From Hyphomonadaceae bacterium (GTDB taxonomy: Bacteria; Pseudomonadota; Alphaproteobacteria; Caulobacterales; Hyphomonadaceae), in NCBI GenBank assembly GCA_030697555.1, contig JAUYPV010000158.1, forward strand, positions 1 through 36,447: 36,447 nucleotides of DNA, given 5' to 3'. The notes beneath the pieces were generated by a model that saw nothing but the letters and a program-made list of their open reading frames with translations, was not told the origin of the DNA and did not search any database. Of the stretch, positions 1 to 36,447 are shown in pieces; positions within the stretch are counted from its first letter, which is position 1, and the number at the start of each line of letters is the position of its first letter. Position numbers and translations under genes: made by a program.

Positions 1-1
1 C

Positions 2-190
2 GGGGGCTATCGCGTCAACTCCATGTCCGGCACCGGGAAAGACGACCGATCCGGGGCGCGTGATGACGCGCAACTGCCCGCTCACAAGGCGGGACATGAG
101 GACTACCTCACGGCGCTGACCCACGCGCCCCGCTCCCTCATCTGGAGGGACGAGCTAGAACACCACGGACGGCGCGCGCCGGTCCGATAG
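2..190 (+). CDS. possible C-terminal end of an unrecognised gene (partial)
   Basis: A reading frame is open from the window edge to a TAG at 188-190, giving about 62 residues rich in charged amino acids (ending [12 protein letters not shown]). Roughly four fifths of its codons end in G or C, as in the neighbours, and two small hairpins follow the stop. I do not recognise the protein. A minus-strand frame starting at 97 ([11 protein letters not shown]...) with a GAGG upstream also runs off the edge, so the coding strand is not settled. Confidence 0.3.
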
Positions 191-202
191 AAAAAGTGCG
201 CC

Positions 203-236
203 CGGCTTGCCAAGCCGAAGCTCCGCAGGAGCGGAG
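203..236. repeat. pair of short hairpins upstream of comM
   Basis: CGGCTT/AAGCCG at 203-217 (3-nt loop) is followed by CTCCGC/GCGGAG at 221-236 (4-nt loop). There is no T-run, so these are not classical intrinsic terminators. They separate the preceding reading frame from comM and could mark a 3' end or part of a small dispersed repeat. Confidence 0.35.
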
Positions 237-1266
237 GCTGGTCCGAACGAGCCCGCGCCGAAAAATCGAAAATCCACAACTTATGTTCTTGAAATGTTCC
301 AAATGGCCTGCTAGCCATTTCCACGTTGGGCCGGAGCAATCCGGAGTGGGGGACGGGCTCATGGTCAGCCGCATCACCACATTTGCGTTCGAAGGCGTCG
401 AGGCTCGCCCTGTCGATGTGCAGGTTCAGCTTTCGGGCGGCTCGAACTACTTCGCCATCGTCGGCCTCCCCGACAAGGCGGTGAAGGAAAGCCAGGATCG
501 GGTGCGCGCCGCCTTCGTGTCGCTCGGCCTCTCGCTCCCGCCCGAACGCGTCATCGTCAACCTCGCCCCGGCCGACCTGCCGAAGGAAGGCAGCCACTAC
601 GATCTCGCCATCGCGCTTGCGATCCTCGCCGCCATTGGCGCCATCCCGAAGGACTCGCTCGAAGGCGTCGCCGCCATCGGCGAACTCTCGCTTGATGGCG
701 CGCTCGCCGACACCGCCGGCGCGCTTCCCGCCGCGATGGCGGCCGAAGCGATGGAAATGGCGCTGGTCTGTCCCGCTTCCTGCGGTCCGGAAGCCGCCTG
801 GTCCGGCGGCACGGTGCTCGCCGCGCCCTCCCTCATCTCGCTGATCAACCATTTCCAGGGCACGCGCCACATCATGCCGGCCAAGTCCGGGCCGCTTGCC
901 GATCCTGCTCACGTGCCCGACCTGCGCGACGTGAAAGGCCAGGAAGGCGCCAAGCGTGCACTCGAGATCGCCGCCGCCGGCGGCCACAATCTCCTGATGA
1001 TCGGCCCGCCGGGCTCGGGCAAGTCCATGCTGGCGCAACGCTTGCCGGGCCTTCTGCCGCCGCTGTCGGCGCGCGAGCTTCTCGAAGTCAGCCAGATCCA
1101 CTCCATCGCCGGCCTGCTCGAACGCGGGCGCCTGTCGCGCACACGCCCATTCCGCTCACCGCACCATTCCGCCAGCATGGCCGCCATGGTCGGCGGCGGC
1201 ATCAAGGCTCGCCCCGGCGAAGCCTCCATGGCGCATCACGGAGTCCTCTTCCTCGACGAGCTTCCC

Positions 1267-1274
1267 GAATTCCA
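1267..1274. repeat. 8-bp target site duplication, left copy
   Basis: GAATTCCA directly abuts the left terminal repeat and is repeated exactly at 6178-6185. An 8-bp duplication is characteristic of the IS1595 family. The sequence is native comM (codons for EFH). Confidence 0.95.
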
Positions 1275-1301
1275 CGGCATTATGGAGCAGCCACACCACT
1301 A
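1275..1301 (+). repeat. left terminal inverted repeat
   Basis: 27 bp starting CGGCATTATGGAGCAG and ending CACACCACTA. It matches the inverted right end (6151-6177) at 26 of 27 positions; the difference is GCAGCC here against GCAACC there. It supplies the nonsense tail and stop of the 5' comM fragment. Confidence 0.95.
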
Positions 1302-1335
1302 GATGTGGTGGTGTTACCAGCTAGATGTGGTGGTG
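1299..1335 (+). repeat. subterminal 15-bp direct repeat at left end
   Basis: CTAGATGTGGTGGTG occurs at 1299-1313 and 1321-1335, offset by 22 bp (about two helical turns). The first copy overlaps the end of the terminal repeat and runs into GGTGTTACC, which resembles the 16-bp dyad found elsewhere in the element. A transposase or regulator binding region is a reasonable guess. Confidence 0.6.
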
Positions 1336-1432
1336 AAGACTGACAGGCCGCTGTTGAGCGGGTGCTCCGTTTGTTAGAATTTGCGGTAAGTCAATCCTGA
1401 AATAGCAGAGCCACGGCCATTCTTATCATATT

Positions 1433-1696
1433 GTGGAAAGTGCTTTTCTCATATCAATAGTTAGCCGCGGAACGAGCGCGGCAAACGCCTCCGATCCGCT
1501 AGAAAGGAGGCCCCACGTAAATCAGCGCATCTGGCTTGAGGTTCTGATCGCGTCACTGCTGTGCACAGCAGCCGTGTTCACGTATCTCGCAAAAGCAGAG
1601 AGCGATGGAGGAAGCGCTAGCTTCGCACCACCGCCCTCACAATCCGCCCTTCGCGCCAATGTTGATCAAAACCGCGAAGAACAGTCACAACCCTAG
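1433..1696 (+). CDS. possible small single-pass membrane protein in the element
   Basis: This 87-codon frame opens with GTG 1433 and ends at TAG 1694-1696. It contains one clear hydrophobic segment (VLIASLLCTAAVFTYLA) followed by a polar Ser/Pro/Gln tail, so an inner-membrane peptide facing the periplasm is plausible. Odd point: the only strong Shine-Dalgarno sequence (AGAAAGGAGG, 1501-1510) lies six bases before an in-frame GTA (1517-1519), which is not a normal start codon. A former GTG or ATG start may have mutated, or the upstream GTG is used. No function can be named, and it may not be expressed. Confidence 0.4.
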   Translation: MESAFLISIVSRGTSAANASDPLERRPHVNQRIWLEVLIASLLCTAAVFTYLAKAESDGGSASFAPPPSQSALRANVDQNREEQSQP

Positions 1697-1752
1697 ACCC
1701 GGGAGCGCCCCGCCGCAACGACGGGGCGCTCTTGGCGCTGCAAATGATGGCT

Positions 1753-1783
1753 TGTACCATCGTTGTTGATGGTGTATACCATG
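1753..1783 (+). promoter_or_regulatory. promoter with overlapping dyad before the 154-residue cargo gene
   Basis: TTGTAC (1753-1758) and TATACC (1775-1780) are spaced 16 bp apart as -35 and -10. The -10 lies inside GATGGTGTATACCATG (1768-1783), one copy of the recurring 16-bp dyad. An ACCATC-N6-GATGGT inverted repeat (1756-1773) overlaps the spacer. A start site about 7 bp after the -10 would fall almost on ATG 1789, giving a leaderless or near-leaderless mRNA. A protein bound here would block RNA polymerase. Confidence 0.5.
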
Positions 1784-1788
1784 AGACT

Positions 1789-2253
1789 ATGGAACGCCCT
1801 AACACGATCTCCGGCCTTCAGGCCAAACGCGCCGAGCTTATCAAGCTCCACGAAAACCTAGTGGCTGACGCCAAAAAGGTGATGGTCGATATAGACCACC
1901 TGGACGCCACGATCCGGCTATTTGACCCGGACGCGGACCTCTCCCGCCGCATGAAAAACCGCTACGCAATAAAGCATCGCGCGCACTTCGGTCACTCGCG
2001 CCGGTTCGTGTTGAACGCGCTGCGCACGTCCACGGCGCCTATGACCTCCAAGGCCATCACCTACGAATGGATAAAGGACCGAGGCCTCAAGCCTGACGAG
2101 GCCACGCGCGTCATACTGACGAAGCGCATCGGCGCCTGCATCAGCGGCCTCCGCAAGGACGGTCACATCGAGTACGCGGGCATGGATGGCGAGTACAAGA
2201 CGTGGCGCGTTAAGCCTGATGCCCCCAACGGTAAACACCGATCAGATGTGTGA
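1789..2253 (+). CDS. cargo protein with N-terminal coiled coil and C-terminal winged helix
   Basis: 154 residues from ATG 1789 (MERPNTISGLQAKRAEL) to TGA 2251-2253. The frame extends 19 codons further up, but those lie in the promoter dyad, and TISGLxAKRAEL is where related proteins I remember begin. Residues 5-45 look like a heptad-rich helix (LQAKRAELIKLHENLVADAKK) ending in the conserved DATIRLFDPD. Residues about 70-145 fit a winged helix (SRRFVLNALRTSTAPMTSKAI ... GACISGLRKDGHIEY). Similar short proteins are common in alphaproteobacterial accessory DNA, often beside IS1595-type transposases. The function is unknown; DNA binding, perhaps in regulating the element, is inference. Confidence 0.75.
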   Translation: MERPNTISGLQAKRAELIKLHENLVADAKKVMVDIDHLDATIRLFDPDADLSRRMKNRYAIKHRAHFGHSRRFVLNALRTSTAPMTSKAITYEWIKDRGLKPDEATRVILTKRIGACISGLRKDGHIEYAGMDGEYKTWRVKPDAPNGKHRSDV

Positions 2254-2562
2254 ATTTGGTGGTGGAGGGTAGGAAGTGAGTTGCGCCATGCGTTTGCGCC
2301 CGCTGCGGCTGTATTCGCCCCAGCGACTCCTTGACTTTCTTGTCATTTTCCTATAACTGCCCCAGTTGGATAGGCGGCGAGCGCCTCGGGAAGCGATCCC
2401 AAGGCGCTGCCATCCTACCTCAGGCTAATATCGCGCGAGCTTTTCGCACGGTGACACCTCCCTCAGGGTTAGCCCGGTTCAGGGGCGAGGTTAGTGGGCG
2501 CGACCCACCGATAACGACCGAAGAGGCAGACACCTCTTCGGTCGAATTCGTTTTGGCTCCGA
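2254..2562. other. intergenic stretch in the element, no convincing gene
   Basis: 309 bp between convergent cargo genes. It contains TTGACT (2331-2336) and TATAAC (2352-2357) only 15 bp apart, a weak plus-strand promoter candidate, and the strong hairpin at 2515-2544. A 90-codon plus-strand frame at 2331-2603 overlaps the end of the opposite gene and has no recognisable features, so I do not call it. Confidence 0.5.
2515..2544 (-). terminator. strong hairpin, probable terminator of the 285-residue cargo gene
   Basis: Perfect 12-bp stem CGACCGAAGAGG / CCTCTTCGGTCG with a 6-nt loop, 18 bp past the stop of the minus-strand gene ending at 2563. On the minus strand it is followed by TTATC, a weak U-tract. 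On the plus strand AATTCGTTTT follows, so it may act in both directions between the converging genes. Confidence 0.65.
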
Positions 2563-3420
2563 TCATGCTTGATCGCCTTCTGAAGGCGCCGGCGGCGCCT
2601 TGAGCCATTTGCTCTCTTTGTTTCGATCGCCGATTAGGGGGCCAGGAAAGCAGAGCCCGTCTGCGCCTTTGACGATCTGTTTTCTGCGCACCAACCGGGC
2701 AACGATGTTGAACGCGCCGGTTCTGTGGGGGGTCAGAGTCGCCTTGAATTCCACGTCGTTTTGCAATTCGGCGACGATGTCAGGCGCCCTCACTCCTTTG
2801 AAGCGATTGCGATAGACAATATCCAGAACCGCCTCGCCCATCGGCGAATAGGATCCTACTATTGCCTCTGGTTTTTCTGTGATCCGGCCTTGAGCAACGG
2901 CCTTCAGGTAGTTTTCCAACGCCTCGGCAGTGTAAAGCCTGTTGCCGTGCTTCTTGATCACTCCGCGATTCTGGAGGCGGCTGAGGGCATTGTAATAGCC
3001 CTTCTCGCTCTCCCGAAACTTCGGCCCCCATTCAGTTGAAAGCATCTGTGACTTCAACTCGGCGTGGGTCATTCCTGCGGGCGTGCTGGCAACCCAAGCT
3101 GCAACTGCCGCCACCCAAGTTACCTTGGGCTCACCGCCCTTGGGCCGCTTATTGTGAGCGACCTTCTTTTTTTCTTTAGCCCCCGCATAGTCTCCCAAAA
3201 GCGCGCCTAGGCCACGACCGAGACGAGCGGGCTCCGGCATTGGCTCGCCACTATCGACCGCAGCAAGCTGGCGGAGGAGCTTGAGTTTCGTCTCAGCCCT
3301 GCTCCGTCGGGCAGCAAGAGCGCTTTCCTCTCCGGAGATGTCCTCCAGCTCACGTTCGCAACGCTGGAGTTCTTCGTCCCAGCGGGTGCCCTCGGAAAAA
3401 TTTGATGACCCATCGCTCAT
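2563..3420 (-). CDS. cargo protein with coiled coil and two probable winged-helix domains
   Basis: 285 residues from ATG 3420 (MSDGSSNFSEGTRWDEEL), preceded by GGGGAC; the frame continues upstream but without a better start. Residues about 12-55 form a charged, leucine-containing helix (ELQRCERELEDISGEESAL), likely a coiled coil. A basic linker (KEKKKVAHNKRPKGG) leads to a probable winged helix (GMTHAELKSQML ... LSRLQNRGVIKKHGNRLY), followed by a second similar unit (APDIVAELQ ... VARLVRRKQIVKGADGL). The layout mirrors the 154-residue cargo protein, enlarged by one domain. I know of no named function. A DNA-binding role is inferred from the fold pattern and basic linker only. It points toward the left end and is closed by the hairpin at 2515-2544. 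Confidence 0.65.
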   Translation of the reverse strand: MSDGSSNFSEGTRWDEELQRCERELEDISGEESALAARRSRAETKLKLLRQLAAVDSGEPMPEPARLGRGLGALLGDYAGAKEKKKVAHNKRPKGGEPKVTWVAAVAAWVASTPAGMTHAELKSQMLSTEWGPKFRESEKGYYNALSRLQNRGVIKKHGNRLYTAEALENYLKAVAQGRITEKPEAIVGSYSPMGEAVLDIVYRNRFKGVRAPDIVAELQNDVEFKATLTPHRTGAFNIVARLVRRKQIVKGADGLCFPGPLIGDRNKESKWLKAPPAPSEGDQA

Positions 3421-3928
3421 AATAAGTCCCCATACAACGGTTTCTGTTGAGGGGCAAGCGCGTGAGCGGTTCTTCTTTTGTCCGGAACGATCCCGGAACG
3501 TGCGAGGCCTAGAGATGACTAGCTTGACAGTCACGCTGAACTTAAGCGAGCCTCTCTTTGGCGCTCGTCGTCCCTTCTTCGTCTGCTTCTCCGCCCTCAG
3601 CGGCCCTGAAAAGGCCCGGGGCGCGCAAAGGCGGTCCGGAGCCCCCGGCTTTCACCGGGGACCACGGAGACGAGCATGGGAAACGTGTTCTGTGTCTGGC
3701 CGAAGGCGGTTTCGGTACGCGAGTACCTCCGCTTCCGGTTCGGGCGGTGGGAGCAGGTCTGCTCTCACTGCCGGAGTCATCCGACCCGCTGACACGGGTT
3801 TGAAGACTTGAGACAGGGGCGACGGGCGCCACTGATTTGGAATTTTCGGTCAGGGTTGGGGCCATGTCCACCCCCAAATGGACACTCGATTCAATGGCTT
3901 AGGGCGAGTCGGCGCGTGAGCGAATCGC
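3421..3928. other. spacer between two minus-strand element genes
   Basis: 508 bp between the transposase stop and the 285-residue cargo gene. It holds one small plus-strand ORF with a ribosome binding site (3676-3792) and a perfect -35-like TTGACA at 3524-3529 without a convincing -10. The larger frames here (3281-3811 plus, 3542-3877 minus) are Ser/Pro/Arg-rich with no visible domain, typical of shadow frames in GC-rich DNA. Confidence 0.5.
3676..3792 (+). CDS. small 38-residue ORF, Arg/aromatic-rich
   Basis: ATG 3676 follows GGAGA (3666-3670) at good spacing and the frame ends at TGA 3790-3792. The peptide begins MGNVFCVWPKAVSVREYLRF and continues FRFGRWEQVCSHCRSHPTR. It is basic and aromatic with three cysteines (C6, C30, C33). 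The CSHC pair could bind metal but is too short to be sure. Short peptides with a YxRFRxGRxExVxxHxRS pattern occur in alphaproteobacterial phage and mobile DNA as far as I recall, but I cannot name a family. It runs against both flanking genes. Function unknown. Confidence 0.4.
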   Translation: MGNVFCVWPKAVSVREYLRFRFGRWEQVCSHCRSHPTR

Positions 3929-3932
3929 TCAC
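3916..3932. repeat. 17-bp dyad over the transposase stop codon
   Basis: GTGAGCGA-A-TCGCTCAC is a perfect 8-bp inverted repeat with one central base, overlapping the transposase stop (3929-3931). The one-base centre is poor for an RNA hairpin, so a protein-binding dyad or a chance palindrome are alternatives to a terminator. Confidence 0.4.
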
Positions 3933-4891
3933 ACCCTCTTCCTCTGCCAATAACCGCGCCAGGCCTTCGACACGGGAGCCGCCATCGCGGCGTCGGCGAT
4001 CATTGCGAATTGAGCGCCGTTAGACGTGCGCCGAAAATCCTCGCGCCACGCCATCTCCGAAGCATAGGCATTGAGGTAAGGACCCGCGATGTGGTGATGG
4101 ATACCAGTCTCGGCGCGGCGCAAGCGCGAGAAGAATGACTCTGCCGAGTTGGTGCAGGCGCCATCGAGCGAATACGCAACGCCGTGATTGATGCGCTTTA
4201 TATCGAAGCGCGCGCTGAGAACGTCCCAGTGCGCAGCCTCGTCAGCGTGAACGGTTGAGTTCGGGGTGATGTTGGCGGTGGCGAGCGCAACGCCATCACG
4301 CTCTGCCTTCACGACAAAAGCGCGAGTGCGGCCAGCACGCTCGCGCATCGCAATCACGACCTGTCGCTTGCCGGTCTGTTGCTCAGCAAGGCGGCGGTCC
4401 TTGCGGTCGGTTTTCTTATTCGCGGGCTTCACGTAGCCGCCGAAGTAGGCGCCATCGAGCTCGACTGTGCCTTCCAGTATCGACTTGTCCGAAGCGAGGC
4501 CGATCGCTTCGCGCATTTTGTGGCAAAGCACGAAGGCGGTTTTGTAATCGCAGCCGAGATCGCGCGAGAGTTGGAGGGCGCCGTAGCCTTTGGCCCCATT
4601 CACGAATATCGCGATGGCCGCGAGTATGTTCCGCACTTCCATTTTGCGGCTCGCGAAGATCGTCCCGGCAGTCAGGCTGAACTGCGCGAGGCAGCCTTTG
4701 CATTTGAAGATTTTGCGCGTCGTGATCTCGTAAGCTTCGACACAGCCGCACTTCGGGCAGACCGGCTCGCCGTCCGTGTCGGCCCAGCGGATCTTGCGAA
4801 ATACCGCGCGGGCCTCGTCATCCGACATGCGGAGAACCGAAGCCAGTTTCAGCGACTTGGCGGCGGGGGAGAGGAGGAAGTGTTGGCTCAT
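3929..4891 (-). CDS. IS1595-family transposase
   Basis: 320 residues from ATG 4891 (MSQHFLLSPAAKSLKLASVL); nine more in-frame codons upstream lie in the promoter region. It cuts and joins the element ends. An N-terminal zinc ribbon carries C45/C48 (CPKC) and C64/C67 (CKGC). The DDE/ISXO2-like core shows the first Asp in ELDGAYFGG (D146), the second in HADEAAHW (D217), and the third-position signature NSAESFFSRLRRAETGIHHHI, with candidate residues N248 and E251. The C-terminus (YASEMAWREDFRR) matches the family's usual ending. Length is normal with no frameshift, so it is probably active. It diverges from the DUF6471 gene, and copies of the 16-bp dyad overlap both promoters, suggesting joint control. 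Confidence 0.96.
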   Translation of the reverse strand: MSQHFLLSPAAKSLKLASVLRMSDDEARAVFRKIRWADTDGEPVCPKCGCVEAYEITTRKIFKCKGCLAQFSLTAGTIFASRKMEVRNILAAIAIFVNGAKGYGALQLSRDLGCDYKTAFVLCHKMREAIGLASDKSILEGTVELDGAYFGGYVKPANKKTDRKDRRLAEQQTGKRQVVIAMRERAGRTRAFVVKAERDGVALATANITPNSTVHADEAAHWDVLSARFDIKRINHGVAYSLDGACTNSAESFFSRLRRAETGIHHHIAGPYLNAYASEMAWREDFRRTSNGAQFAMIADAAMAAPVSKAWRGYWQRKRV

Positions 4892-4903
4892 ACCGGCGTT
4901 TCC

Positions 4904-4975
4904 CGTGGTGTATACCATCCTATATGATGGTAGACGCCACCGCCGTCAAGGGTGTATACCACCAATAATGATGGT
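4904..4975. promoter_or_regulatory. divergent promoter/operator region between transposase and DUF6471 gene
   Basis: Two copies of the 16-bp dyad lie here: CGTGGTGTATACCATC (4904-4919) and AAGGGTGTATACCACC (4948-4963). They are overlapped by ACCATC-N6-GATGGT (4914-4931) and ACCACC-N6-GATGGT (4958-4975). On the minus strand TTGACG (4944-4949) and CATATA (4921-4926) are 17 bp apart and fit a transposase promoter. On the plus strand TAGACG (4931-4936) and TATACC (4955-4960) fit the DUF6471 promoter. The two promoters overlap, so a repressor bound to either dyad would affect both genes. Confidence 0.55.
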
Positions 4976-4990
4976 ATTTTGGAGCCGAGA

Positions 4991-5224
4991 ATGGCCGCCA
5001 AGAAGAAACAACCGGAAGTTGATTATTCCGAAGTCGCGAAAAACGTCCTGAAAGCCGAGCTGCGGCGCCGGGGCGTCACCTATGCCGATCTAGCCGCGAA
5101 GCTGGGCAATGGCGAGAACGACAAGAACCTCAACAACAAGATAGCCCGTGGCGGGTTCTCAGCCGCGTTCCTGATGCAATGCCTCGATGTGATAGGGGCT
5201 AAAGCGATACAGATAGCGGACTAA
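4991..5224 (+). CDS. DUF6471 domain protein (small, helix-turn-helix-like)
   Basis: 77 residues from ATG 4991 (MAAKKKQPEVDYSEVAKNVL), chosen because GGAG at 4981-4984 sits at the right distance; the earlier ATG at 4952 lies inside the operator. The body matches the DUF6471 pattern I remember: LKAELRRRGVTYADLAAKLG, then NDKNLNNKIARGGFSAAFLMQ, ending in CLDVIGAKAIQIAD. The VTYADLAAKL...NLNNKIARG layout resembles a Cro/C1-type helix-turn-helix. Such genes are frequent near IS1595 transposases and in prophages. It is the best candidate in the element for binding the repeated dyad and repressing the divergent transposase gene, but that is inference. The two-TM protein gene follows after 21 bp, probably co-transcribed. 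Confidence 0.82.
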   Translation: MAAKKKQPEVDYSEVAKNVLKAELRRRGVTYADLAAKLGNGENDKNLNNKIARGGFSAAFLMQCLDVIGAKAIQIAD

Positions 5225-5245
5225 GGCCGCTGGCGGGGGTGGGTT

Positions 5246-6034
5246 GTGACGCGACCCGGATGGAAGGACATCGCGCAAATAGGCGCGGGTTTGGCGCTTG
5301 CGGGGCTCGTCATAGGCGGCGCCCACCTATCCAAGATTCATCACGATCAAATACAGCCCCGCATAGAGCAGCGCCAAAGCGCCAACGGCGTGGATGACAA
5401 AAGGCAGGTGGTCCCGGTCAACCCCGCGCCAGCCAACCCAACCGCCAACCAGCAGCAGCAGAGCCCCCAGAAGGAGCCAGATTGGGTTGCGATTGGCGGT
5501 CTGGCGGTCGCTGCGTTGGGCCTGGTCTTTGTTCTTCGGACCTTCTACCTGCAGCGCATTGCGACCATTGGCGACTTGCGCGCGTATGTTCGGATCGATG
5601 TTACCAAGAGCGTGATTTCTGTCGGGCTCCCCGTCGTCGCCACTCTGCAGCCGCAGAACTACGGCAAGACGCCTGCAACTGGGGTAACCGTGGCGCGAAG
5701 TATCTTTATACGTCCCGCAGCTTGGCGTTGGGGAGATGAACCAGACCCGCCGCTCGGGAAGGACGAAGAAACCGACATGGTTTTGCACCCCGGAGATAAG
5801 ACCCAAACAATCGCTACAGTCGTCAACAAGGACGGCAGCCCCTTCACTCTGACCAAACAATTTTTTGACGCCATACTCAGTGGCAGGCTGTGCATTTTCG
5901 CCCGGGGCATAGTCGTTTACCGCGACGCCTTTCGCAAAAAGCGGCACACCGAAATGCGCTTCGAATTCTCGGGCCCAGATTGCGCCGCCGCCGGGCATTG
6001 GCGCGCTAGCACGAAAGGCAGCCGATCCACCTAG
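5246..6034 (+). CDS. two-TM membrane protein with a periplasmic-type domain, unknown function
   Basis: 262 residues from GTG 5246, just after a GGGGGTGGG run, 21 bp behind the DUF6471 gene. TM1 is about residues 8-28 (IAQIGAGLALAGLVIGGAHL), followed by a Pro/Asn/Gln-rich linker (55-78). TM2 is about 81-98 (VAIGGLAVAALGLVFVL), followed by a soluble region of about 160 residues with LRAYVRIDV and QNYGKTPATGVTV. Proteins with an L-R-A-Y-V start and an N-x-G-K-T-P-A motif are common, uncharacterised cargo in proteobacterial mobile DNA. The fold after TM2 looks beta-rich. Nothing identifies an enzyme or toxin. Stop TAG 6032-6034. Confidence 0.65.
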   Translation: MTRPGWKDIAQIGAGLALAGLVIGGAHLSKIHHDQIQPRIEQRQSANGVDDKRQVVPVNPAPANPTANQQQQSPQKEPDWVAIGGLAVAALGLVFVLRTFYLQRIATIGDLRAYVRIDVTKSVISVGLPVVATLQPQNYGKTPATGVTVARSIFIRPAAWRWGDEPDPPLGKDEETDMVLHPGDKTQTIATVVNKDGSPFTLTKQFFDAILSGRLCIFARGIVVYRDAFRKKRHTEMRFEFSGPDCAAAGHWRASTKGSRST

Positions 6035-6132
6035 CGCTAGCGCGAACAACGCAATCGCAAATTTTTCCACGGAATTCCAACCTCTCTAGGTTTGAGAAGT
6101 CGGCATTACGCGAGGTAAACACCCAATCTAGA

Positions 6133-6148
6133 GATGGTATACACCATC
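6133..6148 (-). promoter_or_regulatory. 16-bp dyad next to the right end of the element
   Basis: Read on the minus strand this is exactly GATGGTGTATACCATC, the consensus of the repeated dyad, two bases inside the right terminal repeat (6151-6177). Its place beside the repeat suggests the same protein that binds the internal promoters also binds the transposon end. Confidence 0.55.
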
Positions 6149-6150
6149 AA

Positions 6151-6177
6151 TAGTGGTGTGGTTGCTCCATAATGCCG
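6151..6177 (-). repeat. right terminal inverted repeat
   Basis: 27 bp ending GCTCCATAATGCCG, the inverted match of 1275-1301 with one mismatch. It contributes ATG 6172-6174, which by chance is in frame with the downstream comM fragment. Confidence 0.95.
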
Positions 6178-6816
6178 GAATTCCATGCGCAGGTGCTCGA
6201 CAGTCTCCGCCAGCCAATGGAAGGCGGCGAGGCCGTCATCTCCCGCGCCAACCGCCACGTCCGTTACCCCTCGCGCTTCCAGCTCGTCGCCGCAGCCAAT
6301 CCCTGCAAGTGCGGTGGAGGGCCCGGCGCGTTTGCATGCCGCAAAGGTCCGCAGTGTCAGGCGAACTACTTCTCGCGCATTTCCGGCCCCTTCCTCGATC
6401 GCATCGATCTCTTCGTCGATGTCGCGGCCGTCACAGCAACCGACCTCTCCCTGCCGCCTCCCACGGAAGGAACCGCCGAGGCCGCCGCCCGCGTCTTCAA
6501 GGCTCGCGAGAAACAGGCGAAGCGTTTTGGCGAGCCGGGCGACAATCGCCGCGCCGTCAACGCCGATGCTCCCGGCGCGGAAATCGAAGCGCTCTGCGCG
6601 CTGGACGGCGGCGCCCGCGCCCTCGTGGTGAAGGCGGCCGAACAGCTCTCCCTCTCGGCCCGCGCCTATCATCGCGTGTTGAAAGTCGCCCGCACCATCG
6701 CCGATCTCGATGGCGCGGCGAGCGTCGCCCGCGTCCACACCGCCGAAGCGCTCACCTACCGCTACCGTCCGGCCATGCCCGCATCTGCCCGCGCTTCGCA
6801 AGGCCTCACTGCGTGA
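6172..6816 (+). pseudogene. comM: comM 3' fragment
   Basis: From 6178 on this is native comM, continuing exactly where the left fragment breaks: EFHAQVLDSLRQPMEGGEAV, then the zinc-associated CKCGGGP...CRKGPQCQ cysteine cluster, the ISGPFLDRIDLFVDV arginine-finger region, and the C-terminal Mg_chelatase_C domain (LSARAYHRVLKVARTIADL). It stops at TGA 6814-6816. The frame begins with an ATG that belongs to the transposon end, with no ribosome binding site before it. A fragment of 214 residues could be made if transcription leaves the element, but without Walker A and B it could not work as an ATPase. Confidence 0.95.
6178..6185. repeat. 8-bp target site duplication, right copy
   Basis: GAATTCCA, identical to 1267-1274, immediately after the right terminal repeat; native comM continues at 6186. 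Confidence 0.95.
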
Positions 6817-6900
6817 ATCACCCTGCAATTCCTGCTCAAAACGGACCTCTCGCCCCATCTGTTAATCCTATGGTCAGCAGACCGGGCCCAAGTTCCGGGC

Positions 6901-8628
6901 ATGACCGACGCGCCTGTTATTGCCGCAGCCGAAGCGGCTGAAGTCCTGTCCGCCGCCGCGCGCGGCTGGCCGGGCGCGGCGCTCGTCATCGGCGCCAATG
7001 GCCGCGTCATCTCGGCCAGCCCGCTCTCCGGTCTCGCCGAAGGCATGCGCGCGCCCTTCGACCTTCCCATCGCGCCGGTCGCATCCCAGATCGTCGATTC
7101 CGCCGGGCGCCGCTGGCGCGTCTCCGCGCCCGTCGCCGGCATTCGCCTCGCCACCGCCGACCTCAAGGAAGAACCCGACGCCGCCCACCGCTTCACCGCC
7201 GCCGTCAGCCACGAGATTCGCACGCCCCTCAATGGCATCCTCGGCATGGCCGCGCTGCTGGAAGAGGGCGAGCTCTCTCCCGCCCATCGCGACTACGCCT
7301 CCGCCATCCGCAAATCCGGTGCGCGCCTCCTCGACCTCCTCAACAACGTGCTCGACTTCTCGCGCATGGAAGCGGGCGACATCCCGCTCGACGCCGCCCC
7401 CTTCGACCCCGCCGACCTCGTCCAGGACGTCGCCGAACTTCTCGCCCCCCGCGCCCACGCCGCCGGGCTGGATATCGCGGCAATCGTCGACCCCTCCCTC
7501 CCGCCCCGCCTGGTGGGCGACGCCGGCCGCATCCGCCAGATTCTCTTCAACCTCGCCGGCAACGCCATCAAGTTCACCGATAAAGGCGCCGTCCTGATTG
7601 AGGCGCGGCCCGGTGAGATGGGAGAAGGCGTCGACCTCATTGTTCGCGACACCGGCGCTGGCATTCCCGAGCATGCCCGCGCCCGTCTCTTCGACGCCTT
7701 CAGCCAGGTTAGCGCCGCAGATGCTCGCCGCGATGGTGGCGTCGGACTCGGCCTCGCCATCGTCGCGCGCCTCGTCGCCGCGATGGGGGGAACGGTCGAT
7801 GTCTCGTCAGTCTGGGGGCAGGGCGCGCTGTTCCGCGTATGGCTGCCGCTGAAGGCCGGCCCGACACCCGCAATGCGGCCACATATCCGGCGCAAGACTC
7901 TCAAGGTGACGACGAGCCTGCCGCCCGCCTCCGGTCTTGCCTGCATCGCCGCGCTCGCGGGCGAAGGCGCGAGGCTGGTTGCGCAGGACGAGTTCCCCGA
8001 TCTAGCCATCCTCGACGCCGCCCTGCCGCCGGCGCAGATCGAAGCGATGGCGAAACGAGTGCGCACGCTCGTGGTCCTCCGTCCCGGCGACCGTTCGCGC
8101 ATCGAACAGTTCCGCCAGATGGGCTGCGCCGGCTACCTCATCCGCCCACTGCGAGCCGCCTCCATCATCGACCGCGTCGGCCTGACGCTCGCAGGCGCCG
8201 TCCAGTCCGAGCCACGAGGCGAAGGCCCGAAGCCTGGTGAGGCGGGCTCCGTCCTCATAGCCGACGACAACGCCGTCAACGCCCTGCTGGCCCGCAGCGC
8301 CCTCACCGCCGCAGGGTTCCGCGTCGATACGGCGGGCACCGGCGCCGAGGCGCTGGAAAGGATCGGCGAAAACGACTACTGCGTCGTCTTCATGGACATC
8401 CGCATGCCAGTGATGGATGGGCTAGAGGCGACGCGCCGCATCCGGCGTCTTACCGGCCCTGCGTCCGAAACCCCGATCGTCGCCGTGACGGCCGACGTGA
8501 ACCCAGAGCTCGAAGATCTCGCCCGCGAAGCCGGCGTTTCGCAGCTCGCTGCCAAGCCCATCGATCCGCCGCGCCTGCGCGAGCTCGCGATGCGCTGGGC
8601 GAGGCAGACCAAGGTGGCTGCGGAATGA
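6901..8628 (+). CDS. soluble hybrid histidine kinase
   Basis: 575 residues from ATG 6901. No transmembrane segment or signal peptide is visible, so it is cytoplasmic. Residues 1-90 are an unassigned, possibly PAS-like sensor (ALVIGANGRVISAS). HisKA carries the H-box SHEIRTPLNG (H104). HATPase_c shows N217/N221, DTGAGI (250-255) and GVGLGLAI (280-287). Residues about 334-435 resemble a receiver but lack the acidic pair and have R in place of the conserved Lys (YLIRPLR), so this is a pseudo-receiver. The last domain is a full receiver (D455/D456, phospho-acceptor D499, T530, K552). The usual outcome is autophosphorylation, then phosphotransfer to D499 and onward to a separate Hpt protein or regulator not seen here. 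The stop overlaps the AmpG-like gene start (ATGA), indicating an operon. Confidence 0.9.
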   Translation: MTDAPVIAAAEAAEVLSAAARGWPGAALVIGANGRVISASPLSGLAEGMRAPFDLPIAPVASQIVDSAGRRWRVSAPVAGIRLATADLKEEPDAAHRFTAAVSHEIRTPLNGILGMAALLEEGELSPAHRDYASAIRKSGARLLDLLNNVLDFSRMEAGDIPLDAAPFDPADLVQDVAELLAPRAHAAGLDIAAIVDPSLPPRLVGDAGRIRQILFNLAGNAIKFTDKGAVLIEARPGEMGEGVDLIVRDTGAGIPEHARARLFDAFSQVSAADARRDGGVGLGLAIVARLVAAMGGTVDVSSVWGQGALFRVWLPLKAGPTPAMRPHIRRKTLKVTTSLPPASGLACIAALAGEGARLVAQDEFPDLAILDAALPPAQIEAMAKRVRTLVVLRPGDRSRIEQFRQMGCAGYLIRPLRAASIIDRVGLTLAGAVQSEPRGEGPKPGEAGSVLIADDNAVNALLARSALTAAGFRVDTAGTGAEALERIGENDYCVVFMDIRMPVMDGLEATRRIRRLTGPASETPIVAVTADVNPELEDLAREAGVSQLAAKPIDPPRLRELAMRWARQTKVAAE

Positions 8629-10331
8629 GCGAGGCGGCCGCAACCGCTGACGCTGCGCTGGCGCAAACGCGCAAGCCGTCCATATTCAACGATCGCCGCC
8701 GTCTGGCGATGCTGATGCTGGGCTTCGCCTCCGGCCTGCCGTTCAGCATTGTCGGCGGCACGCTCGCCGCGTGGTTTACGACCGAAGGCATTTCCACCGC
8801 CACCATCGGCGTGCTGTCCTGGTCGGCGCTCGCCTACTCGTTCAAGTTCCTGTGGTCGCCCGTGCTTCATCGCACGGCGGCGCCGTTCTTCCAGCGCTTC
8901 GGCTTGCGCCGCGGCTGGTTCCTGCCGCTACAGGGCCTGCAGGTGATTTGTCTGTTCGGCTTCGCCACGCTGAACCCCACCACCGATCTTCTGGCGATCG
9001 CGGGCCTCGCTGTGCTCGCCTCGTTTATCTCTGCGACGTTCGACATCGTGCTCGACGCGTGGCGCATTGAGACGGCGAAGACGAAGGACGATATCGACTC
9101 GTTCTCCGCGCTTGTGCAGGGGGGCTATCGCTCGGCGGCTTTCGTCGGTGGGGCAGGGGCGCTGATCCTCTCCGACCACATGAGCTGGAATGGCGTCCTG
9201 TTTGTTCTCGCTCTCATCATGGCGTTGACGCTGGCGGGATCGATCCTCGCGCCCGAACCCACGCGGCCACCCGCGCCGGCGAAGGCCGTCGATCCGGAGC
9301 TCGAACGCCGCTTCGACCGCACGGCTCGCAACGTCGTGGTCGGCATCGTTGCGCTGGGCTGGGTCTGGGCGTTCTGGACGCTCGGTTCGTTCATGTATGC
9401 CTCGCTCACCGATCCCGCGAACGCAAAGCCCGGGCCGTTCACGCTCACCATGGGCCCACTGATCGTCGCGGCCACCGTGCTCGCGCCAGCGGCCTGCGCG
9501 ATCTGGCTTCTCTGGATCCGCAAGCCGAAATCCGCCTCGCCCCAGGCAACGCACCGCTCGCTGCCGCCCTGGCTTCAATCGGCGTCTGGCGGCCTGTTCG
9601 GCGCTGTGATCGAGCCTCTGGTCGACCTGATCGAACGGCTGCGCTGGGTAGCCTTGCTCGCGCTGTCGATCATCCTCACTTACAGGTTTGCCGACAACAT
9701 CTGGGGCTCGTTCGCCTATCCTTTCTACATGGGCGCGAACTATGGCGCTCTTGGCCACACGGCGACTGAGGTGGCGTTCGCTTCCAAGATGATCGGTGTT
9801 GTCGCAATCATCGCCGGCATCGCGGGCGGCGGCCTGCTGCTGAAATTGATCGGCCGCATGCCCTCGCTGGTGATCGCGGCGGCGCTTGCAGCGGCGACCA
9901 ACATCCTGTTCGCCGATCTCGCCAGCGGCGCCTCCGGCATGGATGCGTTCCTGGGCTTCACGCATCTCGACGCACTGTTCGGCGCGTTCGGAGACAACCA
10001 GCTCCGCATGGCGCGGCTGACCACGGCGATCCTCGGCGAGAACCTCGCGGTCGGGTTCGCCAGCGTGGTCTACCTCGCTTATCTCACCTCGATGATCAAT
10101 CCGAAGTACGCCGCGGTTCAGGCCGCGCTGCTCGGCTCGCTCACCATGCTGGTTGGCCAGCTAGGCCGGCCGTGGCTCGGTGCGCTGATCGAAAGCGACG
10201 GCTTCACCTACGTGTTCCTTCTGACGGCGGGGCTCGGCCTAATACCGGTCGCTCTGTCCGCAGCCGAATGGTATCGCCAGTCACGCCTTCCAAAGTCGGC
10301 AGCCACACCAGCGCCGCTCGCCGCGGAATAG
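8625..10331 (+). CDS. ampG: AmpG-type muropeptide permease (MFS)
   Basis: 568 residues from ATG 8625, overlapping the kinase stop by 4 bp. AmpG imports anhydromuropeptides released during peptidoglycan turnover through the inner membrane for recycling; in many bacteria this feeds AmpR/AmpC control. The N-terminal half matches AmpG closely: MLMLGFASGLPFSIVGGTLAAWF, FKFLWSPVLHR, RRGWFLPLQGLQ, ATFDIVLDAWRIE. There are about 12-14 hydrophobic segments. It is longer than E. coli AmpG (491 aa), mainly through a loop near residues 225-320 and an Ala-rich tail. Coupling to a histidine kinase gene hints that the pair responds to cell-wall state, but this is inference. maeB converges on it after 9 bp. 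Confidence 0.85.
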   Translation: MSEAAATADAALAQTRKPSIFNDRRRLAMLMLGFASGLPFSIVGGTLAAWFTTEGISTATIGVLSWSALAYSFKFLWSPVLHRTAAPFFQRFGLRRGWFLPLQGLQVICLFGFATLNPTTDLLAIAGLAVLASFISATFDIVLDAWRIETAKTKDDIDSFSALVQGGYRSAAFVGGAGALILSDHMSWNGVLFVLALIMALTLAGSILAPEPTRPPAPAKAVDPELERRFDRTARNVVVGIVALGWVWAFWTLGSFMYASLTDPANAKPGPFTLTMGPLIVAATVLAPAACAIWLLWIRKPKSASPQATHRSLPPWLQSASGGLFGAVIEPLVDLIERLRWVALLALSIILTYRFADNIWGSFAYPFYMGANYGALGHTATEVAFASKMIGVVAIIAGIAGGGLLLKLIGRMPSLVIAAALAAATNILFADLASGASGMDAFLGFTHLDALFGAFGDNQLRMARLTTAILGENLAVGFASVVYLAYLTSMINPKYAAVQAALLGSLTMLVGQLGRPWLGALIESDGFTYVFLLTAGLGLIPVALSAAEWYRQSRLPKSAATPAPLAAE

Positions 10332-10340
10332 ACGAAGCGA

Positions 10341-12611
<2,271 letters not shown>

Positions 12612-12720
12612 TGTCTTTGGGCTTGAGGGCGAGGGCTCGGATCACTAGGCATGAGCCTCGCCGAAAGAGGCGACACGCAGGCTGGCGCGCATTCAGCCGT
12701 AAACGGGGTTCGAATCAAGC

Positions 12721-15435
12721 GTGAAGGCGGGCGAATCCACTTCAGCGGGGCAAGATGTGTCCTCAACAGCGCTCTCCGCAGAGGGCGCGACGCCTTTCAT
12801 GGCGCAATACCTCGAAATGAAGGCGCGTCATCCGGACGCGCTCCTGTTCTTCCGGATGGGTGATTTCTACGAATTGTTCTTCGAGGACGCGATCACCGCC
12901 GCCAGGGCGCTCGACATCACTCAGACCTTCCGCGGCCAGCACAATGGCCAGCCCATTCCCATGGCGGGCGTGCCGCATCATGCCGCCGAGAGCTATCTCT
13001 CCAAGCTGATCCGCAACGGTTATCGCGTCGCCGTCTGCGAGCAGACCGAGGATCCCGCCGAGGCCAGGAAGCGGGGGTCGAAGGCCGTCGTTCGCCGCGA
13101 AATCGTGCGTGTCGTGACGCCCGGCACGATCACCGAGGAGGCGCTGCTTGAGGCCCGCTCAGCCAACTGTCTGGCCGCCATCGGCATAGCGGGAGGCGGA
13201 CGCGAGGCGGCCCTCGCGCTGGCGGACGTCTCGACCGGCCGCTTCGAAGTCTTCGGTCTGTCGCCTGCCGCGCTTGACGATGTGCTCTCGGCAACCGCTC
13301 CGCGCGAAGTTCTGGTCTCTGATGTCGACCTCAAGCACGAAGACGTCGCTCGCGCCGTTCAAGGGCTGGTGCTGACGCCGCGCCCTGGCGCGCGGGCGGA
13401 TGCCAAGCTCGGTGAGCGGTTGGTGAAATCAGCCTACGGCGTCTCGACGCTTGATGGTTTCGGCGCTTTCTCGCGCGCCGAACTGATCGCCTGCGCCCTG
13501 CTGTTCGACTATCTCGCCCTGACACAGGCAGGCGGGCAGGCGAGGCTCGATCCTCCGCTGCGATCGGCCCCCGAAGCCTTCCTCGCGATCGATCCTGCCA
13601 CCCGTGCGAGCCTCGAAATCGAACGCTCCTCTCGAGGACAGCGGCAGGGGTCGCTGGTCGCCTCGGTCGATCGCACCGTGACCGCCGCCGGCGCCCGCCT
13701 GCTGGCGCTGCGCATCGGCCGCCCCTCGCGCGACGCCGCGGAAATCACCGGCAGACTCGATGCCGTCGCCTTCTTCCTGGACGCCTCCGAGCGGCGCGAG
13801 TTTGCTCGCGATGCGCTGAAACGCGCCAGCGATATCGAGCGCGCTCGCATGCGTCTTTCCCTTCGTCGCGGCGGCCCCCGCGATCTTGCCGCTCTGGCCG
13901 CCTGCCTGTCCGTCGGGGAGCAAATCTGCGCCGATCTTTCCAGCCAGGACGAACCGCCGAAAGAGATCGCCTCCGCCTGCGCCGCGCTGACGCTGACCGA
14001 CAAGCCTAAACTCGCAGCCTTTGCACAACAGGTGGCGGCCGCGCTGGGGCGCGAACTTCCCGTGCAGGCGCGCGACGGCGGCTTTATCGCTCAGGGCTAC
14101 GACCCCGCGCTGGATGAGACGCGCGCACTCAAGGAAGACGCACGTGGCGTCATTGCGGGCCTCGAGGCCGACTACGCGAAAGAAACCGGCGTTTCGGGTC
14201 TGCGCATCAAGCACAACAACGTGCTGGGCTATTTCATCGAGGTGAACGCGCGGCACGGCGAGGCGATGATGAAGCCGCCGCTGGCGGCGACGTTCATCCA
14301 TCGCCAGACCATGGCCAACGCCATGCGTTTCTCGACCACGACGCTCAACGAACTGGAAGCCAAGATCTCGCGAGCCGACGACGAAGCGCTGGCGCGCGAG
14401 ATGGACATCTTCAATCGCTTCGTCGCGGACGCCGACGGGCTGAGTGCGGAACTGGCCTCGGTCGCCGACGGCCTTGCCCGCCTCGATGTCGCCGCCGCCA
14501 ACGCGGAATGGGCGGCCGAAGCCTCTGCTGTTCGCCCCGAACTTGCTGACACACCCATCTTCGAAGCTGAAGGCGCGCGCCATTCCGTTGTCGAAGCCGC
14601 GCTGCGCGCCAGCGGCCAGGGCTTCACCGCCAATGATTGCCGGCTCGATGCGCGAGGGGAGGCAGGTCCGCGCCTCATTCTCGTCACCGGCCCAAACATG
14701 GCGGGCAAGTCGACCTTCCTTCGCCAGAACGTGCTGCTTGCGATTCTCGCGCAGGCCGGCTGCTACGTTCCCGCTCGGAAGCTGCGCCTCGGCCTCGCCG
14801 ACCGCATCTTCTCCCGCGTCGGCGCCTCGGACGATCTCAGCCGTGGCCGGTCCACCTTCATGGTCGAGATGATCGAGACCGCCGCCATCCTCAACCAGGC
14901 GACCCCCAACTCCATCGTCATCCTCGACGAAGTGGGCCGGGGCACCTCGACGTGGGACGGCCTCGCCATCGCATGGGCGGCTGTCGAGCACCTGCACGAG
15001 GTCAACAAGTGCCGTGCGCTGTTCGCGACGCACTATCATGAGCTTACTGGCCTCGCCGACACGCTGAAGGCCTGCGCCAACGCGTCTCTCAGGGCGCAGG
15101 AGTGGAAGGGCGACCTCGTTTTCCTTCATGAAGTGAAGCCCGGCCCGGCCGACCGCTCCTACGGTGTCCAGGTCGCCAAACTCGCCGGCCTTCCCGCGGC
15201 CGCTGTTCGCCGCGCCGAGGCGGTGCTGAAGAGACTCGAAGCCAAGGAAGGCTCGGCGAAGCGGCTGGAGGAACTTCCCCTCTTTGCCGCCTTCACGCCG
15301 CCGCCTGCCGAAGACCGTGCACCCTCGGAAGCCGACAAACTGCTGGCCCAACTCGACCCGGACGCGCTCACCCCCAAGGAGGCGTTAGAGCTGGTCTACC
15401 GGCTCACGAAGGTCTCTCGCTCCGACCTTAGCTAG
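12721..15435 (+). CDS. mutS: DNA mismatch repair protein MutS
   Basis: 904 residues from GTG 12721; ATG 12799 is an alternative that would begin MAQYLEMKARHP and lose 26 poorly conserved residues. MutS recognises mispairs and small loops and starts mismatch repair with MutL. Domain I has the mismatch-contacting F-x-E (F49-Y-E51, in RMGDFYELFFED). The lever/clamp core includes the HNNVLGYFIEV segment. The ATPase has Walker A GPNMAGKST (657-665), SRGRSTFMVEM, Walker B ILDEVGRGTSTWDG (D736/E737) and the ATHYHEL signature. The C-terminal tail keeps a tetramerisation-like LDPDALTPKEALELVYRL. It is complete, so there is no sign of a mutator genotype. Confidence 0.97.
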   Translation: MKAGESTSAGQDVSSTALSAEGATPFMAQYLEMKARHPDALLFFRMGDFYELFFEDAITAARALDITQTFRGQHNGQPIPMAGVPHHAAESYLSKLIRNGYRVAVCEQTEDPAEARKRGSKAVVRREIVRVVTPGTITEEALLEARSANCLAAIGIAGGGREAALALADVSTGRFEVFGLSPAALDDVLSATAPREVLVSDVDLKHEDVARAVQGLVLTPRPGARADAKLGERLVKSAYGVSTLDGFGAFSRAELIACALLFDYLALTQAGGQARLDPPLRSAPEAFLAIDPATRASLEIERSSRGQRQGSLVASVDRTVTAAGARLLALRIGRPSRDAAEITGRLDAVAFFLDASERREFARDALKRASDIERARMRLSLRRGGPRDLAALAACLSVGEQICADLSSQDEPPKEIASACAALTLTDKPKLAAFAQQVAAALGRELPVQARDGGFIAQGYDPALDETRALKEDARGVIAGLEADYAKETGVSGLRIKHNNVLGYFIEVNARHGEAMMKPPLAATFIHRQTMANAMRFSTTTLNELEAKISRADDEALAREMDIFNRFVADADGLSAELASVADGLARLDVAAANAEWAAEASAVRPELADTPIFEAEGARHSVVEAALRASGQGFTANDCRLDARGEAGPRLILVTGPNMAGKSTFLRQNVLLAILAQAGCYVPARKLRLGLADRIFSRVGASDDLSRGRSTFMVEMIETAAILNQATPNSIVILDEVGRGTSTWDGLAIAWAAVEHLHEVNKCRALFATHYHELTGLADTLKACANASLRAQEWKGDLVFLHEVKPGPADRSYGVQVAKLAGLPAAAVRRAEAVLKRLEAKEGSAKRLEELPLFAAFTPPPAEDRAPSEADKLLAQLDPDALTPKEALELVYRLTKVSRSDLS

Positions 15436-15446
15436 CGCTGCGCTAT

Positions 15447-15525
15447 TCGCCACATCGATGGTGAAATCCGCCATATCCGTGGTGAAAGGCGCCTGAAATG
15501 TGCGAAGGCTCCGAAGCCTTCACAC
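15447..15525 (+). promoter_or_regulatory. candidate enhancer (activator binding) sites for the sigma-54 promoter
   Basis: Two imperfect direct repeats lie 21 bp apart: 15447-15466 (TCGCCACATCGATGGTGAAA) and 15468-15487 (CCGCCATATCCGTGGTGAAA), identical at 16 of 20 positions. An inverted repeat follows at 15500-15525 (core GAAGGCT-CCGA-AGCCTTC, flanked by GTG/CAC). Relative to the predicted start near 15595 they lie at about -70 to -148, where sigma-54 enhancer-binding proteins usually bind. The hairpin could instead be a weak mutS terminator; it has no T-run. Confidence 0.45.
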
Positions 15526-15568
15526 CGAAAACTCAATAAAAACAACGACTATGAGAGTTAAAAAAGTC

Positions 15569-15584
15569 TGGCACGGGGGTTGCA
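15569..15584 (+). promoter_or_regulatory. sigma-54 (RpoN) promoter, -24/-12
   Basis: TGGCACGGGGGTTGCA matches the consensus TGGCACG-N4-TTGCW at every defined base; GG (15570-15571) and GC (15582-15583) have the required 10-bp spacing. Transcription would start near 15595, about 55 bp before the small gene at 15650. Such promoters need an AAA+ enhancer-binding protein; none is encoded in this window. Confidence 0.75.
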
Positions 15585-15649
15585 AACAAGTCTGCAACGG
15601 CGAGGCCCACTGAGATGGCGCAGCCGCAGAAAAAGAAACGGAGAAAAAA

Positions 15650-15781
15650 ATGAACGGTCTGATCAAAACCTCGAAGCTCGGCGACATCGGCTCTTTCGGC
15701 TTGCTTACGGTCGCCCTCTCCAGCGTTGCCGCTGTCATCTACGTCCTGGCGACGGCCTTTGTGGGTGGCGGCGCGGCCTGA
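15650..15781 (+). CDS. 43-residue single-pass membrane peptide under sigma-54 control
   Basis: ATG 15650 follows ACGGAGA (15638-15644) at good spacing; stop TGA 15779-15781. The peptide begins MNGLIKTSKLGDIGSFGLLT and has one hydrophobic helix of about 21 residues (FGLLTVALSSVAAVIYVLATAF) ending in VGGGAA. There is no cysteine, no signal peptidase site and no Flp-pilin GATAIEYGL motif, so it is not an obvious pilin or lipoprotein. It is a compact single-gene unit: consensus sigma-54 promoter, ribosome binding site, ORF and a strong terminator 36 bp after the stop. Function unknown. Strong, activator-gated expression of a tiny membrane protein suggests a stress, envelope or motility-related role, but nothing here decides it. 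Confidence 0.65.
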   Translation: MNGLIKTSKLGDIGSFGLLTVALSSVAAVIYVLATAFVGGGAA

Positions 15782-15816
15782 ACCCGCTCCACCATCTGAC
15801 GTGATGCACAGAAGTA

Positions 15817-15851
15817 CGGCCGGCTGCTCCCCCAGCCGGCCGTCACTTTTT
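15817..15851 (+). terminator. intrinsic terminator of the small sigma-54 gene
   Basis: 10-bp GC-rich stem CGGCCGGCTG / CAGCCGGCCG with a 6-nt loop (15817-15842), followed by TCACTTTTT. It is one of the clearest intrinsic terminators in the window. Confidence 0.85.
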
Positions 15852-16034
15852 CGCCGCCGCCGATTCCGGTTCGATTCTAAAATCGTCGTCGTCGTCGCCG
15901 CCGGTCCGTTTTCCGAAAATCGTCGTCGTCGGATCGTGTCGAGGTCCCAAGTGGCCTGCCTCCATCATGCGGGGCAGTATCGCTCCGGCAGAGAGGGCGG
16001 GGATAAGTTTTTTCTTATCCCCCATTTCGCGCAC
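15843..16034 (-). CDS. doubtful 63-residue acidic/basic peptide
   Basis: The frame runs from GTG 16034 (or ATG 16025, MGDKKKLIPALS) to TGA 15845-15843. It contains an Asp run (GGDDDDDFRIEPES) encoded by a CGTCGTCGTCGTCG tract on the plus strand, and ends in AAAKK. Its beginning coincides with a perfect hairpin (15999-16022), which argues for an untranslated 3' region of the nadR transcript. I see no domain and only a weak AAGG upstream. It may be real, but I would not rely on it. Confidence 0.25.
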   Translation of the reverse strand: MREMGDKKKLIPALSAGAILPRMMEAGHLGPRHDPTTTIFGKRTGGDDDDDFRIEPESAAAKK

Positions 16035-16114
16035 ATCGCGCGCCTTGAGCGAATTGAAGTTTTGTCTTCAAGGCGGCGCTTTTTCCAGCAGCAGATTCGG
16101 CTGAATCGCGCCAA
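15852..16114. other. hairpin-rich intergenic region downstream of nadR
   Basis: This stretch holds several dyads: GGGGATAAG-TTTTTT-CTTATCCCC (15999-16022), TTGAAG-N6-CTTCAA (16054-16071) and GATTC-GGCT-GAATC (about 16095-16108). It also has two copies of AAAATCGTCGTCGTCG (from 15879 and from 15916). It lies 3' of the minus-strand pnuC-nadR operon, so some hairpins may end or stabilise that transcript. Confidence 0.5.
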
Positions 16115-17122
16115 TCACCGGCGTGCTGGCGATTGCTTCAACAGCGCCTCGACCGCCTCGATGGCCCTGGCGCGGCGCAGTTCGGGCGTGCCGTTGATGC
16201 GAATGAACTTCATGCCACGAGAGACGAGTTCGCGCTCGCAGGCGATGTGGAATTTCCTGCGGTCTTCCGGATTGGAGAAGTAGCGCGTGCCGTCGTCGAC
16301 CCAGGGCAGGTCGATGTCGCAGAAGAGATAGAGATCGGGGTAGTCGCGATACCGGCCGAACCAGGGATCGCGAGAGCCGCTGAGTATGTCCGACCAGATC
16401 GCCGTAAGAACCGGATCGGTATCCTCGATCAACACGCGATTGGCGCGCAGGCTTGCGGCGGCGACCCCTGCGAGATGCCCCATCACAATCTGGCGCATGT
16501 CTTCCGGCGACGTGGCGTTGGCGCCGAAGGCTTCGGTATGGAACCGGCCGTATTCGGGCGCGACCACCGTATCGAAATGCCGCGCGAGCTGCGCTGCCAG
16601 CGAGGTCTTGCCGGTCGACTCGGCGCCGAACAGCGTGACGCGCTTCAGATAGTAGGGTCGCACCGGCCCGGGCAGGAAACGCCAGTAGGCATAAGGATCG
16701 TTGCGGATGGCGGTCGCCGAAACCGGAAAGGCCGTCCGTGCTTCGTCCACCGGCACGAAACGCGCGCCGGCCTCAATAGCCAGGCGATGGCCATATGGCT
16801 CGGAGGCAAACACCACGTCGATCGGCTCGGGATGATAGCGCTGCATCACGTCGCGCCAGATCGGCCAGAAATTCTCGGGATCGTCTTCCGGCAGTTGCGG
16901 GAGGATTTCCTCGCAATGAACGACACGCGCCGACGGGAACAGCTCCTTCATCCAGGCGAAGCGGACTGCGCCGGGAATCGGATCGTCGGGCAGGGAGCAG
17001 ACGAGGATTGTCAGTTCCTCGACATAGGCGCGCGCGAAGTCACAGAGGTACACATGCCCCGCATGCGGCGGCATGAACTTGCCGAGCACGAAGCCGCGCG
17101 CTGGCTTGGTCAGGAAGCTCAT
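16115..17122 (-). CDS. nadR: NadR-type NMN adenylyltransferase / ribosylnicotinamide kinase
   Basis: 335 residues from ATG 17122; the stop of pnuC overlaps it (ATGA). It turns nicotinamide riboside into NMN (kinase domain) and can adenylate NMN to NAD. The N-terminal nucleotidyltransferase has GKFMPPHAGH (14-23) and the second signature PVSATAIRNDP (133-143). The C-terminal P-loop kinase has Walker A GAESTGKTS (166-174) and EDTDPVLTAIWSD. The DNA-binding repressor domain of enterobacterial NadR is absent, so this is an enzyme only. Paired with PnuC it forms a riboside salvage route, since phosphorylation traps the imported nucleoside. It lies between mutS and glnD, which are commonly adjacent in relatives. 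Confidence 0.92.
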   Translation of the reverse strand: MSFLTKPARGFVLGKFMPPHAGHVYLCDFARAYVEELTILVCSLPDDPIPGAVRFAWMKELFPSARVVHCEEILPQLPEDDPENFWPIWRDVMQRYHPEPIDVVFASEPYGHRLAIEAGARFVPVDEARTAFPVSATAIRNDPYAYWRFLPGPVRPYYLKRVTLFGAESTGKTSLAAQLARHFDTVVAPEYGRFHTEAFGANATSPEDMRQIVMGHLAGVAAASLRANRVLIEDTDPVLTAIWSDILSGSRDPWFGRYRDYPDLYLFCDIDLPWVDDGTRYFSNPEDRRKFHIACERELVSRGMKFIRINGTPELRRARAIEAVEALLKQSPARR

Positions 17123-17706
17123 GCAGCGCCTTTCGCCCCAGCAGGATAGCCGCGCATCTCCTTGCGCCATTCCCACCAGCCCCAAAAGGCGTTGAAGAAG
17201 AAGAAAACGTAGAGCCCGGCGTAAACCCAGAGTCCCTGCGTGGCGTAGACGTAGACCGACACAACGTTGATCACCGCCCAGATCGGCCAGTTCTCGATCC
17301 GCTTCCGGTCCAGCAGGAACTGCGCGACGACGCTCAGGGTGAAAATGCCGGCATCCAGCATCGGGTTCTGCGCGTCCGTCCACGCATCGAATGCGAGGCC
17401 GAGCGGAATGGCCAGGGCGAGCGCGCCAGCGCAGAGCCCGGCGACAAGGCGTGTGCGCGTGGTGCGGATCGGCGGCCTGCCACCCTTGTAGCCCTTCAGC
17501 CAGTACCACCAGCCGTAGAACTGCACGGCGAGGAAAAAGACCTGCAGCGCGGCGCTGGAATAAAGGTTGCCGCCCACGAACATGAAAAAGGACAGGCCCG
17601 TGCCGACAACGCCGAACGGAAATTGCCAAAGGCTGCGCTGAACCGCGAGGACAACGCAGACCAGCGTGAAAGCCGTGGCGGCGATCTCGAGAGGATTTAT
17701 TTCCAA
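17119..17706 (-). CDS. pnuC: PnuC nicotinamide riboside transporter
   Basis: 195 residues if the start is TTG 17706 (LEINPLEIAATAFTLVCVVL), which aligns with the usual PnuC N-terminus (NPLEIAA). GTG 17784 would add 26 residues of Cys/Pro/Arg-rich sequence unlike the family. PnuC proteins are SWEET-fold inner-membrane facilitators for nicotinamide riboside. About seven hydrophobic segments are visible, with the conserved aromatic motifs QFYGWWYWLKG and ENWPIWAVINVVSVYVY that line the substrate site. It overlaps nadR by 4 bp, so uptake and phosphorylation are co-expressed. No regulator or TonB receptor for this pathway is in the window. Confidence 0.9.
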   Translation of the reverse strand: MEINPLEIAATAFTLVCVVLAVQRSLWQFPFGVVGTGLSFFMFVGGNLYSSAALQVFFLAVQFYGWWYWLKGYKGGRPPIRTTRTRLVAGLCAGALALAIPLGLAFDAWTDAQNPMLDAGIFTLSVVAQFLLDRKRIENWPIWAVINVVSVYVYATQGLWVYAGLYVFFFFNAFWGWWEWRKEMRGYPAGAKGAA

Positions 17707-17867
17707 AGCGCGCCCCGGCCGGTCCCGGCGCGAGCCTGCCGCGTGGGGGGCGGCAGGGCAACTGGCGCAGTTTGGCCCGTTCACGCCTTATTTTCTCGAC
17801 TCTGGGCGTTGTTGTCTCATGCCGTCCCATCTGTTGCGGGGCGCCAAACGGGTTTAGAGAACGCGGG

Positions 17868-20735
17868 ATGACGGACGCCCCCCGGGAAGCCCCTGACGAA
17901 CGCGCAATTGGCGACATGCCGCCGACGCAACGATCCGGCGCGACCAAGCCGGGCCCCTGGCGCATCGCGGATATCGTGGATGGCCGGAAGCTGCGCATCC
18001 AGCTTACCGCCGCTGCGCTCGACAACGGGTCTGATCCCGCGGCCCAGCGCGCCCGTGCGCTCGACTTGATACACGCCGCCCTGTTCCGCGGTCGCATGAT
18101 CGCGCAGGACCGGCTGGAGGAGGGCGCCGACGGCCTCGATACCGCCGCGCTCCTTTCGGCCGTAATGGATCAGGCGCTGTCCGCTCTTTATGACTTCACC
18201 GTCGTCCACATCTTTCGCGCCCACAACCCGACCGAGGCGGAGCGGATGTCGGTGCTGGCCGTCGGCGGCTATGGCCGCTCGGTGCTCGCGCCGTCGTCCG
18301 ACGTCGATCTCCTGTTCGTGCGCAACTACAAGCAGACCGCGTGGGCCGAGAGCGTCATCGAGTACATGCTCTATGCGCTGTGGGACATGGGGCTCAAGGT
18401 CGGCCACGCCTTCCGCACCATCGACGAGTGCATCAAGCTCTCACGCGAGGATGTGACGATCCGCACCTCGATCCTCGACCAGCGTTTCCTGTTTGGCGAC
18501 AAAGGCGTCGCCGAAAAGCTCGTCGAGCGGTTCCAGAAGGACGTCATCGCGGGGCGCGGCGCGGAGTTCGTCGCCGCCAAGCTGGAAGAGCGCAATGAAC
18601 GTCACGCACGCGAGGGCGATTCACGTTACCGCGTCGAACCCAATGTGAAGGACGGCAAGGGCGGGCTGCGCGACCTGCAGACGCTATTCTGGCTCGCCAA
18701 ATACATCCACGGCGGCCGCACGCTCGTTGAAGTGCTCGACAACGCTGCCTTCACGCCGGCCGACAAGGCGGTGTTCCTGCGCGAGGCGCGCTTTCTTTGG
18801 ACAGTGCGCTGCCATCTCCATTTCCTCACCGGCCGGCCGGAAGAACGTCTGTCGTTCGACCTGCAGCCCGAGATGGCGACGCGCATGGGCTACACGGCGC
18901 GCCAGAACGTCACCGCGGTCGAGCGTTTCATGAAGCGCTACTTCCTTGCGGCAAAAGAAGTCGGCGCGCTCACCCGCATCCTCTGCGCCAAGCTTGAGAT
19001 CGACGAGAAGAAGCGCCCCGGCGGGCGCCCTCGCCTGATCCCGGCTGCGGCGGCAAAGCCGCTCAAGGAAGAAGGCTTCGCGATCGACGGCGGCCGTATC
19101 ACCATCACCGACCCCGACATGTTCGTCGCCGATACGCGCAAGCTGATGCGCCTGTTCTGGCTCGCCAATGAACGCCATAGCGACATCCATCCCGAAGCGA
19201 TGACAGCCGCCCGCCGCTCGCTCTGGGCGGTGACGCGCCAGGCGCGGACGGATGACGACTCGCGCGCCATGTTTCTCGACATCATCACCGGCAAGAACAC
19301 CGACAACCGCACCCTGCCGTTGATGAACGAGGCAGGCGTGCTGGGCCGCTTCGTGCCGGAGTTCGGCCGCATCGTCGGCCAGACGCAGTTCAATATGTAT
19401 CACCACTTCACCGTGGACGAGCACACGCTGAAGGCGGTCGAGACCATCCACGACATCGAGCGCGGCCTGTTCAAGGACGCTCACCCGTTGTCGACCGAGC
19501 TGTTCCCGAAGATCCAGAACCGCCGCGCGCTCTATCTCGCCATGCTGCTGCACGACACCGGAAAGGGCAAAGGCGACCAGCAGATCGAAGGCGCGAAGCA
19601 GGCGCGTTCTGCGTCGCTGCGCCTCGGGCTGGCGGAGGACGAGGCCGAACTCGTCGCCTGGCTGGTCGGCAACCATCTCGAGATGAGCGACACCGCGCAG
19701 CGGCGCGACATCTCCGACCCGCAGACCATTTCGAAATTCGCCGACCGCGTCGGCAATCTGGAGCGCCTGCGCCTCCTGCTGATCCTCACCGTTGCCGACA
19801 TCCGCGCCGTCGGGCCGGGCGTGTGGAATGGCTGGAAGGGACAGCTCCTGCGCGATCTCTATTATGCCACCGAAGCCGCCCTGCGCGGCAGCCGCACTGA
19901 CGAGACCAGCGTTCGCGCCCAGCTCGCCGACCGCGCCGAAGCAGCCCGCACCGCGCTCGCCAAGCGCATCGGCCCCGCGCCCGCGCTCGCCGACGTCGAG
20001 GACGCCTACTGGGTTGGGTTCACGCTCGACGCCCAGGCGCGCCACGCGGCGGCGCTTGCCGTATCGAACCAGCCCATCACCGTTGCGTCCAACATCGACA
20101 GTGGAAAGTCGGCCACGGAAATCCTCGTCTCGGCCCCCGACCGGCCGGGCCTGTTCGCCGATCTCTGCGGCGCGCTCAGCGCTGCGGGCGCCAACATCGT
20201 CGCCGCTCACCTCTACGAGAATGGCGACAGCCGCGTGCTCGACGTGTTCGACGTTCAGGATTCGCGCGGCCAGCCGATCGGCGCCGACCATCCTCATGCC
20301 CTGGCCCGGCTGATGGACGATCTTCGCGCCGCCGCGGCAGGAGGCGAGGGCGTGAAGCGCCCCGGCAAGGCGCCGGCCGCCAGCCGACGCCACGCCGCCT
20401 TCATCATCTCACCGCTGATCCTGATCGACCGCGAGGCGTCCTCTGCCTCCACCGTGATCGAGGTCTCCGGCCGCGACCGCGCCGGGCTTCTCTACGACAT
20501 CGCCCGCGAGCTCGCGGACGCCGGCCTTTCCATCCGTTCCGCCCACGTCGGCGCCTATGGCCCTTCCGTGCATGACGTCTTCTATGTGGAAATGCTCGAC
20601 GGCGGCGGCATGCCGCCCGAGATGGACGAGCCTCTCACCAAGCGTCTCGTCGACGTGCTGCGTTCGCACGCCCCGACCGCGCCACGCATTCCCGCCCATA
20701 CGCTGGCGCGCGCGCCAGTCTCCTTCGACCGATAG
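17868..20735 (+). CDS. glnD: PII uridylyltransferase / uridylyl-removing enzyme GlnD
   Basis: 955 residues from ATG 17868; the frame extends upstream, but MTDAPREAPDERA is the likeliest start. GlnD uridylylates PII (GlnB/GlnK) when glutamine is low and removes UMP when it is high, setting nitrogen assimilation and Ntr signalling. The nucleotidyltransferase domain has GGYGRSVLAPSSDVDLLF (G133, D145, D147). The HD domain has LLHDTGKGKGDQQ (H562/D563), and two C-terminal ACT domains (from about residues 745 and 860; APDRPGLFADLCGAL and GRDRAGLLYDIAREL) sense glutamine. Length and domain set are complete. murJ follows after 12 bp. GlnD output controls Ntr sigma-54 activators, a possible functional link to the sigma-54 promoter at 15569, though that is speculation. 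Confidence 0.96.
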   Translation: MTDAPREAPDERAIGDMPPTQRSGATKPGPWRIADIVDGRKLRIQLTAAALDNGSDPAAQRARALDLIHAALFRGRMIAQDRLEEGADGLDTAALLSAVMDQALSALYDFTVVHIFRAHNPTEAERMSVLAVGGYGRSVLAPSSDVDLLFVRNYKQTAWAESVIEYMLYALWDMGLKVGHAFRTIDECIKLSREDVTIRTSILDQRFLFGDKGVAEKLVERFQKDVIAGRGAEFVAAKLEERNERHAREGDSRYRVEPNVKDGKGGLRDLQTLFWLAKYIHGGRTLVEVLDNAAFTPADKAVFLREARFLWTVRCHLHFLTGRPEERLSFDLQPEMATRMGYTARQNVTAVERFMKRYFLAAKEVGALTRILCAKLEIDEKKRPGGRPRLIPAAAAKPLKEEGFAIDGGRITITDPDMFVADTRKLMRLFWLANERHSDIHPEAMTAARRSLWAVTRQARTDDDSRAMFLDIITGKNTDNRTLPLMNEAGVLGRFVPEFGRIVGQTQFNMYHHFTVDEHTLKAVETIHDIERGLFKDAHPLSTELFPKIQNRRALYLAMLLHDTGKGKGDQQIEGAKQARSASLRLGLAEDEAELVAWLVGNHLEMSDTAQRRDISDPQTISKFADRVGNLERLRLLLILTVADIRAVGPGVWNGWKGQLLRDLYYATEAALRGSRTDETSVRAQLADRAEAARTALAKRIGPAPALADVEDAYWVGFTLDAQARHAAALAVSNQPITVASNIDSGKSATEILVSAPDRPGLFADLCGALSAAGANIVAAHLYENGDSRVLDVFDVQDSRGQPIGADHPHALARLMDDLRAAAAGGEGVKRPGKAPAASRRHAAFIISPLILIDREASSASTVIEVSGRDRAGLLYDIARELADAGLSIRSAHVGAYGPSVHDVFYVEMLDGGGMPPEMDEPLTKRLVDVLRSHAPTAPRIPAHTLARAPVSFDR

Positions 20736-20747
20736 CCGGACGAATTC

Positions 20748-22352
20748 ATGTCGCTTGCGCGCAATGTCATCGTGCAGACCACGTTCACGCTCGGCAGCCG
20801 CGTGCTCGGCTTCGCACGCGACCTCGCCCTGAATGCGCGCTTTGGCGGGCAGAGCCCGCTGATGGACGCCTGGACCAAGGCGCTGTGGCTGCCCAACCTG
20901 TTTCGCCGCCTCTTCGCCGAGGGCGCCTTTGCGCAGGGCTTCGTGCCGGTCTTCGCCAAGACGCTGAAGATCGAGGGACAGGCCGAGGCCGAGAAGGTGG
21001 CCAGCCAGGCGCTCGCCTTCATCATGGTGGTCGTGGTCGTCTTTTCGATCTTGCTCGAACTAGTGATGCCCTGGCTGATGCCGGTCATCCTCTACACCTA
21101 TGTCGACGACCCGGAGATCATGAAGATCGCCGTGCTGATGACGCAGCTGACGACGCCCTATCTCGCCTGCATGACGCTGACCTCGCTGCTCTCTGGCGTG
21201 CTCAACACAAGGGAGAAGTTCGCGCTGTCGTCAGCCGCGCCTATCCTGCTAAATGTCGTGACGCTGCTACCCCTGCTGGTCGTCCAGGACCGTACGATGG
21301 CGGCCTACTGGGCGGCTGCCGCCGTAACGGTCGCCGGCCTCCTTCAGGGGGCGCTGCTGTGGTGGGGGGTCAGGCGGATGGGCATCAAGGTCAGCATCGG
21401 CTTGCCTGCTCTGACCAGCTCGGTGAAACGCGTGCTTGCTCTCGCCATTCCAGGCGCCATCGCGGGCGGCGGCGTGCAGATCAATAGCGCCGTCTCGAAT
21501 GTCCTTACCGGAACGGACGCGGGCGCATCGGGCGTGCTCTACAATGCCGAACGGCTCTACCAGCTTCCCATCGGACTTATTGGCGTGGCCGTTGGCATGG
21601 CGCTCGTCCCGCGCCTCTCACGCTATTTCGCCGACACCGACCACGCTTCCGCCGACAAGGCGATGGACGATGGCATCGTCTTGTCCATGGCGTTCACGCT
21701 GCCAGCGGCGCTGGCGCTGCTGATCATGCCCTATTTCATCATCGACGGCGTGATGAGGCAGGGCGCCTTCACCCTGGACGACTCCCGCCGCATCGCCGAG
21801 GTGTTGCGCCAATTCTCGTGGGGCGTTCCGGCCTTCGTTCTTGCCAAGGTTTTCACGCCGCCTTTCTTCGCGCGCCAGCGCTCCAAGCAGCCGGCGATGT
21901 TCACGGGCATCACGGTCGGGCTCAACATCGTGCTGGGCGCTGCGCTGTGGTTCGGCCTTCCGAAGTTTGTAGATGGCATGGACGGGGCGATCGGCCTTGC
22001 CATCGCCACCAGTGTCTGCGGCTGGATCAACGTCTTCCTGCTCGCGGGAACCCTAGCGCGGGAAAAGGTCTATCGGGTCAGCGCCGCAGCCTGGGGCCGT
22101 CTCGCCCGGCTGGGTCTCGCCTGCGCCGCCATGGGTGCGTTCATCGCGGTCTGCGCCTGGGAGTATCCCTTGCTGTCACAGATCCTGCTTCGCAAAGAGA
22201 TCGCGGCAGTCGTGGTGTCCAGCGTCGGCTTTGCGATCTTCCTTGGCTGCGCCGTGTTGTTCCGGGCGGTGACTGTCGCCGAGATCCGTTCGTCGCTGAG
22301 ACGGGAGAAGGGCGCGCCGGGAGTTGTCTTGCCCGGAGGCGGCGAGGGCTGA
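20748..22352 (+). CDS. murJ: lipid II flippase MurJ
   Basis: 534 residues from ATG 20748. MurJ (MviN) flips lipid II across the inner membrane for peptidoglycan synthesis. About 14 hydrophobic helices are visible. Family signatures include the N-terminal TFTLGSRVLGFARDLALNAR, the NLFRRLFAEGAFAQGFVPVF segment with conserved Arg residues near TM2, and LNTREKFALSSAAPILLNV. The order glnD-murJ-trpS is usual in this lineage; trpS starts 12 bp downstream, so co-transcription is likely. Confidence 0.96.
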   Translation: MSLARNVIVQTTFTLGSRVLGFARDLALNARFGGQSPLMDAWTKALWLPNLFRRLFAEGAFAQGFVPVFAKTLKIEGQAEAEKVASQALAFIMVVVVVFSILLELVMPWLMPVILYTYVDDPEIMKIAVLMTQLTTPYLACMTLTSLLSGVLNTREKFALSSAAPILLNVVTLLPLLVVQDRTMAAYWAAAAVTVAGLLQGALLWWGVRRMGIKVSIGLPALTSSVKRVLALAIPGAIAGGGVQINSAVSNVLTGTDAGASGVLYNAERLYQLPIGLIGVAVGMALVPRLSRYFADTDHASADKAMDDGIVLSMAFTLPAALALLIMPYFIIDGVMRQGAFTLDDSRRIAEVLRQFSWGVPAFVLAKVFTPPFFARQRSKQPAMFTGITVGLNIVLGAALWFGLPKFVDGMDGAIGLAIATSVCGWINVFLLAGTLAREKVYRVSAAAWGRLARLGLACAAMGAFIAVCAWEYPLLSQILLRKEIAAVVVSSVGFAIFLGCAVLFRAVTVAEIRSSLRREKGAPGVVLPGGGEG

Positions 22353-22364
22353 TAAAGCCCCGCA

Positions 22365-23402
22365 ATGACTGAGCAAACACCTTCCGCCTACACCGGCCCG
22401 CAACGCGTCTTCTCCGGCGTCCAGCCATCGGGAAGCCTGCATCTGGGGAATTATCTCGGCGCGCTGGTGAAGTTCGTCGCCATGCAGGAGCAATATCCCT
22501 GCATCTTCTGCGTCGTGGATCTTCACGCCATCACCGTGCCGCAGGATCCGAAGCTTCTCGCCGCGCAGACGCGCGAGATCGCGGCCGCGTATCTCGCTTC
22601 GGGTATCGATCCGAAAAAATCGATCGTCTTTGCGCAATCGTCTGTTCCCGCTCATTCGGAACTAGCCTGGGTGCTAAACTGCGTCGCCCGCATGGGTTGG
22701 CTCGAGCGCATGACGCAGTTCAAGGACAAGGCCCAGGGCAAGGATGCGGAGAACATCTCCGTCGGCCTGTTCGACTATCCCGTGCTGATGGCGGCCGACG
22801 TGCTGGCCTACAGGGCGACACATGTGCCCGTTGGAGAAGACCAGAAACAGCATCTCGAACTGGCGCGCGACATTGCCGGCCGGTTCAACCGCGAGTTCAA
22901 TGCGCCCGACTTCTTCCCCCTTCCGGAACCCATCTATCAGGGGCCCGGTGCGCGGATCATGTCGCTCAAGGATGGAACGAAGAAGATGTCGAAGTCGGAC
23001 CCGTCCGACGCCTCGCGCATCAACCTCCTCGATACTGCGGACGACATCGCCAAGAAGATCAAGCGCGCCACCACCGATCCCGAAGTGCTGCCGTCCGAAG
23101 TGAAGGGCCTCGAAGGCCGCAACGAGGCGGCGAACCTCGTGGGCATCTACGCCGTGCTTTCGGGCAAGTCCGAAGCCGACGTTCTGGCCGAATTCGGCGG
23201 CAAGGGCTTCGGCGTGTTCAAGCCTGCGCTGGCCGATCTTGCCGTGACCAAGCTCGGTCCCGTCGCCGATACCATGCGCCGGCTGATGAACGATCCGGCG
23301 GAAGTCGATCGCGTGCTCAAGGATGGCGCCCAGCGCGCCAACGCCATCGCCCAGCCGGTGATGGACGACGTCCGCAAGGTGGTTGGCTTCTGGCGGCCAT
23401 AA
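22365..23402 (+). CDS. trpS: tryptophanyl-tRNA synthetase
   Basis: 345 residues from ATG 22365. This class Ic synthetase charges tRNA-Trp. The HIGH-type motif is in [15 protein letters not shown] (about 20-34) and the KMSKS loop is [14 protein letters not shown] (about 206-219). [31 protein letters not shown] and the [16 protein letters not shown] stretch are standard for bacterial TrpS. Length is normal and no regulatory leader is visible. Confidence 0.97.
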
Positions 23403-23478
23403 GCTCCCCGGCGAAGGGCCGCATTCCCGTCTTCGCTTGCGATCTCTATGTCTTCTCGGACCGTCCCGGGAGTTCAGC

Positions 23479-23910
23479 TTGAAACGTGCGATTGCCGCCA
23501 TCGTCCTGGCGCTCGGCCTCGGCGCCTGCGGGCAGGGGGCGGGGGTTCACATCGAAAATGCGGAATTCCGCCCGCCTCTGGGGGCGAGCGGCATCGGCGT
23601 CGCCTATTTCGCAATCCGGTCCGACAAGGCCGACCGGATCGTCGCGATCTCCTCTCCGGAGGCCGACCGGATCGAGATTCACGCTTCCGTGACGCAGGGC
23701 GGCAATGTGTCCATGAAGCATCTCGCTGGTGTGGATCTGCCTGCCGGCGAGACCGTCCGGTTCGCTCCAGGGGGGATGCACCTGATGGTGTTTTCGCCTC
23801 GCCACATCGGCGCGAATACTGCTTTTCCCATCACAATAGAGCTGCAATCGGGTGCTAAACAGTCAGCGCCCTTTCGAGAAATCTCGGGGGTTGTGGAACC
23901 GCGCGGTTAA
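23479..23910 (+). CDS. PCuAC-type periplasmic copper chaperone lipoprotein
   Basis: 143 residues from TTG 23479, chosen because GGGAG (23468-23472) stands at the right distance and because a lipoprotein signal follows at once: KRAIAAIVLALGLGAC with lipobox LGAC (Cys about residue 16). The mature part matches PCuAC (DUF461) proteins: ASGIGVAYFAIRSDKADRIV, EIHASVTQGGNVSMKHL and GGMHLMVF, which carry the spaced His/Met copper ligands (H in EIHAS, M in VSMKHL, H and M in MHLMVF). Such proteins deliver Cu(I) to the Cu-A or Cu-B sites of cytochrome oxidase or buffer periplasmic copper. It lies alone behind trpS. TTG start and membrane anchoring are inferred. Confidence 0.82.
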   Translation: MKRAIAAIVLALGLGACGQGAGVHIENAEFRPPLGASGIGVAYFAIRSDKADRIVAISSPEADRIEIHASVTQGGNVSMKHLAGVDLPAGETVRFAPGGMHLMVFSPRHIGANTAFPITIELQSGAKQSAPFREISGVVEPRG

Positions 23911-23992
23911 CCACACGTAAGGGAATATTCGATTGAGATTAACCTCCGACGCATTCAAGGTCGGGGTGCTTTTCTACCGGGGCTGTTAGGCA

Positions 23993-25054
23993 ATGTCAGT
24001 ATTGCAACTCCGCCGCGACATGGTCGTGGTCGAAGAAGAGAAGGCGGTCGAGATCGACAAGCCGTTTCCGCTTCGCACCATCGAAGCGGAAGTAACTGAC
24101 GTTACAGACATCGAAGAAGTGGAAGACGACAGCGATGAGGACGAACGTCCTCGCAAATCGTTCTTCCAGCATGTCCGCTGGTGGTTCAACGCGCTCATCG
24201 TCGTCGCTGCGCTCGGCGCCTATCCCGCGATGACCGTCGTGGACAGCGACGTTGGCGACCGCAATGTCGGCGCTGATCTCGATCGCACGCGCTGGACCGC
24301 GCCCTGGGCTGGCGGCGCCGCCACTGTTCTGGAAAAGCATTTCAACGAGCTGGGCTGGGCCAAGGATGCGCCCGCCTGGTCGCCGATGGCCCGCCTCACC
24401 GCCAAGCCGGCCTACCAAGCCGCCATGGCCGGTTCGGTCGGCGAGTTCATCGTTCTTTCCAACAGCCAGGCCGTCGCTGCGGGCCGCGAAGATGCTGACC
24501 TTTCCGCCGCTGCCCGGCTTGTTTCAGTTTCCTCGACTGGTGATCAGCTGCGCGCCGCCCGCGACGCGCTGATCAACTATGACCGCCGCCTGCGCCGCCG
24601 CGCCGCCTCCATTTCGGAAACGCCCGCGCAACTCACGGCCAAGATCGAACTCATCGACAGCTGGGCGGTGAAGAGCCAGGCGGACATTGCCCGTTCGGCA
24701 GCGCTCGCCAGCGGTCCGATCGACATGAGCGCCACGACCTCGGTCTACTCGGCGAAGGGCCGCGCCATGGCCGCTTATATCTTCCTCGACACGCTGCGCT
24801 GGCCGGAAAACGACAAGGCCGCCGCGGCCCGCCAGGCCGCACTCGAAGCCTGGAAGGCCGCAGCTGAATTCCATCCGCTGATCGTGCTCAACGGCTCACC
24901 GGACGGATCGCTGTTTGGCAACCACGCCGCCTCCATGGGTTTCCTCATCGGTCAGGCGCAGGACGCGACACGGGCGTATCTCGAACTCGTGCGTTCGCCT
25001 GCCATGGCGCCCGCGAACATCGCCAACGCCGCCCCGGTCGCCGCGCTGAAATAG
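23993..25054 (+). CDS. DUF2333 family membrane protein
   Basis: 353 residues from ATG 23993. An acidic cytoplasmic N-terminus (VTDIEEVEDDSDEDERPRK, about 38-56) is followed by one TM segment (WWFNALIVVAALGAYPAMTV, about 64-83) and a long periplasmic domain that appears mostly helical. The C-terminal HPLIVLNGSPDGSLFGNHAA, then SMGFLIGQAQDATRAYLELV, matches the conserved end of DUF2333 proteins I remember (PMILNGG...L.NHS..M..YI..A). The function is unknown; the family occurs as single-pass inner-membrane proteins in Proteobacteria. The 82 bp upstream hold no clear promoter. Start choice is simple because no nearer alternative precedes the acidic region. Confidence 0.8.
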   Translation: MSVLQLRRDMVVVEEEKAVEIDKPFPLRTIEAEVTDVTDIEEVEDDSDEDERPRKSFFQHVRWWFNALIVVAALGAYPAMTVVDSDVGDRNVGADLDRTRWTAPWAGGAATVLEKHFNELGWAKDAPAWSPMARLTAKPAYQAAMAGSVGEFIVLSNSQAVAAGREDADLSAAARLVSVSSTGDQLRAARDALINYDRRLRRRAASISETPAQLTAKIELIDSWAVKSQADIARSAALASGPIDMSATTSVYSAKGRAMAAYIFLDTLRWPENDKAAAARQAALEAWKAAAEFHPLIVLNGSPDGSLFGNHAASMGFLIGQAQDATRAYLELVRSPAMAPANIANAAPVAALK

Positions 25055-25146
25055 CGTCGCGACGTCACTTTCATTCGCAGACCGGAAACCGTCTCCTGGC
25101 AAGCTTTGGCCTTGACCCCGTCGCGGCCCGAGGCCCTGATGCTCGC

Positions 25147-25632
25147 ATGACAGATTTGTCACGAAAATTCCTGGCTATCTCGGACGAGACCGAGGAGTGC
25201 ATCAGCGCGTTGGTGTTCGCTGGAATGCGCGCCAAGGCGGTTAGCGCCGGGCTGGTAATCCTGCGCTGCGCTCGAGTACCGGGCGGTGGCGGCTGGATCG
25301 GGCTGGATCGCGACATCAACCAGGACGCGATCGACGCGGCGCGCCTCAAGGCGGTCCAGCATGCCGACCAGGTCGAGACGCGAACAGGCGTGAAGGCCGA
25401 ACTGATCGTCAGTGACGACGAGGCGGTCGACGCGATCCGGAAGCTGGTCGACGGGGACCAGACGATAAAAGTGCTGATCCTGGCGGCGGGATCGGGCAGG
25501 TGGGGCCCTGGTCCGCTGGTCTCCCGCCTGGCGAAAGGCAAGCCGCTGGCCGCCCGGCCGATCGCAGTAACCGTGATACCCGGCGATCTCAGCGACAAGC
25601 AGCTCGACGAGATAGGCGGGCTCGCCGGGTAG
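25147..25632 (+). CDS. universal stress protein family protein
   Basis: 161 residues from ATG 25147. The Rossmann-like UspA fold is suggested by an initial beta strand with Asp (KFLAISDETEECISAL), a helix and strand (AKAVSAGLVILRCAR), TGVKAELIVSDDEAVDAIRKL, then IKVLILAAGSGRWGPGPLVSRL. The latter stands where ATP-binding members have GxxGxxxxxxGS, here GSGRWGPGPLVS, a diverged glycine loop. The cytoplasmic role is unknown; Usp genes next to nfu recur in this lineage. nfu follows 75 bp downstream. Confidence 0.8.
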   Translation: MTDLSRKFLAISDETEECISALVFAGMRAKAVSAGLVILRCARVPGGGGWIGLDRDINQDAIDAARLKAVQHADQVETRTGVKAELIVSDDEAVDAIRKLVDGDQTIKVLILAAGSGRWGPGPLVSRLAKGKPLAARPIAVTVIPGDLSDKQLDEIGGLAG

Positions 25633-25707
25633 TCTTCGCCAGCCGGCTGCGCCGCATTGCGTCAGGGGGGCGTCAGGGCCATGTAGCGAGGAGAACAGGC
25701 GGTTCCT

Positions 25708-26286
25708 ATGTTCATCCAGACCCAGACGACGCCGAACCCGGCGACCCTGAAATTCCTGCCCGGCCAGGACGTCTCTCCGGAGACGCCCTACGAGTTCATC
25801 TCGTTGGACGAGGCCGCCGCCTCGCCGCTGGCCGCCGCCCTGTTCGGACTCACCGGCGTGAAGACGGTTTTCCTCGGCTCGGATTTCGTCTCGATCACCA
25901 AGTCGGACGAGGCTGACTGGGCGCACCTAAAACCGCAGGCCCTTGCCGCCATCATGGACCATTTCGTCTCTGGCGCCCCAGTGATTGCCGACACCACGAA
26001 GTCCGAGGCGCCGGCCGCCGAGGACGACATAGTCTATGAAGGTGAGACCGCCGAGATCGTCGCCGAGATCAAGGAACTGATCGCGACCCGTGTGCGTCCC
26101 GCGGTGGCCAACGATGGCGGCGACATCGTCTTCAAGCGCTTCGATGCCGACACCGGCATCGTGCACCTCTCGATGCGCGGCGCCTGCTCGGGCTGCCCGT
26201 CCTCCGCCCTGACGCTGAAACAGGGCGTCGAGAATCTGCTCCGCCACTACGTTCCGGAAGTGACGGCTGTCGAAGCCGCCGCCTGA
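25708..26286 (+). CDS. nfu: NfuA-type iron-sulfur cluster carrier (NifU-like)
   Basis: 192 residues from ATG 25708 (MFIQTQTTPNPATLKFLPGQ). The N-terminal Nfu_N scaffold domain (1-90) is typical of alphaproteobacterial and mitochondrial Nfu1. The C-terminal NifU domain (about 110-180) has VRPAVANDGGDIVFKRFD and the cluster-binding C-x-x-C in GACSGCPSSALTLKQGVENL. It binds a [4Fe-4S] cluster between two subunits and passes it to client enzymes such as lipoyl synthase and aconitase. Length equals the Nfu1 type. The neighbour miaB is a typical Fe-S client. Confidence 0.95.
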   Translation: MFIQTQTTPNPATLKFLPGQDVSPETPYEFISLDEAAASPLAAALFGLTGVKTVFLGSDFVSITKSDEADWAHLKPQALAAIMDHFVSGAPVIADTTKSEAPAAEDDIVYEGETAEIVAEIKELIATRVRPAVANDGGDIVFKRFDADTGIVHLSMRGACSGCPSSALTLKQGVENLLRHYVPEVTAVEAAA

Positions 26287-26321
26287 TCCGCATTCACCTG
26301 ATCAACACTCAAGGGGGAGGG

Positions 26322-26927
26322 ATGATGGGCAAGCCGCTGCCGGATTCTTCGCTCGACCAGCTTTTTCGCGATGCTCGCACACGTCGTGGATGGACGGACG
26401 AGGAAACGCCCGAAGTCCTCATCCGCGCGACCTACGATCTCCTGAAGCTGGGGCCGACCGCTTCCAACATCACCCCGGCGCGTTTTCTGTTCGTGCGTTC
26501 GACGGAAGCCAAGGCCCGCCTCGAACCTCATCTCGACGAAGGCAACCGCAAGCAAACCATGGCCGCGCCGTGGACCGCGATCGTCGCCTACGATCTCGCT
26601 TTCGCCGACCATCTCACAAAGCTCATCCCGCACGCGCCGAACGCGAAGGACTGGTTCGCCGAGCCGAAGAATGCCGAATGGAACGCCATGCAGAGCGGAA
26701 CGCTGCAGGGCGGCTACCTCATCCTGGCGGCGCGCTCGTTGGGTCTCGACTGCGGGCCGATGAACGGCTTCCGCCGCGAAGGCGTCGACAAGGAATTCTT
26801 CGGGGCCGATCCGGTGATGAAGACCTGGCGCTCCAGCTTTCTCGTTAACATCGGCCATGGCGACGACACCCGCGTCCGGCCCCGCGCGCCGAGGCTCGAT
26901 TTCGAGGAAGCCTGCCGCATCCTTTGA
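26322..26927 (+). CDS. RutE-like nitroreductase family protein (malonic semialdehyde reductase)
   Basis: 201 residues; ATG 26322 and ATG 26325 are adjacent behind GGGGGAGGG, and the second has the better spacing. FMN nitroreductase-fold proteins of this group include RutE, which reduces malonic semialdehyde or helps remove 3-hydroxypropionate precursors in pyrimidine catabolism. Matches are ARTRRGWTDEETPEVLIRA, LLKLGPTASNITPARFLFV (FMN-binding) and QGGYLILAARSLGLDCGPMN with GFRREGVDKEFF. No other rut gene is near, so the substrate is uncertain and a general NAD(P)H-dependent reductase role is possible. Confidence 0.8.
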   Translation: MMGKPLPDSSLDQLFRDARTRRGWTDEETPEVLIRATYDLLKLGPTASNITPARFLFVRSTEAKARLEPHLDEGNRKQTMAAPWTAIVAYDLAFADHLTKLIPHAPNAKDWFAEPKNAEWNAMQSGTLQGGYLILAARSLGLDCGPMNGFRREGVDKEFFGADPVMKTWRSSFLVNIGHGDDTRVRPRAPRLDFEEACRIL

Positions 26928-26960
26928 CGGGCGATACCTCAAGCGCGTAAGAGCCCGGCC

Positions 26961-27593
26961 ATGCTGATCCTGGGCATCAACACATCCGGAGACGCCTGCG
27001 AGGCGGCGCTACTCGACGATAGCGCGGCGATCGCCGAGCTGTCCGAGCTCATGAGCCAGGGCCATGACGCGCGCCTCGCACCCGTGGTCGAACAGGTCAT
27101 GCGCATGGCGGGAAACACATTCGCTGATCTAAAGCGCATCGCGGTTGTCGTCGGCCCCGGCTCATTCACCGGTCTGCGCACGGGCGTCGCGTTTGCGCGC
27201 GGATTATCCCTAGCGCTCGACATTCCGGCCGTCGGGGTCACCAGCCTCGAAGCCCTCAGCGCCTTGCCGCAGGACAGCTATGTGCTCGGCCTGCTTCCCG
27301 CCAAACGCCGGCCGCCCGAGCGCACTTGGTGGGGCCAGCTCATCGACCAGGGCAGAGGCGGCGCCGAGCCTTTCGAAGCTTCCGAGGAGGACCTGGCAAG
27401 CCTTGCGTCCGGCGTCGATGCGATCTGCGGCGACCTCGCCGGCGTTCCCGATTTCGGACCGAAGCGCGTCATCGCCGGGCCCACGGCGAAAGCAGCAGCC
27501 CTGTTCGCCTCGCGCCGCGCCGCGGACGACCTGCCGCCGCCACGGCCTGTCTATGTCCGAGAGCCGGACGCCAAGCCCATGGCGCGGCCGTGA
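26961..27593 (+). CDS. tsaB: tRNA threonylcarbamoyladenosine biosynthesis protein TsaB
   Basis: 210 residues from ATG 26961. TsaB is the ASKHA-fold partner of TsaD needed for t6A37 in ANN-decoding tRNAs. Visible features are the N-terminal ILGINTSGDACEAALLDD, HDARLAPVVEQVMRMAG, and VVGPGSFTGLRTGVAFARGL. It lacks the TsaD metal-binding histidines, as expected for TsaB. The stop overlaps the rimI start (GTGA, 27590-27593), so the two are co-translated, a frequent pairing. Confidence 0.95.
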   Translation: MLILGINTSGDACEAALLDDSAAIAELSELMSQGHDARLAPVVEQVMRMAGNTFADLKRIAVVVGPGSFTGLRTGVAFARGLSLALDIPAVGVTSLEALSALPQDSYVLGLLPAKRRPPERTWWGQLIDQGRGGAEPFEASEEDLASLASGVDAICGDLAGVPDFGPKRVIAGPTAKAAALFASRRAADDLPPPRPVYVREPDAKPMARP

Positions 27594-28072
27594 GCCTGCG
27601 CCTTGCAACGCTTACCGACGCGGCTGAACTGTCCCGCCTCCATTCCGCGTCCTTCGAAGATGGCTGGAGCGAGGCTGATTTCCGGACATGGCTCTCGCGA
27701 ACGGAAGGCTTCGCGGTTGTTGCTTGCCGCGCCGTCTCGTCCCGCGAATGGGAAGCGGTTGCATTCGGCCTTGGCCTGGCGGCAGGCGATGACGCCGAAC
27801 TTCTCACTATTGCGACGGATCAGGGACGGCGGCGCGCCGGCCTGGGCAGGCGGATTTTCGGCGCACTTGATAGAGAGGCCGCGAGCCGTGGCCTCAAACG
27901 CTGGGTGTTGGAGGTGGCGCGCAACAATCTTCCGGCAATCGGGCTCTACAAATCCTCGGGATTCGTGGAAATCAGCGTCCGGAAAGCCTATTATCCTCAG
28001 GGAGGGGGCCGCGTTGACGCGCTGGTTCTTTCCCGGACGGTCGGGCTGGCAGGTGGACAGGTGGGCGCTTGA
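27590..28072 (+). CDS. rimI: ribosomal-protein-alanine N-acetyltransferase RimI (GNAT)
   Basis: 160 residues from GTG 27590, overlapping tsaB by 4 bp. GNAT fold: LHSASFEDGWSEADFRTWLS, then a strand (AVAFGLGLAAGDDAELLTIA), the acetyl-CoA loop QGRRRAGLGRRIFGAL (R/Q-x-x-G-x-G/A) and the RimI-type motif EVARNNLPAIGLYKSSGFVE followed by RKAYYPQGG. RimI acetylates the N-terminus of ribosomal protein S18 and can act on other proteins. fur begins 58 bp downstream. Confidence 0.93.
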   Translation: MSLRLATLTDAAELSRLHSASFEDGWSEADFRTWLSRTEGFAVVACRAVSSREWEAVAFGLGLAAGDDAELLTIATDQGRRRAGLGRRIFGALDREAASRGLKRWVLEVARNNLPAIGLYKSSGFVEISVRKAYYPQGGGRVDALVLSRTVGLAGGQVGA

Positions 28073-28130
28073 CCCGCATATGTGCCTCCGCGTGCCGGTC
28101 GCGCCGGAAACGCGCCACGGAGGGTGTCCG

Positions 28131-28541
28131 ATGATCGAGCAGAGGTGCATCGAGAAAGGCCTGCGGATGACCGAGCAGCGCCGCGTAATCGCGCGCGTGC
28201 TATCGACGGCCGCCGACCATCCCGATGCGGAAGAACTCCATCGCCGCGCGGCCTCCATCGACCCGAACATCTCGCTGGCGACGGTCTACCGCACGGTGAA
28301 GCTGTTCGAGGATTCCGGGATTATCGAGCGCCACGATTTCCGCGATGGCCGCTCCCGTTACGAAGAGGCGCCGGAAGAGCACCACGACCACCTGATCGAT
28401 GCGAAGTCGGGCAGGGTGGTGGAGTTCAAGTCCGACGAGATCGAAAAGCTGCAGGTCGAGATCGCACGCAAGCTGGGCTATCGCCTGGTCGATCACCGGC
28501 TGGAACTCTATGGCGTGCCGCTCGACGAGGACAAGAAGTAG
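28131..28541 (+). CDS. fur: Fur family metal-responsive repressor
   Basis: 136 residues from ATG 28131, preceded by GGAGGG (28119-28124). Winged-helix DNA-binding domain: [38 protein letters not shown]. The metal and dimerisation domain has [16 protein letters not shown] (H84-H87 region) and later H122. The CxxC structural zinc pairs of enterobacterial Fur are missing, as usual for alphaproteobacterial Fur/Mur; the only cysteine is C6. Depending on lineage such a protein senses iron or manganese, which cannot be told apart here. miaB, an Fe-S enzyme gene, follows after 4 bp. Confidence 0.93.
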
Positions 28542-28545
28542 CCGA

Positions 28546-29943
28546 ATGGGCGATGCGTCGAAGCCGGTCACCCAGCCAGGGACCAAGGGCCTCTTCATCA
28601 AGACATACGGCTGCCAGATGAACGTGTACGATTCCGAAAGGATGAGGGACGTTCTGAAGCCGTTGGGTTACGCGCCGGTGGACACGCCTGAAGCGGCCGA
28701 CCTTGTCGTGCTCAACACCTGCCACATCCGCGAGAAGGCGACGGAGAAAGTCTTCTCCGAACTTGGCCGCCTGAAAGACATGAAAGCGGAATCCGGAGGC
28801 AGGCTGCGTATTGCGGTCGCCGGCTGCGTCGCCCAGGCCGAGGGCGAGGAGATCCTGCGCCGCCAGCCCGCGGTCGATCTCGTCGTCGGCCCGCAATCCT
28901 ATCACCGCCTGCCGGAAATGATCGCGCGCATGGCGCGCAAGACGGGCGACGTGCTCGAAACCGATTTCGCCGCCGAGGAAAAGTTCGACGCCCTGCCGAA
29001 GACGCGCGAGCTGGATGGTCCCTCGGCGTTCCTCTCCGTGCAGGAAGGCTGCGACAAGTTCTGCACTTTCTGCGTGGTGCCCTACACGCGCGGCGCCGAA
29101 TACTCGCGCGGCGTCGATGCGATCGTCGCCGAGGCGCGCGAGCTTGCCCGCAAGGGCGCGAAGGAAATCGTGCTGCTCGGGCAGAACGTGAACGCCTGGC
29201 ACGGCGCTGCGCCCGCGCAGGATTCGGCGGGAGGGGAATGGGGGCTCGGCCAGCTGATCCGCCATGTCGCGAAGATCGGCGGCATCGAGCGTATCCGCTA
29301 CACGACCTCGCATCCGCGCGACATGGCCGACGACCTGATCGAAGCGCACCGCGATGTCGAAAAACTCGCCCCCTTCCTCCACCTGCCGGTGCAGTCGGGG
29401 TCGGACCGGATACTCAAGGCGATGAATCGCCAGCACACTGCAGCGGACTATCTCCGTATCATCGAACGCGCCCGCTTGGCGCGACCGGATATTGCGCTGG
29501 CGTCCGACTTCATCGTCGGCTTCCCGGGCGAGAGCGATAAGGATTTCGAGGACACGTTGGCGCTGATTAAGGAAGCCGGTTTCGCACAGGCCTATTCGTT
29601 CAAGTATTCACCGCGCCCAGGCACGCCGGCTTCCGAGATGAGCCTGCAGGTTGGGGAAGCCGTGAAGGACGAACGCCTTGCACGGTTGCAGGCGCTGATA
29701 CGCGACCAGGGCATGGTGTTCAACAAGGCGGCCGTTGGAAAGCGTGTCGAGGTCCTGTTCTCGCGCGATGGCAAACTGGACAGGCAAGCGCTCGGCTATT
29801 CGCCCTACATGCAGCCCGTGCATGTCGCCGACGGCGCGCATCTGATGGGCAGATTTGCCGAGATCGAGATTGTCGGCGCCACGTCGCAAAGCCTGACGGG
29901 ACGCCTTGTTGAGGCCGCAGTGCGCGCCGAGGTTTCAGCGTGA
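28546..29943 (+). CDS. miaB: tRNA-2-methylthio-N6-dimethylallyladenosine synthase MiaB
   Basis: 465 residues from ATG 28546; the frame is open further up within fur, but [20 protein letters not shown] is the normal N-terminus. This radical-SAM enzyme adds the methylthio group to i6A37 of tRNAs. The UPF0004 domain holds C23 (YGCQMN), C59 (NTCHIR) and C94 (AGCVAQ), binding the auxiliary [4Fe-4S] cluster. The radical-SAM motif is C169-x3-C173-x2-C176 (CDKFCTFC). A TRAM domain ends the protein (about 395-460). It overlaps phoH by 4 bp (GTGA). Confidence 0.97.
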
Positions 29944-30944
29944 GCACAAAGCCGAAGCAAACCCGCACCAGCCGTTTCACCGTCCCGATCGCCAACCAGC
30001 AATTGCTGCGCGACATCTGCGGTCCCGCGCACTCCCACCTTCAGTTGTTGGAGCACGCTTTCGCGGACGACTCTGTGCGCGCCGAAAGTCAGGGCCAGAC
30101 CGGCGAGATCGTCATCACGGGCAATGGCGAAGGCGCCAAGATAGCCGCCGAGTCGATCGAGGCGTTCGCCGCTCGCATCGCTGCTGGAGCGGAGGCAACC
30201 GCAGCAGAACTCGAAGCAGCCATCCGCCTGACGCGCGCACATGGCGGCGGCGTGGTCGGCGCTGGCGATGTAATCGTTGGTCTGCGCAAGCCCGTCATGG
30301 CGCAGACGCCAGGCCAGCGCGCCTATCTCGAAAAGTTGAAGCGCGACGATCTCGGCCTCATCTTCGGCGTTGGTCCCGCCGGCACCGGCAAGACATACCT
30401 GGCCGTCGCCCAAGGCGCCGCTGAGCTGAAAGCCGGCAAGCGCGAGCGGCTGATCGTTGCGCGGCCTGCGGTGGAGGCCGGCGAGAAGCTCGGCTTCCTG
30501 CCGGGCACGCAGGAAGAAAAAGTCGATCCCTACATGCTGCCGATCTGGGATGCGCTCAACGAGTGTCTCGGCGCACAGGAGGTCGACCGCCGCAAGGAAC
30601 GCCGTGAGATCGAAGTTGCGCCGCTCGCCTTTATGCGTGGCCGCACGTTGAAGAACGCCTTCGTCATCATCGACGAAGCGCAGAACGCCACCGTGCCGCA
30701 GATGAAGATGGTGCTGACACGCCTAGGCAAGGGCTCCCGCATGATCGTCACGGGCGATCCCTCGCAGACCGACCTGCCGGGTGGCATACGTTCGGGCCTT
30801 GCGCATGCACTCGGCATCCTGAAGGGCGTGAAAGGCGTTGCGCTGGAAGAGCTGACCAAGGCTGATGTGGTTCGCCACGAACTGGTTGGCCGCATAATCG
30901 ACGCCTATGAAAGGGACGCCACCAAGGGCGTCTCCAAGACGTGA
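29940..30944 (+). CDS. phoH: PhoH family ATPase
   Basis: 334 residues from GTG 29940. PhoH-like (YbeZ) P-loop proteins are ATPases that work with YbeY in rRNA and RNA processing. Residues 145-152 are the Walker A GPAGTGKT; Walker B is [10 protein letters not shown], followed by [20 protein letters not shown]. The N-terminal about 125 residues form the usual KH-like extension. The genes on both sides (miaB, ybeY) overlap it by 4 bp, the standard alphaproteobacterial operon. Confidence 0.95.
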
Positions 30945-31447
30945 TCCAGGCGTTCTCCGTTCCGCTGATCGACATGCGCATCGGCGATGCGCGTTGGGAA
31001 AGCTATGGCGATCTCGAAGCGCTCAGTGGCCGCGCACTCAACGCTGCGGCCGGTGAGACGGGCGAGCAGGGCGCGGTCGATATCCTGTTCACCAATGACG
31101 AGGAGATGCGCCATCTGAACAGTCAGTGGCGCAATCTCGACAAGCCGACGGACGTGCTGTCCTTCCCGTCCGATGGCCCGGAAATCCCCGGCCAGCCAAG
31201 GCATCTGGGCGATATTGCGCTCGGGCTCGAGACGGCGCTGCGTGATGCAGAGGCAATGAAAAGGCCTTTTGATGCGCATGTCAGCCATCTTCTGATTCAC
31301 GGGTTTCTGCATCTTGTGGGTTATGATCACATCGAAGCTGAAGATGCGGCGGTGATGGAACCTCTTGAGACCAAAATCCTGGGCAGCCTGGGCTGGCCTG
31401 ATCCTTACGCCAACGGCCCCTATGCCGGCGAAAAGGACAAAGGCTGA
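30941..31447 (+). CDS. ybeY: endoribonuclease YbeY
   Basis: 168 residues from GTG 30941, overlapping phoH. A metal-dependent RNase for 16S rRNA 3'-end maturation and ribosome quality control. The zinc site is HGFLHLVGYDH (H120, H124, H130), and the conserved LNSQWRNLDKPTDVLSFP precedes it. Length is typical. corC follows 3 bp after the stop. Confidence 0.97.
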   Translation: MIQAFSVPLIDMRIGDARWESYGDLEALSGRALNAAAGETGEQGAVDILFTNDEEMRHLNSQWRNLDKPTDVLSFPSDGPEIPGQPRHLGDIALGLETALRDAEAMKRPFDAHVSHLLIHGFLHLVGYDHIEAEDAAVMEPLETKILGSLGWPDPYANGPYAGEKDKG

Positions 31448-31450
31448 GCC

Positions 31451-32338
31451 ATGCCCACCGATGGAGAGCCTCCGCTGAAGGTCTCGCTCAGGGAGCGTCT
31501 TGCGCGCCTGATCGCCGGCGCACCTGTCGAGGTGATCGTCACCAGGCCCTCGCAGGAGACCCCTTCGATACGCCTTCGCCTCAAGGAATTCGAGACGGCG
31601 AGCGTTCGCGATGTGATGACGTCGCGCGTCGATATCTCCGCGGTTGAGGTCGGTTCGACGCTTGGCGACGTGCTGAACCTGTTCGCGCTCGAAGCTCATT
31701 CACGCATGCCGGTCTATCGCGACTCGCTCGACGAGCCGCTCGGCTTTGTGCACATCAAGGATGTGGTGGCCGAGCTGGTGCGCCTAGGCTGGAACGCGGA
31801 AACGCTGGCGTCGCGCCCGCTGGAGCGGCTGCTGCGCGACATCATGTTCGTGCCCGGCTCGACGCGTCTGCCGGACCTGCTGGTCCAGATGCAGGCGAGC
31901 CGCATCCATATCGCGCTTGTGGTCGACGAGTATGGCGGCACAGGCGGCATGGTGTGCCTCGAGGATCTCGTCGAGCAGATCGTCGGCGAAATCGAAGACG
32001 AGCATGACGAGGCAAAGCCCCTGGTCGTGCGCCGCGGCAGATCCGTCTGGGAGGTCGATGGGCTTGCCAGCATCGTCGATGCGGAACGCGAGACGGGCCT
32101 TCATCTTGCGGTCGAGGATTTCGAGACGGACGTCGACACCATCGGCGGACTCGTTTCGGCGCTGGCCGGAAAAGTTCCGCAGACAGCCGATGTGATCGAA
32201 CATCCGAGGGGCGCGAAATTCGAAGTGATCGCCGCAGATCCGCGCCGCGTGATTCGCGTGCGGTTGAGGGGTCCCAAGGCGCAGCCTGTCCTGCTTGCGG
32301 AGGGCGGGAGCCCCGCTGTAGACCGGTCCGACGCCTGA
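31451..32338 (+). CDS. corC: CorC/HlyC family CBS-pair protein
   Basis: 295 residues from ATG 31451. Two CBS domains (about 50-175; ASVRDVMTSRVDISAVEVGS, HSRMPVYRDSLDEPLGFVHI, VVDEYGGTGGMVCLEDLVEQ) precede a CorC_HlyC transporter-associated domain (about 205-285; LHLAVEDFETDVDTIGGLVS). No TM helix is visible, so it lacks the DUF21 membrane part of CorB-type proteins. In enterobacteria the soluble CorC affects magnesium or cobalt efflux. The order ybeY-corC-lnt is conserved widely in Proteobacteria. Confidence 0.93.
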   Translation: MPTDGEPPLKVSLRERLARLIAGAPVEVIVTRPSQETPSIRLRLKEFETASVRDVMTSRVDISAVEVGSTLGDVLNLFALEAHSRMPVYRDSLDEPLGFVHIKDVVAELVRLGWNAETLASRPLERLLRDIMFVPGSTRLPDLLVQMQASRIHIALVVDEYGGTGGMVCLEDLVEQIVGEIEDEHDEAKPLVVRRGRSVWEVDGLASIVDAERETGLHLAVEDFETDVDTIGGLVSALAGKVPQTADVIEHPRGAKFEVIAADPRRVIRVRLRGPKAQPVLLAEGGSPAVDRSDA

Positions 32339-32357
32339 CGCGAGCCCGGGAGGGGCA

Positions 32358-34022
32358 ATGAACAAGACCATTGCCGCCGATACGTCGCCTGCGATGCGGG
32401 GGAATTTTCTCGCGCCTGTCTATCTGTGGGTGGCGGGCCAGCGAGGGCCGCGTGCACTGGCGCTCGCCGCGGCGCTTGGGGCAATCGCCAATCTCGGTTT
32501 TCCGCCGCTGTTTTTCTGGCCGGCGTATGCGGTTGCGCTGACCGGTCTGGTCTGGATGCTCGATGCGGCGCGTCTTTCGCCGAAGCCGGCCAGGTCCGCC
32601 TTCTGGCGCGTGTTTGCGTTCGGGTTCACCTACTATCTTGTCGGTATGCACTGGATAGCGGCGGCGTTCCTCGTCGATCCGGGCGCACACCTCATCTTCA
32701 TCTGGATGCCGCTGGTCGCGCTGCCGGGCGGACTCGCCATGCTGCTTGCCTTCTTCGTCAGCATCGGCTTCCGGTTCTGGTGTGCGGGGCCTGCGCGCCT
32801 CATCCTGTTCGCCGTCGCCTTCATGTTCGGCGAGTGGTTCCGCGGAGCGCTGTTCGGCATCGGCGGCTTGCCATGGAATCTTCCCGGCATGATCTGGGCG
32901 CCGGGCAGCGAGGTTTCGCAGTCGGCTTCCATCTGGGGAATCTACGGTCTCTCCGCTCTCACGGTCATCGCGATGGCGGCGCCCGCGACGCTGGCGGACG
33001 CTCGCGCCCGTGGCACCACGGGTTCGCGCGCGGCGCCGATCATCGTCGCGGCGATCGTCTTCGGCGCCATCTGGGGCTGGGGCGCGCGGCGCCTGGGCAG
33101 CATTCCCGAGGCGCCGGACGGGCCGGTAGTGCGATTGGTCGAGGCGGGCGTGCCGCAGGGAGAAAAATACAAGCCGGGCGTCGACTGGAAGATCGTGATG
33201 CGTTTCCGCAATCTCACGGGACCCGATGCGGCCGACACGCCTTCCATCGTGATCTGGCCTGAGGGCGCGCTGCCTTACTACCTGTTCGAGTGGCCGGAGG
33301 CGCTGGATGTCGTCGCCGACACGATTGGCAATCGGCGGCTGATCGTCGGCACGATCCGGCGCGAGAAACCCGGTACGGATGATGAGACGGCTTACAACAG
33401 CCTCGCCGTGGTGACGGGCGACAGCAATGTGCGTGGGCCGCTGAAGATCTACGACAAGCACATGCTTGTGCCCTTCGGGGAGTTCACGCCGTTCTCGGAT
33501 GTGCTTGGAGCGCTGGGGCTGAAGACGCTGCAGAAGCTGGCGCCGGGCGGGTTCGAGGCGGGGCCGAAGCCGTCGCCGATACGCGATGTGGTAGGGTTGC
33601 CCTCGTTCGGTCCGCTGATCTGCTATGAGGGCGTCTTCCCGGGGCTGTCGCCGACCGGCGCCGATCGGCCGCGCTGGCTGGTCAACATCTCGAACGACTC
33701 GTGGTTCGGCAGTCTTACCGGCCCGCATCAGCATGCCTCGCAGGCGCGGTATCGCGCGATCGAGGAGGGGCTGCCGATGGCGCGGGTCGCTGCGGGCGGG
33801 CTCACCGGCATGATCGACGCCTACGGACGCTGGACGGCGAGGGGACATCCCGCCGACCCAGTGAAGTATGGCGAGGATCCGCCGGGCTGGCATTCGAGCG
33901 TCGTGGACGCCGCCATTCCCCCTGCTGCCGAGCCGACGCCGTATGGCCGCTGGCGTGATGGATTGTTCTGGGTAATTCTAGGGTTCCTCAACCTTGGGTT
34001 GTTAGTCCTGCCGCGCCGCTGA
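32358..34022 (+). CDS. lnt: apolipoprotein N-acyltransferase Lnt
   Basis: 554 residues from ATG 32358, with AGGGGC before it. Lnt adds the third acyl chain to the N-terminal cysteine of lipoproteins in the inner membrane. There are about six to eight TM segments in the first 225 residues plus one at the C-terminus, and a periplasmic nitrilase domain. The triad can be placed: E302 (WPEGALPYY), K367 (IYDKHMLVPFGEF) and C422 (PLICYEGVFPG). NISNDSWFGSLTGPHQHASQ is also typical. It would modify lipoproteins such as the PCuAC protein at 23479. A small 5-bp hairpin (34033-34047) follows the stop. Confidence 0.96.
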   Translation: MNKTIAADTSPAMRGNFLAPVYLWVAGQRGPRALALAAALGAIANLGFPPLFFWPAYAVALTGLVWMLDAARLSPKPARSAFWRVFAFGFTYYLVGMHWIAAAFLVDPGAHLIFIWMPLVALPGGLAMLLAFFVSIGFRFWCAGPARLILFAVAFMFGEWFRGALFGIGGLPWNLPGMIWAPGSEVSQSASIWGIYGLSALTVIAMAAPATLADARARGTTGSRAAPIIVAAIVFGAIWGWGARRLGSIPEAPDGPVVRLVEAGVPQGEKYKPGVDWKIVMRFRNLTGPDAADTPSIVIWPEGALPYYLFEWPEALDVVADTIGNRRLIVGTIRREKPGTDDETAYNSLAVVTGDSNVRGPLKIYDKHMLVPFGEFTPFSDVLGALGLKTLQKLAPGGFEAGPKPSPIRDVVGLPSFGPLICYEGVFPGLSPTGADRPRWLVNISNDSWFGSLTGPHQHASQARYRAIEEGLPMARVAAGGLTGMIDAYGRWTARGHPADPVKYGEDPPGWHSSVVDAAIPPAAEPTPYGRWRDGLFWVILGFLNLGLLVLPRR

Positions 34023-34067
34023 GCTTACTGCTACCCAACTTCTGGGTGTAATTTCCCGACCAGCGAG

Positions 34068-34526
34068 ATGGGGGCGCGTCGCGCGGTGGACGCAAAAGAT
34101 CCGACTTACATCGATCAGTATGTGGGCCGGCGGGTGCGCCTGCGGCGGGGCGAACTGGACCTGTCGCAGGAAGCGCTGGCCGAGAAGCTGGGCATCACGT
34201 TCCAGCAGCTCCAGAAATACGAGAACGGCAGAAACCGCGTCTCCGCCGGGCGGCTGTACGAGCTGGCCCGCACGCTCGAGACGACCATCATGTATTTCTA
34301 CAATGGCGTCGAAACACTGGGCTCGGCCTATGCCAGGGGCGTTTCCGAAGAAGGGGCCGAGTTCAAGGGGCAGGCCGACAGCGAGGCCATCGACCTGATG
34401 ATCGCGTTCCGGGAAATCCGTGACGCCAGCCAGCGGAAATCCATTCTCGCCACCGTCAAGAAATCCGCGGCCGGGTTCTCGCCACCGCTGCCGCCGAGGG
34501 GCGGGCGGCCGAAACGCAAGCGTTAG
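34068..34526 (+). CDS. XRE-family helix-turn-helix regulator
   Basis: 152 residues from ATG 34068; GTG 34086 (VDAKDPTYIDQYVGRR) is an alternative start. The HTH_3 domain spans about 20-75: VGRRVRLRRGELDLSQEALA, EKLGITFQQLQKYENGRNRV. The rest is a helical tail (EAIDLMIAFREIRDASQRKS) ending in a basic GGRPKRKR. An XRE gene between lnt and metK is a conserved feature of this lineage, but its targets are not known to me. It reads toward metK, 123 bp upstream of the metK start, so it might act on the metK region or simply share the neighbourhood. Confidence 0.9.
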   Translation: MGARRAVDAKDPTYIDQYVGRRVRLRRGELDLSQEALAEKLGITFQQLQKYENGRNRVSAGRLYELARTLETTIMYFYNGVETLGSAYARGVSEEGAEFKGQADSEAIDLMIAFREIRDASQRKSILATVKKSAAGFSPPLPPRGGRPKRKR

Positions 34527-34580
34527 TCTACGGATTCGGCGCGAGTCTTGCGTCCGGCGGCCAACCGCAGCTGTTCTAAA

Positions 34581-34606
34581 ACCATATAAAGCTTTCTTTA
34601 TATGGT
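34581..34606. promoter_or_regulatory. perfect inverted repeat upstream of metK, probable methionine-cycle operator
   Basis: ACCATATAAAG-CTTT-CTTTATATGGT: perfect 11-bp arms with a 4-bp centre, ending 44 bp before the metK GTG. The ATATAAAG-N4-CTTTATAT form resembles sites assigned to ArsR-type regulators of methionine/S-adenosylhomocysteine metabolism (SahR) in Proteobacteria; that match is from memory. As RNA it would form an AU-rich stem, so a role in the leader is possible. It shows no SAM-II riboswitch pattern. Confidence 0.6.
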
Positions 34607-34649
34607 CGGGCGAGGTAAGGAAGCCCGGATCGTTGCAAGGAGGCCCGGC

Positions 34650-35843
34650 GTGGCGCGTTCGAGTTACATTTTCACCAGCGAAAGCGTGTCCGAAGGCCAT
34701 CCGGACAAGGTCTGTGACCGGATCTCCGACGAGGTGGTGGATCTCTACTACCGCGCCACGATCGAGCAGGGGCTCGACGTCTGGTCGCTGCGCTGTGCGG
34801 CCGAGACCATGGCGACCACCAACAAGGTGGTGATTGCCGGCGAGTTCCGCGGCACCGACAAGGTCACCAAGGAACTGATCGCCCATCACACGCGGCTGGC
34901 GATCAAGGACATCGGCTACGACCAGGAAGGCTTCAGCTGGCGCAACGCCGACATCGAAGTCCTGTTGCATGGCCAGTCCGAACACATCGCGCAGGGCGTC
35001 GATGCGTCGGGCAACAAGGAAGAAGGCGCGGGCGACCAGGGCATCATGTTCGGCTATGCGACGAACGAGACGCCCGAGCTGATGCCGGCGCCGATCCAGT
35101 TCAGCCACAAGATCCTGAAGCTGCTGGCCGACGCGCGCCACTCGGGCAAAGAGAAGACGTTGGCGCCGGATGCGAAGAGCCAGGTGACGGTTCGCTACGA
35201 GAACGGTAAGCCGAAGGAAGCAGTTTCGATCGTGCTCTCGACCCAGCACACGGATGCGAAGCAGACCTCCGACGACATCCGCAAGATCGTTGAGCCCTAC
35301 ATTCGCAAAGCTCTCGGCGACACGCTGCCGATCTCCAAGGATTGTGTCTGGCACATCAACCCGACCGGCAAGTTCGTCATCGGCGGACCGGACGGCGACT
35401 GCGGCCTCACCGGACGGAAGATCATTGTCGACACCTACGGCGGCGCGGCCCCGCACGGTGGCGGCGCGTTCTCGGGCAAGGACCCGACGAAGGTCGATCG
35501 CTCGGCGGCCTATGCGGCGCGCTATCTCGCCAAGAACGTCGTTGCGGCAGGCCTTGCCGAGCGTTGCACGATCCAGCTCTCCTACGCCATCGGCGTGCCG
35601 GAGCCGCTGTCGATCTACGCCAACTGCGACGGCACCGAAAAATGCGATCTCGCCAAGCTCGAGAAACGCCTCGGCGAAGTAATGGACCTGCGTCCGCGGG
35701 GCATCCGCACGCACCTCGATCTCAACAAGCCGATCTATGCGCGAACCTCAGCCTACGGCCATTTCGGCCGCGAGCCGGACAAGGATGGCGGCTTCTCGTG
35801 GGAGAAGACGGACCTCGCGGGCAAGCTGAAGGACCTGGCGTAG
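34650..35843 (+). CDS. metK: S-adenosylmethionine synthetase
   Basis: 397 residues from GTG 34650, chosen because AAGGAGG (34637-34643) is ideally spaced; the upstream ATG at 34602 is inside the inverted repeat. MetK makes S-adenosylmethionine from methionine and ATP. Signatures are [15 protein letters not shown] (H17), the hexapeptide GAGDQG in [13 protein letters not shown], and [20 protein letters not shown]. The length is about 10-15 residues above E. coli MetK through a short insert typical of alphaproteobacteria. It would supply MiaB and other methyltransferases. The inverted repeat at 34581-34606 probably controls it. Confidence 0.97.
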
Positions 35844-35862
35844 GAGATCGCGGCCGCGTCAT

Positions 35863-36120
35863 TCAGCGGTTACGCTCTTCCCGCTTCATCGCGAGAAACC
35901 AGTCGGGCTTGCGTTCGCGTGACGGGCGTCCGGACGCACGCGCCGCGGCAGCCTCCCGTACATCGCCCTTGTCGAGGATATCGTTGAACCGGCCGGCGAC
36001 ACGCATATAGCCCTCGGCGACCTGCATCCAGTGGCGGGCGGCGGCGGCGTCGCCACGGCGTTTAGCCTTGCGGACAAGCTGGAGGGTGCGGAAGAAATCG
36101 TCGGCGGGCATCATGGTCAT
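35863..36120 (-). CDS. small conserved-looking protein of unknown function
   Basis: 85 residues from ATG 36120 (MTMMPADDFFRTLQLVRKAK), preceded on the minus strand by AAGGAC. It is helical and charged: KRRGDAAAARHWMQVAEGYM, then RVAGRFNDILDKGDVREAAA and a basic RPSRERKPDWFLAMKREERN tail. There is no cysteine, signal peptide or TM segment. Codons mostly end in G or C, and the frame is cleaner than the shadow frames around it. I cannot name a family. It converges on metK, ending 19 bp past the metK stop. Confidence 0.6.
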   Translation of the reverse strand: MTMMPADDFFRTLQLVRKAKRRGDAAAARHWMQVAEGYMRVAGRFNDILDKGDVREAAAARASGRPSRERKPDWFLAMKREERNR

Positions 36121-36447
36121 GTGTAAGTCCTTCGAGGTTGGGGTTGCGTGAGGCGCAGCTGCGCTTTCGCACGGGCTGACATGCCCTGCGGGATGCTGAT
36201 GCGCCTCCAGTTAGATGGAGGGCCGGGGGCGCGGGATCGCCCGCGTTGGTTTGGCTTGGCTGCTGGTGAGAGCAGCTCTGCCGGCAGTCCGAAGATGAAA
36301 CGCGAAATCCCGCGTCCCCGCATGTCGTTCCTCGCCAGCCTCGAACAGGGAGGTTTTCATTCCCCTGACGTGGGCGCCGGCGGCGTGCAGGCCATGGGCT
36401 GTTCAACCCACGGTCCCGGCAAACTCCCTCGCTTGGCTTGGGATCAA
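36121..36447. other. right edge of the window, nothing firmly assigned
   Basis: 327 bp. A minus-strand frame of 68 codons (ATG 36323, preceded by GAGGA) ends at 36117, overlapping the start of the 85-residue gene (ATGA). That suggests an operon, but its Pro/Arg-rich product and poorer third-position GC make coding doubtful. A plus-strand frame (from 36295, MKREIPRPRMSFLASLEQGG) runs off the edge. I saw no tRNA, terminator or known leader structure. Confidence 0.4.

What the first reader, a model, noticed from the sequence alone, without database searches (positions are those of the whole stretch)
1275..6177. A 4.9-kb IS1595-family transposon with cargo, bounded to the base inside comM
27-bp terminal inverted repeats (26/27), an exact 8-bp duplication GAATTCCA and an intact transposase define a complete, probably recent insertion. 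IS1595 elements are usually near 1 kb. This one carries at least four and perhaps six non-transposase genes, none with a known function. It is the best candidate here for an undescribed transposon type.
Basis: partly seen in the sequence, partly recalled or inferred. Interest (0 to 1): 0.82.

Follow-up and report, generated by a model that had tools for sequence, protein, structure and literature searches.

The report
Transposon with a swappable targeting protein
This piece of mobile DNA carries, besides the enzyme that moves it, a small protein that most likely chooses where it lands, here at one exact spot in a gene bacteria use when taking up DNA; relatives with a different version of that protein land in different places.

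Summary
In detail: window 1275-6177 is a complete 4,903-bp IS1595-family element with 26/27 terminal repeats and an 8/8 duplication in comM. The 'cargo' reading is only partly right. In 88 related elements with mapped ends, a ~150-aa gene (window 1789-2253, here p150) recurs in 88 (BLAST linkage or profile). Twenty-four elements sit at the identical 8 bp of comM (FLDELP^EF, beside Walker B), in both orientations; 4 at a second comM site; 24 at three sites of one glycosyltransferase gene; 36 elsewhere. On the 52 at these sites the p150 tree needs 4 target changes (the minimum), the transposase tree 17. For 15 held-out elements at these sites the nearest p150 names the site in 15, the nearest transposase in 2; of 22 predictions noted beforehand 14 were right and 8 landed at unnamed sites. 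Terminal repeats go mainly with the transposase. p150 is predicted as a long helix plus winged helix. Best explanation: p150 is an exchangeable target selector, working like Tn7's TnsD or TnsF but unrelated. No biochemistry was done.

The parts
1267..1274 (.). left copy of the 8-bp target duplication GAATTCCA (comM codons Glu-Phe plus 2 nt)
6178..6185 (.). right copy of the 8-bp target duplication GAATTCCA
1275..1301 (.). left terminal inverted repeat, 27 bp
   Evidence: 26/27 match to the right end
6151..6177 (.). right terminal inverted repeat, 27 bp
1789..2253 (+). p150: proposed target selector (154 aa; long helix plus winged helix); the open frame begins at 1732
   Evidence: in 88 of 88 bounded elements; target follows its tree; structure
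3929..4891 (-). IS1595-family DDE transposase, 320 aa
4991..5224 (+). DUF6471 protein, 77 aa, divergent from the transposase; guessed to be a regulator
   Evidence: Pfam PF20075 3.4e-23; 46 of 54 training elements by clustering, 69 of 87 others by tblastn
5246..6034 (+). 262-aa protein with hydrophobic segments (by eye) at the position where several relatives carry a protein that looks similar in kind (by eye, four clusters); one weak sequence match (L096, 24%)
2563..3420 (-). 285-aa cargo protein in the variable slot between transposase and p150
   Evidence: no Pfam family above cut-off; no match in 87 other bounded elements
1433..1696 (+). doubtful 87-aa ORF, possible small cargo gene
   Evidence: no family match, no relative in 87 elements
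361..1274 (+). 5' part of the interrupted host gene comM (Mg-chelatase-like)
6178..6816 (+). 3' part of comM
4906..4976 (.). two GGTGTATACC motifs between the divergent transposase and DUF6471 genes; the motif also lies at 1770 (before p150) and, reversed, at 6136 (right end): possible self-regulatory operators

Best explanation
The element is a modular, site-specific transposon. The IS1595-type transposase recognises the terminal repeats and makes the 8-bp staggered insertion. The ~150-aa p150 protein, found in every bounded member, is the target selector: its winged-helix domain binds a conserved coding sequence (here comM beside the Walker B codons) and its long N-terminal helix probably dimerises and/or recruits the transposase, fixing the insertion in comM to one base-pair register in either orientation. 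Shown by computation: recurrent sites, co-variation of site with p150 and of terminal repeats with transposase, module exchange between lineages, predicted fold. Inferred: direct DNA binding, contact with the transposase, and the benefit of hitting a conserved, dispensable competence gene, which may also lower the chance that the element is removed by transformation.
For: p150 in 54 of 54 training and 34 of 34 held-out bounded elements. 21 of 54 training elements, 24 of 88 with held-out, at the identical comM register. On 52 elements at named sites the p150 tree needs 4 label changes (minimum 4) and the transposase tree 17; shuffled mean 25.5 for both. Leave-one-out nearest neighbour: p150 37 of 37, transposase 15 of 37; held-out at named sites: 15 of 15 against 2 of 15. 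Partial correlation target~p150 given transposase 0.69 (0 of 500 permutations as high), target~transposase given p150 -0.10; terminal repeats~transposase given p150 0.44 (0 of 500). Natural swaps: L030 (comM) and L035 (glycosyltransferase) have 95% identical transposases and matching ends but 31% p150, and blastn finds no other similarity between them; L133 and L099 have 33% transposase identity, 57% p150 identity and the same comM site. comM1 orientation 13 opposite/11 same with 11 changes on the p150 tree, which speaks for repeated insertion rather than inheritance in place. The winged-helix columns alone classify 52 of 52, the recognition-helix columns 51 of 52. AlphaFold mean pLDDT 87.6; Foldseek's best matches are mostly winged-helix DNA binders.
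Against: 36 of 88 bounded elements sit outside the five named sites. Of 22 predictions written down before looking, 14 were right and 8 landed at unnamed sites (none at a wrong named site). For 7 of those 8 the genome still holds the gene that should have been hit: comM in G621, G462, G782, the glycosyltransferase in G598 (two elements), G933, G864 (the exact site was not checked); the eighth (L183) was not checked. GT_A insertions lie in two registers one base apart. Terminal repeats also go slightly with p150 (0.11; 6 of 500 permutations as high). The coiled-coil and linker columns of p150 classify nearly as well (49 and 50 of 52), so the classification does not single out the DNA-binding part. 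No Foldseek match has E 0.001 or less and no PDB sequence relative is convincing. Correlation ties p150, or DNA closely linked to it, to the target; it does not show biochemical action. L035 lacks a proper left duplication and its label rests on the right flank (without it 4 against 16 changes). L114's p150 is a long branch (28% to its nearest relative).
Confidence: 0.8

Rival explanations
1. The transposase itself reads the target; p150 is a regulator or passenger.
For: Targets are somewhat clustered on the transposase tree (17 changes against 25.5 shuffled); a transposase-only rule is the default for IS elements (recalled).
Against: The nearest transposase names the site in 2 of 15 held-out and 15 of 37 training elements; 95%-identical transposases have different targets; partial correlation -0.10 once p150 is taken into account.
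Confidence: 0.07
2. Something linked to p150, such as a guide RNA or non-coding DNA near it, chooses the site.
For: p150 and its neighbourhood are inherited together, so tree congruence alone cannot separate them.
Against: Elements do not carry better matches to their own target than to others: within comM1 (21 elements) and across classes, mean difference 0.03 with standard error 0.09, n 52. These were ungapped comparisons of short windows, so a split or gapped guide could be missed.
Confidence: 0.08
3. Elements sit in comM by inheritance in place, and gene conversion replaced their transposases, so p150 only marks the old location.
For: Module boundaries between transposase and p150 exist.
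Against: Both orientations with 11 changes on the p150 tree; terminal repeats go mainly with the transposase, and in L030/L035 also the repeat on the p150 side; comM1 elements occur in several families, with empty sites in the window's genus. Intact duplications (8/8 in 86 of 88) fit too, but 7/8 was a condition for being counted.
Confidence: 0.03
4. Random insertion followed by selection for loss of comM (or of transformation) explains the hotspot.
For: comM is inactivated by unrelated mobile elements elsewhere (PMC11472951, PMC4774983, passages seen).
Against: Selection on the gene would not put 24 of the 28 comM insertions on one set of base pairs and the other 4 on a second, nor explain the recurrent sites in a glycosyltransferase gene.
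Confidence: 0.02

Closest known systems
IS1595 family, including members with extra genes ('transporter ISs'; groups ISNwi and ISNha5)
   Same: DDE_Tnp_IS1595 domain, zinc ribbon, 8-bp duplication, terminal inverted repeats (family description from PMC8101967 passages)
   Different: every bounded member carries a second core gene that tracks the target; recurrent sites; one match per genome in 43 of 51 genomes of the order search. The passage I saw speaks of passenger genes unrelated to transposition (PMC3129680). Which ISfinder group this belongs to was not tested
Tn6022 (Tn7-like) with TnsF, and Tsy (Faure et al. 2023, PMC10293859)
   Same: a dedicated protein aims the element at the Walker B region of comM; selectors are modular (passages and section 14 seen)
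   Different: TnsF is related to tyrosine recombinases and in Tn6022 works with TniQ; p150 is a small predicted winged helix beside a DDE IS1595 transposase, with no Pfam match to AAA+ or TniQ among the 8 window ORFs scanned
Tn7 TnsD at glmS
   Same: protein-directed insertion tied to conserved codons (glmS catalytic site named; the rest recalled)
   Different: Tn7 inserts in one orientation (recalled); here both orientations occur in one register
IS110-type bridge-RNA elements (recalled)
   Same: target specificity coded by the element
   Different: no guide-like match found; different transposase chemistry (recalled)

Membership tests
IS1595 family | DDE_Tnp_IS1595 domain plus zinc ribbon | tested here: met
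   NCBIfam IS1595 family transposase
IS1595 family | 8-bp target duplication and terminal inverted repeats | tested here: met
   relatives 8/8 in 86 of 88, but 7/8 was a condition for being counted
IS1595 family | a single transposase gene (as described in PMC8101967, with 'usually') | tested here: not met
   p150 in 88 of 88 bounded elements; the 1.5-1.7 kb copies L181-L183 carry it too. Given 'usually', and known members with passenger genes, not exclusionary
Tn7-like transposons | TnsB-type transposase, TnsC AAA+ and TniQ/TnsD genes (list recalled) | tested here: not met
   no such Pfam match among the 8 window ORFs scanned
Target selectors of TnsF/Tsy type | tyrosine-recombinase-related protein | tested here: not met
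   AlphaFold and Foldseek: long helix plus winged helix
Target selectors in the functional sense | target site changes with the selector, not with the transposase | tested here: met
   (by comparison of natural elements, not by experiment)
Target selectors in the functional sense | binds target DNA and recruits the transposase | not testable with these tools
   needs biochemistry
RNA-guided elements | a stretch of the element matches its own target | tested here: not met
   ungapped short-window tests

The most novel reading that the evidence does not exclude
A previously unrecognised class of two-protein, retargetable transposons, widespread in alphaproteobacteria: an IS1595 DDE transposase paired with an interchangeable winged-helix selector that alone sets the insertion site, without AAA+ adaptor or guide RNA, and that came to hit the Walker B codons of comM independently of TnsF and Tsy. 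Natural exchange of selectors re-aims the element to comM, a glycosyltransferase gene and probably other conserved sequences, among them CCTCTCCC-type repeats.
Probability: 0.62. Interest if true: 0.92.

Novelty: new variant of a known kind. Interest (0 to 1): 0.86.

Why it matters
Dedicated protein target selectors are known to me mainly from Tn7-like elements with an ATPase adaptor. Here a very small system (two proteins of about 320 and 150 aa) appears to do the same with a common IS-type transposase, and nature has already run the exchange experiment many times. If p150 works as proposed, it gives a simple model for how a DDE transposase is aimed, a set of selector-site pairs for decoding winged-helix recognition, and a further case, beside TnsF-carrying Tn6022 and Tsy, of mobile DNA converging on the Walker B codons of comM, which makes the idea of conflict between mobile DNA and natural transformation testable.

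Tried and rejected
Guide-RNA search: own target against other targets inside the element, within comM1 and across classes: negative. Cargo as a defence system: PADLOC gave no match for the 5 window proteins scanned. PDB sequence search with the p150 profile: weak, mostly coiled-coil matches; one chain (2g9w) overlaps the winged-helix part at E 0.26. Idea that off-target insertions happen only when the site is missing or occupied: fits L019 (no comM match in G292) and L177 (comM in G853 already occupied), but G621, G462 and G782 keep an open comM, as does G059 for L020, and G598, G933 and G864 keep a glycosyltransferase gene: rejected as a general rule. p150 outside the alphaproteobacteria: 13 of 299 phylum genomes matched, all in the window's class; how many of the 299 belong to other classes was not shown. 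p150 without transposase: of 14 places I fetched 6 for this check; 4 hold a transposase match (one only short fragments, one about 8 kb away) and 2 none, one of these (L213) at a contig end. VIA-align was not available. Papers: listings for IS1595 with comM, target site, target selector or magnesium chelatase showed nothing to the point by title and abstract start (of the papers listed there only PMC3281130 was opened, for passages); DUF6471 0 papers; ISNwi1/ISNha5: one paper opened for passages (PMC8101967). Siguier et al. 2009 is not held.

Rows dropped or treated by hand: L047 (truncated transposase) is left out of the transposase trees and was counted as GT_A for prediction because of its p150 clade, although its own site is 'other'. 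L035 was added by hand. 26 of 80 unique training loci and 10 of 44 held-out loci had no confirmed ends and entered no target count; p150 was found in 19 of those 26 and 8 of those 10. L049 gave no transposase match and was dropped. The end rule was at least 19/26 repeat match in training and at least 18/26 with length under 9 kb in held-out. L209, bounded by eye, is in no count.
Full report
Observation. The element at 1275-6177 is as described: 4,903 bp, terminal repeats 26/27, duplication GAATTCCA 8/8, flanks joining to an open comM frame, no second copy found in the genome. Of 15 same-genus genomes searched, own included, 6 carry comM uninterrupted through the insertion point. The transposase is IS1595-type.

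Relatives. Transposase searches gave 80 unique training loci. 53 had both ends by an automatic rule (repeat match at least 19/26, duplication at least 7/8), and L035 was added by hand. A second draw from other genomes (fetched in 39, 41, 42) and three plasmid copies gave 44 held-out loci, 34 of them bounded. Sizes run from 1.5 to 8.1 kb. In the order-level search 51 of 299 genomes had a match, 43 of them one and 8 two.

A core gene mistaken for cargo. Clustering the ORFs of the 54 training elements put a gene corresponding to window 1789-2253 in 54 of 54 (single-linkage BLAST), and a profile made from these found it in 34 of 34 bounded held-out elements. The window's p150 alone finds 45 of the 87 others, so the family is divergent. 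It lies on the strand opposite the transposase in 82 of 88 and within 250 bp of an end in 79 of 88 (514 bp in the window). DUF6471 was found in 46 of 54 by clustering and in 69 of 87 by tblastn. The slot between transposase and p150 is variable; the window's 285-aa gene there has no match in the other 87. Three plasmid copies of 1.5-1.7 kb hold little more than transposase and p150.

Recurrent targets. 21 of 54 training elements, including the window's, lie at the identical 8 bp of comM (Glu-Phe codons plus 2 nt, right after FLDELP), 11 antisense and 10 sense. Two lie at a second comM site, and 14 at three positions of one family-2 glycosyltransferase gene: A 6, B 5, C 3. GT_A has two registers one base apart. 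With the held-out set the counts are comM1 24, comM2 4, GT_A 11, GT_B 9, GT_C 4 and other 36, of 88. Single 'other' cases include comEC (L177) and radC (L172).

Which gene decides. On the training set the p150 tree needs 7 label changes and the transposase tree 18. Predictions from p150 were then written down before the held-out targets were read: 14 of 22 confident predictions were right, 8 fell at unnamed sites, none at a wrong named site. Over all 15 held-out elements at named sites the nearest p150 was right in 15 and the nearest transposase in 2; leave-one-out on training gave 37 of 37 and 15 of 37. Careful trees on the 52 named-site elements need 4 (the minimum) and 17 changes; GT_A, GT_B, GT_C and comM2 are single p150 clades with bootstrap 99 or more, while comM1 is not one side of a branch (3 changes). 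Partial matrix correlations separate the roles: target with p150 given transposase 0.69, target with transposase given p150 -0.10, terminal repeats with transposase given p150 0.44, terminal repeats with p150 given transposase 0.11. L030 and L035 look like a natural exchange: 88.6% DNA identity over the transposase and matching ends, no other blastn match, different targets.

Inheritance in place and guides. comM1 orientation changes 11 times on the p150 tree, so the site seems to have been hit again and again. Elements do not resemble their own target more than others' targets.

The selector. AlphaFold gives an N-terminal helix (residues 4-45) and a winged-helix domain (67-141); mean pLDDT 87.6, ten-residue means 91-97 from 71 to 140. 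Foldseek's best matches are mostly winged-helix DNA binders (Fur, LmrR, NolR, MarR, linker histone; my reading of the list), with E-values of 0.009 or more. The winged-helix columns alone classify 52 of 52 and the recognition-helix columns 51 of 52, but the coiled-coil and linker columns reach 49 and 50.

Known context. TnsF of Tn6022 and Tsy also aim at the Walker B region of comM (PMC10293859, passages and section 14), and comM, comEC and radC appear as targets of other mobile DNA (PMC11472951, PMC4774983, passages). IS copies with passenger genes are known (PMC3129680 passage). The searches I made (listings only) showed no paper that gives an IS1595 element a target selector or fixed comM targeting; the key 2009 paper could not be read.

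Limits. 36 of 88 elements are outside the named sites; the preference is strong but not absolute, and the expected target gene is still present in the genomes of 7 of the 8 missed predictions. DNA binding and contact with the transposase are inferred. The regulatory role of DUF6471 and of the GGTGTATACC-type repeats is a guess: 8-mers shared by all three regulatory stretches number 9 against 0.3 expected over 88 elements, but in 5 elements only and not in the window's (mononucleotide shuffles).

Noticed in passing
window 1770, 4906, 4951, 6136: GGTGTATACC/GGTATACACC motifs before p150, between transposase and DUF6471, and at the right end; a few relatives have a TCACCAAA-type motif in the same places. 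Possible operators of a self-regulating circuit.
   Followed up: partly
L177 (G853), L172 (G904): Single related elements interrupt comEC and radC. In G853 comM is already occupied by another element (L160), so two competence genes are hit in one genome.
   Followed up: partly
L087, L120, L123, L128: One p150 clade inserts close to CCTCTCCC-type sequences (by eye); in L128 the element starts just beyond a tRNA-Ser gene (5756-5845). May be a further target class.
   Followed up: partly
L019, L020: Diverged comM-type p150s (82% identical to each other). L019 sits outside comM in a genome with no comM match, while the genome of L020 keeps an open comM: possible change of target.
   Followed up: partly
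L192/L194 (G009): comM in a same-genus genome is split into two frames at about residue 243 with no large insertion.
   Followed up: no
L022 4782-5336, also L103: Cargo gene of a relative matches the antitoxin family SocA_Panacea (PF13274, 2e-14); L103 carries a BLAST relative of it.
   Followed up: partly
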